Part shown: positions 1 to 64,000 of the stretch, piece after piece
Position numbering within the stretch: position 1 is the first letter of the stretch
How the letters are laid out: every line of letters starts with the position of its first letter
Made by a program: the position numbers and the translations under genes
Assembly: GCA_040754395.1 (NCBI GenBank)
Contig: JBFMCL010000017.1
Location: 1 to 64,000, forward strand
DNA: 64,000 nucleotides
DNA from: Nitrospirota bacterium
Lineage (GTDB): Bacteria > Nitrospirota > Thermodesulfovibrionia > Thermodesulfovibrionales > SM23-35
Reading direction: 5' to 3'
The notes under the pieces: model-generated
The model's database searches: none
Seen by the model: only the letters and a program-made list of their open reading frames with translations
Told to the model about the DNA's origin: nothing

Positions 1-96
1 GGATACTGGTTATTGGCTGATGTTTATAAAGGAAGGACTTTTGTCGATGGTGTATTGAAGCAGGAAACCAAGGTGCTTGAAAGGATGGCCGCCTAA
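1..96 (+). pseudogene. C-terminal fragment of an unidentified protein, possibly a transposase
   Basis: Frame 1 is open from the window edge to a TAA at 94-96 and encodes about 31 residues ending in LERMAA. Its 5' part is outside the window. I do not recognise the protein. It is followed within 5 bases by an IS-end-like sequence (101-127), so it may be the tail of a transposase belonging to a different element from the one at 143-979. This is inference from position only. Confidence 0.35.
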
Positions 97-100
97 ATGC

Positions 101-127
101 TTTTTACACACCTATTGACATGACTCC
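101..127 (+). repeat. IS-end-like sequence
   Basis: The sequence has a TTTTTACACA block, then TTGACATG. A similar arrangement, TTTACA followed by TTGACAGTG, recurs at 1022-1043 just after the transposase at 143-979. Terminal inverted repeats of IS256-type elements often contain TTTACACA-like blocks. I read both as right ends of IS elements. The matching left ends are not visible. Confidence 0.4.
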
Positions 128-142
128 AAAGTAAAGAAAGCA

Positions 143-979
143 GTGGGTAAGCTCATAGGGAAGAAAGGGCTAAGTCACCAGAATGTTATGCGGATCAGCA
201 GCAGGATCGTAGAGGAATTCAATGTTTGGAAGAAAAGGGACCTGTCGACGCTGAAACCGGTATATCTCATCCTTGACGGAATACGGCTGGGGGTGAGAGC
301 GGAAACAAGGGAGAAAGAGGCGGTACTGGTAGCCTGGGCGTTTCTGGAGGACGGCAGCCGGGAACTGGTAAGCGTATCTCTCGGCAACCGGGAATCATAC
401 AATGCATGGAAGGGATTTCTGGAGGATCTCGGAAAGAGGGGACTGAGCGAGCCGATGCTCACAGTCATTGACGGCTGTCCCGGACTCATCAGAGCGGTGG
501 ATGAAGTCTTCCCTGAATCGGATACACAGCACTGCACCAAGCACAGGACTGAAAACGTGCTGGATAAAGTGCTTGAACAGGATAAAGCTTCAGTGAAGGA
601 GTCGGTGCGAAAGGTATTCTACGCCTCGACCTATGAGCACGCCAAGGAAGCGGTGGAGATGTTCAAAAAGAAGTGGAGCATGAAATATCCTTCAGCAGTA
701 GAGTGTCTCACCGAAGGGATAGAGAACTGTTTGACCTATTATAAATATCCTTATCAGCACTGGCTTAGAATACGGACGACGAATGTTGTGGAGCGGAGTT
801 TCAAGGAGGTGAAGCGCAGAGTAAGAACGGCTGGCAGGTTTCACAATGAAGAGCGAGCACTCACCATGGTTTACTGGCAGCTCAATGAGCTTAACTGGAA
901 TGGAGTGAGTATGAGCAAAGAGGCAAAGGCAATTCTTGCGAAGATACGTGCATCAAAACTTCAAAGGATTGCGGCATAA
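143..979 (+). CDS. IS256/Mutator-family transposase, N-terminally truncated
   Basis: The 278-residue frame matches the catalytic half of an IS256-family DDE transposase, an enzyme that cuts and joins IS ends. Visible landmarks are YLILDGIRLGVR (first Asp), LTVIDGCPGLIRAVDEVFP (second Asp) followed by the Cys/His segment QHCTKH, and NVVERSFKEVKRR (catalytic Glu region). Complete family members are about 400 residues, so roughly the first 100-130 residues are missing. The frame is open upstream only to a TGA at 116-118, and the listed start is a GTG inside what should be mid-protein. An IS-end-like sequence abuts the 5' break. The copy is therefore probably inactive alone, although the catalytic triad looks intact. 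Confidence 0.8.
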   Translation: MGKLIGKKGLSHQNVMRISSRIVEEFNVWKKRDLSTLKPVYLILDGIRLGVRAETREKEAVLVAWAFLEDGSRELVSVSLGNRESYNAWKGFLEDLGKRGLSEPMLTVIDGCPGLIRAVDEVFPESDTQHCTKHRTENVLDKVLEQDKASVKESVRKVFYASTYEHAKEAVEMFKKKWSMKYPSAVECLTEGIENCLTYYKYPYQHWLRIRTTNVVERSFKEVKRRVRTAGRFHNEERALTMVYWQLNELNWNGVSMSKEAKAILAKIRASKLQRIAA

Positions 980-1020
980 TGGTATTCATGAAAACCCTTG
1001 AGAATAATGCCCTGATCAGA

Positions 1021-1047
1021 ATTTACAGAAAAGACTTGACAGTGCCG
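1021..1047 (+). repeat. Probable right end of the IS256-type element
   Basis: About 40 bases after the transposase stop there is TTTACA, eight bases, then TTGACAGTGCC. This resembles the module at 101-127. Immediately downstream, in frame, comes an slyD-like coding remnant, so this is where IS DNA appears to stop and interrupted host DNA begins. Confidence 0.4.
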
Positions 1048-1211
1048 TGAAGCCAGAGGTAGGGATGATGTTACATGGTACAAGACCAGACGGTCAAACG
1101 TTTGGAGCCAGGATCACAGAAGTAAAGGAAAATGTTATCGTTGTAGACTTAAATCATCCGCTTGCAGGTAAGATTCTGAATTTTGAAGTAGATGTTATTG
1201 AAGTAAATTAA
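1041..1211 (+). pseudogene. slyD: 3' remnant of an slyD-like FKBP-type peptidyl-prolyl isomerase gene
   Basis: Frame 3 encodes about 56 residues, including VKPEVGMMLHG, ITEVKENVIVVDLNHPLAGK and LNFEVDVIEVN, then TAA at 1209-1211. The NHPLAGK-LNFEV segment is the hallmark of the C-terminal part of SlyD-type FKBP prolyl isomerases, which are about 140-190 residues. No start codon or N-terminal FKBP half is present, and the sequence begins at the IS end. The gene therefore looks interrupted by IS insertion, with its 5' part outside the window or lost. Identification is by motif memory and is fairly secure. Confidence 0.75.
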
Positions 1212-1334
1212 GCTGTATTGATGAATAATAGAGGAACAGAGGGAGATATGCCATTTTTTATTCATTTTGAAAAATGTATGTGGTGGTAATTGATGAAGGA
1301 AGTGCACAAGAGCCATTACTGATTGATATACCGT

Positions 1335-1751
1335 TCATTCCCCCATAATCTGCACCACGATATTCCTGTCCCTTCCCCGGTTGTCAAAATCGATAAAGAC
1401 AATCTGCTGCCAGGTCCCCAACACGAGCCTTCCTTCCACCAGGGGAATTGTAAGAGACGGCTTCATAAGCGCTGCCCTGACATGGGAGAACCCATTCCCG
1501 TCTCCCCATCTTCTGTCGTGTTCATAGGGAATATCGGAGGGCACTATTTTTTCTATGGCCTTTTTCAGGTCGTTGATGACGCCCGATTCATATTCGATAG
1601 TAGTAATGCCTCCCGTGGAACCCGTGCAAAAAACAGTAACCAGTCCGTTCTGAATATCTGATTGTTTAACGATCTTTGTAACCGGACCGCTGATATCGAG
1701 AATATCACTGAAGCCTTTTGTCTGTAAGGAAATCGTATCTGTGGCAATCAT
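1335..1751 (-). CDS. yjbQ: YjbQ/UPF0047 family protein
   Basis: The 138-residue protein matches the UPF0047 (YjbQ) family, small trimeric proteins with reported weak thiamine-phosphate synthase activity. Family landmarks are TGSTGGITTIEYE, the GFSHVRAALMKPSLTIPL segment and the C-terminal GTWQQIVFIDFDNRGRDRNIVVQ block. The start at 1751 is chosen because AGGAGG lies just upstream. A longer frame back to 1811 has no such site. It is transcribed away from the pst operon, and the 230-base divergent region to pstS carries Pho-box repeats nearer pstS. Confidence 0.88.
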   Translation of the reverse strand: MIATDTISLQTKGFSDILDISGPVTKIVKQSDIQNGLVTVFCTGSTGGITTIEYESGVINDLKKAIEKIVPSDIPYEHDRRWGDGNGFSHVRAALMKPSLTIPLVEGRLVLGTWQQIVFIDFDNRGRDRNIVVQIMGE

Positions 1752-1865
1752 AATGCCTCCTGTCTTATCCTGCAGGGATTGTTTGAATCCTTTATTATGC
1801 AACACCATCACTTGTAATATCTCAGCTCCGATGATAAATGACTCAAATGTTTGGCAAACAGGTAC

Positions 1866-1897
1866 TTGCGAATACCGAAAGCATTCGGGACTCGCAA
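1866..1897. other. Imperfect hairpin upstream of pstS
   Basis: TTGCGA (1866-1871) pairs with TCGCAA (1892-1897), and the inner CCGAA/TTCGG arms (1875-1879/1884-1888) close an AGCA loop. There is no T-run. It lies between the divergent yjbQ and pstS genes. Role unknown. Confidence 0.3.
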
Positions 1898-1970
1898 TGA
1901 CTATGCGTATAGCTGGATTTGGGTAATAATGGAAAGAACATTGCTGGAGGTATTTCCCTGGGGTGAGAAA

Positions 1971-2009
1971 TGTAACGAAAACTTAACAGCGCTGTAACAT
2001 TCCTGTAAT
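1971..2009 (+). promoter_or_regulatory. Tandem Pho box (PhoB-type operator) and promoter of pstS
   Basis: TGTAAC-like half-sites recur every 11 bases at 1971 (TGTAAC), 1982 (CTTAAC), 1993 (TGTAAC) and 2004 (TGTAAT). The downstream pair reads CTGTAAC-ATTC-CTGTAAT (1992-2009), the two 7-base direct repeats with a 4-base gap typical of a PhoB box. A possible -10, TAATGT, begins at 2020, about 10 bases after the box, as usual for PhoB-activated promoters. This predicts induction of pstSCAB-phoU on phosphate limitation. No phoB or phoR gene is seen in the window. Confidence 0.75.
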
Positions 2010-2044
2010 ATTGAAACGGTAATGTACCCTAAAGGAGGAACGCA

Positions 2045-2857
2045 ATGAAAAAAAATCTGACGATACTATTCACACTTCTCTTCGCATTTGCCTTTGGCGG
2101 CATTTCTTTTGCTGAAGACCTGAGGATCGATGGTTCAACGACGGTATTGCCGATCGCCCAGAAGGCGGCAGAGGTATTCATGAAAAAGAACCCGAAGATC
2201 AGGGTGTTCGTATCAGGCAGCGGTTCGGGAACCGGCATTAAGGCGCTCATTGACGGAACCACAAATATTGCAACAAGCTCGAGGGAGGCAAAGGACAAGG
2301 AAGTAGCCTCCGGCAAAGCAAAGGGAGTAACACTTACCGGACACGAGGTTGCCCTTGACGGCATAGTTCCTATAGTGCATCCCTCCATGAAGATTAATGA
2401 CATCTCCCTGGAACAGCTTAGGGATGTGTACAACGGAAAAATCAGAAGCTGGAAGCAACTTGGCGGCCCGGACAGACCGATATCTGTGGTCTCAAGAGAT
2501 ACCAGCTCAGGGACATATGAGGTCTGGGAGGAAAAAGTCCTGAAGGGCGACAGGGTAAGACCTGACGCGCTTCTCGTTGCCTCCAACGGACAGGCAGTGC
2601 AGACGGTTGCAAAGAACAGATATGCCCTCGGGTATATCGGCATAGGATATATCGAGAAAACGGCAAAAGTTCTCAAGGTCAATGGCAAGGCAGCATCACC
2701 GGCAAGTGTGCGTGACGGCTCATGGCCGGTCGCACGGCCGCTCTACATGTATACGAACGGGAAACCCGCCGGTATAATCGCAAAATTCATTGATTTCATG
2801 CTCTCAAAAGAAGGGCAGAAGGTGGTCAATGAAGTGAAGTACGTGAGTATCAAGTAA
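2045..2857 (+). CDS. pstS: Phosphate ABC transporter substrate-binding protein PstS
   Basis: This periplasmic protein captures phosphate and delivers it to PstCA. The 270-residue product starts with a clear signal peptide (residues 1-23, cleavage expected after SFA). It then shows PstS ligand-binding segments: DGSTTVLPIAQ, GSGSGTGIKALIDG and SRDTSSGTYEVW. A strong AAAGGAGG site precedes the ATG. It is the first gene of pst, directly behind the Pho-box array. A hairpin with a short T-run separates it from pstC, which would allow PstS to be made in excess over the membrane subunits. Confidence 0.95.
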   Translation: MKKNLTILFTLLFAFAFGGISFAEDLRIDGSTTVLPIAQKAAEVFMKKNPKIRVFVSGSGSGTGIKALIDGTTNIATSSREAKDKEVASGKAKGVTLTGHEVALDGIVPIVHPSMKINDISLEQLRDVYNGKIRSWKQLGGPDRPISVVSRDTSSGTYEVWEEKVLKGDRVRPDALLVASNGQAVQTVAKNRYALGYIGIGYIEKTAKVLKVNGKAASPASVRDGSWPVARPLYMYTNGKPAGIIAKFIDFMLSKEGQKVVNEVKYVSIK

Positions 2858-2876
2858 AGAGAGGGCGCAAGGGTGC

Positions 2877-2907
2877 AAGGGTCCGAGATGATCCCTGACC
2901 CCTTTTT
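2877..2907 (+). terminator. Intercistronic hairpin between pstS and pstC (partial terminator or processing site)
   Basis: AAGGGTC (2877-2883) can pair with GACCCCTT (2897-2904) around a 13-base loop, followed by CTTTTTATT. The stem is short, so termination would be leaky. Such attenuation after the binding-protein gene is common in ABC transporter operons. Confidence 0.45.
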
Positions 2908-2916
2908 ATTGCAATT

Positions 2917-3903
2917 ATGAAATGGCAGACAAAGGAAAAGACGGTTGAGCTGATCGTAAGCACAGTCGGTCTTGCCTCGGTCATCATCCTTCTCCTGATA
3001 GGGTTCTTCCTCTTCAGGGAGGCCTTTTATATTTTTTATAAAGCAGGCGTTGCGAAGGTGATATTCGGCAGCGAATGGTATCCCACCTATGACCCGCCGA
3101 GCTTTGGCATGTTTCCCCTCATCATGGGAACTGTGACTGTAACTGTGCTTACCGCGGTTATGGCGATTCCTCTGGGACTGGCGACGGCGGTCTACATCGC
3201 CGAAGTGGCCAATCACCGGGTCAAGGAAATTCTGAAACCCCTTATCGAAATGCTCGCGAGCTTTCCCTCAGTGGTGCTCGGGTTCTTCGGCATGGTGATT
3301 ATCGCTCCGATACTTTCCAACTGGCTCTCCCCGATGCTTTCGGAAACGCTTCCGGAACTGCTGAGAAGCACCGGTATTCCCTTTCTGTCCACAACCCTGG
3401 CGGACTTCTGCTATGACAAGCTGTTCATCGCTTCGGGACTGAATATTTCCACCGCCGCGCTGATGCTCATGGTCAGGGCCGTGCCGGTTATCGCAAGCAT
3501 TGCAGAAGATGCTCTGACCGCGGTTCCCCGCACCTACAGGGAGGCTTCCTATTCTCTGGGGGCAGACAAGTGGGAAACCATCTGGAAAGTGGTCATTCCC
3601 GCTTCTGTATCGGGACTGAGCGTCGCGGTAATTCTTGGCATCGGCACGATAGTTGGCGAGACCATGATCGTACTGATGGTAGCGGGTGGAGCGGCGGTCG
3701 TGCCTCACTGGTTTTTTGACCCTGCCCGGCCGATGCCTTCGGCAATCGCGGCTGAAATGGCCGAGGCACCGTATCAAAGTCTCCATTATCATGCGCTTTT
3801 CGGGGTGGGTGCGCTCCTCTTCCTGTTCACTTTTGTCCTCAGCCTCATTTCTGATTTCATTTCCAGGAAGTACCGGGCCGTGCGAATCGGGGAAAAGGTA
3901 TGA
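2917..3903 (+). CDS. pstC: Phosphate ABC transporter permease PstC
   Basis: One of two inner-membrane permease subunits of the high-affinity phosphate transporter. The 328-residue product has about six hydrophobic segments. The family EAA loop is clear, REASYSLGADKWETIWKVVIP (around residues 208-228), where the PstB ATPase docks. It is followed by the GTIVGETMIVLMVAGG segment typical of PstC. Its stop overlaps the pstA start (ATGA), consistent with translational coupling and equimolar subunits. It is somewhat longer than classical PstC between the early transmembrane segments. Confidence 0.93.
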   Translation: MKWQTKEKTVELIVSTVGLASVIILLLIGFFLFREAFYIFYKAGVAKVIFGSEWYPTYDPPSFGMFPLIMGTVTVTVLTAVMAIPLGLATAVYIAEVANHRVKEILKPLIEMLASFPSVVLGFFGMVIIAPILSNWLSPMLSETLPELLRSTGIPFLSTTLADFCYDKLFIASGLNISTAALMLMVRAVPVIASIAEDALTAVPRTYREASYSLGADKWETIWKVVIPASVSGLSVAVILGIGTIVGETMIVLMVAGGAAVVPHWFFDPARPMPSAIAAEMAEAPYQSLHYHALFGVGALLFLFTFVLSLISDFISRKYRAVRIGEKV

Positions 3904-4802
3904 GCCGGATTACATCCCCTGTGCGTAAACCATTTTCAGAAGTGAGAAAAAAACGGTTTAATCTGAAACAGGAGTTTTTCCTCTCGCTCATAAGGATGTT
4001 CGGTTTTTCCGGGGCCCTCACGCTGTTTGTCATCCTTTTTTTTGTTGCATACAATGGCATTGCTGTCCTGAACTGGGATTTCATTACCCTGCCGCCTGTT
4101 GATGCGATGACAAAGGGGGGGATCATGCCGGTCATTGTCGGAACAATCCTGCTGACATTGTTCTGCATGCTTCTGGTCATTCCGGTCGGGGTGATTACGG
4201 CCATTTTCCTTGCGGAATATTCAAAACCCGGTATGCTTCTCAAGACCATCATGATGTCCATTTATACCCTTGCCGGTGTTCCGTCGGTCGTTTTCGGCCT
4301 CTTCGGGCTGGCGGTTTTTGTTGTTGCATTTAATTTCGGAATGAGTCTGATCGCAGGGTCGCTGACCCTTGCAATTATGGTATTGCCCTATATCATATCG
4401 ACGGCTGAAGAAGCGATTAAGGCGGTTCCTTACAGCTTCAGGGAAGCGTCTCTGGCATGCGGCGCCACGAAATGGCAGACGATACGGAAGGTCGTCCTGC
4501 CCACCGCGATGCCGGGAATCCTGACCGGCGCAATCCTCGGCACCGCGAAGGTTTCGGGAGAAACCGCTCCGATCATGTTCACTGCGGCAGCGTTCTTTAC
4601 CCCCGGGATACCGAGATCGCTGTTCGAGCCTGTGATGGCATTGCCCTATCACATTTATGTGCTTGCAACCGCAGGCACCCATATAGAGGAGACAAGACCG
4701 ATCCAGTACGGAACTGCGCTGACGCTTATCATCCTTGTACTTGGCATGAACCTTTTGGGCATAATACTTCGGTCGAGACAGCGAAAGAAGAGGGCATGGT
4801 AG
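3900..4802 (+). CDS. pstA: Phosphate ABC transporter permease PstA
   Basis: Second permease subunit of the PstSCAB importer. The 300-residue protein has six or so transmembrane stretches. The EAA loop reads [21 protein letters not shown], followed by the PstA-type [17 protein letters not shown] segment. It starts by ATGA overlap with pstC, and its end overlaps the pstB start by 7 bases, so the genes are tightly coupled. Confidence 0.93.
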
Positions 4803-5560
4803 AAGAAAAAAATATTTTCGCAATGCATGATTTCAGCATCCTTTACGGCAGTTTTATGGCGGTAAAGAACGTTACGCTCAATATCGAGGCGAATAAGATT
4901 ACTGCGGTGATAGGTCCCTCCGGCTGCGGGAAATCGACACTGCTCAGGTCTCTGAACAGGATGAATGACCTTATCCTGACTTCGAGGGTAGAGGGCACGG
5001 TGTTTTTCCGGGGGGTGAATATTTATGATAAGGATACCGATGTGATCGAATTGCGGAGAAGGGTCGGCATGGTCTTTCAGAAGCCCAATCCCTTTCCCAA
5101 CTCTGTATACGAGAATGTGGCATATGGTCCGAAAATCCGCGGCATAAAAAAGAAAAGACGGCTCGATGAGATCATCGAGAATGCGCTTGTGAGGGCAGAC
5201 CTGTGGAAAGAGGTAAAGGACAAGCTGAATGAATCAGGGCTCAGCCTTTCCGGAGGCCAGATGCAGCGGCTCTGCATCGCCCGGTCCCTGGCGCAGGAGC
5301 CTGAGGTGATCCTCTTCGATGAGCCCACCTCTGCACTTGATCCCATTTCGACTGCGCATATAGAAAATCTGCTCCAGGAACTGCAGAAAACTGTTACCAT
5401 AGTGATAGTGACACACAACATGCAGCAGGCAGCGAGGATATCGAACTATACCGCATTCATGTATCTGGGAGAACTGGTCGAATTCGGCGAAACGGATGGC
5501 ATATTTGTGAACCCCCAGCACAAACTCACTGAAGAATACATAACAGGGAGATTCGGATAA
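4796..5560 (+). CDS. pstB: Phosphate ABC transporter ATPase PstB
   Basis: Cytoplasmic ATPase powering phosphate import. From the ATG at 4796 the product is 254 residues, the normal family length. The frame is open far upstream inside pstA, but that extension is not PstB-like. Walker A is GPSGCGKST (about 40-48), the Q-loop region is [11 protein letters not shown], the ABC signature is LSGGQMQRL and Walker B is [13 protein letters not shown]. The start lies inside the last codons of pstA, and the stop overlaps the phoU start (TAATG). Confidence 0.95.
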
Positions 5561-6222
5561 TGGCTATTTTTGATAATGAGTTGAAGGAACTCCGCGAAAA
5601 TGTCCTGAAGCTCGGATGCATGGTCGAGAATGCCATCCGGGATTCTGTAAAAGCCCTTGTGGAGAGAGACAGTGAACTCGCCAGGGAGGTGATTAAGTAT
5701 GACCATCTGGTCAATGCCCTTGATGTCAAAATAGACGAGGAGTGCGTGCGCCTGATCGCCCTCAGGCAGCCAATGGCACGGGACCTGCGGCTTATCACCA
5801 CTGCCATGAAAATTACGACAGACCTTGAACGGATGGGGGATATGGCGGTAAATATCGCGGAAAGGGCGATCGAACTGAATCAGGAACCCCAGCTGAAACC
5901 GTTTGTCAACATTCCCAAGATGGCAGAAATTACCCAGCAGATGGTGAGGGATGCGCTCGATTCGTTTGTGACAGGGTGTTCGCGTCTGCCCTATGAAGTA
6001 ATCAAGAGGGACGATGAAGTGGACGATCTCACCGTCAGGAATTTTGAAGAACTCCTCGCCTTAATGATTCAGGACCCGAAGATCATTCCCCTGGCAATCA
6101 AGAGGACATATATCGCGAAGTACCTCGAGCGGATTGCCGATCATGCAACAAATATCGCGGAGATGATCATTTACATGTGCAAGGGGAAGATGATCAGGCA
6201 TACGGAGATTTCAGACCCCTGA
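5560..6222 (+). CDS. phoU: Phosphate transport regulator PhoU
   Basis: PhoU is a metal-binding helical protein that couples Pst transporter status to the PhoR/PhoB system and restrains the Pho response. The 220-residue product has two three-helix repeats, seen as matching motifs LERMGDMAVNIAERAI (first repeat) and LERIADHATNIAEMII (second), whose acidic residues bind metal. The start overlaps the pstB stop by one base. It is the last gene of the pst operon and is followed by a convergent gene only 16 bases away. Confidence 0.95.
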   Translation: MAIFDNELKELRENVLKLGCMVENAIRDSVKALVERDSELAREVIKYDHLVNALDVKIDEECVRLIALRQPMARDLRLITTAMKITTDLERMGDMAVNIAERAIELNQEPQLKPFVNIPKMAEITQQMVRDALDSFVTGCSRLPYEVIKRDDEVDDLTVRNFEELLALMIQDPKIIPLAIKRTYIAKYLERIADHATNIAEMIIYMCKGKMIRHTEISDP

Positions 6223-6238
6223 AGTGTCTCTGTCCCGG

Positions 6239-7045
6239 TTAATCGGTTCTGAACCTTGATTCATTGAAAACGGGATTCAAGCTGTATTTTGTGATTGTGG
6301 TTTCACTGAGCCTGTTGTTTCTCGCAAAATTTACTATCCTGAACGGGAAAAGAATCCCCTCAACTTTCCTGAAATCCGAGAATTCAGCTGTCAGGCTCGT
6401 CCTGTTCCTGCCGACCTTAAAATAGCCGACAACCTTCAGGATCAGAAAGCTTTTTGAATCAATATGGACTTCCAGGTCGTTTCTGTAATTGTCTTCGAGC
6501 ATGAAAATCTCAGTTTCAGCACCGTCCAGGCTGCCTTTCTCGCGGCTGAGCACCCTGAAAGAGCCGTCGAGAAATCCGAAGGGAAGGTCTGTCTGGTTGT
6601 ACTGATACACCATTGCGATATACGCGGGGCCTTGCACCGGTTCTGTCTTTCCCCCGACCCCCCGGTAGCCTTTTGTCCCGTTCAGGATTCTCGTCTCAGA
6701 GGAATGCCTGTATCTGATCTCCACGAGCAGTTTTCTCTCTCGTTTCATATACCGGAAATAGTCGCCTTCATCCTCAGGCAGATATTTTTTTATTCGGCCT
6801 TCCGCCGATACCGAAACGACCCCTGCAAGCTTTTCCCTGCCACCGTACGCCTCTATGATTTTTGCAAGGGGGGCATCATTCTGCTCAGATACGGGTTCAG
6901 CCTGAACCTGCATACTTGTGCAGCAGAAGCCCAGGATTGTCATCATAACAAGGGTTTTGGCACACAGACCGCGGAGTAGCTGAAAGATGCAGCGAATATT
7001 CGCGATAACCTTCCGGGGAATTTTTCTCATAAAAAAGTATATCAT
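6239..7045 (-). CDS. Secreted protein with a LolA-like fold, function unknown
   Basis: The 268-residue product has a basic N-terminus and a hydrophobic segment around residues 30-49 (LVMMTILGFCCTS...QA), which reads as a signal peptide or membrane anchor. The mature part begins near AYGGREKLAGVVSVSAEGRIK. It alternates beta-strand-like stretches, including LEVHIDSKSFLILKVVGYF and EFSDFRKVEGILFPFRI. That pattern is typical of LolA/LppX-like half-barrel proteins that carry lipids or lipoproteins across the periplasm. The start is uncertain: 7045 and 7030 (MRKIPRK) both lack a good ribosome site. No partner gene is adjacent, so the function is inferred only at fold level. Confidence 0.6.
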   Translation of the reverse strand: MIYFFMRKIPRKVIANIRCIFQLLRGLCAKTLVMMTILGFCCTSMQVQAEPVSEQNDAPLAKIIEAYGGREKLAGVVSVSAEGRIKKYLPEDEGDYFRYMKRERKLLVEIRYRHSSETRILNGTKGYRGVGGKTEPVQGPAYIAMVYQYNQTDLPFGFLDGSFRVLSREKGSLDGAETEIFMLEDNYRNDLEVHIDSKSFLILKVVGYFKVGRNRTSLTAEFSDFRKVEGILFPFRIVNFARNNRLSETTITKYSLNPVFNESRFRTD

Positions 7046-7113
7046 AATGTTTCAGAACGATTTTCTGTCTTTTCGCATGTCTGACAGGCAGATGACCTGA
7101 AAAAAGTAAACAC

Positions 7114-7419
7114 GTGCGCATGGAAGAATACCCTGAACACGAGCATGCAGAGCCGGTTGAACTCCCGGTCGACGGGACGCTGGACCTCCACACCTTTCAC
7201 CCCCGCGAGGTGAAAGACCTGCTCCCTGACTACCTTAATGCCTGCAGGGAGAAAGGAATCCTCGATGTTCGTATCATTCACGGTAAAGGCACTGGCATGC
7301 TCAGGGAAACCGTCCACGCAATCCTCACACGTTTGCCGTGGGTCGTTTCGTTCGGACTGGCCGGCCACGAGGCCGGGGGCTGGGGGGCGACAATCGTGAA
7401 ACTGAGGCCGAGAGATTAA
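7114..7419 (+). CDS. Small Smr-domain protein
   Basis: The 101-residue product is essentially a lone Smr domain, a nuclease-like fold found at the C-terminus of MutS2 and in stand-alone proteins. Key motifs are LDLHTFHPREV (the family D-L-H motif), VRIIHGKGTGMLR (the HGxG motif) and the C-terminal GGWGATIVKL. Stand-alone bacterial Smr proteins are linked to nicking of branched DNA or cleavage of stalled mRNA. The start could be the GTG at 7114 or the ATG at 7120. Neither has a strong ribosome site. Confidence 0.85.
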   Translation: MRMEEYPEHEHAEPVELPVDGTLDLHTFHPREVKDLLPDYLNACREKGILDVRIIHGKGTGMLRETVHAILTRLPWVVSFGLAGHEAGGWGATIVKLRPRD

Positions 7420-7503
7420 AAGCCGATCCGGAAATCAACGACCGAGAATGAGCAAAAATACTCTGTCTTCAGGAAAATCAGAAAAATTCATGAATAATAA
7501 GGG

Positions 7504-8415
7504 TTAAGGGGGGATCGCCACGCTCCTGAGCGCGTTCATCGGACCGTTTCTTTTCAGGAACTCCATCTGGTCCTCATCACGTACAAGCAGTGCTCCTGCA
7601 AACCCGAGCGAGTTGATGGAAATCGTCCCGAAAAATTCGCGTGATCTCGGCACGAGGAACATCCAGGTGCGGGAAATCAGGAGACAGTAGGGCGCTGACT
7701 GTGTGCGCAGATATCTCGTATCGGGCGGAGCGAGGCCGGTCTGTGCGAGCAGCGCAGCATAAAGCCTGTGAGTCTCGCGGGCTGCATTGAACGGTGAATG
7801 AACGATGTCAGGTTCGAGCCATACAAACGCGTTTCTGAATGGAAACGCGGCGATCGACCCCGGTTCTCCGGAGCGTGCTGATGGGAAAAGCGTCTCAATG
7901 GGAGTCTCCGGACCTTCCGGAGCCACCGGCAGAGGAATCATCTGGAGGTGCTTATGCCGCTGACTGGCTCCCGCAGCTTCTCCCCCGTTATAAAAACCCA
8001 GCCCGTTGTATTCGGCCATACAGACCCAGAGTGCCTCAAAATCGGCACGTGTCAGGAGCGTTTCCTGGTCTTCGAAATGCCGCGTGATGATCAGAAGGTG
8101 ATGGTGCACAACATTATATTTATTGAGCAGCGCTACGTGGCTTTCAGAAATATCCGCTACAAAAAGGTCTTTGTCGTAAGGGAGAAAGGGATTTGCATGA
8201 TTTCCTGCAGCCGCGGTCTCATGCTGTTTCTGCCTGGCCTGATGCTTCCTCTGCAGGGCATCAATAATCCGTACGAAGAACCGCACCCCTCCATCTTCAA
8301 TAAAGTCCCATGCGGTGGGAACAGGCAACTGTGCGCCGGTCCGCAGCGCGTTCTCTGTTGCCTCCACAAGCGATTTCCAGAGAGTGTTCCTCGCGAGAAG
8401 AATGTGAGAATTCAT
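7504..8415 (-). CDS. ATP adenylyltransferase / Ap4A phosphorylase-like HIT-superfamily protein
   Basis: The 303-residue protein belongs to the Ap4A phosphorylase (APA1/APA2-like) branch of the HIT/GalT superfamily, enzymes that split diadenosine tetraphosphate with phosphate to ATP and ADP. The active-site triad HxHxQ is present as RHKHLQMIPLP in mid-protein, and an HHHLLIITRHFEDQE segment precedes it. The N-terminal region containing FVRIIDAL and NPFLPYDKDLFV is typical of the family. It lies alone, convergent with the Smr gene and divergent from the nitroreductase. Confidence 0.82.
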   Translation of the reverse strand: MNSHILLARNTLWKSLVEATENALRTGAQLPVPTAWDFIEDGGVRFFVRIIDALQRKHQARQKQHETAAAGNHANPFLPYDKDLFVADISESHVALLNKYNVVHHHLLIITRHFEDQETLLTRADFEALWVCMAEYNGLGFYNGGEAAGASQRHKHLQMIPLPVAPEGPETPIETLFPSARSGEPGSIAAFPFRNAFVWLEPDIVHSPFNAARETHRLYAALLAQTGLAPPDTRYLRTQSAPYCLLISRTWMFLVPRSREFFGTISINSLGFAGALLVRDEDQMEFLKRNGPMNALRSVAIPP

Positions 8416-8504
8416 TCGGCGTCAATCCAGCATTTTTTGTAATATGATACCAGAATAAGGTATGCTTTACTGAAACCTAATGCATTTTTCTGAAGGAGGG
8501 TATC

Positions 8505-9167
8505 ATGGACGCAATCGAATGCATCATGACAAGAATGAGTATAAGAAAATTCAAGCCTGACGTCATACCTGTGGAGATTATCAAAAAGGTCATCGACACG
8601 GCGAAATGGAGTCCTTCATACAAAAACAGCCAGCCGTGGGAGGTCATTATTATTTCGGGAGAGAAAAAAGAGCAGTTATCCGGCCACCTCGTGGGTCTTC
8701 TGGAAAGCGATACGCCGTCATGCCCTGATCTTCCTGAACCGCAGGCATGGCCCCCTGACATAGAGGCGAGGATACATGCGCTCATGAAAAAGAGAAGTGA
8801 ACTCACGGGAAAGGATCTGAACGACCCTGATGTGAGAAGAAAGGCAAAAATTGCAAATTTCAGATTCTACGGAGCGCCTCACGGCATGTTTCTCTTCCAG
8901 GACTCTTCGCTCACACCCTGGTCCCTTTTTGATATCGGCCTTTTTGCGCAAAACATCATGCTGGCAGCACATGCGTATGGCCTCGGGACAGTCCCCCAGG
9001 CATTTCTTACCGATTATGCCCGGCAGGTGAAGGAGTTCCTGAAGATACCTGAAGCAAAGAGGCTGGTGCTCGGCATATCCCTCGGCTATCCCGATTGGGA
9101 ATCTCCGGTGAACAGTTCCAGGACGGACAGGGTGAGCACTGATGAGATAGCACGATTCATCGGATAA
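8505..9167 (+). CDS. Nitroreductase family FMN-dependent oxidoreductase
   Basis: The 220-residue product matches the nitroreductase family, FMN enzymes that reduce quinones or nitro compounds with NAD(P)H. The FMN-phosphate motif near the N-terminus reads RMSIRKFKPDVIP. It is followed by WSPSYKNSQPWEVIIISG, and the C-terminal region has LGTVPQAFLTDY and LVLGISLGYPD. A GAAGGAGGG ribosome site precedes the ATG. It is a single gene and its physiological substrate is unknown. Confidence 0.88.
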   Translation: MDAIECIMTRMSIRKFKPDVIPVEIIKKVIDTAKWSPSYKNSQPWEVIIISGEKKEQLSGHLVGLLESDTPSCPDLPEPQAWPPDIEARIHALMKKRSELTGKDLNDPDVRRKAKIANFRFYGAPHGMFLFQDSSLTPWSLFDIGLFAQNIMLAAHAYGLGTVPQAFLTDYARQVKEFLKIPEAKRLVLGISLGYPDWESPVNSSRTDRVSTDEIARFIG

Positions 9168-9215
9168 TCCCCTGGGCCCGATAAGCGCAGACAGTGCGCA
9201 TACGACTCTCTCACT

Positions 9216-12200
9216 CTATGTGAGGAGTTTCTCTGCTTCTTCTGCAGGAAGAGGTCTGCTGAAATAAAACCCCTGTCCCATGTCGCATCTGAGAAGCCGC
9301 AGGAATTTCCATTGCTCCTCTGTTTCGATGCCTTCAGCAATGGTCTTCAGCTGCAGCGTATGTGCCATCGAAATGATGGCCATGATGATCGATGCGGTAT
9401 CGGGGTCTATGGTCATTTCCCGTATGAAGGACATATCGATCTTCAGATTGTCGATCGGGAATCTTTTCAGGTGCGCCAGCGATGAATACCCTGTGCCAAA
9501 GTCGTCAATCGAGACAGAAACCCCGATTCTCTTGAGATTTTCAAGCACTGAAAAGGTGAAGTCTATATCCTGCATGAAGGCGCTCTCGGTTATTTCCAGG
9601 GTGAGAAGCGAAGGATAAAAGCCTGATGCCCTGATTATCTTCTCTATCATCTGAGACAGGTCTTTCTGTCTGAATTGAATCAGCGAGAGATTTACCGATA
9701 CAGGAACAATGGAACGACCCCTGTCCTGCCATTCCTTCACCTGCCTGATCGCTGTTCTGAGAATCCATTCGCCGACCTCGATGATCATTCGCGTGTCTTC
9801 AAGAACCGGGATAAATTTTCCGGGAGATACCAGTCCTGATTCCGGACTTTGCCAGCGCAACAGGGCTTCCATGCCGGTAATCTTTTTTGTGCTGATATCC
9901 CAGTATGGCTGATAATGCAGGATGAACTCTTCATTTTTCATTGCACTGAAGAGGTTCTTTTCCATGAGCACGAACTCTGATGCCTTCACATCCATGCCTT
10001 CAGTGTAAAACTGATAGTTCTTCCTTCCCTGCTGTTTTGCCTTTACAAAGGCGAGGTCCGCATTTTTTACGAGGAAGGAAGCGTCTTCTCCGTCATCGGG
10101 ATATACCGATATCCCGACACAGAGTGTGATCACAAGTTCATTCCCGTTGTGAAGGATGGGGTGAGAGGCGTTTCTCATGATTTTTTCGACAACGATGATA
10201 ATATCTTCAGGCTGGGCAATATCGATCAGCAAAATCCCGAAATCGTCATTTCCGAGACGTGCAACGGTGTCTCCCTCGCGGACAGATTCCTGAAACCGTA
10301 CCCCCGTCTCTCTCAATACCGCATCCCCGGTATCAAGGCCATAGGTATCATTTATGGATTTAAACCTGTCGATATCGATCATGAGGACTGCAACAAGCCT
10401 CCTGCTGTATTCAGCCCTTGCGATCCCCTGTGTCAGCCTGTCAAGAAAAAGGTTTCTGTTCGGAAGTCCTGTCAGGCTGTCATAGTACGCGAGGTATTCA
10501 ATTCTGTCTTCCATTGTTTTTCGCTCGGTTACATCAGTGATAATCCCTTCGAGTGCCTGCAGGGCATCTCCGGCAAATACCCCGGAACCTCTTCCCCAGA
10601 CCCATTTCTGGCTGCCTGATGCGGTGGTAATCCTGTACTCAAGAGTATAGGGCTTTTTCTCATGCAGGGCCTTCCGGACTGATTCGGCAATTTTCTGACG
10701 ATCTTCCGGATCAATAAGGGACGCGAATGTTCTGACGCGATTGCCGATGAACTCTTCGGCTGGATATCCGGTCAGATCAAAAACCCCCTCGCTCAGATAT
10801 TCCATTGTCCACTGGGGATCGTTTGCGCAGCGGTAAACGATCCCCGGAAGGTTATTGATTAGCGTGCTGAGCTTCCTGCTGCTTTCCTGCAACTGTATTT
10901 CCGCCTGTTTCCGGACAAGAACACCGGAAAGGGTGTCGGCAACGGCACGCAGGAATTCTTCTTCTCTCTGGTTTCTGCTATGGCCTGCATTCAGATACAG
11001 GTTTATTATCCCCAATGTTTTTCCCATGTACAGGATAGGAACAATATAATGACCGTGCGGCAGCATTTCCTCCCGGCAGATTTCATGGCGCTCGTCAATA
11101 TGGTCGGCAAAGAGGATTTCCCCGGTCTGTGCAGACATTCCGCAAAGGCATTTGCCGAAAGGCACGCGAGAGCATGATTGAATGAGCTGTGCAGGGAGGT
11201 TATAGTGGGCTTTCAGCACAAGCACCTCAGAGGCATCTTCAACAAGATGGATGCTGCCGCGTGTTTCTGACGAAAGCCATGGAAGCGAAAGCAGCGTGTT
11301 GAGGGTTTTTTGCAGGAACAGTTCGAGCGTAATTTTTTCGAGCGATAAACTGAGCATCATGCTGATCGCTGACTGAGTATAGTAATTGTTATAAAGTTCA
11401 TCTTCTGATCGTTTGCGTTCCGTGATGTCGCGGGCAATTCCGGTCGTGCCGATCACTTCACCCATCGCATTGAAAATAGGCGTTTTAATCGTCTCTATCC
11501 ACGTCTTGTTGCCCTTTTTGTCGATCAGCGGCTCTTCGACCTGTTTCCGTCTCCGTGTTGCCATGACCTCCTTATCGTCGGCTCTGTACCGTTCGGCAAG
11601 TTCCTTTGTCCAGATATCCAGATCCGTTTTACCGTACAGTTCGTCAGGGCTTACTCCGCATGCATCGCCGAAAGGTCTGTTCACCGCAATAAACCTGCTT
11701 TCCTCATCTTTCAGCCAGGCGATATCAGGGATATTGTCCAGAATTGCCTTCAATTGTTCCCTGTTTTCAGACAGCTTTTGTTCGGCCTGCTTGCGCTCGG
11801 AAATATCGTGCAGACTGCCCACAACCTTTACCGGCCTTCCCTCAGCATCGCGTTGTATCATTGCAGAAATTGAACACGGGATCAGAGAACCGTCACGGTT
11901 TCTGAGAGTTATTTCGTAATCATGTGCCTTCCCATGTTCCAACAAAATCTTGAGAAGGGCATTTCTCACCTTCGGGTCTGCATAAAAATCGAGTATTGAC
12001 TTCCCGAGCACATCATCCCGCGCATATTGTCCTCTTGTAACTGCCTCGATTGAAGGACTGGCTTCCAGTATTGTGCCGTCCAGGTCTGTTTCATAATATA
12101 CATCCTGTATGCTCTGGAAGATATTCCGGTATTTTTCCTCATTCTTCTTTATTGCTTCTTCGGCACGCTTCCGTTCGGTGATATCACGAAATATCCCCTG

Positions 12201-12932
12201 GGAGCCAATTATCGTATCGCCGATAATTCGCGGGGTTACGCTTCCCCTGACGTCGATGTTCCGCCCGTCTTTTGCAACAAAGACGGCTTCGACATTGTTC
12301 AGGGATTCTCCTGACATTACCCTCTGAAAGTCCTGCATGCAATGGGGAATGCAACTCGGATGCAGAATATCAAAGATGGTAATGTGCTGCAGTTCGTCCC
12401 ATGTATACCCTGTAACCTTTCGCCATGCTGAATTTACATACTTGAACCGGCCATCCGGGGCAACGCTTTGCACCATGTCATAGGCATTTTCGATCAATGA
12501 GCGATAGCGCTCCTCCGATTCACGGAGGAGTTCTTCCGCCCGTTTTCTTTCGGCTTTCCCGATGGCTTCGCGCAACGCGCGGGTTACCGCAGGCACAAGC
12601 TGTGACAGACGTTCCTTGAGTACATAATCTGTGGCCCCCTTTTTTAATGCATTAACTGCCACTTCTTCGCCCATGGTGCCGGTCACAAAAACAACCGGCA
12701 CATCCGGTGAGCGTTCCTTGGAGATTGCGAGGGCGGACAGTCCATCGAACTGAGGAAGGGTATAATCAGCGAGGATTATATCCGGCATGAACTCTTCCAG
12801 AGCTTTTTGAAAGTCTTTCCGTGTTTCAACTTTCTCCGCAGCAAATGACAGTCTCCCCCTGCGCAGTTCGTACTGTATCAGTTCAGCATCGTTGGGATTG
12901 TCTTCAAGAATGAGTATGCGGAGTTTTTCCAT
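9216..12932 (-). CDS. Receiver-PAS(x4)-GAF-GGDEF-EAL protein, probable cyclic-di-GMP phosphodiesterase
   Basis: The 1238-residue cytoplasmic protein starts at 12932 (MEKLRILILEDNP) behind a GAGAGGAAT site. Domains in order are: receiver (1-120, phosphoacceptor Asp56 in ILADYTLP); about three PAS domains (150-520, each followed by an ITERK-type linker); GAF (540-690); PAS (705-825); GGDEF (830-1000); EAL (1005-1235). The GGDEF signature is degenerate (GNDDF), so cyclase activity is doubtful. The EAL domain keeps its residues: EALLRW, SVNLSLIQF, LEITESAF, DDFGTGYSSL, LKID, AEGIETEEQ. I infer a sensor-controlled c-di-GMP phosphodiesterase. No partner kinase is adjacent. Confidence 0.9.
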   Translation of the reverse strand: MEKLRILILEDNPNDAELIQYELRRGRLSFAAEKVETRKDFQKALEEFMPDIILADYTLPQFDGLSALAISKERSPDVPVVFVTGTMGEEVAVNALKKGATDYVLKERLSQLVPAVTRALREAIGKAERKRAEELLRESEERYRSLIENAYDMVQSVAPDGRFKYVNSAWRKVTGYTWDELQHITIFDILHPSCIPHCMQDFQRVMSGESLNNVEAVFVAKDGRNIDVRGSVTPRIIGDTIIGSQGIFRDITERKRAEEAIKKNEEKYRNIFQSIQDVYYETDLDGTILEASPSIEAVTRGQYARDDVLGKSILDFYADPKVRNALLKILLEHGKAHDYEITLRNRDGSLIPCSISAMIQRDAEGRPVKVVGSLHDISERKQAEQKLSENREQLKAILDNIPDIAWLKDEESRFIAVNRPFGDACGVSPDELYGKTDLDIWTKELAERYRADDKEVMATRRRKQVEEPLIDKKGNKTWIETIKTPIFNAMGEVIGTTGIARDITERKRSEDELYNNYYTQSAISMMLSLSLEKITLELFLQKTLNTLLSLPWLSSETRGSIHLVEDASEVLVLKAHYNLPAQLIQSCSRVPFGKCLCGMSAQTGEILFADHIDERHEICREEMLPHGHYIVPILYMGKTLGIINLYLNAGHSRNQREEEFLRAVADTLSGVLVRKQAEIQLQESSRKLSTLINNLPGIVYRCANDPQWTMEYLSEGVFDLTGYPAEEFIGNRVRTFASLIDPEDRQKIAESVRKALHEKKPYTLEYRITTASGSQKWVWGRGSGVFAGDALQALEGIITDVTERKTMEDRIEYLAYYDSLTGLPNRNLFLDRLTQGIARAEYSRRLVAVLMIDIDRFKSINDTYGLDTGDAVLRETGVRFQESVREGDTVARLGNDDFGILLIDIAQPEDIIIVVEKIMRNASHPILHNGNELVITLCVGISVYPDDGEDASFLVKNADLAFVKAKQQGRKNYQFYTEGMDVKASEFVLMEKNLFSAMKNEEFILHYQPYWDISTKKITGMEALLRWQSPESGLVSPGKFIPVLEDTRMIIEVGEWILRTAIRQVKEWQDRGRSIVPVSVNLSLIQFRQKDLSQMIEKIIRASGFYPSLLTLEITESAFMQDIDFTFSVLENLKRIGVSVSIDDFGTGYSSLAHLKRFPIDNLKIDMSFIREMTIDPDTASIIMAIISMAHTLQLKTIAEGIETEEQWKFLRLLRCDMGQGFYFSRPLPAEEAEKLLT

Positions 12933-13148
12933 ATTCCTCTCTACACACAGAATATCACCGTTTATATGCACTGAAATTCGTGGTGCAGTCTGTTGCTCGT
13001 ATAAATGCCATTATGCTTTATCATAGCAAAAATTCATAATACTGCATTTGTTTATCTGCAGAAAGATTATTCACGCGCAGGGAGGATGCAGTTTGACGGG
13101 AAAGTCTTTTGTTATCATCAGTTCCTGAATGCAACAGAACAGGCTGCT

Positions 13149-14270
13149 TCACTCAAGGATCACATACCCTTTTGTTTTTCCGATTCTCCTGCCTCTGATT
13201 CCCAGTGCTTCAAGGCAGGTGATCTTTCTCTCTTTGCGCATCTCGAGAATTTTCCTGACGGTTTCCGGCCCGAATCCGGGAACCCTGAGCAGGGCCTTTC
13301 TGTCAGAGGTATTTATCCTCACCGGATAGTATTCCGGATGGCTGTCGGCCCAGACCTGTTTCGGGTCCTTGTCCAAACGGAGGTTCCCGGTCATATCGAA
13401 CAGGATGTCCTCTTTGGCAAAACCGTATTTCCTGATGAGAAAGTCGGTCTGATAAAGGCGATGTTCCCGCACGAAGGGTACTTCAGGGTTTCCGGGCAGA
13501 TGCCGTTCTCCGGGAATCCCGTGATGCCCGAGACCTTTTTGGTAGGCTGAAAAGTAGATGCGCCTGAAATTCAGCCGCTTGTAGAGGCCGAACATGTAGT
13601 GTATGATCTCGGAGTCTGTTTCATCGGATGCGCCGACGATGAACTGGGTGGTGCATTTGACGTTCGAAAATCTCATGCCTTTGCCGGACAGCTTTCCCAT
13701 CAGTTTGAGCGGACGGAGAATGTCCCTGTCAAAGTCCTTGGTGTCCGTGAGCGCCCCGAAATGCTTTTTCCCCGGGGTTTCGATATTGAGCGATACTGCA
13801 GTCGCAAGCGAAAAGGAATCTTCGATCGCGGCATCAGATGCCCCCGGGATGATCTTCAGATGGATATATCCTCTGAAATTATGCCGGTATCTGAGGAGTT
13901 GCGCAACGGCATTGATCCTGTCCATCGTGTAATCAGCGTTCCTTATGACCGCGGAGCTCAGGAAAAGCCCGGAGACCTTTCTTTTCTGATAATATTCCAT
14001 GAATATGCGGGCAATCTCCTCCGGCTTCATGGTGCAGCGCCGGACATTGGTTTCCGCACGGAGAGGGCAGTATCTGCAGTCGTTTGTGCAGGCGTTCGAA
14101 AGAAGGGTTTTCAGCAGGAAGGTATACCCGCCCTGCGGAAGGGTAACAGGATAAAGCCAGTTGCCTGCAGGTCCCCTCCTCCGGTGCTCATCCCTGCGGG
14201 TACCGCATGCGCAGGCAAGGTCATACCGGGAATCCCCGGACAGTACCTGGAGTTTTTCGACCGTATCCAT
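13149..14270 (-). CDS. Putative DNA modification/repair radical SAM protein
   Basis: The 373-residue protein has a radical SAM 4Fe-4S motif, CTNDCRYC (Cys61, Cys65, Cys68), followed by PLRAETNVRR. A C-terminal helix-hairpin-helix-like segment, LLRVPGFGPETVRKILEMR, is typical of DNA-binding proteins. This architecture matches the radical SAM family usually encoded beside a SAM-linked uracil-DNA glycosylase-like protein and annotated as a putative DNA modification/repair protein. The usual glycosylase partner is not adjacent here. Its reaction is unknown. Family assignment is from recalled architecture, not a search. Confidence 0.8.
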   Translation of the reverse strand: MDTVEKLQVLSGDSRYDLACACGTRRDEHRRRGPAGNWLYPVTLPQGGYTFLLKTLLSNACTNDCRYCPLRAETNVRRCTMKPEEIARIFMEYYQKRKVSGLFLSSAVIRNADYTMDRINAVAQLLRYRHNFRGYIHLKIIPGASDAAIEDSFSLATAVSLNIETPGKKHFGALTDTKDFDRDILRPLKLMGKLSGKGMRFSNVKCTTQFIVGASDETDSEIIHYMFGLYKRLNFRRIYFSAYQKGLGHHGIPGERHLPGNPEVPFVREHRLYQTDFLIRKYGFAKEDILFDMTGNLRLDKDPKQVWADSHPEYYPVRINTSDRKALLRVPGFGPETVRKILEMRKERKITCLEALGIRGRRIGKTKGYVILE

Positions 14271-14361
14271 GACCCTCCATGCATTATATCACAGGGTCTG
14301 CATATGGCACGCAACCTTCCTATTTGATATAGTGTAATAAAACAGGCAAAAAGGAGGAGAT

Positions 14362-15270
14362 ATGCATATAGCGGTTCTGGGAGCGCCGGGTTGTGTTGGG
14401 CAAAGCCTTATCAGAAAGCTTCTGACGACGCCGGAGCATGGCATTGTCGCCTCTTTTCGGACTGAAACAGAAGTCCCGCAGAATCTCAGACAGAAAAGAG
14501 TTGCCTGGAAGCAGGTCAACCTTCTTGACCCTTCAAGTGCGCAGCATTTCCTCGGTGGCACAGAGGTACTGATCTACCTTATCCATTCACTCGGAGCGAA
14601 GAATTTTGAAGAGCTCGATATCCGGCTTGCACACGCAACAGGTGCTGCGGCAGAGAAGGCGGGGGTGAAAAAGATCATTTATCTGGGAGGAATTGTTCCT
14701 GAGGGCAAAACAGTATCACCGCACCTCACGAGCAGGATGGAGACCGGAAAGGCACTTGCCTCCTACCGCATCCCGGTTGCAGAAGTACGGGCGAGTATTC
14801 TGCTTGAGACCTGCAGCATATCTTTTCTCATTGTGTATTACCTTGCGAAGCGTCTGCCGGTCATGATAACCCCGCGCTGGCTCAATTCGCTCTGTGCGCC
14901 CATTGCACTGCAGGATGCGGCAAGCTGTCTCGCGGCACTCGTTTCAAGAGAGGCAAAAGGGCATGAGATTTTCGAAATAGGATCTGACATTGTGCGATAT
15001 AAGGATCTCCTTGCGCTCTGCGGCAAGGCAATACGGGGGATGCGCAACATTATTCTCCCTGTCCCTTTTTTCGCAATATACCTGTCCACGCTCTGGGTGG
15101 AATTAATTACCGGAGTGCCCAACAGTGTGGCTATTGCGCTTGCAGAGGGGCTGAGGACCAATACCGTTCCGGAAAGGAACAGATTCAAAGAGGTTACCGG
15201 AAGAGACCCGGTTCCACTTGAGGATGTGCTCGCACAGCTTGCGGAAAAGATGCGCGCCACGCCGGGCTGA
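14362..15270 (+). CDS. NAD(P)-binding Rossmann-fold protein (NmrA/YbjT-like)
   Basis: The 302-residue product begins with a dinucleotide-binding strand-turn-helix, MHIAVLGAPGCVGQSLI (GxxGxxG). The rest matches atypical short-chain dehydrogenases: LIYLIHSLGAKNFEELD and KKIIYLGGIVPEG in place of the catalytic Tyr-Lys pair, and a C-terminal hydrophobic stretch (IILPVPFFAIYLSTLWVELI). Relatives include NmrA-like regulators and complex-I-associated reductase-like proteins. An AAAGGAGGAG site precedes the ATG. It is transcribed divergently from the DNA-repair radical SAM gene. Substrate unknown. Confidence 0.78.
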   Translation: MHIAVLGAPGCVGQSLIRKLLTTPEHGIVASFRTETEVPQNLRQKRVAWKQVNLLDPSSAQHFLGGTEVLIYLIHSLGAKNFEELDIRLAHATGAAAEKAGVKKIIYLGGIVPEGKTVSPHLTSRMETGKALASYRIPVAEVRASILLETCSISFLIVYYLAKRLPVMITPRWLNSLCAPIALQDAASCLAALVSREAKGHEIFEIGSDIVRYKDLLALCGKAIRGMRNIILPVPFFAIYLSTLWVELITGVPNSVAIALAEGLRTNTVPERNRFKEVTGRDPVPLEDVLAQLAEKMRATPG

Positions 15271-15328
15271 GATCAGGCTTCCTGTATCAACGCAGCATAC
15301 TTCAGGAATTTCGTGCACACCTGCTGAC

Positions 15329-15357
15329 TTGACAGTACCCCCCGCGGTTGATAAGAT
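15329..15357 (+). promoter_or_regulatory. Sigma-70-type promoter for the selenopeptide operon
   Basis: TTGACA (15329-15334), a 17-base spacer, then TAAGAT (15352-15357). The predicted start of transcription, near 15364, lies at the 5' edge of the hairpin at 15366-15412 and about 110 bases upstream of the selenopeptide start codon. Confidence 0.55.
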
Positions 15358-15365
15358 TTTTCTAT

Positions 15366-15412
15366 AAAAGACACGACTGTCATAGATATTGCCAATATAG
15401 TCGTGTTTTTTT
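15366..15412 (+). terminator. Terminator-like hairpin at the 5' end of the sbtA leader
   Basis: ACACGACT (15371-15378) pairs with AGTCGTGT (15399-15406). Flanking A and T runs extend the stem through one G-T pair, and ATATTG/CAATAT can pair inside the loop. Seven T bases follow. It may terminate the upstream gene, or attenuate the transcript starting near 15364. A second small hairpin, CTCTGTC-TTT-GACAGAG, lies at 15429-15445. Confidence 0.6.
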
Positions 15413-15476
15413 GAAAAATGCGCATTGACTCTGTCTTTGACAGAGAGCACAAATCCTGTGGGAAAAGGAGGTGAAC

Positions 15477-15743
15477 ATGGACAGGAAGGATGTCAAAAAA
15501 ATCCTTGCAGGACTGAGTATCGCCGGGCTTCTGGCCGGAACAAGCTTGATTGGCGGTTGTGCCCAGAAACCTCAGGAACCCCCTGTTCCGGCAAAAGAGG
15601 CTCCTGCCACTGCTCAGGAAGCTCCCGCTCCGGCTCAGCAGGCACCTGCTCCAAGCAGCTGAGCAGGTACCAAAGAAGGTGCAGGTGGCACCAAAACAGA
15701 AAAAGCTCCTGGACAAAGCAGTTGAGCGGGAAGCAAAAAATAG
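15477..15743 (+). CDS. sbtA: SbtA-like selenocysteine-containing precursor peptide (two in-frame UGA codons)
   Basis: Read conventionally this is a 61-residue lipoprotein-like peptide stopping at TGA 15660. Read through, it continues in frame past a second TGA (15723) to TAG at 15741, giving 88 residues with Sec62 and Sec83. Both UGAs sit in the same context, Ser-Ser-UGA-Ala-Gly, and the peptide ends AGSKK. The N-terminus (MDRKDVKKILAGLSIAGLL...GGC28) is a charged, then hydrophobic leader with a lipobox-like Cys. The middle is Pro/Ala/Gln-rich with AQEAPAP-type repeats, and the segment between the UGAs is Gly/Lys/Thr-rich. The ATG is set by AAGGAGG five bases upstream. A SECIS-like hairpin follows each UGA. 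The radical SAM maturase gene begins 29 bases after the TAG. This fits the SbtA family of selenocysteine RiPP precursors as I recall it. Sec insertion is inferred. Confidence 0.8.
15661..15708 (+). promoter_or_regulatory. Candidate bacterial SECIS element 1
   Basis: After the first UGA (15660-15662), GGTGC (15678-15682) and GCACC (15688-15692) form a 5-bp stem closing the loop AGGTG. The loop begins 21 bases after the UGA, within the distance SelB-dependent SECIS elements require. GAGC (15661-15664) can pair with GCTC (15705-15708) to form a base near the UGA. The loop contains the G/GU expected for SelB recognition. Confidence 0.65.
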
Positions 15744-15758
15744 TGCAGTGTGCACTAT
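15740..15758 (+). promoter_or_regulatory. Candidate bacterial SECIS element 2
   Basis: ATAGTGC (15740-15746) and GCACTAT (15752-15758) form a perfect 7-bp stem with loop AGTGT, beginning 22 bases after the second UGA (15723-15725). The stem top GTGC/GCAC and loop start AG match SECIS 1. The TAG stop of the peptide lies inside the left arm. The maturase start codon is 14 bases downstream. Confidence 0.65.
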
Positions 15759-15772
15759 AATCGCACAGCAAG

Positions 15773-17386
15773 ATGAATACCACTTCTCACAGAAAAACTC
15801 ATGATATCTACAGGACATGCCGCGAGATTGCAGGTTCTGCAGTCTGGCAGCGCCTCATGAACGGACAGGAATTCACTCCGGAACCCGAACAGTTAATCAT
15901 CGGCCTAGAGAGGATGGGCGGGCAGGGTATCCCTGAATTTCTCCCTGATCTCGCCCGCCTCGAATGGGCTATCCATGAAGTTGAGATGACTTCTCCGGCT
16001 TCCCGGAAAGATACGGATGCAATCTCTCTCAATCCGTCACTCAGGATCCTGGAGGTATCATGGCAGAACCTGACGGAGTTATGTAATCCTGCCAAACCCG
16101 CATCATGCAGGAGACCGGAATCAGGAAGAGAGATGATTCTTCTCTGGAAGGTCGCACGCACCGGAGCAGTCCGTTTCCGGCCGGCAACCAGCGAAGACCT
16201 GCTGTCTCTCAAGATGATTTCAGAGGCGATTTCCGCTGAACAGGTTGCTGCGGAAGGAAAACTGCCGGTAGGCGCAGTTGATACCTTAATCGACGGGGCT
16301 GTTCGGGAAGGGATTCTGAACGCACCTCCTTCGGGGATACGACGTGATCCGCGCATATTCAGGGCAGAAGATGGCATCGGAGAAGAGTTCCTTGAATCCT
16401 TCAGTTTCACGCTCCAGTGGCATATTACCCAGGCCTGTGATCTGCAATGCCGGCACTGTTACGACCGCAGCGACCGGTCCCATATGCAATTGGACCAGGC
16501 TGTGAAGGTGCTGGACGACCTCCGCGTATTCTGCAGGTCAAGGCATGTCATCGGCGCTGTCTCTTTTACCGGCGGGAACCCGTTTCTGTATCCCGGTTTC
16601 ATTGAACTTTACCGCGCGGCCTCCGAACGCGGGTTCTCACTCGCGATTCTGGGCAATCCGGCTCGGCGTGAAATACTCGAGGAACTGCTCTCCATACAGA
16701 TGCCTACCCATATTCAGGTGAGCCTCGAGGGTCTGCCGGAACATAATGATTACATCCGGGGCAGGGGGCATTTTGACCGTGTAATGGAATTCCTCCGGCT
16801 GCTCCGTGAACTCGGCATATTTTCGATGGTAATGCTTACCCTCACACAAGACAATATGCATCAGATCATTCCGCTCGCTGAACTTCTCCGTGACCACACA
16901 GACAGGTTCCATTTCAACAGGCTTTCGATGGTCGGCGAGGGAGCAAACCTGGTTTTGCCCGGGAGGGATGCGTACAGGGCTTTTCTGGAAGAATATGAAC
17001 GCGCAGTGCAAGGCAATCCTGTGCTCGGCCTTAAGGACAATATGTTCAATATCCTGAGGCACGAACGCAACACTGAACTTTTCGGCGGCTGCGCAGGATA
17101 CGGGTGTGGGGCTGCCTTTAACTTTCTTGCGCTTCTTCCGGACGGGGAAGTGCATGCCTGCCGGAAACTCCCGTCATATCTCGGCAACATCTTCAATAAG
17201 GGAATTGCAGAAATATATGATTCAGCAGAGGCCGGCCGTTACCGGTCAGGGTGTGCAGCCTGCAGGGGATGCGCTGTCCGTGCGGTCTGCGGGGGATGCC
17301 TTGCGGTTGCCTACAGCCATGGCCTGAATATAATCGAAGAAAAAGACCCCTTCTGCTTTATGCCCCCTGCGGGAGCCAGACAGTGA
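15773..17386 (+). CDS. sbtM: SbtM-like radical SAM/SPASM maturase for the selenopeptide
   Basis: The 537-residue enzyme has an N-terminal all-helical/mixed region (1-210) without a recognised domain. A radical SAM core follows with CxxxCxxC as CDLQCRHC (Cys222, Cys226, Cys229) and SFTGGNPFLYP. A Cys-rich SPASM-type C-terminus (Cys440, 445, 463, 494, 497, 500, 506, 509, 528) would bind auxiliary Fe-S clusters. This architecture is that of peptide-modifying maturases. Adjacency to the two-UGA peptide identifies its probable substrate and fits the recalled SbtM family; the installed modification is unknown. There is no clear Shine-Dalgarno before ATG 15773, and SECIS 2 lies just upstream, so translation may be coupled to that of the peptide. 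The 3' end overlaps the convergent gene by 29 bases. Confidence 0.82.
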   Translation: MNTTSHRKTHDIYRTCREIAGSAVWQRLMNGQEFTPEPEQLIIGLERMGGQGIPEFLPDLARLEWAIHEVEMTSPASRKDTDAISLNPSLRILEVSWQNLTELCNPAKPASCRRPESGREMILLWKVARTGAVRFRPATSEDLLSLKMISEAISAEQVAAEGKLPVGAVDTLIDGAVREGILNAPPSGIRRDPRIFRAEDGIGEEFLESFSFTLQWHITQACDLQCRHCYDRSDRSHMQLDQAVKVLDDLRVFCRSRHVIGAVSFTGGNPFLYPGFIELYRAASERGFSLAILGNPARREILEELLSIQMPTHIQVSLEGLPEHNDYIRGRGHFDRVMEFLRLLRELGIFSMVMLTLTQDNMHQIIPLAELLRDHTDRFHFNRLSMVGEGANLVLPGRDAYRAFLEEYERAVQGNPVLGLKDNMFNILRHERNTELFGGCAGYGCGAAFNFLALLPDGEVHACRKLPSYLGNIFNKGIAEIYDSAEAGRYRSGCAACRGCAVRAVCGGCLAVAYSHGLNIIEEKDPFCFMPPAGARQ

Positions 17387-17852
17387 CGCTCTGAAACCTT
17401 GTTGCGTGGATGCACTGCTCAATTGCAATGTGCACAAGTGCGGTCCCGGGTGATTTCAGGATATCCTTCAGCATCGGGTGCTTTCTGAGAAAGATTTTCG
17501 CAAATGATTCCCTTTTTGTGCCACGCCTCAACAGATGCGCACTCCCAAGAATCGTCACCGCTTCAGCATGCATGTAGTCCCCTTCGGTATTGGTTCGGGT
17601 ATCGATCAGGAGGGCTACCTTCCTGTTCCTGAGGATGTTCCGGTATTTGCGCGTGGATTTCGGTGTGGCAAACAGGATCCCTTTCACATCGGGGGTGAGT
17701 GCATAGGCGATCAGGGAAGCATACGGCTGTCCGTCAGCGTCGGTTGCAAGGACCGCATGAGGCTGGGTTTTGTCGATACGTTTCAGGCGTTCGGGGATGT
17801 TTGCACTGCCCCTGCTGATTCTGTCAGGTATTTTTTTGCCAGAAGGTTTCAT
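17358..17852 (-). CDS. Pyridoxamine 5'-phosphate oxidase-fold flavin-binding protein
   Basis: The 164-residue product matches split-barrel flavin/heme-binding proteins of the PPOX superfamily. It shows LKRIDKTQPHAVLATDADGQPYASLIAYAL near the start, then GILFATPKSTRKYRNILRNRKVALLIDTR and EAVTILGSAHLL, strands that build the FMN pocket. The start at 17852 overlaps the photolyase stop (ATGA), suggesting translational coupling. An upstream ATG at 17906 is also possible. It is convergent with and overlaps the sbtM 3' end. Whether it acts in the selenopeptide pathway or with photolyase is unknown. Confidence 0.78.
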   Translation of the reverse strand: MKPSGKKIPDRISRGSANIPERLKRIDKTQPHAVLATDADGQPYASLIAYALTPDVKGILFATPKSTRKYRNILRNRKVALLIDTRTNTEGDYMHAEAVTILGSAHLLRRGTKRESFAKIFLRKHPMLKDILKSPGTALVHIAIEQCIHATRFQSVTVWLPQGA

Positions 17853-19195
17853 ATGAGAGAACGGACTTGCTGAATATATTTCTTTATATTGAACTTTGCT
17901 CTGCATCCATTATAGCTCATGTACCGGATTTTTCCAAAGACAGGACGCTCGTTCCATGCCCTGTCATGAACCCCGCCAATACTCCATGCGATCCCGGTGT
18001 ACCCGTTTGGATCTCTGCCGTCGAGTTCATACCGGTCATTTAAATAAATGGCTATTTCCATAGCCTCCTCTGGAGACTTAGTCCATTCAAGGATCTTTTT
18101 TGCCCAGTACATCCTCATGTAGACGTGCATCTTCCCTTTGAAGACCATCTCTGTCTGTGCTGCATTCCAGAGGTCGTCATGGGTCTCTGCGTTCTCGAAT
18201 TGTGCGAGGCGATACAGGTACGGACGCCGGTCCTTTCTGTGCTCCTGCAGCGTCTTTTTCGCCCACTGAGGGAACCCTTCACATGTGTCATAATGAGGAG
18301 TATAGAAGCAGAAATTGTCCGAAAGCTCTCTCCGGACAATGAGTTCCTCCAGAAAAGCCTCCCTTGTGGTCTTGCCCGCACCCGAATTCATTACCTCGAG
18401 GGCAACCCTCTGGGCCGAGATATGTCCAAAATGCAGATACGGGGAAAGGTTTGACTGGGCATCAAGCGCAGGATCATTTCTCCGGGTTGCGTAGGAGGGT
18501 AATCTGTTTTTGATAAAGTTCCTGAGCATCCGGGATGCGGCCTTTTCGCCGGGGTTTATCCAGTCGACCTCAGGAATGTTGTCAACACGCAATTTCTCAA
18601 TGATTTCCGGCCAGTCTGTTAAGGTGGTGTTGTTTTTCCATGTGAAAGGGTGTTTCATGAACCGGGGGAATGCACTGAGAAATTCCTGCAATGCCCGCTT
18701 TATCTTCGGACGTATCGTGTAGGCGCCGTATTCCTGTTTTGGCGAGGCGACCCAGCAGGGGACAATATTATGGGCATCCACTTCATAGAAGGGGATTGCT
18801 ATTTTCCGGGATACTGCATCTGCCCATCTCCTCTTGATCTTCAGAGGGTCGAAATCCCTGACCAGTACCCCCGCATTGCACTGCCTGATAAACCGGGGGA
18901 TCTTCTCTTCCGGTGATCCTGTGAGAAGAATAAAGGGAACATTTTTTTCTTTAAGGCGTTTTTCGACTTCCTGCAGCCCTTTCAGCATGAAGCGATATTG
19001 TCGTGTGGTGGCGTCCAGGAATTCTGCTGCTAAACAGAAGACGACCACAAGGGGCTTTTTATGTGTACGTGCGAGTTCCTGAGCGAAAAGCAGCGCCCAG
19101 TTGTCTCTGACCCGCTGATCGCGGCTCATCCAGAACACGACCGGCCCCGGCCTTATCGTCCCCTCTTTGAGCGTTCTGATGCGCTTCTGGTTCAT
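17849..19195 (-). CDS. phr: Class II deoxyribodipyrimidine photolyase
   Basis: This light-driven flavoenzyme reverses cyclobutane pyrimidine dimers. The 448-residue product from MNQKRIRTL (19195) has the class II pattern: GPVVFWMSRDQRVRDNWALLFAQ at the N-terminal antenna domain, then SNLSPYLHFGHISAQRVAL, EELIVRRELSDNFCFY, and WNAAQTEMVFKGKMHVYMRMYWAKKILEW for FAD and lesion binding. It ends with DGRDPNGYTGIAWSIGGVHDRAWNERPVFGKIRYMSY. All are hallmark blocks of class II rather than class I enzymes. The frame is open 53 codons upstream, but that extension is not family-like. It is the first gene of a two-gene unit with the PPOX-fold gene. Confidence 0.95.
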   Translation of the reverse strand: MNQKRIRTLKEGTIRPGPVVFWMSRDQRVRDNWALLFAQELARTHKKPLVVVFCLAAEFLDATTRQYRFMLKGLQEVEKRLKEKNVPFILLTGSPEEKIPRFIRQCNAGVLVRDFDPLKIKRRWADAVSRKIAIPFYEVDAHNIVPCWVASPKQEYGAYTIRPKIKRALQEFLSAFPRFMKHPFTWKNNTTLTDWPEIIEKLRVDNIPEVDWINPGEKAASRMLRNFIKNRLPSYATRRNDPALDAQSNLSPYLHFGHISAQRVALEVMNSGAGKTTREAFLEELIVRRELSDNFCFYTPHYDTCEGFPQWAKKTLQEHRKDRRPYLYRLAQFENAETHDDLWNAAQTEMVFKGKMHVYMRMYWAKKILEWTKSPEEAMEIAIYLNDRYELDGRDPNGYTGIAWSIGGVHDRAWNERPVFGKIRYMSYNGCRAKFNIKKYIQQVRSLI

Positions 19196-19371
19196 GGCAT
19201 AAGAAGAAAAAAGCTCACAGCTGACTACACACCTCCACAATATTCTATAATGAAATACACATTGAGGCAAACGGCCGGCATTTGGCAGGCACATGATGCG
19301 GGCACTCATAAAGATGAAAAAACAGAAGGAATATCTGCACGCAGGAAATTTCACTTCAAAGGAGTATTAAA

Positions 19372-19530
19372 ATGTCTGAGCATGAACGTCCGGACGTGCA
19401 TGCGGTCCTGGACAACCTGAAACGGCAGATGCCGCTCCGGAAAAAGCTTGCGCTGGTAGTAAAGAATTTTTTCAGAAAGATCATCAGGCTGCAGAGCTGC
19501 TGCGGACATCCCGGAGAGCCCGGCTGCTGA
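19372..19530 (+). CDS. Small Cys-rich conserved peptide ending CCGHPGEPGC
   Basis: A 52-residue product starts at ATG 19372 with AAAGGAG eight bases before. It has a polar N-terminal half, a basic hydrophobic helix (KKLALVVKNFFRKIIRL) and the C-terminus SCCGHPGEPGC. Short proteins ending in CCG-x-x-GEPGC occur in several anaerobic lineages as I recall, but I know no function. The stop is TGA, followed by two Lys codons and TAG. A hairpin with a GTC apex begins 13 bases later, so a Sec-extended form is conceivable but unsupported by family knowledge. Confidence 0.65.
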   Translation: MSEHERPDVHAVLDNLKRQMPLRKKLALVVKNFFRKIIRLQSCCGHPGEPGC

Positions 19531-19722
19531 AAAAAATAGCATCAGCACCGGTCCGGCGCTGCACGAGCAATATCCGGCACTTTCGGCGCGGTTGCCGGGA
19601 CTTGCTCGAAACAATTGAAAAAATAAGCAAAAATGAGTAATATTAATCTCTGAATAAAAATGCGGCAACTTGCGCGTGATTGCTTCTCAGAGATTCACAG
19701 GTAACTATTTCCGAGGGGAAAC

Positions 19723-20793
19723 ATGAAAGAACTGGAGAAACTACGAAAAGAAATCGACCGGATCGACACCAATGTTTTACGTCTTCTGAACGAAAGATCA
19801 AATATTGTCCTTAATATCGCACACATTAAACGGAACAGACATGCAAAATTTTATTCCCCTGAACGTGAGAGACAAATATTGGAACGTCTTGCCACCCTCA
19901 ATAAGGGGCCGTTTCCGAGTGAAGCCCTGAAGGTGATATACCGTGAAATCCTCTCAGCCTCTCTGTCCCTCGAAGAGCCTTTAAAGGTGGCATGTCTGGG
20001 ACCGCTTGCGACCTTTACGCATCTCGCAGCCCTGCGTCATTTCGGGGCGTCTGCCTCATTTGTGCCGGTCGCAAGTATCAAGGATGTGTTTGATGCAGTC
20101 GCAACCGATAAAGCGGATTTCGGGGTTGTGCCTATCGAGAACTCCAATGAGGGCGTTATCAGCTATACGCTTGATCTGTTTTATGACTATGATCTGAAAG
20201 TTTCAGCAGAGGTCATGCTCAGGATTAACCATAACCTCCTTTCCAAAAGCGGTTTGAGGAACAGGATCAGGAAGATCTATTCCTTTACCCCGGCAACGAC
20301 ACAATGCAGAAAGTGGCTTGCGGCCAATATGCCAGGCGTACCTATAATTGAGGCTACAAGCACTGCGAATGCAGCAGACCTCGCATCAAGGGATGAAAAA
20401 GCGGCGGCTATCGCGAGCGAACTTGCCTCCGAGATATACAGCCTTCAGTTTGTGGAGAGAAGTATCGAAGACAATAAGGATAATTATACAAGGTTCCTGG
20501 TGATCTCGAAGGATTTCCCGAAGAAATCCGGGAAAGACAAAACCTCGATCATGTTCTCTGTGAAAAATAAACCGGGTGCGCTCTACGATATCCTAGAACC
20601 ATTCAAGAAGGCAAAAATCAATCTGACCAAAATTGAATCGAGACCCTCCAGGAGAAAGGCATGGGAATACATTTTTTTTGCGGACATGGAGGGACATATT
20701 GAGGACAGCAAACTGAACAAAGCGATCGAAATGGTAAGAGACAATTGCCTTTATCTCAAGATCCTCGGATCATATCCTCACGGAGGTTTTTAA
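19723..20793 (+). CDS. pheA: Bifunctional chorismate mutase/prephenate dehydratase (P-protein)
   Basis: It converts chorismate to prephenate and then to phenylpyruvate for phenylalanine synthesis. The 356-residue product has an AroQ-type chorismate mutase domain (1-85, ELEKLRKEIDRIDTNVLRLLNERS). A prephenate dehydratase domain follows (about 90-270; LGPLATFTHLAAL, VPIENSNEGVISYTLDLF, and TRFLVISK with the TRF motif). A C-terminal ACT domain (about 275-350, KTSIMFSVKNKPGALYDIL, then the ESRPSRRKAWEYIFFAD block) should sense phenylalanine. The stop overlaps the hisC start (TAATG). It heads the aromatic biosynthesis block. Confidence 0.96.
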   Translation: MKELEKLRKEIDRIDTNVLRLLNERSNIVLNIAHIKRNRHAKFYSPERERQILERLATLNKGPFPSEALKVIYREILSASLSLEEPLKVACLGPLATFTHLAALRHFGASASFVPVASIKDVFDAVATDKADFGVVPIENSNEGVISYTLDLFYDYDLKVSAEVMLRINHNLLSKSGLRNRIRKIYSFTPATTQCRKWLAANMPGVPIIEATSTANAADLASRDEKAAAIASELASEIYSLQFVERSIEDNKDNYTRFLVISKDFPKKSGKDKTSIMFSVKNKPGALYDILEPFKKAKINLTKIESRPSRRKAWEYIFFADMEGHIEDSKLNKAIEMVRDNCLYLKILGSYPHGGF

Positions 20794-21887
20794 TGATTAA
20801 GCCACCCTCGTATATTGCAGAGATAAAACCCTATGTTCCCGGAAAACCGGTCGAAGAACTGGAACGTGAACTGGGAATCAGTGATTCCGTTAAGCTTGCA
20901 TCCAATGAGAACCCCCTGGGTCCGTCACCCATGGCATTGGCAGCGATACAGGACGATCTGGCACATACGCAACATTCAAACAGCATAAACAGGTATCCGG
21001 ATGGAAGCGGATATTATCTTAAGAAAGCATTAGCGGCAAAGCTGTCTGTTGATGAAGATGAGATTATTCTGGGGAACGGCTCAAATGAGCTGATCGATAT
21101 CGCCGCAAGGACGTTTCTGAAGCCCGGAGATGAGGCTGTCATGGCCCATCCATCCTTTGTTGTCTATCCGATGTCAACACAGGCAATAGGCGCAAAATCT
21201 GTCCAGGTACCCCTGATAAATTTCACCCATGACCTGGCTGCCATGGGGGATGCGATTACCCCTCGGACAAAAATGCTGTTCATCGCGAATCCGAATAACC
21301 CGACCGGGACGATCAACACACAGGCAGAATTTGACCGTCTGATGAAGCGGGTGCCTGACGGGATACTGGTTGTGGTGGATGAAGCGTACTATGAATATGT
21401 CGCTGACCGTGATTACGCTGACAGCATGAAGCATTTCAGAGACGGCAGAGATATGCTGATACTCAGGACTTTTTCAAAGATGTATGGGCTCGCAGGTCTC
21501 AGGATAGGGTATGGGATAGCAAGAAAGGATATTATCACCGAAATCAACAAGCTCAGGCCGCCTTTCAATACAAGCTCTCTTGCACAGAAGGCGGCGCTGG
21601 CGGCGCTGAAAGATGACGATCATGTCAATGCCACAAGGGAAATAAACGAGCAGGGCAAGAAATACCTTTACAGGGAGCTTGATTTGCTCGGAATGAAGTA
21701 TGTTTCTACGGAAGCAAATTTTATATTTATGCCTCTGGAACAGGATGCGACTGTTCTGAATGATAAATTATTGCGATTGGGCGTCATTATCAGGCCGATG
21801 GGGCCGCAGGCGATAAGGGTAACAATTGGGATGCCTGAAGAAAACAGAAGATTTGTTGAGGCGTTAAGGGAAGTCATCAGTCAATAG
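20793..21887 (+). CDS. hisC: Histidinol-phosphate/aromatic aminotransferase HisC
   Basis: PLP-dependent aminotransferase of the HisC family. In this aromatic operon it probably also, or mainly, transaminates phenylpyruvate and hydroxyphenylpyruvate or prephenate. The 364-residue product starts at ATG 20793 behind CGGAGG. It shows SVKLASNENPLGPSP, LGNGSNELIDIAARTF, NPNNPTGT, VVVDEAYYEY and TFSKMYGLAGLRIGYGIA with the PLP lysine. The start overlaps the pheA stop by one base. Confidence 0.93.
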   Translation: MIKPPSYIAEIKPYVPGKPVEELERELGISDSVKLASNENPLGPSPMALAAIQDDLAHTQHSNSINRYPDGSGYYLKKALAAKLSVDEDEIILGNGSNELIDIAARTFLKPGDEAVMAHPSFVVYPMSTQAIGAKSVQVPLINFTHDLAAMGDAITPRTKMLFIANPNNPTGTINTQAEFDRLMKRVPDGILVVVDEAYYEYVADRDYADSMKHFRDGRDMLILRTFSKMYGLAGLRIGYGIARKDIITEINKLRPPFNTSSLAQKAALAALKDDDHVNATREINEQGKKYLYRELDLLGMKYVSTEANFIFMPLEQDATVLNDKLLRLGVIIRPMGPQAIRVTIGMPEENRRFVEALREVISQ

Positions 21888-21946
21888 TCATTTTATTGGA
21901 GTGCCCACTTCGTGAATGACTGCGAACTCATGATATGGAGGAATAA

Positions 21947-22972
21947 ATGGACATTATTGTCTTAAATCCGGGCGCAACAGAAAAAGAACTCAAACATATC
22001 GTAAAAAAGCTTGAAAGCCGGGGCCTTCAGACGAACATATCAAAAGGTACCGAGCGGACCATCATCGGGGTCATAGGGGATACCTCCAAGATAACCGAGG
22101 AGGAAGAGAATGCCATAAGGGTGATGGCCGGGGTAGAGGATGTAATGAGAATCCTGAAGCCCTACAAGCTTGCAAGCAGGGATTTCAGGCCGAAGGATAC
22201 AGTAATAAATGTGAGGGGACACAGCATCGGGGGAAAGAAAATACAGGTGATTGCAGGCCCCTGCGCGGTCGAGAACAAAACGATACTTATGAGCATTGCG
22301 GAGAAGGTAAGCGATGCAGGGGCATCATTTATCCGGGGTGGAGCATTCAAACCGCGTACCTCCCCGTATTCTTTCCAGGGCCTCGGTGAAGAAGGATTGA
22401 AGTATCTCGCAGATGTGAGAAAAAAATGGGGCCTTCCTGTCGTGACGGAATTGATGGACCCCCGGGATATGGAGGTCATCGCAAAATATGCTGACATTAT
22501 ACAGATAGGGGCAAGGAACATGCAGAATTTCAGACTGCTCCTTGAGGCGGGCACTTCCAAGAAACCTGTTTTGCTCAAGAGGGGTCTGTCGGCAACGATC
22601 AAGGAATGGCTTATGGCAGCAGAATATATCATGTCAAAGGGGAACCATCAGGTAATCCTCTGCGAAAGGGGAATAAGGACATTCGAAACCGCGACCAGGA
22701 ATACGCTTGATCTGAGCGCCGTGCCTGTTCTGAAAAAACTCACGCATCTTCCCATAGTTGTTGATCCGAGCCATGGTGTGGGAAGATGGGATCTTGTTCC
22801 TCCTATGGCAAAGGCTGCGGTGGCAGCAGGGGCTGACGGACTCATCATCGAGGTGCATACGAATCCTGAAGAGGCCCTTTCTGATGGTGAACAGTCCCTG
22901 AAACCAGGTGATTTCAAGAGGCTGATGAAAGATCTGAAGGCGATAGCCAATGCTGTCGGAAGAGAGATTTGA
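21947..22972 (+). CDS. aroF: 3-deoxy-7-phosphoheptulonate (DAHP) synthase, type I-beta
   Basis: First enzyme of the shikimate pathway, condensing PEP with erythrose 4-phosphate. The 341-residue protein has an N-terminal ferredoxin-like regulatory domain (1-70, [19 protein letters not shown]). The KDPG-aldolase-like barrel contains [42 protein letters not shown] and [10 protein letters not shown], the standard AroG/AroF I-beta motifs. The regulatory domain suggests inhibition by aromatic amino acids. A GGAGG site lies before ATG, and the stop overlaps the tyrA start (TGATG). Confidence 0.96.
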
Positions 22973-23853
22973 TGGCGGACAGAGACAGAACAAGTCCTCT
23001 CTTTTTCGACAAGGTCGCCATACTCGGCATTGGTCTGATCGGTGCGTCTTTTGCCCTTGCCCTGAAAAAGACAGGACTCTGCAACAAAGTTGCCGGATAT
23101 GGAAGAACAGAGGAGAATCTCAGAAGGGCAGAAGAAAAAGGCATGATCGATGTTTTTGCCTGTGACCCGGAGAAGGTATGTGAGGGCGCAGACCTGATAG
23201 TGTTCGCTACCCCTGTAGGTATTTTCAAGGATGTTGCGCAGAAGATACGTGATTCTTTCAAGAAAAATGCCATAGTCACAGATGTCGGCAGTGTGAAAGG
23301 GAAACTTGTGTATGACATGGAGGAGTTGATGCCGGAGGGGGTTTTCTTCGTCGGCGGACATCCGATAGCCGGGAGTGAGCGTTCAGGGATTGATACCGCA
23401 TCAGCAGAGATATTCAGAGGTGCAAGGTGTATCCTTACGCCAACAGCGCATACTGACAAGAACGCCTTTGATAAGGTCGCTGCGCTCTGGGAAGCTTTCG
23501 GCTCTCTGGTAACCGTTATCACTCCTGATACACATGACAGGATTTATGCAGCAGTCAGTCATCTTCCGCATCTCATTGCGTACGAACTCGTCAATACCGT
23601 GGCAGACATAGACAGTTCTTTCCTTGCATTTTCAGGACAGGGGTTCAAGGATTCCACACGGATCGCCTCCAGTCATCCTGAACTGTGGCGCGACATCTGT
23701 TCCCTGAACAGGGAAAATCTCCTGGAATATGTCGGGATGTTCAGACGCAACCTGGACAGGCTAAGTCAGTATCTCAGGGATTACGATTTTGAGTCCCTTG
23801 AAAAGGATTTCAAAAAGGCCCGGACACTGAGGGAAGGTATTGGACAGAATTGA
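22972..23853 (+). CDS. tyrA: Prephenate dehydrogenase TyrA
   Basis: NAD(P)-dependent oxidative decarboxylation of prephenate to 4-hydroxyphenylpyruvate for tyrosine. The 293-residue protein has a Rossmann motif VAILGIGLIGASFALALKK near residue 15. It also has IVTDVGSVKG, the catalytic histidine region FVGGHPIAGSERSG, and AVSHLPHLIAYELV. There is no ACT domain at the C-terminus. ATG 22972 overlaps the aroF stop, and the 3' end overlaps aroA by 14 bases. Confidence 0.95.
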   Translation: MADRDRTSPLFFDKVAILGIGLIGASFALALKKTGLCNKVAGYGRTEENLRRAEEKGMIDVFACDPEKVCEGADLIVFATPVGIFKDVAQKIRDSFKKNAIVTDVGSVKGKLVYDMEELMPEGVFFVGGHPIAGSERSGIDTASAEIFRGARCILTPTAHTDKNAFDKVAALWEAFGSLVTVITPDTHDRIYAAVSHLPHLIAYELVNTVADIDSSFLAFSGQGFKDSTRIASSHPELWRDICSLNRENLLEYVGMFRRNLDRLSQYLRDYDFESLEKDFKKARTLREGIGQN

Positions 23854-25129
23854 GATTCATACCGCAAAGAGGTTCAAAGGTGAATTTTCTCCGCCGCCTG
23901 ACAAGTCCATATCCCACAGGGCGGTAATCTTTTCTTCCCTCTCAAAGGGGAAGAGCGTCATAAAGAACTTCCTTAAAGCAGAGGATCCCTTCAGTACGGT
24001 CAATTCATTCAGGGCTCTGGGTATCGATATCGATACGACAGGGGATGACCTGATTGTCAACGGCAACGGAATCCACGGACTGAAAGAGCCCCATGGCGTT
24101 ATCGATTGCGGAAATTCCGGCACGACGATACGGCTGCTGTCCGGGGTTCTCTCGGGCAACCCTTTTTTTTCGGTTCTGACCGGAGATGCATCGCTGAGGA
24201 CCCGTCCCATGGCCCGGGTAATTGCCCCGTTACGCCAGATGGGAGCTGAAATATTGGCGCGGGCCGGAGACAAATATCCGCCTGTGGCGATTAAGGGGAA
24301 GAAACTGAAGCCCATTACCTATCAGATGCCCGTTGCCAGTGCGCAGGTGAAGTCTGCGATACTTCTGGCCGGCCTGTATGCAGACGGAGAAACCGGAATT
24401 GAGGAACCTGCGAAATCGAGAGATCATACGGAAAGAATGCTGCCTGCCTTCGGTGCAGAAATACTCATCGACGGCCTTCAGGTGCGTATCAGGGGAGGAA
24501 CAGAACTCATGCCTGCCGAAGTATATGTACCGGGAGACTTCTCGTCGGCTGCGTTTTTTCTTGTCGGGGCGCTGCTTGTTAAGGAATCTGATATAGCCAT
24601 AACTGACGTATGCGTCAATCCCACGAGGACCGGATTACTCGGAATACTGAAGGAAATGGGAGCAGAACTCGGGATATCCAGTGAAAGGGTTATATCCGGA
24701 GAACCGGTTGCAGATATCCACTGCAGGGGTAGTGCGGAATTGAAGGCAGTAACAATCACAAAGAAACAGATTCCGGCGCTTATCGATGAATTTCCCATAC
24801 TCTGCGTAGCTGCTACTCAGGCCACGGGTACAACAGTTATCCGGGGCGCAGAGGAACTCCGTGTGAAGGAGTCTGACAGGATAAGGAGCATGGCGACCGA
24901 ACTGAGGAAGATGGGTGCAGAAATAGAAGAATATGAAGACGGGTTGAGTATCGGAGGAAGATGCAGCCTGCGGGGGGCTGATATTGAAAGTTACGGAGAC
25001 CACAGGATTGCGATGGCTATGACCATGGCCGGGCTTATTGCAGATGGCATAACAACGATACACGGCATATCGTCAGTGAATATTTCGTTTCCCGGATTTT
25101 TCCAGATAATCCGGAGGCTTACTCTGTGA
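23840..25129 (+). CDS. aroA: 3-phosphoshikimate 1-carboxyvinyltransferase (EPSP synthase)
   Basis: It transfers enolpyruvate from PEP to shikimate 3-phosphate. The 429-residue product shows PPDKSISHRAVIFSSLSKG, DCGNSGTTIRLLSGVLSG, DASLRTRPMARV, VPGDFSSAAFFLVGALL, RVKESDRIRSMATELR and YGDHRIAMAMTMAGL, the complete EPSP synthase motif set. The start is a TTG at 23840 with GGGAAGG upstream, inside the tyrA 3' end. The stop overlaps the cmk start (GTGA). Confidence 0.95.
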   Translation: MDRIEIHTAKRFKGEFSPPPDKSISHRAVIFSSLSKGKSVIKNFLKAEDPFSTVNSFRALGIDIDTTGDDLIVNGNGIHGLKEPHGVIDCGNSGTTIRLLSGVLSGNPFFSVLTGDASLRTRPMARVIAPLRQMGAEILARAGDKYPPVAIKGKKLKPITYQMPVASAQVKSAILLAGLYADGETGIEEPAKSRDHTERMLPAFGAEILIDGLQVRIRGGTELMPAEVYVPGDFSSAAFFLVGALLVKESDIAITDVCVNPTRTGLLGILKEMGAELGISSERVISGEPVADIHCRGSAELKAVTITKKQIPALIDEFPILCVAATQATGTTVIRGAEELRVKESDRIRSMATELRKMGAEIEEYEDGLSIGGRCSLRGADIESYGDHRIAMAMTMAGLIADGITTIHGISSVNISFPGFFQIIRRLTL

Positions 25130-25788
25130 AGCGGGTTGTCGCAATAGACGGTCCATCCGGATCAGGCAAGACTACCATTGCAAAACTTATCGCAGAAGAA
25201 CTCGGATTTCATTACCTTGACACGGGTGCGCTCTACCGGGCGATTGCCCTGGCATTCAGAGACAGCATGGTCGAACCTGACGATCCGGATGATGCGCTGC
25301 AGGAAGTCCTTGGCAGAACCATGGTAACGTTTAGCAATGGGAGGGTTTTCCTGAACGGAAATGATGTCTCGGACAGCATCAGATCGAAAGAGATCGATCA
25401 TTATTCTTCGGTGTTTTCAGGGAGGAAAATCGTGAGGGATTTCCTTTTCCACATCCAGAGGGATGCTGCGCTCCGGCATGACCTTGTTGTTGAAGGGAGA
25501 GACACTACCACAGTCATATTCCCGGATGCGCAAAAAAAAATTTTTCTGGATGCGTCTGTCGAGGAAAGGGCAGAAAGACGCTATCTCCAGTATAAAGAGA
25601 AGAATAGCGACTTAAGCATGGAAGAAGCAAAAATGCAAATCATCGAAAGGGACAGGAGGGATGAGAGCCGGGACCTGGCCCCCCTGCAAAGGGCGGGGGA
25701 CGCCCTGCTGGTAGATTCATCGGGTATTTCTGTGGAACAGGTGAAGGATACAATACTCGACTTTGTCAGAGAAGGGCATAAATCCTGA
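25126..25788 (+). CDS. cmk: Cytidylate kinase
   Basis: Phosphorylates CMP/dCMP with ATP. The 220-residue protein begins KRVVAIDGPSGSGKTTIAKLIAE (P-loop), followed by FHYLDTGALYRAIA, DVSDSIRSKEI and VVEGRDTTTVIFPDAQKKIFLDASVEERAERR, all CMK motifs. The GTG start overlaps the aroA stop. In many bacteria cmk precedes rpsA, as it does here with ispH between them. Confidence 0.95.
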   Translation: MKRVVAIDGPSGSGKTTIAKLIAEELGFHYLDTGALYRAIALAFRDSMVEPDDPDDALQEVLGRTMVTFSNGRVFLNGNDVSDSIRSKEIDHYSSVFSGRKIVRDFLFHIQRDAALRHDLVVEGRDTTTVIFPDAQKKIFLDASVEERAERRYLQYKEKNSDLSMEEAKMQIIERDRRDESRDLAPLQRAGDALLVDSSGISVEQVKDTILDFVREGHKS

Positions 25789-25789
25789 T

Positions 25790-26626
25790 ATGAAAGTACT
25801 TGTTGCAAAGACGGCCGGCTTTTGTTTTGGTGTGAAAAGGGCAATTGATATTGCCTTCAGGCTTGCGAGGGAAAAACGGAAGGGGGTGTATACCCTCGGC
25901 CCGATAATTCATAACCCGCAGGTTGTGGAACAGTTGCGGAGCGAGGGAATTATCCCGATTAGCAGTATCAGAGCCAAAAAAAATATACAGGCATTGATTA
26001 TCAGAACACACGGGGTCCCGCTTGAACTGTCAGAGATGATAGCTTCCAGAGGGGTTGAGATGATCGATGCGACATGTCCATTTGTAAAAAAGGCACAGTA
26101 TTATGCTAAACTCCTTAATGAAGAAGGCTACCAGGTGGTTATTCTGGGAGAGAAAAACCATCCGGAAGTAATAAGCCTTATGAGCTATGCAAAGGGCGAT
26201 ACCCTTGTTGTTGACAGCAAATCGCCGTTGCCAAAACTGAAAAATAAGGTAGGGATAGTAGTTCAGACAACTCAGCCTCTTGAAGCATTAAAGAGAGTTC
26301 TGTCCGTTGCCATTGAACATGCAAAAGAGGTTAAAGTATATAATACAATATGTAATTCTACAGCCCTGAGGTTGAAGGAAACAGAAAGCATGGCCAGCAA
26401 GGTTGATGTGATGTTTGTGGTTGGCGGCAAAAACAGTGCAAATACAACTCAGCTGACAAAACTCTGTGAATCTCTTTCAGTCCCGACGTATCATATCGAA
26501 ACCTCATCCGAAATACAGACAGAGTACCTGAGGAATGCAAAAAAAGTCGGAATCACAGCCGGGGCATCAACCCCAAGGTGGATTATAAAAGAGGTGGAAA
26601 AAAGAATTAGGGATATAGGAGGGTAA
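25790..26626 (+). CDS. ispH: 4-hydroxy-3-methylbut-2-enyl diphosphate reductase IspH (LytB)
   Basis: Last step of the MEP isoprenoid pathway, an Fe-S reductase producing IPP and DMAPP. The 278-residue product has the three cluster cysteines in family motifs: AKTAGFCFGVKRA (Cys12), DATCPFVKKAQ and YNTICNSTALR. It also shows RTHGVP, VVQTTQP and GITAGASTPRWIIKEV. ATG 25790 is preferred over an in-frame upstream start at 25763 inside cmk. The gene sits between cmk and rpsA, an arrangement seen in several bacterial phyla. Confidence 0.95.
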   Translation: MKVLVAKTAGFCFGVKRAIDIAFRLAREKRKGVYTLGPIIHNPQVVEQLRSEGIIPISSIRAKKNIQALIIRTHGVPLELSEMIASRGVEMIDATCPFVKKAQYYAKLLNEEGYQVVILGEKNHPEVISLMSYAKGDTLVVDSKSPLPKLKNKVGIVVQTTQPLEALKRVLSVAIEHAKEVKVYNTICNSTALRLKETESMASKVDVMFVVGGKNSANTTQLTKLCESLSVPTYHIETSSEIQTEYLRNAKKVGITAGASTPRWIIKEVEKRIRDIGG

Positions 26627-26633
26627 CGGTTTC

Positions 26634-28220
26634 GTGGAACTTAGAAACGAGGAAATGGAAAAGCTTTATGCTGAGACCTTTCACAGCATCGAGGAAGGGA
26701 CGATCTTAAAAGGAAAAATACTGGCATTGAGGCAGGACGGGGTTATTGTTGATATCGGGTATAAATCAGAGGGGTTTATTCCGATTGAGGAATTTTCCCA
26801 GGAAGATATCGAGACTCTGGAAACAGGGAAAAGCATTGATGTGTATGTCGAAAAACTTGAAGATGCCGAGGGGATGATACGACTGTCCAAGGAGCGCGCA
26901 ACAAAAATAAAGGTATGGGAAAACCTCGAAAATGCCCTCCGCGAAGGTGCCCCTGTTGAAGGAAAAATAACTGGAAAAACGAAAGGTGGATTTACCGTCA
27001 ATATCTCCGGAGTAAACGCATTTCTTCCCGGTTCCCAGGTCGATGTGAAGCCTGTGAAGGACATTGACAATCTGATCGGAAAGAAAACAGTATTCAAGGT
27101 GCTGAAGCTGAACAACAAGCTTTCGAATGTGATTGTGTCACGGAGAACGATTCTCGAAGAAGAAATACAGAAGAAAAAGGTAAAGACCCTTGAAAGGCTC
27201 AAGGAAGGGCAGCTCATGCACGGCACCGTAAAAAATATCACCGATTACGGGGTGTTTGTCGACCTTGGAGGAATCGACGGCCTTCTGCATATATCCGATA
27301 TCTCATGGGGCAGGATAAACCATCCGTCCGAGTTTTTTACAGTCGGAGAGGATATCGAGGTTCTTGTCCTGAAATACGATGAGGAACATGAAAAGGTCAC
27401 CCTGGGATACAAGCAGAAAAAGCCCGACCCGTGGTCTGTTGTTGATGAAAAATATCCGGTTGGCAAACGGGTGAATGGCAGGGTAGTAAGCATCACCGAT
27501 TACGGCGCGTTTGTTGAGCTCGAGGAGGGCCTTGAAGGACTTGTGCACATATCCGAAATCGACTGGCTTTCACGGCCAAAGCATCCTTCAAAATACCTGT
27601 CAGTCGGCGAGACTGTCGAGGCCATTGTGCTCAAGGTCGATAAGGATGAGAGGCGCCTTTCTCTCAGCATCAAGCAGATAAAACCGAGCCCGTGGGAAAT
27701 AGTCGCACAACGTTACATCACAGGGCAGAAGATCGCCGGGAAAGTGAAAACGATCACTGATTTCGGGGTGTTTGTGGGCCTTCCCGAGGGTGTCGATGGC
27801 CTTATTCACATCTCCGACCTGTCATGGACTAAACATATTAAGCATCCCTCTGAAGTGCTCAGAAAGGGACAAAAAGTCGAGGCGGTTATCCTGAGTCTGG
27901 AGCCTGAATCGGAGAAAATGGCGCTCGGCCTGAAACAGACGGAAGCCGACCCGTGGGTATATGACATCCCCGAGAGATTCAAGCTCGGCGCCGAGATGAA
28001 AGGCAAAGTGCTGACAATTACCGATTTCGGGATCTTTGTTGAACTTGAGAGCGGTGTTGAAGGCCTGATTTACTCTTCCGAGATAATCAGGCCTGCATCC
28101 GGAAAGATCGAGGAGAGCATAAAAACGAACGATGATATCCTTGTGAGGATAATAAAAATAGATTGCGAAGAGAGAAAAATCGGATTGAGCATGAAACATA
28201 TTAAAAGAGCTGAAGAGTGA
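26634..28220 (+). CDS. rpsA: 30S ribosomal protein S1
   Basis: RNA-binding protein that brings mRNA to the 30S subunit. The 528-residue product carries six S1 (OB-fold) repeats beginning near residues 18, 104, 190, 277, 364 and 452. The last four share G-x-V-x-x-I-T-D-[YF]-G-[VAI]-F-V and HISD/HISE motifs. The two N-terminal repeats diverge, as usual for the ribosome-binding part. The start is a GTG with TAGGAGGG upstream. Length and six-repeat layout match full S1. The stop overlaps the sppA start (GTGA). Confidence 0.95.
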   Translation: MELRNEEMEKLYAETFHSIEEGTILKGKILALRQDGVIVDIGYKSEGFIPIEEFSQEDIETLETGKSIDVYVEKLEDAEGMIRLSKERATKIKVWENLENALREGAPVEGKITGKTKGGFTVNISGVNAFLPGSQVDVKPVKDIDNLIGKKTVFKVLKLNNKLSNVIVSRRTILEEEIQKKKVKTLERLKEGQLMHGTVKNITDYGVFVDLGGIDGLLHISDISWGRINHPSEFFTVGEDIEVLVLKYDEEHEKVTLGYKQKKPDPWSVVDEKYPVGKRVNGRVVSITDYGAFVELEEGLEGLVHISEIDWLSRPKHPSKYLSVGETVEAIVLKVDKDERRLSLSIKQIKPSPWEIVAQRYITGQKIAGKVKTITDFGVFVGLPEGVDGLIHISDLSWTKHIKHPSEVLRKGQKVEAVILSLEPESEKMALGLKQTEADPWVYDIPERFKLGAEMKGKVLTITDFGIFVELESGVEGLIYSSEIIRPASGKIEESIKTNDDILVRIIKIDCEERKIGLSMKHIKRAEE

Positions 28221-29065
28221 AAAAAGTCCTTCTGGTCTTTCTTATCTTATTCATCGTAATGATTTTTATCAGCCTGCTGTTTGTTATGCTGCAGAAGAAT
28301 CTGCCTATCGGCGAGCGGATAGCGGTCATTCGCGTTGAGGGCCCCATCCTCGATTCCAAGAATACGATCGAAGAGTTGAAAGAGTATGTGAAAGATCCTT
28401 CGGTAAAAGCGGTTGTGCTGCGTATTGACAGCCCCGGAGGCGCGGTAGCGCCTTCGCAGGAGATATATGAAGAGGTGAGAAAGGCGGTTGTGAAAAAGAA
28501 GGTGGTAGTATCCATGGGATCTATCGCTGCTTCGGGAGGCTATTATATCGCATCGCCTGCAACAAGAATTCTCGCGAATCCCGGCACACTTACGGGGTCT
28601 ATCGGCGTCATCATGGAAATACCCAATTTTCAGGGGCTTATGAATAAACTCGGCATCAAGACAGAGGTAGTGAAAAGCGGCCGGCACAAGGATATCGCAT
28701 CAGCGTTTCGCGGGATAGGAAAAGAAGAAAGAGCGATTCTTCAGGGAGTGATGGATAATGTGCACGATCAGTTTATTGTCGCGGTTGCGGAAGGAAGGAA
28801 GATGCTCCGTGAAGATGTCAAAAAGATTGCTGACGGACGTATCTATACCGGTGAGCAGGCTCTGGCAGCAGGACTGGTTGACGAACTGGGAAACCTTGAG
28901 GATGCGGTAAAAGCTGCGGCAAAGCTTTCCGGCATTAAGGGAGAACCTGTTGTCGTCACGAAAAAAGAAAAATTGTCTCTCATAAATCTGTTGCGGGAAA
29001 CAGTGCCTGAAGAATTGGCGGATATCTTTCCGTCTGTGAAAATTAAATATTTATTCACACCTTAA
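28217..29065 (+). CDS. sppA: Signal peptide peptidase SppA, short form
   Basis: Membrane-anchored serine protease that degrades cleaved signal peptides. The 282-residue product has one N-terminal transmembrane segment (4-26). A single protease domain follows: VLRIDSPGGAVAPSQEIYEEV, the nucleophile-serine region SMGSIAASGGYYIASPA, NPGTLTGSIGVIM and the lysine region KSGRHKDIASAFR. It is the short SppA type rather than the duplicated E. coli type. The GTG start overlaps rpsA. Confidence 0.93.
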   Translation: MKKVLLVFLILFIVMIFISLLFVMLQKNLPIGERIAVIRVEGPILDSKNTIEELKEYVKDPSVKAVVLRIDSPGGAVAPSQEIYEEVRKAVVKKKVVVSMGSIAASGGYYIASPATRILANPGTLTGSIGVIMEIPNFQGLMNKLGIKTEVVKSGRHKDIASAFRGIGKEERAILQGVMDNVHDQFIVAVAEGRKMLREDVKKIADGRIYTGEQALAAGLVDELGNLEDAVKAAAKLSGIKGEPVVVTKKEKLSLINLLRETVPEELADIFPSVKIKYLFTP

Positions 29066-29080
29066 TGATTAGGAGGGAAT

Positions 29081-29362
29081 ATGACTAAGTCCGTACTCAT
29101 CGAAAAGGTTTCAGAAAGAATCGGCAGTTTGACAAGAAAACAGACGGAGATTGTTGTCGATACCGTGTTTGACAGCATAAAGGATGCATTGATCAGAGGC
29201 GAAAAAATTGAAATAAGAGGATTTGGTAACTTCAAGCCGAAGAGCAGAAAGCCCAGAAGGGCCAGAAATCCGAAAACCGGAGAGAAGGTTGATGTCCCCG
29301 AGAAAAGGGTTCTGCATTTCAAGGTCGGCAAGGCCCTCAGAGAAGCAATGAATCCAAAATAG
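29081..29362 (+). CDS. ihf: HU/IHF family DNA-binding protein
   Basis: The 93-residue protein bends DNA as a dimer. It shows KSVLIEKVSERIG at the start, then IEIRGFGNFKPKSRKPRRARNPKTGEKVDVPEKRVLHFKVGKALRE, with the beta-arm and its RNPKTGE tip. The sequence is nearer to IHF subunits than HU (KxRxARNPxTGE, VPEKR), but one subunit alone cannot settle this. AGGAGGG lies before the ATG. It follows sppA in the same direction and closes the rpsA block. Confidence 0.9.
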   Translation: MTKSVLIEKVSERIGSLTRKQTEIVVDTVFDSIKDALIRGEKIEIRGFGNFKPKSRKPRRARNPKTGEKVDVPEKRVLHFKVGKALREAMNPK

Positions 29363-29653
29363 ACGCAGGGAACAGGCGCATTACCATTTTATTGTTCCGT
29401 CAGACAGCAAAGGAATCCCCTTTCTCCTCAGAGCGGCCATAATATGGCAGCAACTATTCTGTGCCTTAAGCGTAAGATACGTGAAATCCCCCCGGAATGT
29501 GACTCCGCGGAAGATTCTGTCAGTCTGAGTGTCCGTTGATTTTATGGAATAAAACCAGCAGGGACCAGCAACATGAATATCAGCTGAAAACCGGCTCCTG
29601 TTTCATGTCCTGTCCATATCTAGCCCTTATTAGTCATGAATTTTTCTGATTCT

Positions 29654-29700
29654 GCTGAGGACAGAGTATTTTTTCTCATTGCAAATACTCTGTCCTCAGC
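29654..29700. repeat. Perfect 18-bp inverted repeat in a 452-base intergenic region
   Basis: GCTGAGGACAGAGTATTT (29654-29671) and its exact complement (29683-29700) flank an 11-base loop beginning TTTCTC. No T-run follows either arm, so it is not a standard terminator. The rest of 29363-29814 contains no convincing gene. Only weak hairpins were seen before the GTG start of cobA-hemD. Confidence 0.7.
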
Positions 29701-29814
29701 CGCTATTGCCATTTTTATGAATAATATGGCTAAAGACTTATCAATTGTGCGGGTGAGGCATATGTGGCGGTATGGTATGATAATATGTTACATGTCCAAT
29801 CAGGAGGAAACAGT

Positions 29815-31365
29815 GTGAAAGGAAAAGTATTTTTAGTCGGTGCAGGACCCGGTGATATCGGACTTCTGACGGTGAAAGGCCTGCGGTGTCTCAAGAAGGC
29901 CGATGTTGTGGTGTACGATTTCCACCTGAATGCGCAGGTTCTGAATTACATCAATCATAATGCAGAATTCATATATGCGGGGAAACGCGGCGGGCATCAT
30001 ACCATGACACAGGAAGCAATCAACGATATCCTTGTCAGTAAGGCAAAGGAAGGGAAGGTTATCTGCAGGCTGAAGGGCGGAGACCCCTTCGTGTTCGGAC
30101 GCGGAGGTGAAGAGGCTGAAGAGCTGGCAAAGGAGGGAATCGATTTCGAGATTGTCCCGGGCGTAAGTTCATCTGTTGCTGCACCTGCATATGCGGGAAT
30201 TCCGTTAACCCACAGGCTTTTCTCTTCATCCTTTGCGGTCATTCCCGGGTACGAAGACGTAACAAAAAAAGAGAGTGCCATAGACTGGGGAAAGCTTGCA
30301 ACGGGCGTCGGCACGCTTGTCTTTCTCATGGCGGTGAAAAACATTGACCTTATCGCTCAGAAATTGACTGAGAACGGGCGCTCGCCGGATACCCCGGTCG
30401 CGGTAATCAGATGGGGCACGAGGCCTGACCAAACAACGGTTACCGGGACGCTGCATAACATATCGGAGATCATTAAGGCAAAGGAGATAAAACCTCCTGC
30501 AGTAATGGTTGTCGGTGATGTGGTAAAGCTCAGAAAGACACTGCAGTGGTATGAAAAAAAACCGATGTTCGGCCACAGGATACTGGTGACGAGGGAGCAC
30601 GCCGAAGGATTTGAACGTCTTGAAGAACTCGGCGCCGAAATTCTCGAATTCCCCACCATAGAGATTGTGCCCCCGGAAAGATACGACGAACTTGATGCTG
30701 CTATCGACAGGATCCCCGCATATGACTGGCTGGTATTTACGAGCAGGAATGGTGTCAAATTCTTTTTCAGGAGGTATTTCGAGAGAGACAGGGATATCAG
30801 AGACCTCCATGGAGTCAGGATATGTGCCATCGGGACAAAGACTGCTGAGGAAGTCAGAAAATACGGCATCAGGCTGGACCTGATCCCACACGAATACCGC
30901 GCAGAAGGTCTTATAGACGCATTCCTGGAAGAGAAGGGCGCAAAGAACCAGAGCAGGGGACAACTTCTGCAAGATATGCGGTTTCTTCTCCCCCGCGCAG
31001 AGAAAGCGAGGGAAATATTTCCGGATAAAGTGAGGGAACTGGGCGGAACAATCGATGTGCCTGCAGCGTACAGAACCGTTAAACCCGAAGCTCACGGGAA
31101 AAGGCTGAGGAGATTTTTGCGTGAAGGAAGAATTTCGGTTGCCACATTCACGAGTGCAGCAACGTTTGACAACTTCAGGGAAATCATGGGGAAAGACGCT
31201 GAAGAGCTGCTGAAGGGGGTGGCTATCGCGGTCATTGGTCCGGTTACCGCGGGTGCTGTTGAGAAAGCCGGACTCCGGGTCCACATCATGCCGGAAGAGG
31301 CAACCATAGAGGCTATGGTGGAAAAGATCATTCAATGGACAGAAAAGACGGTAACCCCCAAATGA
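29815..31365 (+). CDS. cobA-hemD: Fused uroporphyrinogen-III C-methyltransferase / uroporphyrinogen-III synthase (CobA-HemD)
   Basis: The 516-residue fusion makes uroporphyrinogen III and methylates it at C2 and C7 to precorrin-2, feeding siroheme, cobalamin or alternative heme routes. The N-terminal SUMT domain (1-250) has VFLVGAGPGDIGLLTVKGL, RLKGGDPFVFGRGGEEAEEL and VPGVSSSVAAPAYAGIPLTHR. The HemD domain (255-510) has ILVTREHAEGFERLEELGAEILEFPTIEI, DWLVFTSRNGVKFFF and ATFTSAATFDNF. The start is GTG 29815, set by AGGAGG at 29802. An in-frame upstream ATG lacks such a site. No other heme gene is adjacent. Confidence 0.94.
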   Translation: MKGKVFLVGAGPGDIGLLTVKGLRCLKKADVVVYDFHLNAQVLNYINHNAEFIYAGKRGGHHTMTQEAINDILVSKAKEGKVICRLKGGDPFVFGRGGEEAEELAKEGIDFEIVPGVSSSVAAPAYAGIPLTHRLFSSSFAVIPGYEDVTKKESAIDWGKLATGVGTLVFLMAVKNIDLIAQKLTENGRSPDTPVAVIRWGTRPDQTTVTGTLHNISEIIKAKEIKPPAVMVVGDVVKLRKTLQWYEKKPMFGHRILVTREHAEGFERLEELGAEILEFPTIEIVPPERYDELDAAIDRIPAYDWLVFTSRNGVKFFFRRYFERDRDIRDLHGVRICAIGTKTAEEVRKYGIRLDLIPHEYRAEGLIDAFLEEKGAKNQSRGQLLQDMRFLLPRAEKAREIFPDKVRELGGTIDVPAAYRTVKPEAHGKRLRRFLREGRISVATFTSAATFDNFREIMGKDAEELLKGVAIAVIGPVTAGAVEKAGLRVHIMPEEATIEAMVEKIIQWTEKTVTPK

Positions 31366-31386
31366 TGCACGCCGGACAAAGGCCTC

Positions 31387-33462
31387 ATGAATCTTGCTGA
31401 AGCAGACAGGCTTCTCTTTTTCTTTGTCAATAAAGACCTCCAGAATCATTTCCTCGATATCCTTATGCCGTTTCTCACGAATAAGTCGTATCTTATTTTC
31501 CTGCCGCTTTTTTTTGTGTTCCTTCTGAAAGAGAGAAAACATGCGATCATCGCGTTTGTGCTTGCATTTGCGTCACTGCTTATCGCTGACTGGCTTTCAA
31601 ATACCCTGAAATATGCTATCGAGCGCATCAGGCCGTGCAATGATCTTTACGGGGTGAGATTGCTCATTAACTGCTCCAAATCGTTTTCGATGCCGTCAAA
31701 CCATGCGGTCAATGCGTTTGCCTTTGCGACGCCATTCTATGTGCTGCTCAGGAGCAGACTCCGGATTGCCTTTGTTATCCTCGCATGTCTTGTGGCATTT
31801 TCGAGAGTATATGTCGGTGTGCATTATCCCTCGGATATCTTTACAGGATCAATCATCGGGATACTTTTTGCGATTGCCTCGATTAAGATATATCACTGGT
31901 CTTCCCAGAGGTTTCTGGAAAAACCGCATACCACCGTCCTGCTCCTGTTTCTGCTGTGTATGAGCCTGTTCAGGATCTATTACATTCTGCATGGACCACT
32001 GGATCTGAGCCCTGATGAAGCCCATTACTGGGAATGGTCGCGAAGGCTCGATATGAGTTATTACTCAAAAGGGCCGATGATCGCCTATCTTATCCATCTC
32101 GGGACCGGCATTTTCGGAGATACCGTGTTTGGGGTAAGGATTATGGCTGTCGTCTTTTCCGGTCTCAGCAGCCTTCTGCTTTACAGTCTCGGCAGGCATG
32201 TCTATAATCCTGATGTCGGTCTTTTTTCAGCCATTCTCTTCCAGATCATCCCCCTTTTCTCGGCCTATGGCGTTATATTTACGATTGATTCCCCGTTTAT
32301 TTTTTTCTGGATACTCTCCCTGTATTTATTCTGGCAGGCTCTGCCGGGAATGCGGGCACAGCACAGCGGTGTGGAATCCCATTCCCTCTTGTCCCCTCTC
32401 ATAGGGAAAAGGAATTCTGATCTCTCAATGCTGTACTGGTGTCTCCTCGGTCTTTCTGTAGGGCTTGGGATGCTGACGAAATACACCATGGCGTTCTTTT
32501 ATCTCTGCGCTTTTCTCTTCCTCCTGCTGAATCAGGACAAGAGGACGCTTTTCCTGTCAAAGGGGCCCTATACAGCTTTTATCATCAGCCTGGCGGTTTT
32601 CAGTCCGGTGATACTCTGGAACGCAGGGAATGATTGGGTCACATTCAGGCATACTGCCGGGCAGGCGCATATTGCGGAAGGCATGCAGTTATCCCTCAGG
32701 AGTTTTTTCGAGTTCCTGGGATCGCAGCTTGGGGTACTCACCCCACTCATCCTGATCATAATGGGAATCTCATTGTGGCGAACGAAAAGCAAAAAGGAAG
32801 GCTCTTTTCTCTTCTGGTTTTCCTTCCCTGTGATTCTGTTCTTTCTGCTGAAAAGCCTGCAGGCAAAGGTCCAGGCGAACTGGGCACTGCCAGGCTATAT
32901 CACAGGCGTGATTGCATTCTGTGCATTTTCGGCGGTGTTATTCCGGAGAGGAAACGCGGGAAAAATTCTTCTGGCAACGGCGATTGTCCTCAGCCTGACC
33001 GTAACCGCTGTAGCCCATTACCCGTCGATGCTCGGCATTCCCGGGAGGCTTGATCCGACAGAGAGGCTCAGGGGATGGGAGCAGCTTGGTGACGAGGTTA
33101 CAGGAATATATGAAAAGATGTCCACGAACAATAAAGTCTTCATATTTTCCGACAAATACCAGGTTGCCAGCGAACTTGCGTTTTATGTGAAAGGGAATCC
33201 GGTGACATATTGTATTAATCTTGACCGGAGGATGAACCAGTATGACCTCTGGCCGGGATTGGAGGAAAAACGTCACCAGGATGCGATCTTTGTCAGGACG
33301 GGGGATACCGGAATGCCGGAGAAAGTTGCTGGAGCATTTGAAAAAGTTGAGAAAAAGGTGTTTACCGCTTATACTAAAAAGCGTGATAAAATCAGGGATT
33401 ATTCCCTGTTCATATGTTATGCATTCAAGGGGCTGAAGCAGGAAAACCCGGAGACATACTAA
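31387..33462 (+). CDS. PAP2-type lipid phosphatase fused to a GT39/ArnT-like glycosyltransferase
   Basis: The 691-residue polytopic protein joins two membrane enzymes. Residues 1-175 form a PAP2 phosphatase with all three motifs: KYAIERIRP, MPSNHAVN and SRVYVGVHYPSD. Residues 190-690 resemble GT39/PMT-type (ArnT-like) transferases that use polyprenyl-phosphate sugars: LSPDEAHYWEWSRRLDMSYYSKGPMIAYLI with the characteristic DEAHYW acidic site, many transmembrane segments and a soluble C-terminal part. The TAA overlaps the start of a DPM1-like transferase (TAATG), which could make the lipid-linked sugar donor. I infer that the phosphatase recycles or prepares the polyprenyl carrier. Confidence 0.88.
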   Translation: MNLAEADRLLFFFVNKDLQNHFLDILMPFLTNKSYLIFLPLFFVFLLKERKHAIIAFVLAFASLLIADWLSNTLKYAIERIRPCNDLYGVRLLINCSKSFSMPSNHAVNAFAFATPFYVLLRSRLRIAFVILACLVAFSRVYVGVHYPSDIFTGSIIGILFAIASIKIYHWSSQRFLEKPHTTVLLLFLLCMSLFRIYYILHGPLDLSPDEAHYWEWSRRLDMSYYSKGPMIAYLIHLGTGIFGDTVFGVRIMAVVFSGLSSLLLYSLGRHVYNPDVGLFSAILFQIIPLFSAYGVIFTIDSPFIFFWILSLYLFWQALPGMRAQHSGVESHSLLSPLIGKRNSDLSMLYWCLLGLSVGLGMLTKYTMAFFYLCAFLFLLLNQDKRTLFLSKGPYTAFIISLAVFSPVILWNAGNDWVTFRHTAGQAHIAEGMQLSLRSFFEFLGSQLGVLTPLILIIMGISLWRTKSKKEGSFLFWFSFPVILFFLLKSLQAKVQANWALPGYITGVIAFCAFSAVLFRRGNAGKILLATAIVLSLTVTAVAHYPSMLGIPGRLDPTERLRGWEQLGDEVTGIYEKMSTNNKVFIFSDKYQVASELAFYVKGNPVTYCINLDRRMNQYDLWPGLEEKRHQDAIFVRTGDTGMPEKVAGAFEKVEKKVFTAYTKKRDKIRDYSLFICYAFKGLKQENPETY

Positions 33463-34409
33463 TGACACTTTCAGTGGTAATACCGGTCTACAATGAGGAG
33501 GAGAATATCCGGCTGCTTCACGACGGGCTGAAGAGAGCGCTTGATCCCCTGCAAAGAGAATACGAAATGATTTTTGTGGATGACGGCAGCACAGACCGTA
33601 CGCTCCCTCTGCTGGAAGAGATTCAGTCGGGGGATAAGAATGTCATGGTCCTGAGCATGAGGCGCAATTTCGGACAGACCGCGGCGTTTGCCGCCGGGTT
33701 TGATTTCGCGCGCGGAGATGTCGTGGTGACCATGGACGGCGATCTGCAGAACGACCCTGCGGATATCCCCAAACTGCTCGAACTCATTAAGGACCACGAC
33801 CTTGTCAGCGGCTGGAGAAAAAAGAGGAAAGACCCGTTTTTTTCCAGGAGACTCCCTTCGATAATTGCGAACTGGCTGATAAGCAACGTAACGGGCGTGA
33901 AACTCCATGATTACGGATGTTCGCTGAAGGCATACAAGCGGGAAGTGATCAAGAATCTCAAACTCTACGGGGAAATGCACAGGTTTATTCCGGCAGTTGC
34001 CAGCTGGTACGGAGTGAGGGTAGCGGAGGTTGAAACCGTTCATTATCCCAGGATACACGGGAAATCAAAATACGGCATATCCAGGACAGTGAAAGTCGTT
34101 TTGGATCTGATCACAGTAAAATTTCTTCAGAGTTTTTCCACCAAGCCGATCCAGTTTTTTGGCCCTGTGGGGGTTGCAAGCGGTTTTCTCGGATTTCTGA
34201 TTTTGCTCTATCTTTCAGTGGATAAAATTCTCTTTCATCATGATATCGGGGGAAGGCCACTTCTTCTGCTCGGTGCGCTTTTGGTTATCGTGGGAATCCA
34301 GCTCATCGGCATGGGGCTGCTGGGAGAGATGCTTGTGCGGGTATATCATGAAAGCCAGAGAAAACCAATCTATGTGATTAAGAAGATCCTTGGCCCCGAA
34401 AGCAAATAA
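33462..34409 (+). CDS. Polyprenyl-phosphate glycosyltransferase (GT2, DPM1/ArnC-like)
   Basis: The 315-residue protein has a GT2 domain (LSVVIPVYNEEENI, IFVDDGSTDRT, VVTMDGDLQNDPADIP with the metal-binding DxD). The acceptor region is VSGWRKKRKDPFFSRRLPS, and two C-terminal transmembrane segments lie around 230-250 and 265-290. That layout is typical of enzymes loading a sugar onto undecaprenyl phosphate. The start at 33462 overlaps the PAP2-GT39 stop. It probably supplies the lipid-linked sugar used by that enzyme. Which sugar cannot be read from sequence. Confidence 0.9.
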   Translation: MTLSVVIPVYNEEENIRLLHDGLKRALDPLQREYEMIFVDDGSTDRTLPLLEEIQSGDKNVMVLSMRRNFGQTAAFAAGFDFARGDVVVTMDGDLQNDPADIPKLLELIKDHDLVSGWRKKRKDPFFSRRLPSIIANWLISNVTGVKLHDYGCSLKAYKREVIKNLKLYGEMHRFIPAVASWYGVRVAEVETVHYPRIHGKSKYGISRTVKVVLDLITVKFLQSFSTKPIQFFGPVGVASGFLGFLILLYLSVDKILFHHDIGGRPLLLLGALLVIVGIQLIGMGLLGEMLVRVYHESQRKPIYVIKKILGPESK

Positions 34410-35319
34410 AATAGCATTCGTCTTTCTCAAGCTTGCCGTAAGCTCTGTATTGCTGTATATAGTAATAGCAAAAACAGGGCTGAAACAGGTGCTTGAGACT
34501 TTGACCAGCATGAAGCCTGCTGCTTTTGTCGCTGCGATATTTCTCTATATACTGGCCCAGTGGTTTTCGACCCTGCGGTGGAGGCTGCTTCTGCCCGGGG
34601 GAATCGGACTGGGGAAGCTTTTTTCCCTGTACATGATCGGATCGTTTTTCAACACGTTCCTTCCGGGTATCATCGGCGGTGACGCAGTGAAGGGATTTTA
34701 TCTCTTCAGGGCAACCGGCAGGGGAAGCCTTGCCCTTGCTTCCATTTTCATGGACAGGTATATCGGGTTTGTCGTGCTGATTACCATATGTGCCGCAGCC
34801 TTTCCTTTCGGATACGTTTACGTGAAAGGATCGCCCGTTGTCTGGATTCTTCCTGTTACGATCCTGTCTTTCGTCATCGGGAGTGTTTTGTTCTTCGGTT
34901 TGCGAATCGGCCACAGGATAAAGTTTTTGTCGGAATTCTATAGCTATTTCTCTCTGTACCGGAACCAGAAGGGGGTTATCAGGAAAACCGTGTTGTGGTC
35001 TTTTTTCGTGCAGTTTTCCGGCATATTGGCGGTCTATATTCTTTCACTCGGGATAGGCCAGCGTGTCCCGGTCCTTGCTTTTCTCGTTTTTCTGCCGATT
35101 ATTATCCTGGTTTCGACGCTCCCCATATCCATTTCTGGTCTCGGGGTAAGGGAAGGGGCGTTTGTGGTACTTCTCGGCCTGATCGGGGTGAGGCCGGAAG
35201 CAGCAGCAGCTATCTCGTTGTCCTGGTTTGTCACTGCTGCAGCGGGCAGTCTTGTCGGCCTGGTCGAGTATATAAGGTATAAGAAGGAAAGGATTGATTT
35301 CAGCGGAGAAGTGCAATAG
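34390..35319 (+). CDS. UPF0104/LPG-synthase-like flippase-type membrane protein
   Basis: The 309-residue polytopic protein matches the AglD/UPF0104 family related to the membrane half of lysylphosphatidylglycerol synthases. It shows LAQWFSTLRWRLLLPGG, GSFFNTFLPGIIGGDAVKGFYLF, DRYIGFVVL and LVSTLPISISGLGVREGAFVVLL. These proteins often sit with polyprenyl-sugar transferases and are proposed to move lipids across the membrane. The start is probably TTG 34390, overlapping the GT2 gene by 20 bases. It completes a three-gene membrane glycosylation unit. Confidence 0.85.
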   Translation: MAPKANKIAFVFLKLAVSSVLLYIVIAKTGLKQVLETLTSMKPAAFVAAIFLYILAQWFSTLRWRLLLPGGIGLGKLFSLYMIGSFFNTFLPGIIGGDAVKGFYLFRATGRGSLALASIFMDRYIGFVVLITICAAAFPFGYVYVKGSPVVWILPVTILSFVIGSVLFFGLRIGHRIKFLSEFYSYFSLYRNQKGVIRKTVLWSFFVQFSGILAVYILSLGIGQRVPVLAFLVFLPIIILVSTLPISISGLGVREGAFVVLLGLIGVRPEAAAAISLSWFVTAAAGSLVGLVEYIRYKKERIDFSGEVQ

Positions 35320-35333
35320 AAATGGAGGGGAAC

Positions 35334-35834
35334 ATGAATATTTATCTTGTGCAGCACGCAGAAGCCAAAGGGGAGGATCAGGACCCTTCACGGCCGCTGT
35401 CAGAAAAAGGACTGCAGGATATCCAAAAGGTCGCCTCCTCTGTCTCACGTCTCAGCATCGGGGTTGATGCGATACTCCACAGCACAAAGCTGCGTGCACG
35501 GCAGACAGCAGAAATCCTTTTTGCGCATCTGAAGCCCCTGAAAGGTATTTCTGAGACGGACAGCCTTTCGCCTCTTGACGACCCCCGGGTTTGGGCAGAA
35601 CGTCTTGCGAAATATTCTGACAGCGTTATTCTTGTCGGGCATCTGCCGCATCTTGCACGGCTTGCTTCTTTGCTCATCTGCGGAAACCCGGACAGGAATG
35701 CTGTCTCTTTCAGGATGGCAGGCATGGTGTGTCTTGAGAGGGCCGGGAACAACACATGGGCCTTGCAGTGGATGCTGACCCCTGAAACAGTGCTCGGGGA
35801 AAAAGGGCCTGACACGATCTGTGACGGACTGTAA
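35334..35834 (+). CDS. sixA: SixA-like phosphohistidine phosphatase with Gln in place of the catalytic Arg
   Basis: The 166-residue histidine-phosphatase-superfamily protein resembles SixA, which dephosphorylates phosphohistidine on HPt domains or PTS proteins. The first motif reads YLVQHAEA, with Gln where family members have Arg (RHG/RHA). The catalytic His is kept, as are RPLSEKG, LHSTKLRARQTAEIL and LVGHLPHLARLASLL with the second His. ATG 35334 is set by GGAGGGG. An ATG 12 bases upstream is inside this site. The gene abuts the downstream nuclease gene with no gap. Confidence 0.83.
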   Translation: MNIYLVQHAEAKGEDQDPSRPLSEKGLQDIQKVASSVSRLSIGVDAILHSTKLRARQTAEILFAHLKPLKGISETDSLSPLDDPRVWAERLAKYSDSVILVGHLPHLARLASLLICGNPDRNAVSFRMAGMVCLERAGNNTWALQWMLTPETVLGEKGPDTICDGL

Positions 35835-37217
35835 ATGAAGATCAAATTCCTTGGCGGTGCGAGAACAGTAACCGGTTCATGTTTTTTTCTTGAGTGCAAT
35901 GATCTCAGGTTTCTTGTTGATTGCGGTCTGTATCAGGGCGAAGGGGACGAGGAAGTGAACAGGGCTGCCTTCGGATTTCAGCCCGGGGAGCTCGATTATA
36001 TTTTTGTGACACACGCGCACATGGACCATTCCGGGATGATTCCAAGGGTTGTGAAGGAAGGATTCAGAGGCAGAATTCTTGCAACCCCTGCCACAAGAGA
36101 CCTCCTCGAACTGATGCTTTACGATTCAGCGAATGTGCAGAAAAACGATACAGAATGGCTTGCGCGAAAAAGCATGAGAGCGGGAAAAACGCCTCGGGAG
36201 CCTCTGTATACTGCAGAGGATGTAAAAGAGGTGATCCCGCTTTTTGACGTGAAACCCTATGAGAAGATCTTTCATCTGGGGAACGGCATACGGTACAGAT
36301 TTCTGGACGCGGGGCATATTCTTGGCTCCGGTACCCTGGAAATCTGGTTCCGGGACGGTGAAAAAGAAAAAAAGATAATCTTTTCCGGCGATATCGGAAA
36401 GAGAGGGAATCCGATTATCAGGGATCCTGTGACCCCGGTCCAGGCAGATTATATCATTATGGAATCGACATACGGGAATAGGCTGCACAAGCCTCTGAAG
36501 GACAGTATCGACGAACTGGTCGAAGCCATTAAGAGGACGTTCAAAAAAGGCGGGAATGTCTACATCCCCTCATTTGCCGTAGGACGGACGCAGGACCTGC
36601 TTTATATCTTAAACGGCCTGGTAAGGGAGAAAAGACTGTACAAAATCGATGTCTATCTGGACAGCCCTCTTGCGGAAGAGGTGACCAGGGTATATCTGGC
36701 ACATCCTGAAGTTTTTGATGAAGAGGCAATGAACCGTTTTACGGAAGAAAAATTCGGTGATTCCCTGAAACTGCATTTTGTGCAGAGCGTCCAGCATTCG
36801 ATGGCACTGAATAAGGTACGGTCAGGCATCATCGTGATCGCCGGAAGTGGAATGTGTGACGGCGGGAGGATACGGCATCATCTGAAACACAACCTCTGGA
36901 GGCAGGAGTGCAGTGTGATATTCGTTGGCTATCAGGGAACCGGCACCCTGGGAAGAAGAATTGTTGACAGAGAAAAAACCGTTCAGATACTCGGTGAGGA
37001 GATTGCGGTAAGGGCAACTGTCTATACAATAAACGGATTTTCCGCTCATGCGGACCAGGCTGAACTCATCAGGTGGCTTTCATGCTTCAATGATTCGCCG
37101 GAGGTTTTTGTCGTGCACGGTGAAGAAGATGTGGCGATTTCCTTCGGGGAACTGGTACAGGAGAAATTCAGGTTCAAAACGCATATCCCCGAAAAAGGCG
37201 AGGGATATGAGCTGTAA
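35835..37217 (+). CDS. Beta-CASP metallo-beta-lactamase-fold RNA-processing exonuclease (YSH1/CPSF73-like)
   Basis: The 460-residue protein has the metallo-beta-lactamase signature THAHMDHSGMIPRV (motif 2) and FLDAGHILGSGTLEI (motif 3). A FSGDIGKRGNPI segment follows. The beta-CASP insertion shows IMESTYGN (motif A), IPSFAVGRTQDLLYIL, VAGSGMCDGGRIRHHL-type residues near 335 (motif B) and INGFSAHADQAELI (motif C). These enzymes cut or degrade RNA with two zinc ions. It follows the sixA-like stop directly. Confidence 0.92.
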   Translation: MKIKFLGGARTVTGSCFFLECNDLRFLVDCGLYQGEGDEEVNRAAFGFQPGELDYIFVTHAHMDHSGMIPRVVKEGFRGRILATPATRDLLELMLYDSANVQKNDTEWLARKSMRAGKTPREPLYTAEDVKEVIPLFDVKPYEKIFHLGNGIRYRFLDAGHILGSGTLEIWFRDGEKEKKIIFSGDIGKRGNPIIRDPVTPVQADYIIMESTYGNRLHKPLKDSIDELVEAIKRTFKKGGNVYIPSFAVGRTQDLLYILNGLVREKRLYKIDVYLDSPLAEEVTRVYLAHPEVFDEEAMNRFTEEKFGDSLKLHFVQSVQHSMALNKVRSGIIVIAGSGMCDGGRIRHHLKHNLWRQECSVIFVGYQGTGTLGRRIVDREKTVQILGEEIAVRATVYTINGFSAHADQAELIRWLSCFNDSPEVFVVHGEEDVAISFGELVQEKFRFKTHIPEKGEGYEL

Positions 37218-37303
37218 GGGGTGTGTGGTAGCATATCTCAATAGGGCAGAGAGTGCCTGAAAAACTTGTTTCGCTTGCGCTGCGCTGAATCATCCATTAA
37301 GGA

Positions 37304-38149
37304 ATGGCGACCCAAATAACAGAAGACACCTTCGAACAGGTCATGAACAATTTTAAGAAATCACCAGTCATTGATATTCGCACGGCTGCATTCATTGATC
37401 CTTATGGAATGATAGGGCTTCTTGAACTGGGGGAATTGTTCAAATCTGCGCATATTCAAAAGACCGTTTGCCTTCCGGATTCAGAGGAAGTGCTCAAATA
37501 TCTGGAAAGGATGAATTTCTTTCGGCTCGCAGCACGATATTTCACCCTTGAACCGGCATGTCCTGCGTTTGCAGGAAAATATCTCAGGAGTTCCTATACC
37601 GATGTTCTGCTTGAGATTACCCCGATAGAAAAGTCAGATGACATCCATTTCATTGTGGGGAGGGTGAAAGAACGCAGCCGTTCAATCCTTGCCAGACACC
37701 TCAATTATGATGAGTATGCAATCAATGGTTTTATTGTTGCCCTCTCAGAAGTCTGCCAGAATATTATCGAACACAGCGGATACAAAGGTTTTGTGGGCAT
37801 ACAGAAATATCATTTCCATAACCTCAGCAGAAACGTGGTGAAGATTGCGGTTATGGACACCGGAATAGGGTTCAGAAAATCGCTGTCAGAGCGTTTTTCA
37901 CTTAAGAATGATCTTGCATCCATAGAGAAAGGACTTCTCCACGGTGCTTCCCGGTTCGCTGATAAGGGCAGGGGACATGGTTTATCTGCGGTCAGGCGTT
38001 TTGTGACCCAGTGGAATGGAAAACTCTCCATCCGCTCAGGAACGGCAAAGCTTTCCATTGTCCCCGATTGGGCACGCGGAAAGGCGCGCGAAGCAAACCT
38101 TGCATTCCTGCCCGGCGCGCAGATAAGCATCATGTTGCCTGAAGTATAA
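37304..38149 (+). CDS. STAS-like plus HATPase protein (anti-sigma/serine-kinase-like regulator)
   Basis: The 281-residue protein has an N-terminal STAS-like region (about 1-85; VIDIRTAAFIDPYGMIGLLELGELF). A GHKL ATPase domain (about 140-280) has ALSEVCQNIIEHSG (N box), AVMDTGIGF (G1) and DKGRGHGLSAVRRFV (G2). There is no phosphoacceptor His, so this resembles SpoIIAB/RsbW-type switch kinases rather than sensor kinases. A second STAS-like protein at 41300-41860 may be its partner, now separated by groES and an R-M island. Confidence 0.78.
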   Translation: MATQITEDTFEQVMNNFKKSPVIDIRTAAFIDPYGMIGLLELGELFKSAHIQKTVCLPDSEEVLKYLERMNFFRLAARYFTLEPACPAFAGKYLRSSYTDVLLEITPIEKSDDIHFIVGRVKERSRSILARHLNYDEYAINGFIVALSEVCQNIIEHSGYKGFVGIQKYHFHNLSRNVVKIAVMDTGIGFRKSLSERFSLKNDLASIEKGLLHGASRFADKGRGHGLSAVRRFVTQWNGKLSIRSGTAKLSIVPDWARGKAREANLAFLPGAQISIMLPEV

Positions 38150-38216
38150 ATAATAGGGCGATTTTTGAAGAGCATGGTTTACAATATACCTATATCACAA
38201 ATGTCCGATATATGGA

Positions 38217-38321
38217 CATCCTGTCTTCACGGTGTGTCGCAAATCTTCTCTGATTACGCCGCGAGAGTCGGTAATGCACAAAAAGTTGCAATCTGTGTCA
38301 ATATGCAGGAAAGACAGGATG
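38217..38321 (+). other. Possible structured leader bounded by an 11-bp stem
   Basis: CATCCTGTCTT (38217-38227) is the exact reverse complement of AAGACAGGATG (38311-38321), 83 bases apart and ending 21 bases before the groES-like start. A smaller inverted pair, ATGTCC/GGACAT, lies at 38201-38219. I do not recognise an RNA family. Confidence 0.35.
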
Positions 38322-38342
38322 CGAAAACGCGAAAGGTATATT

Positions 38343-38729
38343 ATGAAAGCAAAGAAAAACCTGATCATTGTCGGCGACAGAGTCCTTGTAGAACCGGATG
38401 AGGGAACGGACAAGACCAGTTCAGGACTTTACCTCCCGGCCACAGTGAAGGAAAAAGAGAAAGTGGTCGGCGGATATGTGGTAAAGACAGGGCCCGGGTA
38501 TGCCGTGCATGAGCCGGGAGGTTCGGAAGAGCCATGGGCTGCCGGCGCGAAAAAAGAAGTGAAGTATATTCCGCTCCAGGCACACGAAGGTGACTATGCA
38601 ATCTTCCTGAAGGATTCGGCGGTCGAGATTGAATTCGAGGGGAAAAAATACCTGATCGTGCCTCATACGGCAATCCTTGCCCTCGTGAGGGTTGAGATCA
38701 CAGAAGGGGAAGCTGAGACAGAGGGGTGA
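38343..38729 (+). CDS. groES: GroES-like co-chaperonin (orphan, no groEL adjacent)
   Basis: The 128-residue protein matches the Cpn10 fold: KKNLIIVGDRVLVEPDEGTDKTSSGLYLPATVKEKEKVVGGYVVKTGPG and the closing strand EFEGKKYLIVPHTAILALV. It is longer than classical GroES (about 95 residues), with a central insertion (HEPGGSEEPWAAGAKKEVKYIPLQAHEGDYA) and an acidic C-terminal tail. ATG 38343 follows AAAGG. The frame is open upstream to 38232, but that extension is not GroES-like. Without a neighbouring groEL it may be a specialised paralogue. Confidence 0.85.
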   Translation: MKAKKNLIIVGDRVLVEPDEGTDKTSSGLYLPATVKEKEKVVGGYVVKTGPGYAVHEPGGSEEPWAAGAKKEVKYIPLQAHEGDYAIFLKDSAVEIEFEGKKYLIVPHTAILALVRVEITEGEAETEG

Positions 38730-38730
38730 T

Positions 38731-38790
38731 CCCTCCTTATACCTCCTTTGCAAGGAGTAGTTGAGGAGGGTATAAAGCAGTTCTTTTTGT
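38731..38790 (+). terminator. Terminator-like hairpin after the groES-like gene
   Basis: TTATACCTCC (38737-38746) pairs with GGAGGGTATAA (38765-38775) with one bulged base. A competing inner stem is CTCCTT/AAGGAG. It is followed by TTCTTTTTG. The placement directly after the stop supports a terminator. Confidence 0.6.
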
Positions 38791-38837
38791 CCAGACATTC
38801 TTTCCCGGTTGAAACAATATCATTATAATTTTTCGTC

Positions 38838-38887
38838 TTGACAAATATAATTAATTATGATTCAATTGAATCAATTGAATCATAATT
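38838..38887 (+). promoter_or_regulatory. Promoter -35 and a 35-bp perfect palindrome upstream of the R-M genes
   Basis: TTGACA (38838-38843) is followed by AATTATGATTCAATTGA (38853-38869), one central base (38870), and the exact complementary arm (38871-38887). The palindrome contains overlapping TTCAATTGAA units with a 9-base period and ends 18 bases before the methyltransferase start. This looks like an operator controlling the R-M operon, perhaps bound by the methyltransferase or a host regulator. No C-protein gene is present. Confidence 0.65.
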
Positions 38888-38905
38888 CTAAAAAAGGTAC
38901 GATTT

Positions 38906-39790
38906 ATGAAAATAATAGACACGAAAATAATCTTAGGTGATAGTAGAGAAATTTTAAAAGAAATGCATGAAAATTCTATAGACTTGATTGTTACTTCGCC
39001 ACCATATGCAGATAGCAGAAACGAGACATATGGGGGGATAAAACCTGATCATTATGTAGAGTGGTTTTTGCCAATAAGTAAAGAACTTTTAAGAGTTTTA
39101 AAACCAGATGGCACTTTTATTTTGAATATTAAAGAAAAAGTTGTTAATGGTGAGAGGCATACATACGTGATTGAAATTATTCTCGAAATGAGGAAACAAG
39201 GTTGGTTATGGACTGAGGAGTTTATATGGCATAAAAAAAATTGTTATCCTGGCAAGTGGCCTAATAGATTTAGGGATTCTTGGGAAAGGCTGTTACAGTT
39301 TAACAAAAGCAGAAAATTTAATATGTATCAGGAAGAAGTCATGATACCAATGGGTGAATGGGCCAAATCAAGATTAAGGAACTTAAGTGAGACTGATATG
39401 GTTAGAGACAACTCAAAAGTCGGTAGCGGTTTCGGGAAAAAAATCGCAAATTGGTTGAATAAGGAGAATGTCTATCCAACGAATGTGCTTCACATGTCAA
39501 CTGAATGCTCTAATAGAAATCATAGTGCGGTTTTTCCTGAAACCTTACCAGAATGGTTTATAAAACTGTTTACAAAAGAAGGTGATTGGGTCTTGGACCC
39601 ATTTGTTGGATCAGGTACAACGACAAGAGTTGCTAATAGACTGAAACGTAATTCTATCGGAATTGACATATCAAAAGATTATTACGAAATGGTTAGCAAT
39701 GAAGTCAATAATTATAAAAGCATGTTACTTTTTGAAAGGCAGGCAAAGTATGGGAAGAATCGAAAAAAGAGAAGTAATCGCATACATTGA
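38906..39790 (+). CDS. Type II DNA methyltransferase (beta-class, probably N4-cytosine)
   Basis: The 294-residue methyltransferase has the catalytic motif IV TSPPY at residues 30-34 before the SAM-binding motif I DPFVGSGTT at 231-239, the order of the beta class. TSPPY more often goes with N4-cytosine than N6-adenine methylation, but this is not decisive. The gene is visibly more AT-rich than its surroundings, pointing to horizontal transfer. Its 3' end overlaps the restriction enzyme gene by 41 bases. It should protect the host from that nuclease. Confidence 0.9.
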   Translation: MKIIDTKIILGDSREILKEMHENSIDLIVTSPPYADSRNETYGGIKPDHYVEWFLPISKELLRVLKPDGTFILNIKEKVVNGERHTYVIEIILEMRKQGWLWTEEFIWHKKNCYPGKWPNRFRDSWERLLQFNKSRKFNMYQEEVMIPMGEWAKSRLRNLSETDMVRDNSKVGSGFGKKIANWLNKENVYPTNVLHMSTECSNRNHSAVFPETLPEWFIKLFTKEGDWVLDPFVGSGTTTRVANRLKRNSIGIDISKDYYEMVSNEVNNYKSMLLFERQAKYGKNRKKRSNRIH

Positions 39791-40493
39791 GAAAAATATA
39801 AGTACTTTTCATGCGAAAAGGTTGCAAAACCTTGAAGAGTTAAAACTATCAACGATTCTAAAAAAGAAAAATCCCTATTTATTTAAGGCTAAAAATATTC
39901 ATACAGCTCAAGACTTAGTTAAACCACTTCTTGATGCCCATCTTTCTTCTCAGGAAGAAACAATCTTCGGTGATTTTTTAGAGGGACTTGCAATATTCAT
40001 TTGTGAAAAAGTATATGGAGGCAAGAAGTCATCTGCTGAAGGAATTGATTTGGAATTCTCTAAGAATAAATTCCACTATATTGTTGCAATTAAGTCAGGG
40101 CCAAACTGGGGTAATAGTCAGCAAGTAATTAAACTGAAGGATAATTTTAGAAAAGCAAAAAAGATTCTTCGCACAAGTAATTCGACAATAAATGTTCAGT
40201 CAATTAATGGTTGTTGTTACGGTCGTGATAATAGGCCTGACAAAGGTGATTATTTTAAGTATTGTGGCCAACGATTCTGGGAGCTTATTTCTGGCAATGA
40301 AAATTTATATACTGAGATTATCGAACCTCTCGGACATAAGGCAAAAGAACGAAATGAAGAATTCTTGATCGCATATGCACAAATTGTCAATAAATTCACT
40401 TTGGATTTTATGAATGTTTTTTGTATCGATGGGAAGGTTGATTGGGAAAAATTGGTGAATTTCAATTCAGGCAAGACTTTGATACAACATTGA
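39750..40493 (+). CDS. Type II restriction endonuclease, PmeII-like family
   Basis: The 247-residue product from ATG 39750 matches, from memory, the PmeII-type restriction endonuclease family. Conserved blocks are NPYLFKAKNIHTAQDLVKPLLDA, FGDFLEGLAIFICEKVYGG, GIDLEF with D100, IVAIKSGPNWGNSQQ with K115, and CCYGRDNRPDKGDYFKYCGQRFWELISG. The D...IK spacing fits a PD-(D/E)xK-type core with a variant acidic position. It overlaps the methyltransferase gene and shares its AT-rich composition. The target sequence cannot be read from this. Confidence 0.85.
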   Translation: MGRIEKREVIAYIEKNISTFHAKRLQNLEELKLSTILKKKNPYLFKAKNIHTAQDLVKPLLDAHLSSQEETIFGDFLEGLAIFICEKVYGGKKSSAEGIDLEFSKNKFHYIVAIKSGPNWGNSQQVIKLKDNFRKAKKILRTSNSTINVQSINGCCYGRDNRPDKGDYFKYCGQRFWELISGNENLYTEIIEPLGHKAKERNEEFLIAYAQIVNKFTLDFMNVFCIDGKVDWEKLVNFNSGKTLIQH

Positions 40494-40506
40494 ATTAGGG
40501 TTTGAT

Positions 40507-41241
40507 GTGAATGTTTTTAAGGAAATAAGAAGATATTATAAGCAATCACTTGCCCGTGAATCTGATATAAAACAAGTTTGGGTTGAAGAATATTTTAAAC
40601 ACATTGAATCTCTGGGGAAATCTTCTAATGATCTGCTGGAAATATGGAGCGATATCAAGGCATTTTCCTTTTATCAGGACAGGTCAGAGCATCATGATCT
40701 TTCAAAGCTTCTATACTGGGAATATAGTGTTTGCCTTGAATGGATAGATAGTCATGTTTTAAGCAAAGAATATAATCTGAATCTACCAAACGCTAAACGA
40801 TTTCTTGGCAACCTCCACGATTTTTATAAATTTCTCACTGAAAAACGCTATATAAATAACTATATTGAGCTTGAAAAGGCCTATGCTGATATATGTGGAG
40901 GAAAAAAGTTAAATCTCGTTCAGCGGATACCTTATACAGGGAAAGAATTATGGACATCTATGAGTATCCCTATTAAACAAGGCAGAGTAGAAGAATTATT
41001 CACAATGAGTGATTACTGGTTAATCCTGCTTTACATAAGCACGAAGAGATCATGGCAGCACCTTAAAGAGGTGGCAAAAAATGCTAAAAGTGCCCAGAAA
41101 AAAATTATACAGATCAACAATGTTCAAAAAAAATTAAAAAATATTGGTTACTTGCAACACCCGGAAAGGTTACTAATGCCTTATGGGACACCAACTGATG
41201 AAGACATGGATGACGCTTCAAATTGGTTTTTTCATAAATAA
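40507..41241 (+). CDS. Uncharacterised protein downstream of the restriction gene
   Basis: The 244-residue soluble product starts at a GTG 13 bases after the endonuclease stop. It is rich in Lys, Tyr and Trp and predicted mostly helical (NDLLEIWSDIKAFSFYQDRS, LGNLHDFYKFLTEKRYINNYIELEKAY). There is no signal peptide or membrane segment. I see no catalytic motif and do not recognise a family. Its composition resembles the R-M genes and it is probably part of the same transferred island. A role in restriction control or defence is only guessed from position. Confidence 0.7.
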   Translation: MNVFKEIRRYYKQSLARESDIKQVWVEEYFKHIESLGKSSNDLLEIWSDIKAFSFYQDRSEHHDLSKLLYWEYSVCLEWIDSHVLSKEYNLNLPNAKRFLGNLHDFYKFLTEKRYINNYIELEKAYADICGGKKLNLVQRIPYTGKELWTSMSIPIKQGRVEELFTMSDYWLILLYISTKRSWQHLKEVAKNAKSAQKKIIQINNVQKKLKNIGYLQHPERLLMPYGTPTDEDMDDASNWFFHK

Positions 41242-41299
41242 TTATGGCATTTTTTAATCTGCTTTTTAGAGAAATATTGAAAAAGTTGACAAATGTCAT

Positions 41300-41860
41300 A
41301 TGATTGACTATAACCTTTATGACTTTCTGAAGGAAGAATTAAAAAACGGTTCCTCAGATCTTGTCACACGGCACTCGGGAAAGATCATACGGGATCGTAT
41401 TGAAAAAAGTATTCTGAAGGAAAATGACGGGGCGGTTATCGCGCTCGATTTTTCGAAGATCGGCATCATCGATTATTCGTGTGCTGACGAGATAGTCGCA
41501 AAACTCATATCCAGACTCCTCAGCGATGAGTACGGTGACAGATATATCGTTCTCACAGGACTCAATGACAATCAAAAGGAAAATATCGAGGTCGCCATGG
41601 AACGCAAGGCCCTTGCAGTTATCGGGTACATGCGGGATGGCAGGAAGCTGCTGCTGGGAAGCCTGAATAACTACCTCAGTCAGACATTGATGCTGATCCT
41701 GAAGAAAGGCACGATGACCGCCAAAGAGCTGTCAGAGACAATGAAGCTCGAAATGAATACAAGCGGCACACGGTTGCTGAATCTCCATAAAAAGCGTCTT
41801 GTCAAAAGAGGAGATGAAATCAGGAACGGCGGACGGGTGTGGATATATGAAAAGATATGA
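41300..41860 (+). CDS. STAS-like (DUF4325-type) domain with C-terminal winged helix
   Basis: The 186-residue protein has an N-terminal half resembling STAS-like DUF4325 (VIALDFSKIGIIDYSCADEIVAKLISRLLSDEYGDRYIVLTGL). A C-terminal winged-helix-like region follows (KKGTMTAKELSETMKLEMNTSGTRLLNLHKKRLVKR), then GGRVWIYEKI as the wing. It may be a regulator responding to the HATPase protein at 37304-38149, from which it appears to have been separated. No clear ribosome site precedes the ATG. Confidence 0.75.
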   Translation: MIDYNLYDFLKEELKNGSSDLVTRHSGKIIRDRIEKSILKENDGAVIALDFSKIGIIDYSCADEIVAKLISRLLSDEYGDRYIVLTGLNDNQKENIEVAMERKALAVIGYMRDGRKLLLGSLNNYLSQTLMLILKKGTMTAKELSETMKLEMNTSGTRLLNLHKKRLVKRGDEIRNGGRVWIYEKI

Positions 41861-42008
41861 TCTTGCAAGAAGGGGAATAAGGCAGAGCATGGCATTTACT
41901 GACATGCGTGGTTGTCCCGTCAGGAATTGGCAGATTTTCTCCTCAGAAAAAGCTGAATTTTCCCCGACACTGCTTCAAGCATGTGTGGCGGTTGTCTGAG
42001 GTGAGACA

Positions 42009-43385
42009 ATGAACTTAACCATCGTGTTATCTGTTCTGGGGTTGGTAATCGGGGGAATCGGTATATGGCTTATTGCCTCATCCCGCCAGCAGAAAAAATA
42101 TATGGAGCAGATCGCGGGCATCAGATTATCCCATACCAGCGAGATTGCCGACCTTAAAGAGAGGGCAAGCGGAGCGGAGGCAAGGATTGAAGAGCTGAGG
42201 CAGCAGGTCCAGCAGAAGGATACGCAGATCGCCCTGATGCAGGAGGAACTTGATGAAGAGAGAGAACTGAAAGCGAAATACGAAGAATCCCAGCAGCATC
42301 TCCATGAGGAGATCGCACGATTCAGGGAAATGGAGAGCAGACTCGGCGAGACATTCAAGGCCCTCTCCCTGGATGCGCTCTCCAGGAACTCGGAAGAGTT
42401 CCTGAGACTTGCCGAAAAAGCTCTGGAGACCAAAGCCGCGGAAGGGAAAAAAGAGCTTGAGGGCAAAAAAGAGCTTATAGACCAGAATATCGAGGCGATC
42501 GGCAAGACGCTGTCCGAGGTTCAGAGAAGGATTGAGGACGTGGGGAAAATAAGCGGAGAGAAATTTGTGGAGGTTTCCACCCTCATCAAGAAACATGAAG
42601 AAGTCACCTTAAAACTGAAGGATACGACTGACCGGCTCGGCCATACTCTTGCAAGTTCCAAGAAAAGAGGGGAATGGGGAGAGCGGATGGCAGAGGATAT
42701 CATCAGGCTTGTCGGAATGGCAGAGGGGATAAACTATATGAAACAGAAGACCCTTGATACCTCTGCAGGAAGGCCTGACTATACATTCCTTCTGCCGAAC
42801 AACCTGAAGATCAATATGGATGTAAAATTTCCGATTGATAATTATGTCCACTACCTCAATGCGGAAACAGAGCATGAAAGAAAGCGTTACAGGGAAGAAC
42901 TCCTGCGGAATGCCAGAATCATGATAAAACACGTGACAACCCGGGATTACATTAACCCTTCTGAAAATACGGTTGACTATGTCATTGTTTTCATCCCGAA
43001 TGAACAGGTCTACAGCTTTATCAATGAAGCTGACACCACGCTCATTGATGATGCGCTGAAGCAGAAGGTCATTCTCTGTTCACCATTTACCCTTTATGCC
43101 GTGCTTGCGGTTATCAGACAGGCAGCGGAGAACTTCAACCTGGAACGCACCGCTTCAGAAATACTCAGACTCCTCAGCGAGTTTTCGAAACAATGGCAGT
43201 CCTACAAGGACAAATTCAGGATTATGGGCGAACGGCTGGATGCAGCAAAAAAAGAATATGATATGCTCATAACAACCCGGAGCAATATGCTCGAAAGGCC
43301 TCTGAAGAAGATAGATGAGATACGGAAGCAGAAAACTGCAGAGTATGATGAGAGAATAATTGATGAAACAGCCCTGCTGGAATGA
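42009..43385 (+). CDS. rmuC: DNA recombination protein RmuC
   Basis: The 458-residue protein has an N-terminal membrane anchor (5-24). A long coiled coil follows (about 35-190, repeated Glu/Lys/Gln heptads). The RmuC nuclease-like domain (about 200-420) contains GEWGERMAEDIIRLVGM, GRPDYTFLLPNNLKINMDVKFPIDNY and VIVFIPNEQVYSFI. RmuC limits inverted-repeat recombination in E. coli, and its fold is PD-(D/E)xK-like. It stands alone here. Confidence 0.93.
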   Translation: MNLTIVLSVLGLVIGGIGIWLIASSRQQKKYMEQIAGIRLSHTSEIADLKERASGAEARIEELRQQVQQKDTQIALMQEELDEERELKAKYEESQQHLHEEIARFREMESRLGETFKALSLDALSRNSEEFLRLAEKALETKAAEGKKELEGKKELIDQNIEAIGKTLSEVQRRIEDVGKISGEKFVEVSTLIKKHEEVTLKLKDTTDRLGHTLASSKKRGEWGERMAEDIIRLVGMAEGINYMKQKTLDTSAGRPDYTFLLPNNLKINMDVKFPIDNYVHYLNAETEHERKRYREELLRNARIMIKHVTTRDYINPSENTVDYVIVFIPNEQVYSFINEADTTLIDDALKQKVILCSPFTLYAVLAVIRQAAENFNLERTASEILRLLSEFSKQWQSYKDKFRIMGERLDAAKKEYDMLITTRSNMLERPLKKIDEIRKQKTAEYDERIIDETALLE

Positions 43386-43490
43386 TGTCATAGGATATGG
43401 CGTATAGCGGGAACCTGAGAAGGTGCCGGGATATAGCGCGTTTCCTTTATATGGGAAAAACATAAGGATCAAAAAAAGGAGGGAGTCTCC

Positions 43491-43772
43491 ATGTCAGAGA
43501 AACTTAGTCACGAAGAGTTTGTGAAGAAGGCGATCATGAGTCTGAGGAAAGAAGGGTATAAGGGCATTCATACGGTATATTCGGGGTTTAACAACGCGTT
43601 CAAGAAATATTTTGAGGGAGAAAGCCCTGTAGAGGTCACCAACAGGCTTGCCCAGGAAGGAAAGATCGTTGTCAGGCCGGTAAAAGGAGGAGTAATGCTT
43701 TACCTCCCGGAGGAAGCGCCGGCAACTAAGGATGCAGCGGATGAGGCATTAAAAAAGATGGGACTTGAATGA
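43491..43772 (+). CDS. Small conserved protein, winged-helix-like, unknown function
   Basis: The 93-residue protein has a strong AGGAGGGAG ribosome site. The sequence SHEEFVKKAIMSLRKEGYKGIHTVYSGFNNAFKKYF, then LAQEGKIVVRPVKGGVMLYLPEE, looks like helix-helix-wing. A winged-helix fold is possible but not proven. Its stop overlaps the methyltransferase start (ATGA), suggesting coupled expression. Confidence 0.78.
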   Translation: MSEKLSHEEFVKKAIMSLRKEGYKGIHTVYSGFNNAFKKYFEGESPVEVTNRLAQEGKIVVRPVKGGVMLYLPEEAPATKDAADEALKKMGLE

Positions 43773-44731
43773 GATCAGGAGTTCCGGAGAACGCAGGGGA
43801 GCTAAGAAAAATCTGGGGTGCGTTCAGGGCATCACGGGTGCTTATGACCGCAAATCATTACCGGCTATTTGATCATCTTTCGACGCCGCGGTCCGCGAAG
43901 AATCTTGCGGAGATCCTTCAAACCGATCCGAGGGCAACGGAAATCCTCCTTGATGCCGTTACCGGACTCGGCCTTCTGGTAAAAAAGCATGGCAGATACA
44001 GCAATTCGGATATGGCTATGCAATTCCTGGTGAAGGGAAAGCCCTATTATCAGGGTGATATCATCAGCCATGCAGATGCCCTTTGGAAAAACTGGTCAGG
44101 GCTCGATCAGGTGGTGAAAACCGGTAAGCCCTGCCGCAGGGAACGCGACCATGAAGCGTTTATCATGGGGATGCATAACCTCGCATCGATGAAAGCCGGG
44201 AAAATTCTGCGGCTGGTCGGATTGACGGGAGTGAGAAATGCGCTCGACCTGGGAGGAGGCCCCGGAACCTATGCAATCGAAATGGCAAAGAGAGGGGTGA
44301 ACGTAACTCTTTTTGATTCTCCGGAGACGATTGATGTTGCAGAAAAAATTATCGGGAATCACGGGAAACTAGGTATCAGGTTGGTAGGAGGTGACTTCAT
44401 GGTTGATGATATCGGCAAAGGCTATGACCTTGTTTTTGTCAGCCAGATATTGCATGCTTACTCGGTTGCGGAAAATCAGAAGCTGCTGAGAAAGTGCAGA
44501 CAGTCACTGAGCAAAGGCGGAAGAGTAGCTGTCCAGGAGTTTTATATTCACAGGGAAAGAACACATCCCCTGCAGGGCGCTCTCTTCTCCGTGAATATGC
44601 TGGTGAATACGGAGAGCGGAAGGTGCTATTCTCCTGAGGAGATAAAAAGCTGGCTTTCAAAAGCAAAGCTTGAAGACATTCGCGAGAGATTCTGTGACGA
44701 TTCAGTGCTGATTTCCGCAACACGGAAGTGA
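43769..44731 (+). CDS. SAM-dependent O-methyltransferase-like protein with N-terminal dimerisation domain
   Basis: The 320-residue protein has a winged-helix dimerisation region (15-90; MTANHYRLFDHLSTPRSAKNLAEIL and TGLGLLVKKHGRYSNS). A class I methyltransferase domain follows: NALDLGGGPGTYAIEMAKRG (SAM motif I), DLVFVSQILHAYS and LSKGGRVAVQEFYIHRE. This is the plant/actinobacterial O-methyltransferase layout, also seen in bacteriochlorophyll and hydroxyindole methyltransferases. Substrate unknown. It starts by ATGA overlap with the upstream small gene. Confidence 0.88.
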   Translation: MRSGVPENAGELRKIWGAFRASRVLMTANHYRLFDHLSTPRSAKNLAEILQTDPRATEILLDAVTGLGLLVKKHGRYSNSDMAMQFLVKGKPYYQGDIISHADALWKNWSGLDQVVKTGKPCRRERDHEAFIMGMHNLASMKAGKILRLVGLTGVRNALDLGGGPGTYAIEMAKRGVNVTLFDSPETIDVAEKIIGNHGKLGIRLVGGDFMVDDIGKGYDLVFVSQILHAYSVAENQKLLRKCRQSLSKGGRVAVQEFYIHRERTHPLQGALFSVNMLVNTESGRCYSPEEIKSWLSKAKLEDIRERFCDDSVLISATRK

Positions 44732-44756
44732 TCGGCGGGTTTTGTCGCACAGGGCG

Positions 44757-44783
44757 CCGGAGTATTCTGACCGGATGCTCCGG
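44757..44783 (+). terminator. Hairpin after the methyltransferase gene
   Basis: CCGGAGTAT (44757-44765) pairs with ATGCTCCGG (44775-44783), including one T-G pair, around a 9-base loop. No T-run follows, so it is at most a weak or factor-dependent terminator. Confidence 0.35.
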
Positions 44784-44854
44784 AATTGCCAATTTCAGAC
44801 ATTTGCGGATTGTTTACAAAAAAGCATTATTTGTTCCATAAAGTGATATTTGTG

Positions 44855-44883
44855 TTGACAAAAAGTAATTTATTTTATATAAA
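44855..44883 (+). promoter_or_regulatory. Strong sigma-70 promoter of the histone-H1-like peptide gene
   Basis: TTGACA (44855-44860), a 17-base spacer, and TATAAA (44878-44883), in a strikingly AT-rich stretch with A-tracts upstream (TTTACAAAAAAG) that could act as an UP element. Confidence 0.75.
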
Positions 44884-44941
44884 TTAGATAAGGTAAAAAA
44901 TATTCTCTTTGTTGAGAGTGAAGAAAGGAGGTGCATAGAGA

Positions 44942-45028
44942 GTGGCAGTTAAGAAAGCAGCTGCAAAAAAACCGGCCGCAAAGAAGACTGCAAAGAAAAC
45001 CGCAAAGAAGACCGCAAAGAAGAAATAA
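44942..45028 (+). CDS. 28-residue histone-H1-like Lys/Ala-rich peptide
   Basis: A GTG start at 44942, preceded by AAAGGAGGTG, opens a 28-codon frame. It encodes a peptide made almost only of Lys, Ala and Thr, with three AKKT repeats, and ends KKK-TAA. It resembles the repetitive tails of Hc1/AlgP/H1-like bacterial proteins and would bind DNA or RNA by charge. Its own near-consensus promoter and perfect terminator argue that it is real and highly expressed despite its size. It may instead be the decayed remnant of a longer histone-like gene. Confidence 0.7.
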   Translation: MAVKKAAAKKPAAKKTAKKTAKKTAKKK

Positions 45029-45062
45029 GTTTCCTTTACACGCGTATGCATGTTTTTTAAGG

Positions 45063-45094
45063 AGCTGGAGAAGAAATTCTCCAGCTTTTTTTTT
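45063..45094 (+). terminator. Rho-independent terminator with GAAA tetraloop
   Basis: AGCTGGAGAA (45063-45072) and TTCTCCAGCT (45077-45086) form a perfect 10-bp stem closed by the stable GAAA loop, followed by nine T bases. It terminates the H1-like peptide transcript. Confidence 0.92.
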
Positions 45095-45227
45095 CGTGCA
45101 AAGAGGAATTGAGAAGCCATCTCTTCCGCAGGCTGGACAGTGAGAGAATATGCAGCCGGCATATGCCAGAATCCGGAGATGCGCATCTCAGACATCTTGC
45201 AGGGGAGCCGTTGCACAATCCCCCGGA

Positions 45228-45761
45228 CTATGATTCAGGAATGACTCCCACTGAATGCAGCCATTGAAGGATTTCCCGCTGCATTGCCTTTGCGTTGAAC
45301 CTGTGCCATCGTTTTCTTTCCTTCGGATGTCTGATCAGGATATCCTTGAACTTGCGGAAGGCCCCCTTCCCGTTCAGGGCTTCAGTGAGCTGATTCCTCA
45401 GCAGAGGGTCTTCGACGGTCTCTGTGAAGCTGGTCATGTCTGTATGCGCCGATAAAGAATCTCTTTCCGGTATGCGGACATATCTCTCCTCTTCATCAAG
45501 AAGGATCTCCAGTGCCAGTTCCACTTCATCTTCCATCCATTCAGGTATTTCGGGCTCTTCATCAAATTCGATATATTCTATATCTTCTTCAATGTCTTCA
45601 TAATCGCCGTCATATAACCGCGACCTGACTTCTGAAAGGATTTCCTCCGAAAACGACAGCACTTCACCTGTCTCCAGATCAAGAAAATACTCGAAAGAAT
45701 CCCTTGAGACATCCTCCATTGCCTTCTGTATCTCATCGAAGTTTATTTTCAGCGGTTTCAT
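45228..45761 (-). CDS. UPF0158 family protein
   Basis: The 177-residue product from MKPLKINFDEIQKAMED matches UPF0158. It has FEYFLDLETGEVLSF, a long acidic middle (EDIEEDIEYIEFDEEPEIPEW), and a basic C-terminal part (FRKFKDILIRHPKERKRWHRF, then FNAKAMQREILQWLHSVGV). Function unknown. An in-frame extension to 45908 overlaps the preceding gene and is not family-like. It is last in the queC-DUF1284-UPF0158 unit, 11 bases after the previous stop. Confidence 0.82.
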   Translation of the reverse strand: MKPLKINFDEIQKAMEDVSRDSFEYFLDLETGEVLSFSEEILSEVRSRLYDGDYEDIEEDIEYIEFDEEPEIPEWMEDEVELALEILLDEEERYVRIPERDSLSAHTDMTSFTETVEDPLLRNQLTEALNGKGAFRKFKDILIRHPKERKRWHRFNAKAMQREILQWLHSVGVIPES

Positions 45762-45772
45762 CGCATAGGCAC

Positions 45773-46204
45773 TTAGGATTGCTCCGGGTGCAGCATGAGA
45801 GAGAATTTGCGGTTCCTTTCGCATATGCGTTTCCATGAGCACTCCATGCAATATTTTCCTGCCCAGTGTCGCAATATCTCTGGCAGCATCTTTTCTGTTT
45901 CCTGCCACGTGATACGGCTTTGACAGCTCAGACCCATGAGGCGCAGTGCAGTCGCATCCATCTCGCGAATGAGAGATTCAGCATCAGCCTCATGGAAACA
46001 GGCTTCATTTCGGAGCGAAGGACATGCTCTGCAGACATCATCAGCACCCGGCGATACGTGTATCTCGATGCCGGACTTTGCGTGGTCGAGAAGCGCACGG
46101 AGGTTTGCGATAAATTCAGCATTATATCCCTCTCCGCTGAAAAAATGAAGACATATGAGATGATGCCCCCTGAGTCGGATGATTTTCCCGGAGGATGAGT
46201 TCAT
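45773..46204 (-). CDS. DUF1284 family protein
   Basis: The 143-residue product from MNSSSGKIIRLRGHHLICLHFFSGEGY matches DUF1284, small proteins opening with LRGHHLxC. It contains a Cys-rich C-terminal half: VCRACPSLRNEACF, MGLSCQ and YCMECSWKRICE. These suggest a metal or Fe-S site. The start lies 4 bases after the queC stop, so the two are probably co-translated. Function unknown. Confidence 0.82.
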   Translation of the reverse strand: MNSSSGKIIRLRGHHLICLHFFSGEGYNAEFIANLRALLDHAKSGIEIHVSPGADDVCRACPSLRNEACFHEADAESLIREMDATALRLMGLSCQSRITWQETEKMLPEILRHWAGKYCMECSWKRICERNRKFSLMLHPEQS

Positions 46205-46208
46205 GGGT

Positions 46209-46964
46209 TCAGTCCGTAATGAGAGGATCTTCTGCACTTGCTTCCTGAAAACCTTTTTCTCTGAAGATACAGCTGTCACATTTTCTGCAGGGTGACAGCG
46301 CAGAAAGCGAAGGGTCACGATCAGGAAACAAATCTTTCATTGACTCGTGAAGTCGGTCTGGGCCGGGCTGCGGATCATAACAACTCCATGTCAGGGAATA
46401 GTCGAGCCCCAATGCAAGCCCTGTTGTTATTATTTCTCCCTTCTTCATGGAAAGAAGAGGCGCTCTGACGGTAAACATCAAGCTTCCCTCGGCAGAGGCC
46501 TTCGTGGCCAGATTTGCCATTTTCTCGAAAGCACTGAGATATTCTGGCCTGCAATCAGGGTAGCCGCTGTAGTCTACGGCATTTGCCCCGATAAAAATGT
46601 GCTCTGCCTTCAGCACCTCTGCCCATGCGAGGGCAAACGACAGAAAGATCGTGTTACGGGCAGGAACATAGGTCGCAGGGATGATGCTGCTTGAGGACAC
46701 TATCCTTTCCGCGTTCTTTGGCACTTCTATGTCGGATGTCAGGGCAGAGCCTCCGATGTCTCTCAGGTCGCACTGTATGGTAAGATGCTGTGTTACCCCG
46801 AGGGCAGAGGCAACCAGTCCCGCCGAATGGAGTTCCCTTTTGTGTCTCTGATGATAATCGAAGCTGAGGGCATGGACTGCAAAACCTTCAGATTTTGCGA
46901 TGGCGAGTGTTGTTGAGGAATCTATCCCTCCGCTCAGGAGGACAACGGCGCTCCTGTCAATCAT
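46209..46964 (-). CDS. queC: 7-cyano-7-deazaguanine synthase QueC
   Basis: ATP-dependent conversion of 7-carboxy-7-deazaguanine to preQ0 for queuosine. The 251-residue protein has the PP-loop [49 protein letters not shown] and [18 protein letters not shown]. Zinc cysteines appear in LTWSCYDP and [16 protein letters not shown] 46964 is preferred. A TTG four codons earlier is possible. The other queuosine genes are not in the window. Confidence 0.94.
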
Positions 46965-47086
46965 GATCTTTATCAAGAGGCATCATGGCATATCGGACTC
47001 AGTACGAACTGAGAATTGCGGAATGCTTCGTACGGAGAGAATCCCGGATTTAAAATGACGATTCATAATTGCATCCAGCAGCATGA

Positions 47087-48136
47087 CTAGTAAATGTCGT
47101 CTGATGTGCCTTCTGCTCCATCGTTGCCGGCACTCATGATAATGAACGTATAATCGTTATGTGTATAGATGAATGGATTCCCCCAGGGGTCACGTATTGT
47201 GGACACTGCATCGATTGTTTCGGGATACACGCCGTGTTCGAATTTATAGACTTCTGTCATGAATCTGAGATTGTCAATTGTCTCAGAGGCACGGAACCTC
47301 TTGAAGATGTGGCCAGGATCCAGGAAGAAAGAGGCAAAGGAAAGCAGAAAGGCAATGAAAATGACTGCGACAGGAAGAATGCGGTATGGTATTACCGGTT
47401 TTTTTTCTTCTTTCAGAAGAGTTTCCTTCACAACCGGTAAAACCTCTTTCTGTTCTATGAATCCTTTTTCAAGAAGTGTGAGAAGAGTTTTCGAGACAGA
47501 GAAATCATCCTTGCCCGATATGTCGATAATGGTGCTGACATCATTCTCTCCATCGACCAGAGAGAGAATATCGCTTTCCTCTTCAGGGAGTTCTGCGGCG
47601 CTTGCCGCAGTCTGTATGAATATTGTGTCGAGAGTTATTTTCCCCTCGATAACAGCCCATTCATCAATTATCCGCAGCCCCTCCATAAGCAGATGCTGGG
47701 TGTCAATGGATATCGGGATGTCCCTGTCGACCGGGACAGCCTGGGGATTAAATTCATAGGTGCCTTCTTTCCAGTTAAATATCTGGATGACCGTTTCCTT
47801 GATCTGGCCGACCAGTATTTCTTCGATGTCTTCTTTCCTGACAATCCCCCTTTTCACAAGGATGTTTCCCATCCTCGTATGTGAGCTCCGCTGTTCGTCA
47901 AGTACTGTCCGAAGGTCTTCTTCCCGCAGAAGGCCTTTTTTTACAAGCACTTTCCCGAGTCTGTTCGCCTCTATTCTCCTCTTGGATTCGGCCCCTGTGA
48001 TGTTGCCATCGATGAACAGAAGCCTTACCTTGTCCACTTTTCCTTCGAGGGTCAGAACACCGGTCTTGCGCTGAAAGAAAATCAGCTGCAGAATGTCAGC
48101 AAGACCAAAATCTCTCAGGGAACCTTCTAAAGCCAC
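47087..48136 (-). CDS. DUF4388/GspE_N-type protein with a transmembrane anchor and GspG-like periplasmic tail
   Basis: The 349-residue product from GTG 48136 (AAGGAGG upstream) starts with a DUF4388 domain (LEGSLRDFGLADILQLIFFQRKTGVLTLEG). A GspE_N-like region follows (EANRLGKVLVKKGLLREEDLRTVLDEQRSSHTRMGNILVKRGI). One transmembrane segment (PVAVIFIAFLLSFASFFL) leads to a C-terminal tail. That tail, VYKFEHGVYPETIDAV, DPWGNPFIYTHNDYTFIIMSAGNDGAEGTSDDI, resembles the C-terminal half of type II secretion major pseudopilins. I know no named family with this full order. The start overlaps the upstream gene by 10 bases. Confidence 0.8.
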   Translation of the reverse strand: MALEGSLRDFGLADILQLIFFQRKTGVLTLEGKVDKVRLLFIDGNITGAESKRRIEANRLGKVLVKKGLLREEDLRTVLDEQRSSHTRMGNILVKRGIVRKEDIEEILVGQIKETVIQIFNWKEGTYEFNPQAVPVDRDIPISIDTQHLLMEGLRIIDEWAVIEGKITLDTIFIQTAASAAELPEEESDILSLVDGENDVSTIIDISGKDDFSVSKTLLTLLEKGFIEQKEVLPVVKETLLKEEKKPVIPYRILPVAVIFIAFLLSFASFFLDPGHIFKRFRASETIDNLRFMTEVYKFEHGVYPETIDAVSTIRDPWGNPFIYTHNDYTFIIMSAGNDGAEGTSDDIY

Positions 48137-49806
48137 CCTTTTGCAATCCTCCTTCGTGTTACAACATTCGAGATAAAATACACGAAAATGATCAGCAATA
48201 CCGCCAAAACGTTTACCCATATATGCGAGAATGCCGACATCTCAATCATGAATATGGAATTCATTACCGGGGTCAGGAGCAGAAACAGAAAAGGCCACAG
48301 GAACAGGAGGCCGGAAAAAATGCTTCCCGAGTATATCTGACCTGCGCCGGGGAGTATCAGGGAGAGCAGCTTGATAGTATTTCTCTTCTTTTTTCTGTGA
48401 TCGTAGACAGTAAGAATTCTTGAAATTCTTTCCTTTGCATCAAGCTCATCGAGTTTCACCAGTGACCGGTAGCACTGCAGGCACATGCGTCCCCACAGAA
48501 TATGTTTCTCGCACCTGTTGCATAGAATTTTACCGCACCTGTTACATCTGTAAGCCCTGTTTTTTAGCTGTCTGTCGAGGATAAAGAACAATGCTATCAT
48601 AACGAGCGCGACACCGGGCATGAAGAGTAATGGTACTATGGACAACCCCATGGTGGTTGTCGATGGTGCCTTATTGAGAGAATACCGCCACAGAGTGTCC
48701 CGGGGAATGCTCTCGTCAACGACGAACCTGTTCGGGTGACGGCTGGCGATTGCACGGTATGTTGAAACAGCCCTGCTGTCAAGTCTCTGGGCAGCCAGAA
48801 AAAATTCATCTCCTTTGTCGAAATCGAGCGTCTCTCTGTAAACCTGGCTGAGATTGTACAGGGAAGACGGCAGCTGTTTGCTGCCGACTGCTTTTGCATA
48901 GAGTTCTTTCGCCCCTTCGATATCGTTGATTGCGACATAGCAGTTTGCGAGATTGTTGTAAATGATTGAGTCCGGATTTGAGGTAATCAGGTCCCGGTAC
49001 GCAACTATGGCATCATGGTATCTGCCCTCCCGCTTCAGCGCAAGGGCGTACGAGAAAAGTTCAGTGCGGTCCTTGCTGTCTTTGAGGAGCGAGAGTGCGT
49101 ATTTGTTTCCTCTTGACTCATTGACCTCTATGACAGCCCGTAACGCGGCGGAAGTCGGCGCACTGATAATTGTGGAGACAGCCTTGAAGACCAGCGGGGC
49201 ACAGAGAAGAAATATGAGGTAGAGATAGAGAACGATCCGGTCCCACTTTCGCCGGTAAAAGCTGATCAGAATGAGCAGGCTGCCAAGCAGATAGAGGGGT
49301 CCGAATATTGAGAATACGAATACCAGCAGAAGCAGAAGTTTTGCGCGGTCCTCCTTTATCTCATGGGAAAGCAGGGGGATATCCCTGATTGTTCTTATGA
49401 TTGCAATGATGAAAACAGCGATCACGAAGGAGAGGATAAGGCTCATAAGAAGTGAAGACGCCAGCATGAATGTCCACCAGAAATTGCGCTCATACGCTGC
49501 GATACCCTGTAATGTATAATCGACGGACTTGAACAGACTCCGGGGCCTGTAACTCAGACTTGCCTTTGCCAGTTCAAAGTACACAGCAGGAAGATCAGGT
49601 GAATAGCGCAGGGCGTCTTTCAGAATGTTTTTTCTTTCGGGCGGGGTTTCCCTTGATTCCCTGATGAGGAGATAAGAGAGAGGCTCTGAATTGATTATTC
49701 CGTTGTCAAGCTGCTGTTCATAGGTTTCGGGGATGTCTTCTGCGGTGCAGACAAGGGGAAGACAGAGAACAAGCTGGAAGAAAAAACACAGGATGAATTT
49801 TCTCAT
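48127..49806 (-). CDS. Membrane TPR protein with a cytoplasmic zinc-ribbon/B-box-like motif
   Basis: The 559-residue product has a signal peptide (1-22) and an extracytoplasmic N-terminal region. Several transmembrane segments (about 110-215) follow, then TPR-like repeats (FSYALALKREGRYHDAIVAYRDLI, NNLANCYVAINDIEGAKELYAKAV, YNLSQVYRETLDFDKGDEFFLAAQ), another transmembrane segment, a Cys-rich motif (CNRCGKILCNRCEKHILWGRMCLQCY) and a C-terminal hydrophobic pair (LLSLILPGAGQIYSGSIFSGLLF). Function unknown. It overlaps plsY by 4 bases and the DUF4388 gene by 10 bases. Confidence 0.82.
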   Translation of the reverse strand: MRKFILCFFFQLVLCLPLVCTAEDIPETYEQQLDNGIINSEPLSYLLIRESRETPPERKNILKDALRYSPDLPAVYFELAKASLSYRPRSLFKSVDYTLQGIAAYERNFWWTFMLASSLLMSLILSFVIAVFIIAIIRTIRDIPLLSHEIKEDRAKLLLLLVFVFSIFGPLYLLGSLLILISFYRRKWDRIVLYLYLIFLLCAPLVFKAVSTIISAPTSAALRAVIEVNESRGNKYALSLLKDSKDRTELFSYALALKREGRYHDAIVAYRDLITSNPDSIIYNNLANCYVAINDIEGAKELYAKAVGSKQLPSSLYNLSQVYRETLDFDKGDEFFLAAQRLDSRAVSTYRAIASRHPNRFVVDESIPRDTLWRYSLNKAPSTTTMGLSIVPLLFMPGVALVMIALFFILDRQLKNRAYRCNRCGKILCNRCEKHILWGRMCLQCYRSLVKLDELDAKERISRILTVYDHRKKKRNTIKLLSLILPGAGQIYSGSIFSGLLFLWPFLFLLLTPVMNSIFMIEMSAFSHIWVNVLAVLLIIFVYFISNVVTRRRIAKGWL

Positions 49807-50396
49807 TCCCGCTGTCCAACTTTCCGTTCCGTGCCTTTCATGAGCCGCTGCAGATTATCCCTGTGCCGGACGAGGATAATCACTGCAATGGATATCGCGA
49901 TGATGAGTTTTTCTCTTTCTCCCGGGTACATAAGCAGGAAAGTGAAAGGCAGAATTCCTAGAGAAACGATTGCCCCCAAGGACGAATACTTTGTCAGAAA
50001 TACGACCGTAAGCCATAATACGAGAGTCAGGAGCGCAGCGACCGGAGCATATACAAGCAGAACTCCGATGCTTGTGGCCACTCCCTTGCCTCCCCTGAAT
50101 CCCAGAAAAACCGAGAAATTATGTCCCAGGATTGCAGAGATGCCGATGAGGCCTTCAATGCCTGACTCAACCTCAAAAAGCCTTCCGATTACGACCGCCA
50201 TGGTTCCCTTAAGGATGTCTCCAATCAGGGTCAGGGCAGCAGGCCATTTTCCGAGCGACCTCAATACATTTGTCGCACCGATATTGCCGCTCCCGACCTT
50301 CTTGAGATTAACTCCTTTCAGCTTTGCTATTATTATACCAAAGGGGATAGAGCCGAGGAGGAAACCGGCGATTAACAGGAGAAAAATCTTCAACAC
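49803..50396 (-). CDS. plsY: Acyl-phosphate glycerol-3-phosphate acyltransferase PlsY
   Basis: Integral membrane enzyme making lysophosphatidic acid from acyl-phosphate and glycerol 3-phosphate, the first step of phospholipid synthesis. The 197-residue product shows the three PlsY motifs: GSIPFGIIIAKLKGVNLKKVGSGNIGATNVLR, LGHNFSVFLGFRGGKGVATSIGV and a C-terminal basic loop (VRHRDNLQRLMKGTERK). It follows pgsA by 10 bases. Confidence 0.95.
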   Translation of the reverse strand: MLKIFLLLIAGFLLGSIPFGIIIAKLKGVNLKKVGSGNIGATNVLRSLGKWPAALTLIGDILKGTMAVVIGRLFEVESGIEGLIGISAILGHNFSVFLGFRGGKGVATSIGVLLVYAPVAALLTLVLWLTVVFLTKYSSLGAIVSLGILPFTFLLMYPGEREKLIIAISIAVIILVRHRDNLQRLMKGTERKVGQRE

Positions 50397-50406
50397 AGAG
50401 GGGGCC

Positions 50407-50940
50407 TCATATCTTTTTCCCGAAAGATATTGTGTAGCGGATTCCCGAAATTATTGACAGAATCAGCGCTGCCCAGATCAGGACGATCCCGATATCATAG
50501 AGGTCTATCCCAAAGAGACTATTCTTCAGTATGAGGCAGAGTATGGCAATGATCTGCAGGGTTGTCTTTATTTTCCCCCCGACCTCTGCGGGGATTACTA
50601 TATCCTTTGAAAGAGCAACCGCCCTGAGTCCTGTAACAAGAAATTCTCTCACTATGATTATGATCGCTATCCATGCAGGCAGTCTCTCCATGTCGACCAG
50701 AACGATAAGCGCAGATATCACCAGGAATTTATCTGCAATAGGATCCAGAATAATGCCGAATTTCGTGATATCGCCGGAACGTCTTGCAAGATACCCGTCA
50801 AGAAAGTCTGTCAACGAGGCGATGCCAAAAATGAATGCTCCGAACACAGGATGCGGGTAAACGGTGAATACGAAAACCGGAATAAGGACAATCCTGCTGA
50901 GTGTGAGTAAGGTCGGGAGATTAAGTCTGAGAGTACTCAT
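50407..50940 (-). CDS. pgsA: CDP-diacylglycerol-glycerol-3-phosphate phosphatidyltransferase PgsA
   Basis: It makes phosphatidylglycerol phosphate. The 177-residue polytopic protein carries the complete CDP-alcohol phosphotransferase motif DGYLARRSGDITKFGIILDPIAD. It begins LNLPTLLTLSRIVLIPVFVF. ATG 50940 follows AAGGATA. The start lies within the last codons of the upstream kdsC, overlapping by 20 bases. Confidence 0.95.
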   Translation of the reverse strand: MSTLRLNLPTLLTLSRIVLIPVFVFTVYPHPVFGAFIFGIASLTDFLDGYLARRSGDITKFGIILDPIADKFLVISALIVLVDMERLPAWIAIIIIVREFLVTGLRAVALSKDIVIPAEVGGKIKTTLQIIAILCLILKNSLFGIDLYDIGIVLIWAALILSIISGIRYTISFGKKI

Positions 50941-51463
50941 CAAAAATATCCTTCCATAGTCCTTTTGCTTTGATGAGTAAATCGCATACCTCTCTGACAG
51001 CACCCCTGCCGCCCCGGTTCCTGGTTACCATCTTTACGAAGGGCTTTACCTCAACGTCGGCATCTGCAACAGCAATAGGAAGTCCGCTCAGTTTCAATAC
51101 AGGGATGTCGACAATATCATCCCCGATATATGCTATCTCGCTGTCTCTGACGGAATATTTTTCGGCGATTATTCGGTACGCAACTCTCTTGTCGAAAGAT
51201 CTCTGGAAAACGTCCTGCACGCCGAGTTCCGCTGCCCTTCGTTCAACGACGGTTGAGTATCTGCCGGTTATCAATGCCACTTTCACGCCGGCTTTCTGGA
51301 GCATCCTTATTCCATGCCCGTCGCGTACATAGAATGCTTTATACTCGTTGTCGCTGTTGTCAAGGATAATGCTTCCGTCAGTGAGCACACCATCCACATC
51401 CAGGATGAGTAATCTGATTTTTACTGCGGTTTCGATGAGCTCCTTCTCTGAGATATATGCCAT
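50921..51463 (-). CDS. kdsC: 3-deoxy-D-manno-octulosonate 8-phosphate phosphatase (KdsC-type HAD)
   Basis: The 180-residue HAD phosphatase shows LLILDVDGVLTDGSI (nucleophile Asp), VRDGHGIRMLQKAGVKVALITGR, and AYIGDDIVDIPVLKLSGLPIAVADA, the KdsC pattern. It releases KDO for lipopolysaccharide core synthesis, implying an LPS-bearing outer membrane. It is the first gene of the kdsC-pgsA-plsY-TPR-DUF4388 unit. No kdsA or kdsB is adjacent. Confidence 0.92.
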   Translation of the reverse strand: MAYISEKELIETAVKIRLLILDVDGVLTDGSIILDNSDNEYKAFYVRDGHGIRMLQKAGVKVALITGRYSTVVERRAAELGVQDVFQRSFDKRVAYRIIAEKYSVRDSEIAYIGDDIVDIPVLKLSGLPIAVADADVEVKPFVKMVTRNRGGRGAVREVCDLLIKAKGLWKDIFDEYSQT

Positions 51464-51836
51464 TTTTCGTCTATGTATAAAAAGTGCCGGACTTCATATC
51501 CCCTGCAGCCGGCGAGGGGGAATTCTGTATTCGAGAGTATGATGCGCAACACAAAAAGTATATCAAAGAAAGGAAGAAAAGTCATTTTCGTCTCATATGT
51601 ATCTGAACGAGTTCAGAGTCAACAGGTGTATATGCACGAAATCGCACTGCTGCTCCCATGTTCTTTTGTGTTTGTATCTTGTGTAAAACGGGGGTTAAAT
51701 GGTCAGAAACAGAAGGACATGTCGTGCGCGGGGATTTTCAGCGAATGCCGCTGTGCACTGCCTGCAGGGTCTTAAAAAAAAGGGGTGGCGCATTGTGTGT
51801 ACAAAGATTTCTGTACTAATTCCATCCCGCATTTTC
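51464..51836. other. Intergenic region without a recognised gene
   Basis: This stretch of 373 bases lies between the start of kdsC and the end of the four-helix-bundle gene, both on the minus strand. It must hold the promoter for the kdsC unit. I found no coding frame with family character and no convincing terminator. Confidence 0.5.
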
Positions 51837-52241
51837 TCAGTTATGGCTTACCATCTGATCGACAAGTTTTTTCGTCCCGTCACAGAGCAGATCGAATATG
51901 TCATCATATTTTGTATCCAGCCTCTGGAAGGTTTCCCGCCTGATGAAATTATACTTCGAGGCAAGTTCAAGGCAGTTCTGGGCTTTAGACGCTGCCTGTG
52001 CGGCATCTGACAGCTTGCTGAGAAATATCGTCCTGTTGTCTTTCATGCGCCAGGCCTCAGCAAGACTCGTGCAGACGGATAGTGAATTTCTCCGGATCTG
52101 ATCTGTTAAGTAGAGTTTTTCTTTCGGGAAATTTTTTGATGCCTCGAAGATCTCCTCAAATATTTCTCTCGCCGTGTCAAATACAAAATGGTAGACCTCG
52201 AAATCCGGCTCTCCATTTACTCTCTTTCTCACCTGACGCAT
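51837..52241 (-). CDS. Four-helix-bundle protein (S23/TIGR02436-like)
   Basis: The 134-residue helical protein resembles the family first noted in 23S rRNA intervening sequences: FEVYHFVFDTAREIFEEIFEASKNFPKEKLYLTDQIRRNSLSVCTSLAEAWR, KLSDAAQAASKAQNCLELASKYNFI. Family members form pentameric bundles of unclear role and are often near diversity-generating or mobile loci. Here it starts 1 base after the HEAT-repeat gene with AAAGGAGGAAC upstream, so it is operon-encoded rather than inside rRNA. Confidence 0.83.
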   Translation of the reverse strand: MRQVRKRVNGEPDFEVYHFVFDTAREIFEEIFEASKNFPKEKLYLTDQIRRNSLSVCTSLAEAWRMKDNRTIFLSKLSDAAQAASKAQNCLELASKYNFIRRETFQRLDTKYDDIFDLLCDGTKKLVDQMVSHN

Positions 52242-52242
52242 T

Positions 52243-54069
52243 TTATTCTGTTCCTCCTTTTACCGTGCAATATTCGTTCACTGTGGCGATATCCGAAAAT
52301 CTTGCCTGGGTGATGCCGTATTTCCGGCCTTCTCTGTCCGTTCTGATATTCCGATGAATTTTCTCAAGCCCACTCAGCCTGGATTTGAGCAGGAACAGGG
52401 ACCGCTGAGCCACGATTGGCAACGGGTCATTGGCAAGTTCTGCAATGGATTCCATATTTTCAGGGAGCGGATAACGGGAGAAGAAATCAGCACAGGAAGC
52501 CCGGATACGCCAGTTACTGAGGGAAACAGCGTTTCTGAAAAAGGCGCTGTCCTCTTCTGTGGCGCATTTTGTCAAAGCCTTATATGCAAGCCCGGACTCC
52601 TCCGGCTGCATGGTGACCGCACAGTTGCGCAGGGCTTTCCGTGCTTCAGTTCCGCCTATGCGGCCAAGAGCCTCGAGTATGCAGCATCTGATATGCGATG
52701 AGGTTTTCTGCAGGTGTACGACGAGGGAAGGGATGCTTTCCTCGTCCCTGAATTCCCCGGCTGCCCTGATAAGCGGCTCGGCCGGGTACACAGCGAGGAT
52801 TCTCCTTAGCGCCGGCATCAGTTCCCTGAGATTTGCCTTCACAGCTACCTCTGCTGCAACAGGCGCATAGATGCCGGGATTCTCCTCTATCCATTGGAGC
52901 CACGGCAGCGCTTTCAGTATCGACCTGGAATCTGTAATCTGGGATAAGACATGAATGCGGCTGCCGGGTGGAAGATCCAGAATCTCCAGGGCAATGCAGA
53001 TGGGTGAAATCCCCAGGAACGATGAGATAACCAGCCTTGTCTCATCATCGACATCGGTGTCAATCAGAAGGGAACGCAATAATTTTTTGTGCACGCGGAG
53101 CAAAGGATTCAATACATATCGGTACGAAACCGGTATCCTGATATACAGGTCAAGGACAGCAGGAACGATCCCGGGATCCTTGATTTTGAGAAGCGCATGT
53201 ACGATGCACTCCAGATGGTCGATATGGTCATGCTTCTCCAAAGCGGTTTTAAGACAGGCCACCGGAGCGTCTTTCGGAAAGCGGGAGACAAGTTGAAACC
53301 CCCATATGCGCTGCATCCCGCGTGCGTTCAGTAAATAAGGGATAAGATCATGGCGGTTTTTCAGACAGGGGGGGAGCATCTCCTTGGCAGTCAGGGAAGA
53401 TTCAAGAGTCGCAAGTGCTTTTTTATCGTCCGGGCCTGGTCCCAGCGCAAGGATGCACTGTGCCGCAGAGAGGCGCATTGTGACGGACGAACCATTCAGG
53501 TGCTGGATGATTGATGTCCGAAGGCCCTGCGTCCCGGAAGGTTTTTTTGCAAGGCCTTCGATGACATGGGCCATAAGCCCGAGTATTGTTTCGGTATCAG
53601 GCTGGCCATGAAATTTCACCCAGTGCCTCGACAATGCCCGAAAGGCTGTTATCCCGCCGATGCGGGCGAGTGCTTCTGCAGCCGATAGTCCTACGGCCGG
53701 GTCTGACAGCAGATGCGCAAGAGGACGAACGGCCTGAGAGGAGCGCAGGTCTCCCAATGCCTGAATGGCAGCCTTTTTCAACGGTGAATCTGATTTCAGG
53801 AAAGGTGTGATATCTGACAGCACACTGTCATTGCCCAGATGGCTGATGGTGATGATCGCCGCTTGTACTATATCGGCATCAGGATAGTGAAGCAGCGCGC
53901 GAAGCATTGTCAGCGCCCTCGGATCTTTCAGGTGATCAAGGACCTGAATTGCCTGAAGTACGGTGTCCGGATCATTGTCCTGTAAGAGACCGGAGACGAA
54001 AGAGAATGAGTGCCTGTCATTCTCGTGATGACTGACGTGTTCATAATCCGTGAAAATACTGGTTGCCAT
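52243..54069 (-). CDS. HEAT-repeat protein
   Basis: The 608-residue product from MATSIFTDYEH (54069, AAGGGG upstream) consists of HEAT/PBS-lyase-like repeats. The clearest are DNDPDTVLQAIQVLDHLKDPRALTMLRALL, ADIVQAAIITISHLGNDSVLSDITPFL, SPLKKAAIQALGDLRSSQAVRPLAHLL and SHIRCCILEALGRIGGTEARKAL. It is soluble, with no signal peptide and no catalytic motif; it is likely a scaffold or protein-binding module. In-frame starts at 54171 and 54156 would overlap the receiver gene. It lies between a stand-alone receiver and a four-helix-bundle protein behind a sigma-54 promoter. Confidence 0.85.
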   Translation of the reverse strand: MATSIFTDYEHVSHHENDRHSFSFVSGLLQDNDPDTVLQAIQVLDHLKDPRALTMLRALLHYPDADIVQAAIITISHLGNDSVLSDITPFLKSDSPLKKAAIQALGDLRSSQAVRPLAHLLSDPAVGLSAAEALARIGGITAFRALSRHWVKFHGQPDTETILGLMAHVIEGLAKKPSGTQGLRTSIIQHLNGSSVTMRLSAAQCILALGPGPDDKKALATLESSLTAKEMLPPCLKNRHDLIPYLLNARGMQRIWGFQLVSRFPKDAPVACLKTALEKHDHIDHLECIVHALLKIKDPGIVPAVLDLYIRIPVSYRYVLNPLLRVHKKLLRSLLIDTDVDDETRLVISSFLGISPICIALEILDLPPGSRIHVLSQITDSRSILKALPWLQWIEENPGIYAPVAAEVAVKANLRELMPALRRILAVYPAEPLIRAAGEFRDEESIPSLVVHLQKTSSHIRCCILEALGRIGGTEARKALRNCAVTMQPEESGLAYKALTKCATEEDSAFFRNAVSLSNWRIRASCADFFSRYPLPENMESIAELANDPLPIVAQRSLFLLKSRLSGLEKIHRNIRTDREGRKYGITQARFSDIATVNEYCTVKGGTE

Positions 54070-54152
54070 GTTTTTCCCCTTTGCTTTTTCCTTAAAAAAG
54101 ATATCGTGCCGGCTTTCCCCGGGCCGGAAATTTTCTGAAACGCGAAATTTTT

Positions 54153-54542
54153 TCATGCCTTTAAAGCGCATAATAAGACCCCCAAGCTTTTCAGGGCATC
54201 TTTAATGATGCTGGTTGAAACAGGTTTTTCAAAATAGTATGAGGCTCCGAGATTGTAGGCTTTTTTCATGACATCCTGATTGCCGTACGCAGTAATGAGG
54301 ATTGCATGGGTTTCGGGATATTGCCCCTTCACATAACTGATTATGTCCAGACCTTCCTCACCGGAAAACCCTGAAAGCCTGAGGTCTGCAATAACGGCAG
54401 CATACTCTTGTCTGTCGAGCAGGGAAAACGCTTCCTCTACTGTTTCAGCCGTATCGACTTCAATGTCCGGACACTGGAGAAGCTTTTTAAAGGCCATGAG
54501 AATGGTTGTTTCGTCGTCAACGATAAGTACGCGCCTATTCAT
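54153..54542 (-). CDS. Stand-alone response regulator receiver
   Basis: The 129-residue protein is only a receiver domain: RVLIVDDETTILMAF (acidic pair), AVIADLRLSGFSGEEG (phosphoacceptor Asp), ILITAYGN and YYFEKPVS (switch Thr and Lys). There is no output domain, so it signals by protein contact, plausibly with the HEAT-repeat protein encoded next. It is the first gene of the operon driven by the predicted sigma-54 promoter at 54605-54620. Confidence 0.92.
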   Translation of the reverse strand: MNRRVLIVDDETTILMAFKKLLQCPDIEVDTAETVEEAFSLLDRQEYAAVIADLRLSGFSGEEGLDIISYVKGQYPETHAILITAYGNQDVMKKAYNLGASYYFEKPVSTSIIKDALKSLGVLLCALKA

Positions 54543-54604
54543 TTGTTCCCCTATTCAATGAGCAGTCACCAGATTGTATCTTTTCCCTGTATGGACATGA
54601 TAAA

Positions 54605-54620
54605 AGCAAGATGAATGCCA
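54605..54620 (-). promoter_or_regulatory. Sigma-54 (-24/-12) promoter of the receiver-HEAT-bundle operon
   Basis: On the minus strand the sequence reads TGGCATTCATCTTGCT. The GG and GC dinucleotides are exactly 10 bases apart, and it matches TGGCAC-N5-TTGCW except for one position of the -24 block. A T-run follows the -12. The receiver gene starts 63 bases downstream. Confidence 0.75.
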
Positions 54621-54682
54621 GAGGGGGCGAGCGCTTAACCGGCTGGGAAATAATGATATTTTATGCAGAACCCGAAGGGAAG

Positions 54683-54719
54683 ATTCTCATTCCCGGCAAG
54701 CGATTCTCAAAGTGAGAAT
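54683..54719. promoter_or_regulatory. Palindromic upstream activating sequence (putative enhancer)
   Basis: ATTCTCA (54703-54709), AAG, TGAGAAT (54713-54719) form a palindrome. A further ATTCTCA half-site lies exactly 20 bases away (54683-54689), two helical turns. It sits about 65-115 bases upstream of the sigma-54 promoter, the usual enhancer distance for NtrC-type activators, and close to the 3' end of such an activator gene. Confidence 0.6.
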
Positions 54720-54801
54720 TGTCCCGTGGGAAAACACGAAACCCGGTGCATTTCATCGGCATCCGGGACTGTCTTCCTGCCGGGATAATCGCGACAGAAT
54801 T

Positions 54802-56118
54802 TTATGGATGGAATTTTTTCAGTTTCCTGTAAAGCGTGGCCCTTGAAATTCCCAGCGCTTCTGCCGCTTTGCGTGTATCGCCGCTGAACCGCTTAATTAC
54901 TGTTTTGATATGTTCCTCTTCGATGTTTTCCAGATTGTTCACTTGCGGAATACTTTCGGCGTGGACAGACGGGAAATCGAGGCCGGAAAAGTGCTCGGCA
55001 GTCATGGCGTTGCCATGCGCAAGCAGCTGCGCCCTTTCGAGTACATTTCTCAGTTCCCGGATATTGCCGGGCCATGAGTAGTTTTTCAGCAGTTGCATTG
55101 CATCCGGAGAGATGTCAGTGTTGGCCGATCCCATTGCGCTTAAAAGGTGCCGGATAAGTCCGGTAATGTCCTCTCTGCGCTGCCGCAGAGGAGGAATGAC
55201 GATCGGAATGACATTGATGCGGAAATACAGATCCTTCCGAAATCTGCCCTGATGCGTCTCTTCCAGGAGGTCACGGTTTGTTGCACAGATGAGCCTGAAG
55301 TCGCTTTTCCGCATTTTTACTTCCCCCAGCCTCCGGTACTGTTTTTCCTCGATAACCTTCAGAAATTGCGCCTGCACCCCGATATCCATGTCGCTGATCT
55401 CGTCAAGAAATAGAGTGCCCCCATCAGCGACCTCGATAAGGCCCTGTCTTTCCTGCACTGCGGAAGTGAACGCACCTCTTGCGTGACCGAAGAGCTCGCT
55501 GGCAAGCAGGTCACCTTTGAGGTTTGAACAGTTCAGTTCAACAAAGGGCGCGGGATTCCTGGCGCTGTTTTCATGGAGCCATCTCGCCAGTACACCCTTG
55601 CCTGAGCCGGTTTCGCCGAGCAGCAGCACAGGGGAATCATTTTTCGACGCAAGCGAGGCAAGATCAAGCACCTTTTTCATTTCGGAACTTTCACCGAAAT
55701 ACGCCTGCTCTTTCCTCTCGAGTTTCTGGTTCGTGAGATGCTTTCTTCTGAGCGTACCGAGTTCGAGACTTTTTCGCAGGAAAACATCGAGATCTTCCAT
55801 ATTGACCGGCTTGGTCAGAAAGTTGTCAGCACCGCGTTTCACGGCTTCTACTGCCACAGGGATATCCCCGAATCCGGTGATTATTATTATCGGTATGTCA
55901 GGATGTCCTTCCCTCAACTCAAGTATCCAGTCCAGACCACTGCCGTCAGGCAGGTACATATCAAGCAGGATTGCATCAAAACGCTGGGTTATTATTGCCT
56001 CCTTTGCTTCCGCAAGGAGAGAGGCTCCATGCACTGCATACCCTGACTTTGTCAGATATTTCCTGAAGCCGAACTGTGTTCCTTCGTCATCATCAATTAA
56101 GAGGATTTTCGGTTTCAT
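54802..56118 (-). CDS. NtrC/AtoC-type sigma-54-dependent response regulator
   Basis: The 438-residue activator has a receiver (1-120, Asp53 in [12 protein letters not shown]). A sigma-54 AAA+ domain (140-370) has Walker A GETGSGKG (168-175), GAFTSA at 215-220 in place of the usual GAFTGA, and Walker B TLFLDEI. A Fis-type helix-turn-helix ends it ([22 protein letters not shown]). The start at 56118 lies 11 bases after the stop of the upstream kinase gene, forming a two-component pair. A longer frame to 56163 is unlikely. Confidence 0.93.
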
Positions 56119-56129
56119 ACCCTGCCTTT

Positions 56130-58619
56130 CTACAGAATCGGGAGAATGATTTCCACTGTACACCCCCGCAGCGGACTGTTATTGCGTATTATGACATCTC
56201 CGCCATGAGCCTGGATAGTGTTTTTCACTATGCTCAGTCCCAGGCCGTTTCCCCTCTTCCGTGTGGTAAAAAACGGTTCAAATACCTTCAGAAAATTTTC
56301 CTGAGGAATTCCATGCCCTTCATCTGCCACGCATATCCTCGCGTTTTTTCCCTTCGTCTGCGAGACCATGAAACGTATTTCGCTTCCCTCCGGACTGTGC
56401 TGGGCGGCATTCTCCAGCAGATTAAGAAAAACCTGCTGAAGCCTGGACCTATCTGCCATTACCTGGAAACTGTCGGCTTGATCAGGCAGAATTAAACTCA
56501 CCTTATGCGTCCGCGACAAGGGCGACTGCTTCCATAAATCAACAGTCGAGGCACATAGGGAAATCAGAGAATCCCTGTGCAGGTTTGACGGCTGTATCGG
56601 TTTCCCGAGGTCGAGGAGATCTCCCATCAACCGTGAAAGCCTGTCAACCTGTGTCCGGATATGTTCCAGATATGGCTTGTATTCAGGATTGTTCCCGATG
56701 TCCTGAAAGAGCGCTTCGGTAATTGCCAGGATGGCATTCAGGGGGTTTCGGACTTCATGGGCTACGCCCGCAGCCATCTGACCGAGGAGCTTGATTCTGT
56801 CCAGCTGCCGCAACTGCGTCTCCATGACATTCCGTTCAAACTCATAGGCGATATATCGTGTAAAAATCTCTATCAGGCGGATTTCATCCTCGCTGAAAGT
56901 CCGTTCTTCATAATCCATGGCAGAGAATGCCCCAACCGGCTTGCCGCTGATATTTCGTATGGGGACTGCAATGGAAGACCTGAACCCGTATTGAGAAAGC
57001 AGCATGTTTTCCGGAAACAGCTGGTGCAGAGGGCCTTTTATCTGGCACGGCGCATTCTGCTCGTATGCCCGGCTGCAGGGAGAATACTCAAGAGGGATTC
57101 TTTCGTTATGGATAAAATTGCCGCCGGTGATGCGCGCGATGATCCTCACCTGGTCTTCCTCGATGTGTTCAACCGCGGCATATGGGGTTTTCAGGAGTTT
57201 GGAGAGATTGAACACCACCTGTTCGCAGACTGCTTCGTAGGAACCGCGGACAGTTGTGGCGATGTTGTATACTGACTGCAGCGTTTCAAGACTCTGTACC
57301 AGTTTCTCTTCAGCCACCTTGCGCTTTGTCATGTCGAGGATGGATATGATACTTTGTTTTGTCCCCGGAATCAGGTCCGCGGTAATCGAGACTTTTTTGA
57401 CAGTTCCCTGTTTGCCGATCAGCCTCGCTTCGTATGTCCTTGGAACCGCATCAGGACTGATTCTTCTGATGCGGTGATAACTCCTTAATCTTTCCAGGTC
57501 TTCCTCTGCGATGAACTCATCCCATTTTTTCCTGCCGATGATCTCCTCCCTGGAATATCCGAGCACTTTCTCACATTCCATGTTCACCATCGGTATCGAC
57601 ATGTCTTCATCCACAATAATTGTTGTGGTGCCTGTAGTTTCAAAAATCGTCCTGTACAAGTCCTGGGATTCCTTGAGTGCTTTCTCAGCCATCTTGCGTT
57701 CGGTGATGTCTTCGATGACGCCATCGATCCATTTCATCCTTCTGTTTTCGTCATATTGAGCTTTTGCGGTTACGGAAGCCCAGATAGGCGTCCCGTCTTT
57801 TCTCAGGAGCTTGATTTCCTCATTGTGCACATGCCCCTGTCGCAGGATTTTTGCGACAAATGCTTTTCTGTCTTCAGGGTTCTGATAGAGTTCTGCAACA
57901 GACATGTTGAGAAGCTCTTCCATCGAATCATAGCCGAACATTTTCACCATGGCGTGATTCACCTGAAGAAACCGGCCATATGCTTCAAGAGTGTTTCTGT
58001 AGATTCCCATGTTGATGTTTTCGACCAGAGACCGGTATTTTTCTTCTGACGCGATCAGCTCCTTTTCTGTCCTGTTACGGTGAATTGCGATTGCGTACAG
58101 GGAGGCAAGACGTTCGGTAACCGCAAGCTCTTTTCCTGTATAATCGTGGCCTGCATTGGCCAGAGAAATTTGCCCAAGAAGCTTCCCCTGAATCATTGCT
58201 GGCACCGAGAGAAAACGGTGTATCCGGATATGTCCCTGCGGTATCCCCGATGACCGGGGGTCGTCAGCCGGGGAATTGGTTATGATCGGTTGACGGTTGT
58301 TCAGCACCCATCCCCACAGTCCCCTGAAATCCCTGAAGACGGTATCCTTGTCTTTTACCCGGCACTCATCCCAGATTTCACGTATCATGGTCGGAATGAC
58401 AAGATGCGCGGTTTCAGGATCAATATACCCAACGAAACCGAACTCGCTGCCTGTGAGATCCTTTGCATGTGCAAGGACGAGATCAGATATGTCTTCTATT
58501 GCTGCGGCAGAAAGAAGACTGCTTGACAGGTCTGCTACAGCGGCATTGACCTTCGCTCCCCAGTCTGTTTTTGTCTCCTTTTTCCGGTGTTCCGTGTCCG
58601 GCTTTTTCGTTGTCTTCAT
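56130..58619 (-). CDS. GAF/PAS sensor histidine kinase
   Basis: The 829-residue kinase has no transmembrane segment. Domains in order: GAF (about 30-185), two PAS domains (190-440), a second GAF (450-600), HisKA (about 612-680, phosphoacceptor in GVAHEVRNPLNAI) and HATPase (720-829; NLLENAAQHSPEGSEI, DEGHGIPQ, GNGLGLSIVKNTIQAHGG). The GAF/PAS array suggests sensing of a soluble ligand or redox state. It is paired with the NtrC-type regulator 11 bases downstream. Confidence 0.93.
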   Translation of the reverse strand: MKTTKKPDTEHRKKETKTDWGAKVNAAVADLSSSLLSAAAIEDISDLVLAHAKDLTGSEFGFVGYIDPETAHLVIPTMIREIWDECRVKDKDTVFRDFRGLWGWVLNNRQPIITNSPADDPRSSGIPQGHIRIHRFLSVPAMIQGKLLGQISLANAGHDYTGKELAVTERLASLYAIAIHRNRTEKELIASEEKYRSLVENINMGIYRNTLEAYGRFLQVNHAMVKMFGYDSMEELLNMSVAELYQNPEDRKAFVAKILRQGHVHNEEIKLLRKDGTPIWASVTAKAQYDENRRMKWIDGVIEDITERKMAEKALKESQDLYRTIFETTGTTTIIVDEDMSIPMVNMECEKVLGYSREEIIGRKKWDEFIAEEDLERLRSYHRIRRISPDAVPRTYEARLIGKQGTVKKVSITADLIPGTKQSIISILDMTKRKVAEEKLVQSLETLQSVYNIATTVRGSYEAVCEQVVFNLSKLLKTPYAAVEHIEEDQVRIIARITGGNFIHNERIPLEYSPCSRAYEQNAPCQIKGPLHQLFPENMLLSQYGFRSSIAVPIRNISGKPVGAFSAMDYEERTFSEDEIRLIEIFTRYIAYEFERNVMETQLRQLDRIKLLGQMAAGVAHEVRNPLNAILAITEALFQDIGNNPEYKPYLEHIRTQVDRLSRLMGDLLDLGKPIQPSNLHRDSLISLCASTVDLWKQSPLSRTHKVSLILPDQADSFQVMADRSRLQQVFLNLLENAAQHSPEGSEIRFMVSQTKGKNARICVADEGHGIPQENFLKVFEPFFTTRKRGNGLGLSIVKNTIQAHGGDVIIRNNSPLRGCTVEIILPIL

Positions 58620-58776
58620 CAGATAATGTAGTGCTCTCCAGAGCCAAAGTTCTTTTTTTAGCTTTTAGTTAAATAGTATCAGAATATGCAATACATCTCA
58701 ATAACCTTCTCAGGCACGTCAACTGAGTCAATATAGTGATATAATTAGCCTAAATAATAGACTGCAGGAGGAGGAA

Positions 58777-61203
58777 ATGGAAAAAACTGATCTTAGTCAC
58801 TATGCTGTCCCTCTCGATAAACTTCGCTGGATCTGTGCTGAAGATCTGTTTCAGTTCGAATGTACTTCTGATATCGAGCCTCTCAAGGAGTTTATCGGTC
58901 AGGCAAGGGCAATGGATTCCATCAATTTCGGCCTTGCGGTGGAAAGGCCCGGATATAACCTGTTTCTTACCGGACTTACGGGAACAGGGAAGGCGACAAC
59001 GGTGAAGGCACGTTTGCAGAAATATATAGAGGGAAGAGAAGCGCAGGGCATTACATGGCAGATTAACGACTGGTGTTATGTATTCAATTTCCCTTCTCCT
59101 GACCAGCCGAGGGTGCTCGGACTGCCGCAGGGGCTGGGAAAGCAGTTCAGCAGCAGCATGGATGAACTGGTGAAGAGACTGAGGCAAGAAATCCCGAAGA
59201 CTTTCGGCAGCGAGGAATATAACAAGAAAAAACAGGAAATAATGGAAGCGCACCAGAAGCAATATCAGGAGGCTATGGATTCCCTTGACCAGGAGACTTC
59301 TGAAAAAAATCTCATGGTGCAGATTTCCCCTATGGGCGCAGCAGTCGTTCCGCTGGTGGAGGGGAAACCGATGGCAAGGGATGAATTCCTTAAACTGCCT
59401 GACACGGAAAGAGCAAAAATCGAGGCTGAACGCCTGTCGATGATGAAGAAGGTTGAAGCGACCTATTCGCGTTTTAAGGATCTGGAAAAAGAGACCGGAG
59501 AAAAAATGAGGGACAATGACATGAAGGCGGGCGAATTCGCGATTTCCGGACCTTTTGAGGAAATGTTCGCACGATATGCAGAATACCCCGAGGTCTTGGC
59601 TTTCCTCAAAGAAGCGAAGGAATATACCCTTAAAAAGCTTGATTTATTTGTGCAGCCGCAAATGCAGCAGCCCCCTGTGTTTACTCCCGCGCAGCAGGCA
59701 GACCCGTTCATGGCCTACAAAGTAAATGTATTTGTAGATAACAGCAAGGCTGCCGGCCCCCCGATCATTTCTGAATCCAACCCGAACTGGTTCAACATGT
59801 TCGGGAAAACGGAAAGAAAAGCCCTGATGGGAACGTATATCAGTGACCACACCATGATTAAGGCAGGTGCTGTCCAGATGGCAAACGGCGGATACCTGAT
59901 CCTCAATATCAGGGATGTGTTGCTGAACCAGGGGGTATGGGAGGGTCTGAAGCGGGTTATCAGGACCAAGGAAGTCAGGGTGGAGGACCCCTGGGAGCAG
60001 TTCGGGTTCTTCGGTCCGCAGGGAATGAAAGCCCAGCCAATGCCCATTGACTTCAAAATCATCGTTATGGGGGATGATTCCCTTTACCAGTTGCTGACAA
60101 TGTATGATGAGGATTTCTGGGAAATGTTCAAGGTCAAGGCGGACTTTGATTCCCAGATGCAGCGCACGACAGACAATCTCATGTCGTATGCATGCTACAT
60201 ACGCAATTGCTGCGATACTGAAAAGCTCCTTCCGTTTGACCGTTCCGGCGTTGCGAGGGTTATCGAGTATGCGGCCAGGGCAGCTGGCGACCAGGAAAAG
60301 CTGTCTGCGCGTTTTGGCCCGCTGAAGGATGTGCTGGTCGAGGCCGATTACTGGGCACGGGAATCTCAAAGCGAGAGAATTACCGGAGAACATGTAGAAA
60401 AAGCGATCAAAGAGAAGATCTACCGGCTGGATCTGATAGCTGAACGCGTGCGCCGGATGATAGAGGAAGGGACGATCATGGTGGACGTTGAAGGAGAGGT
60501 TGTGGGGCAGGTAAACGGTCTCTCGGTGTATGATCTCGGCATATTCAGTTTCGGGCGGCCAAACCGGATTACCGCAAAAACCTTTCTCGGAAAGCGCGGG
60601 GTGATCAACATCGAGCGCGAGTCCCAGCTCAGCGGCCGGATCCATGACAAGGGGGTGCTGATCCTGTCCGGCTATCTGGGGTGGAAATATGCCCAGGACA
60701 AGCCAATGACCCTCTCTGCGAGTGTCTGCTTTGAGCAGTCCTACTCGGGTGTGGAAGGAGACAGTGCTTCCTCTACAGAGCTTTATGCGATTCTGTCGAG
60801 CCTTGCGGGTATTCCCGTCAGGCAGAACATTGCGGTTACCGGTTCCGTGAATCAGAAAGGAGAGGTCCAGCCAATCGGGGGTGTGAACCACAAGATAGAG
60901 GGGTTTTTTGACATATGCAAGGCGAGGGGGCTGACAGGCCAACAGGGGGTCATGATTCCTCACCAGAACATTCGCAACCTGATGTTGCGTGAAGAGGTGG
61001 TAAAGGCTGTGCAGGAGGGACGGTTTCATATTTATGCGGTAAAGACCATTGAAGAGGGGTTTGAGGTCCTGACCGGCGTACCATCAGGGCAGAAAAAACC
61101 GGACGGGACGTATCCTGAAGGCACGGTAAATTTTCTGGTAGACAGGCAGCTGAATGAGTTCGCGGGAAAGATGAAGGCATACCGTGTGTCCGAAGAAGAA
61201 TAA
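58777..61203 (+). CDS. Lon-related putative ATP-dependent protease
   Basis: The 808-residue protein belongs to the Lon-related family with an AAA domain containing a long insertion. Walker A is FLTGLTGTGKATTVKARL near residue 68. A helical insertion (about 120-270) follows, with the Walker B/sensor region at ILNIRDVLLNQGVWEGLKRVI and PIDFKIIVMGDDSLY. The C-terminal Lon protease domain has the catalytic Ser in EGDSASSTELYAILSSLA and the Lys in IGGVNHKIEGFFDICK. No N-terminal substrate-binding domain is present. A possible -10 TATAAT lies at 58740-58745, and GGAGGAGG precedes the start. Confidence 0.92.
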   Translation: MEKTDLSHYAVPLDKLRWICAEDLFQFECTSDIEPLKEFIGQARAMDSINFGLAVERPGYNLFLTGLTGTGKATTVKARLQKYIEGREAQGITWQINDWCYVFNFPSPDQPRVLGLPQGLGKQFSSSMDELVKRLRQEIPKTFGSEEYNKKKQEIMEAHQKQYQEAMDSLDQETSEKNLMVQISPMGAAVVPLVEGKPMARDEFLKLPDTERAKIEAERLSMMKKVEATYSRFKDLEKETGEKMRDNDMKAGEFAISGPFEEMFARYAEYPEVLAFLKEAKEYTLKKLDLFVQPQMQQPPVFTPAQQADPFMAYKVNVFVDNSKAAGPPIISESNPNWFNMFGKTERKALMGTYISDHTMIKAGAVQMANGGYLILNIRDVLLNQGVWEGLKRVIRTKEVRVEDPWEQFGFFGPQGMKAQPMPIDFKIIVMGDDSLYQLLTMYDEDFWEMFKVKADFDSQMQRTTDNLMSYACYIRNCCDTEKLLPFDRSGVARVIEYAARAAGDQEKLSARFGPLKDVLVEADYWARESQSERITGEHVEKAIKEKIYRLDLIAERVRRMIEEGTIMVDVEGEVVGQVNGLSVYDLGIFSFGRPNRITAKTFLGKRGVINIERESQLSGRIHDKGVLILSGYLGWKYAQDKPMTLSASVCFEQSYSGVEGDSASSTELYAILSSLAGIPVRQNIAVTGSVNQKGEVQPIGGVNHKIEGFFDICKARGLTGQQGVMIPHQNIRNLMLREEVVKAVQEGRFHIYAVKTIEEGFEVLTGVPSGQKKPDGTYPEGTVNFLVDRQLNEFAGKMKAYRVSEEE

Positions 61204-61206
61204 AAA

Positions 61207-61977
61207 ATGCAATCGCGCACTATATGCAACGAGACCGGGGCATGCAACGCTGTGAAATATCTGGGCGGAATAATTGTTTTTGCAGTTCCGATCCTTTTGC
61301 TGTTTCTCTGCCCTGCCTCCGCGTTATCTGAAGTCTTTGTGCATGATATGATCGCACGGAAGGGCGAAGAAGTCATGCTGAAGGCAGTGACAAGAGGGAA
61401 GTTTTTCCGCAAAGGGGGAGTGGTTGCCGAGTTTATCGTCAACGGGAGATCAGTCGGAAAAAACCTCTCCGGAGGCGACGGCGTTGCATTCAGGCAATTC
61501 AGACCGTCAGCGGCCCGAAGGTATTCCATCACCGTCAAGACCGCTTCGGAAGAAGACAGGGGCATTCTTCTTGTTCTTGAAAAAGGGGATCGCATCATTT
61601 TTGTCGACGTTGAGGCAGCGTTGCTGGAGGGCACGTTTTCTCAAAAACCGAGGAGGGGGAGTCAGGAAATAATTGCACAGCTCTCCAAAAGATTCCCCGT
61701 TGTTTTTCTCCAGACAGGCATGCTCAACGAAAGAGCGATCAAGTCGTGGCTGAAAGAAAACGGGTTCAGGGCATTGCCGGTCATCCCGTGGGATCAGGGA
61801 AGAATTTTTCATGAGATAAGGGAAAAGGGAATAGGTATTCACGCAATAATAGGAAGCAGCATGGTAATCGAATCCGCAGGGGAACATGCCCCGAAGGCAT
61901 TCAGTTTCGGGGATGCAGAGAATGCACAGGCGGTCAAGTCCTGGCAGGAGATCGGGAGGAAGCTGAAAAAACAGTAG
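61207..61977 (+). CDS. Secreted protein with a HAD/LNS2-like C-terminal domain
   Basis: The 256-residue frame starts 3 bases after the Lon-related gene. The N-terminal hydrophobic stretch (GGIIVFAVPILLLFLCPASALS) is a signal peptide. A GTG at 61252 would give a more ordinary one. Residues about 45-125 look like an immunoglobulin-like beta domain. The rest (IIFVDVEAALLEGT, RFPVVFLQTGMLNERAIKSWLKENGF, IPWDQGR) resembles LNS2/HAD-like phosphatase folds, but the first motif reads DVEAAL and lacks the DxD nucleophile pattern. Catalysis is doubtful. Confidence 0.62.
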   Translation: MQSRTICNETGACNAVKYLGGIIVFAVPILLLFLCPASALSEVFVHDMIARKGEEVMLKAVTRGKFFRKGGVVAEFIVNGRSVGKNLSGGDGVAFRQFRPSAARRYSITVKTASEEDRGILLVLEKGDRIIFVDVEAALLEGTFSQKPRRGSQEIIAQLSKRFPVVFLQTGMLNERAIKSWLKENGFRALPVIPWDQGRIFHEIREKGIGIHAIIGSSMVIESAGEHAPKAFSFGDAENAQAVKSWQEIGRKLKKQ

Positions 61978-62035
61978 TTGCGGAATACCGGACCCACATT
62001 TGACAGAACCCGGACGAAAGCGAAATAATTGAACT

Positions 62036-62962
62036 ATGGAAAGACGGTATAATTCGTTCGGCGCATATATAAAAAAGCGCTTCGGTGCCACCGTGTACAA
62101 GGTGAATGTTGATGCAGGGTTTACCTGTCCCAACAGGGACGGTACTGTGGGAACATCAGGCTGTATTTACTGCAACAATGACAGTTTCAGGCCGAATTCC
62201 TGCAGGCCGACTCTTTCGGTGCGTGCACAGATCGCCAACGGCATCGCATACATCCGGAAAAGATACAAGGCACAGAAATATCTTGTGTACTTTCAGCCAT
62301 ATACCAACACGTACGCTCATGTTGACGAACTGGAGCGACTTTACCTCCAGGCTTTGTCAGATCCCTCTGTGATCGGTCTTGCGATAGGGACAAGGCCTGA
62401 CGCGGTGGACTCCGAAAAGATAGCCCTTCTGCAGTCGCTTGCGGAAAAATATTTTATCCTGATCGAATACGGCATGCAGTCAATGCATGACAGGACCCTC
62501 GAATTCATCCGCCGCGGTCACGACTACAATTCATTTCTGGACGCAATAGCACTGACAAAGAACCGGGGGATATCTGTCGGCGCGCACATCATTGTCGGAT
62601 TTCCCACTGAAACAAGGGATGAGATGTTTTTGATGGCAGATGAACTTTCCTGTCTCCCCATCGGGTTTCTTAAAATACATCAGCTCCAGGTCATTAAAGA
62701 CACACCTTTGGAAATCATTTACAGGAAAAGCCCTTTCCCTGTGTTTGCATATGATGAATACCTTGATTTTGTGACGGAATTCCTCGAAAGGCTTTCTCCC
62801 GGAATAGTCCTCCAGCGGCTTTTTGCGACAGCCCCTGACGCGATCCTTATCGCTCCCAGGTGGGGGAAAAGCAGGCAGGAGATGCTGCGGGATATCGAAA
62901 AGACAATGGAGGACAGGAATACCTTTCAGGGCAAAAAGCTGAAAATTCCCACAAGGGCATAA
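62036..62962 (+). CDS. TIGR01212-type radical SAM protein (YhcC-like)
   Basis: The 308-residue protein matches the YhcC family. It has FGATVYKVNVDAGFTCPNRDGTVGTSGCIYCNN (cluster cysteines in CPNRDG...GCIYC), LVYFQPYTNTYA, GLAIGTRPDAVD, EYGMQSMHDRTLEFIRRGH and HIIVGFPTE. These proteins are uncharacterised radical SAM enzymes related to the Elp3/oxygen-independent groups. It begins at ATG 62036, 58 bases after the upstream gene. Confidence 0.92.
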   Translation: MERRYNSFGAYIKKRFGATVYKVNVDAGFTCPNRDGTVGTSGCIYCNNDSFRPNSCRPTLSVRAQIANGIAYIRKRYKAQKYLVYFQPYTNTYAHVDELERLYLQALSDPSVIGLAIGTRPDAVDSEKIALLQSLAEKYFILIEYGMQSMHDRTLEFIRRGHDYNSFLDAIALTKNRGISVGAHIIVGFPTETRDEMFLMADELSCLPIGFLKIHQLQVIKDTPLEIIYRKSPFPVFAYDEYLDFVTEFLERLSPGIVLQRLFATAPDAILIAPRWGKSRQEMLRDIEKTMEDRNTFQGKKLKIPTRA

Positions 62963-63045
62963 AAAGGTACTATGCTGGTGTTATCCGGGTCCGGTGATAC
63001 GCATTCCAGGCGGGTGAAGAGATTCCCCGGGAAAAAAACCCTCTC

Positions 63046-63501
63046 ATGAAACCACTTATTGCAGTGATCGGTGGAAGAGAGACCGAAGCATCACTCCTCA
63101 GAGAGGCTGAAGAGGTTGGCAGAATGATTGCTCTGCGGGGAGCGTATCTTGTATGCGGCGGACTGGGGGGAGTAATGGAGGCTGCTTCACGGGGAGCAAA
63201 GTCAGCAGGAGGACTGACTGTCGGAATCCTTCCGCAGAACGACGCAAAGGAAGCAAATCAATTCGTAGATATTCCCATCGCAACCGGGCTCGGGATAGGC
63301 AGGAATGTCATCATTGCACGCGCTGCAGATGCATTGATTGCGGTCGGCGGCGAATACGGCACTCTTTCAGAGATCGCATTTGCATTGCAGATAGGCAAGC
63401 CGGTTGCAGGTATCAGGACATGGGATATTAAGGGGATTCTGCATGCTCAAAATGCTGACGAGGCAGTCAGGAAGGTGTTCGGACTCATCGAATCTCAGTG
63501 A
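63046..63501 (+). CDS. LOG/TIGR00725-type Rossmann protein
   Basis: The 151-residue protein has the lysine-decarboxylase-like/LOG motifs: AVIGGRE at the start, YLVCGGLGGVMEAASRGAKSAGG (nucleotide-binding loop), GIGRNVIIARAADALIAVGGEYGTLSEIAFAL. Relatives hydrolyse nucleoside monophosphates or act as Moco-carrier-like proteins. The exact PGGxGT motif of true LOG enzymes is GGEYGT here, typical of the TIGR00725 group. Substrate unknown. Confidence 0.87.
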   Translation: MKPLIAVIGGRETEASLLREAEEVGRMIALRGAYLVCGGLGGVMEAASRGAKSAGGLTVGILPQNDAKEANQFVDIPIATGLGIGRNVIIARAADALIAVGGEYGTLSEIAFALQIGKPVAGIRTWDIKGILHAQNADEAVRKVFGLIESQ

Positions 63502-63599
63502 ATAAGAATTTTCCGTGATCTGTCCCTTCTTATCAACCCTGCAGGCCTGCATGAACGGGTCATGATAACGCGAATTCGCCTGTCCGCAAAGGAAAGCGG

Positions 63600-64000
63600 T
63601 TACTCTTTTTTTCTGGCATACCCGATCTTCCGGAGAGCTTCCTCCACTTCTCCCAGAATGGAGGGGTCATCTATGGTGGACGGAACGGTATACGGCTGGG
63701 CATCAGCAATCTTTCTCATGGTGCTCCGGAGTATCTTGCCCGAGCGTGTTTTCGGAAGCCTCGCCACTACCACTGCTTCCTTAAAGCAGGCAACAGGGCC
63801 GATCTCGTTCCGTATCATCTGGACCAGTTCCTTTTTCAGTTCCTCTTCCCCTCTGACAACCCCTGACTTCAGGACGACCAGTCCGACAGGGAGCTGTCCC
63901 TTGAGCGTATCATGCGCGCCGATAACCGCGCACTCAGCAATATCCTCATGCTGGGCTACGACTTCTTCCATGGAGCCGGTTGAAAGTCTGTGGCCGGCGA
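63600..64000 (-). CDS. Acetyl-/propionyl-CoA synthetase, C-terminal part (gene runs off the window)
   Basis: About 133 residues of the C-terminal domain of an AMP-forming acyl-CoA synthetase are visible. GHRLSTGSMEEVVAQHEDIAECAVIGAHD contains the hinge region. LKGQLPVGLVVLKSG follows, and KTRSGKILRSTMRKIADAQP holds the catalytic Lys. The VPSTIDDPSIL ending is closest to propionate-CoA ligase/ACSS-type enzymes. The gene is cut by the window edge at its 5' side. Confidence 0.88.
   Translation of the reverse strand, partial: AGHRLSTGSMEEVVAQHEDIAECAVIGAHDTLKGQLPVGLVVLKSGVVRGEEELKKELVQMIRNEIGPVACFKEAVVVARLPKTRSGKILRSTMRKIADAQPYTVPSTIDDPSILGEVEEALRKIGYARKKE

Follow-up and report, generated by a model that had tools for sequence, protein, structure and literature searches.

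Does the short reading frame that opens at position 15477 of this DNA (a Nitrospirota stretch of 64,000 nucleotides, hereafter the window) end at its first UGA codon, or are this UGA and a second one downstream read as selenocysteine (Sec), and what might the product be for? From ATG 15477, one frame of 88 aa runs through TGA 15660-15662 and TGA 15723-15725 to TAG 15741-15743, with 61 aa preceding the first TGA, so that the standard code yields the 61-residue product foreseen by an earlier sequence-only reading, which proposed a hidden Sec peptide at this site. The leader of the peptide matches the NCBIfam model TIGR04081 for SbtA (44.8 bits, cut-off 30.5), and sbtM, whose product matches TIGR04082 (722.9 bits, cut-off 350), starts 29 nt 3' of sbtA. 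The adjacent SbtM, the signal-peptide-like leader and the link to bufferins were not part of the sequence-only reading. The features of the cassette are listed below.

15329..15357, + strand: TTGACA-17-TAAGAT, promoter-like by consensus match only, upstream of sbtA
15466..15471, + strand: AGGAGG ribosome-binding site (Shine-Dalgarno), 5 nt before ATG 15477 (sequence)
15477..15743, + strand: sbtA, 88-aa precursor with two UGA codons predicted as Sec (translation with TGA=U; TIGR04081)
15477..15560, + strand: SbtA leader, ending LIGG/C28, predicted as a type II (lipoprotein) signal peptide (TIGR04081 residues 1-24; lipobox, looser form only)
15660..15662, + strand: UGA 1, predicted Sec, context PSS-U-AG (sequence, translation)
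15678..15692, + strand: SECIS-like hairpin 1, GGTGC-AGGTG-GCACC (loop 20 nt after UGA; encodes GAGGT)
15723..15725, + strand: UGA 2, predicted Sec, context QSS-U-AG (sequence, translation)
15740..15758, + strand: SECIS-like hairpin 2, ATAGTGC-AGTGT-GCACTAT (loop 21-22 nt after UGA)
15741..15743, + strand: sbtA stop codon TAG (same frame as ATG 15477 and both TGAs)
15773..17386, + strand: sbtM, radical SAM/SPASM maturase, 537 aa (TIGR04082; PF04055, PF13186)
15773..16333, + strand: SbtM residues 1-187, predicted DUF2063-like and RRE module
16424..16888, + strand: SbtM radical SAM domain, C222-x3-C226-x2-C229 (PF04055, residues 218-372)
17105..17272, + strand: SbtM SPASM domain (PF13186, residues 445-500)

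Scanning for SbtM across named genome records yielded 65 loci, mostly from Nitrospirae/Nitrospirota, Desulfo- and Syntropho- groups, and Deltaproteobacteria, with a single one in Sedimentisphaerales; a leader was found at 59 of them. Strains represented among these records are Desulfobacter latus AcRS2, Desulfospira joergensenii DSM 10085, and Desulfofustis glycolicus DSM 9705. Two relatives carry the JGI name "radical SAM modification target selenobiotic family peptide". When flanks of up to 4 kb were clustered by BLAST, no neighbouring gene recurred in more than 4 of the 65 loci, apart from sbtM itself and, in 11 loci, an ORF that overlaps sbtA on the opposite strand. Since the flanking genes do not recur beside sbtAM elsewhere, we take the cassette to consist of sbtA and sbtM. 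The five genes scanned around sbtA in the window were SbtM, SDR-like, radical SAM, PPOX, and photolyase; the stretch 13149-14270 encodes a TIGR03916-type radical SAM protein (289 bits, under the family cut-off of 343.5). Between the promoter-like site and sbtA, a terminator-like 15-bp hairpin running into T's (window 15366-15411, region z -2.91) may be either the end of the upstream gene or an attenuator. An Rfam search of the window gave no match.

UGA codons and the hairpins behind them

The 84 different SbtA peptides we compared combine the scan loci with loci from whole-genome searches; the leader scan covered 85 loci and found none in six (L094, L095, L110, L113, L114, L125). The number of UGA codons per peptide ranged from none (1 peptide) through one (5), two (44), three (25), and four (7) to five and six (1 each), i.e. 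three or more in 34 peptides. Trimming of run-on frames, at 14 loci in all, reduced the UGA sites from 227 to 207: the second UGA of a U-x-U was taken as the stop, L101 and L123 were cut by hand, and L093 and L167 keep doubtful tails in the 207-site set. Nine frames (L083, L087, L090, L098, L100, L105, L111, L117, L119) end in S-G-UGA-x-UGA, where presumably the first UGA is Sec and the UGA two codons on is the stop. The core of the window's SbtA carries two SSUAG motifs in a small Gly/Ser-rich segment, and relatives carry the same motif class. Comparison of homologous positions, which the sequence-only reading had proposed as a check, revealed UGA/Cys alternation: L117 reads SACSG where L105 has SA-UGA-SG, i.e. 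Cys replaces UGA in similar surroundings, and L136, with three Cys motifs, lacks UGA altogether. Two loci depart from the usual arrangement, namely an SbtA leader at G009:C109:5593-5655 (L145) in a genome without SbtM over the cut-off, and an SbtM-like remnant at G013:C12:6759-7091 (L047) with one TGA and two TAG inside.

In the window, both TGAs indeed sit inside Ser-Ser-TGA-Ala-Gly, and both hairpins are present at 15678-15692 and 15740-15758. The distances of 21 and 22 nt originally given for the loop starts hold when counted as the 21st and 22nd base, which leaves 20 and 21 bases between UGA and loop; if hairpin 2 is drawn with a tighter loop of 3 bases, its distance becomes 22 bases. Hairpin 2 covers the sbtA stop codon and part of the sbtA-sbtM gap. 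Across the family, a hairpin qualified if its stem had 5 bp or more and its loop, 3-7 nt long, began 16-22 nt after the UGA; we compared the counts with 100 rounds of dinucleotide shuffles. Such a hairpin follows 172 of the 207 in-frame UGA sites (shuffles: mean 17.4, maximum 27), whereas at a control distance of 26-32 nt the count (17/207) equals that of shuffles (17.2), and only 4 of 34 core Cys codons have a qualifying hairpin at 16-22 nt. These counts are of non-independent events, the SbtA peptides being mutually related. Where a stop codon starts no more than 18 nt after the UGA, hairpins occur at 68 of 74 sites vs. 7.3 in shuffles (54/60 with a TAA or TAG stop, and 14/14 where the stop is assumed to be a second UGA); at such sites the stop codon coincides with or precedes the loop, and protein constraint can therefore hardly have made the hairpin. 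At least one hairpin is found in 80 of the 83 Sec peptides and one at every site in 55, while 35 of the 207 sites have no qualifying stem. The stem top GTGC/GCAC shared by the two window hairpins is the commonest of 40 different 4-bp tops, with 50 of the 172 hairpins. The earlier argument that this arrangement exceeds chance thus stands at the level of the family, but is weak for hairpin 1 by itself: taken alone, its 41-nt piece folds otherwise (z -1.21, not significant), and the expected hairpin appears in the best fold of longer pieces only. Hairpin 2 taken alone gives z -2.44.

A GAGGT-like motif stands 4-10 residues after Sec at 91 of 126 internal Sec sites, vs. 1 of 20 core Cys sites, and the window's GAGGT is hairpin 1 in translation. 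Since the motif goes with UGA and in the window is encoded by hairpin 1, part of the SbtA product sequence is probably set by RNA. The leader family, the adjacent SbtM, and hairpins at the family distance uphold the sequence-only proposal of an SbtA-type RiPP precursor with Sec at each UGA, a reading further backed by the UGA/Cys alternation and by the tRNA-Sec and selD described below. We have little doubt that both UGAs encode Sec.

Selenocysteine machinery in the genome

The sequence-only reading expected selA, selB, selC, and selD in the genome, and this was borne out by half. A tRNA-Sec with anticodon UCA is encoded at G000:C1:231988 in the window's genome (G000), and selD, with its own UGA in SCSG-U-A, at G000:C11:63923. 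SelA had no match in this assembly (scored 99.96% complete), and SelB none over the cut-off. Among the 61 genomes searched, the window's included, SelA exceeded the cut-off in 56 and SelB in 58; SelA was not found in G001, G002, and G015 and was present only as fragments, one with a TAA, in G012, and neither G012 nor G015 had SelB over the cut-off. The G012 fragments (G012:C105:4711-5083, L071) have a tRNA-Sec beside them, and Sec decoding is perhaps being lost in this family member. Five genomes (G003, G007, G011, G013, G018) have at least two SelB genes over the cut-off, the second of which may serve a selC*-type tRNA. A tRNA-Sec-like gene (58.5 bits) at G000:C16:80860-80959 (L009:1501-1600), where a contig ends and 5S/23S rRNA is adjacent, is probably a selC*-type tRNA-Cys, because its anticodon loop CTGCAAA reads GCA; such tRNAs have been described for Nitrospirae (excerpt of PMC7609411).

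The surroundings of selA in relatives bear on the missing genes. A block that comprises selA, purF, one more gene, and selB, with ispF and ispD beyond them (gene names checked on L064), is whole in 4 of 11 stretches around selA (L062, L064, L065, L069), partial or interrupted in 3 (L063, L066, L068), and not seen in 4 (L067, L070, L071, L072), i.e. this neighbourhood is common but not universal. Both purF and ispD are genes expected in such bacteria. In the window's genome, the sole purF match has 25% identity over half its length, in a 609-aa frame, and nothing was found for ispD, these queries having been run without a positive-control genome; what is presumed to be EF-Tu is present just as short pieces at contig ends. 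Because purF and ispD, which lie beside selA and selB in several relatives, were also not found, we infer that the selA/selB block fell into an assembly gap.

Two alternatives would leave the UGAs unread. If the first UGA were a real stop, the product would be a 61-residue lipoprotein and the remainder untranslated, as the standard-code frame would have it and as might be suspected from the absence of SelA and SelB from the assembly and the non-significance of hairpin 1 alone. However, the frame runs on to an identical second SSUAG that likewise has a hairpin behind it, 172 of the 207 UGAs share the hairpin position, and in L032 the reading PAPSSU is followed by TGKK and a stop, all of which make a real stop extremely improbable. 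Alternatively, the organism could have lost selA and selB, the locus being a relic. The failure to find either gene in a genome of such completeness speaks for this, as do the relatives that show no SelA (G001, G002, G015), retain only fragments of it (G012), or have no SelB over the cut-off (G012, G015). Yet purF and ispD are missing along with selA/selB (in searches that were, again, without positive control), the presumed EF-Tu is broken up at contig ends, and the tRNA-Sec, the UGA-containing selD, and an intact sbtM are still there. We consider such a loss of Sec decoding very unlikely, and retain Sec at both UGAs as the preferred reading.

Leader, maturase and a proposed exported product

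Residues 1-28 of the SbtA leader begin with charge and continue with a hydrophobic segment (residues 9-26, mean hydropathy 1.84 across 68 peptides), followed by a Cys after a small residue or by an A-x-A-like site. Of these 68 peptides, 18 have a strict lipobox (shuffles: mean 2.3, maximum 8) and 32 a strict or looser one (shuffles: mean 7.4, maximum 16), leaving 36 with neither form; the window's LIGGC meets the looser form only. A wider rule assigns a lipobox-like Cys to 46 of the 84 peptides, and 35 of the 38 others have an A-x-A-like site, a loose rule satisfied by 72 of the 84, including 37 that are lipobox-like too. Two members of the window's family, L148 (G007:C52) and L149 (G017:C8), fuse the SbtA leader and one Sec to a CxxCH cytochrome c (L148:1501-1899), the single UGA standing one residue past an AQA/A site (PAQA/A). 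TIGR04081 scores 39.8 and 39.7 bits on these two (cut-off 30.5), and PF21342, tested for L148, 29.4 bits (cut-off 27). The leader-cytochrome fusion is covered by ten database proteins (64-74% identity), of which nine align along the entire length; all ten have Trp in the Sec place, and their longest contigs are all under 1.9 kb. We read this Trp as gene calling with UGA as Trp, TGG being possible, and three further database proteins end at the UGA position. The haem of c-type cytochromes is attached outside the cytoplasm, where these proteins are assembled. Because the same leader is fused to a c-type cytochrome, we interpret it as an export signal, and judging from these sequence features the SbtA peptide is probably exported.

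The maturase carries radical SAM cluster cysteines (C222, C226, C229) that are invariant in 26 SbtM (alignment A1, 26 of 31 sequences, leaving out L086 for a stop codon, L094, L112, L136, and L137). The predicted fold of SbtM residues 1-187 has as its best three PDB matches 3dee (NGO1945) and 8hi7/8hci (TglHI), where chain A of the latter two is TglI or TglH, undistinguished in the structure match; 3dee and the TglI of 8hi7 are named as MNIO partner proteins in an excerpt of PMC12452194. Profile comparison by hhalign of SbtM 1-187 with DUF2063 (alignment A3, 16 of 23 DUF2063 loci) gave 97.5% and E 8.5e-12 for this one pair, with 0.1% for the one control, SelA. None of the 26 SbtM passed the Pfam DUF2063 cut-off and 2 of 26 matched at all (best E 0.051), the window's genome had no DUF2063 match at E 0.001, and a PDB sequence search of SbtM returned radical-SAM matches only (9). 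From the fold and profile models, the SbtM N-terminus is probably homologous to the bufferin partner BufC. A phylum-wide mutual exclusion of SbtA and DUF2063 (in 20 and 21 of 295 genomes, with 0 shared) was given no weight, because chance alone predicts only about 1.4 shared genomes and the two occur in different clades.

These elements can be arranged into a pathway. The ribosome would read both UGAs as Sec by means of the hairpins 20-22 nt behind them; the DUF2063/RRE module, like BufC, would hold the leader during modification; and the radical SAM part of SbtM would turn each Sec into a selenooxazole ring. After modification, the leader would direct the peptide out of the cytoplasm through general export, with cleavage and lipidation at Cys28, and the exported rings may bind metals such as copper. 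That SbtA is the substrate of SbtM is almost certain. The SbtM of a relative removes four hydrogens from substrates with either Cys or Sec, the Cys product being a thiooxazole by NMR (excerpts of PMC11002830). A metal-binding role, proposed by analogy because no metal gene recurs beside sbtAM, is a suggestion for and against which we see about equal grounds. The explanation as a whole, an exported two-Sec SbtA modified by SbtM and maybe metal-binding, is the one we favour, with moderate confidence.

The main competitor takes the leader for an ordinary cytoplasmic one, to be cut off by a protease, and makes the Sec RiPP an antimicrobial (under the older names "selenobiotic" or "selenobacteriocin") or a redox peptide rather than an exported metal binder. 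The JGI name of the two relatives points that way, as does the entry "Selenobacteriocin" in a 2026 table (excerpt of PMC13188914), and metal genes recur near sbtAM in no more than 4 of 65 loci (flanks up to 4 kb). However, transporter, protease, and immunity genes also recur in no more than 4 of the 65 loci, the lipoboxes are well above shuffles, and the leader is found fused to a c-type cytochrome. An antimicrobial or redox peptide with a cytoplasmic leader therefore appears less likely, and export with possible metal binding remains the reading we carry forward.

Relation to known selenium and copper peptides

SbtA/SbtM is an established thio(seleno)oxazole RiPP system (TIGR04081/TIGR04082; Lewis et al. 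2021, as cited in the parts consulted of PMC13188914 and PMC12668002), and two-Sec SbtA are tabulated in the former. Because both were published before, this locus adds a member to a known kind, and the "hidden" of the sequence-only reading is partly right. We did not meet the export or DUF2063 reading of SbtA/SbtM in the literature searched, partly as excerpts, a scope outside which the SbtM paper of 2021 and the radical-SAM survey of 2011 lie; the open-access literature searched contained no paper with both "DUF2063" and "selenocysteine", and an exported selenium ring is not reported in the parts of the literature examined. DUF2063 partners accompany signal-peptide precursors and copper-binding thiooxazoles, and bufferins serve to sequester periplasmic copper (excerpts of PMC12452194 and PMC12668002 for both). 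That the SbtM-modified peptide shares the bufferin/captophorin absorbance near 302-305 nm has already been remarked (excerpts of PMC12668002 and PMC12538549).

SbtA ring chemistry is known in vitro, and we met no stated function in the literature searched. If SbtM shares the recognition module of copper peptides, SbtA function becomes testable through export, metal binding, and the need for residues 1-187. We give roughly even chances to the view that SbtA/SbtM represents the captophorin (bufferin) class in anaerobes, as a branch that uses selenium and has some members built into c-type cytochromes. If true, one recognition module would serve two unrelated catalysts, iron-based and radical SAM, being fused to the enzyme in the latter; the exported chelators would carry selenium, not sulfur, in their rings; and selenium would act as an exported metal ligand.

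The window's locus shares with known SbtA/SbtM the leader family, the adjacent maturase, and UGA in S-[SG]-U-[GSA] motifs. Like genes of bacterial SECIS-dependent selenoproteins, it places a short hairpin at a set distance behind the UGA; SbtA differs from these in having several Sec per small peptide, most with their own hairpin. With bufferins and captophorins, as portrayed in excerpts of the papers cited above, SbtA/SbtM has in common a small gene set and may share a signal-peptide precursor (sometimes a lipoprotein in those systems, and here predicted from a lipobox-like site of the looser form); the thiooxazole from Cys and the DUF2063 and RRE recognition module of those systems are likened to SbtA/SbtM, where the SbtM module is predicted. 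Buf1 has also been reported fused to a cytochrome c (excerpts of PMC12452194/PMC12668002), as the SbtA leader is in L148 and L149. No MNIO enzyme (PF05114) occurs among the five genes scanned around sbtA, and the window's SbtA has no Pfam match, therefore none to Buf1. The two kinds of system differ in the catalyst, which is a radical SAM/SPASM enzyme in SbtM and the iron enzyme MNIO in bufferins, in the modified residue, mostly Sec in SbtA and Cys in bufferins, and in the placing of the recognition module, fused to the enzyme in SbtM and a separate DUF2063 partner in bufferins.
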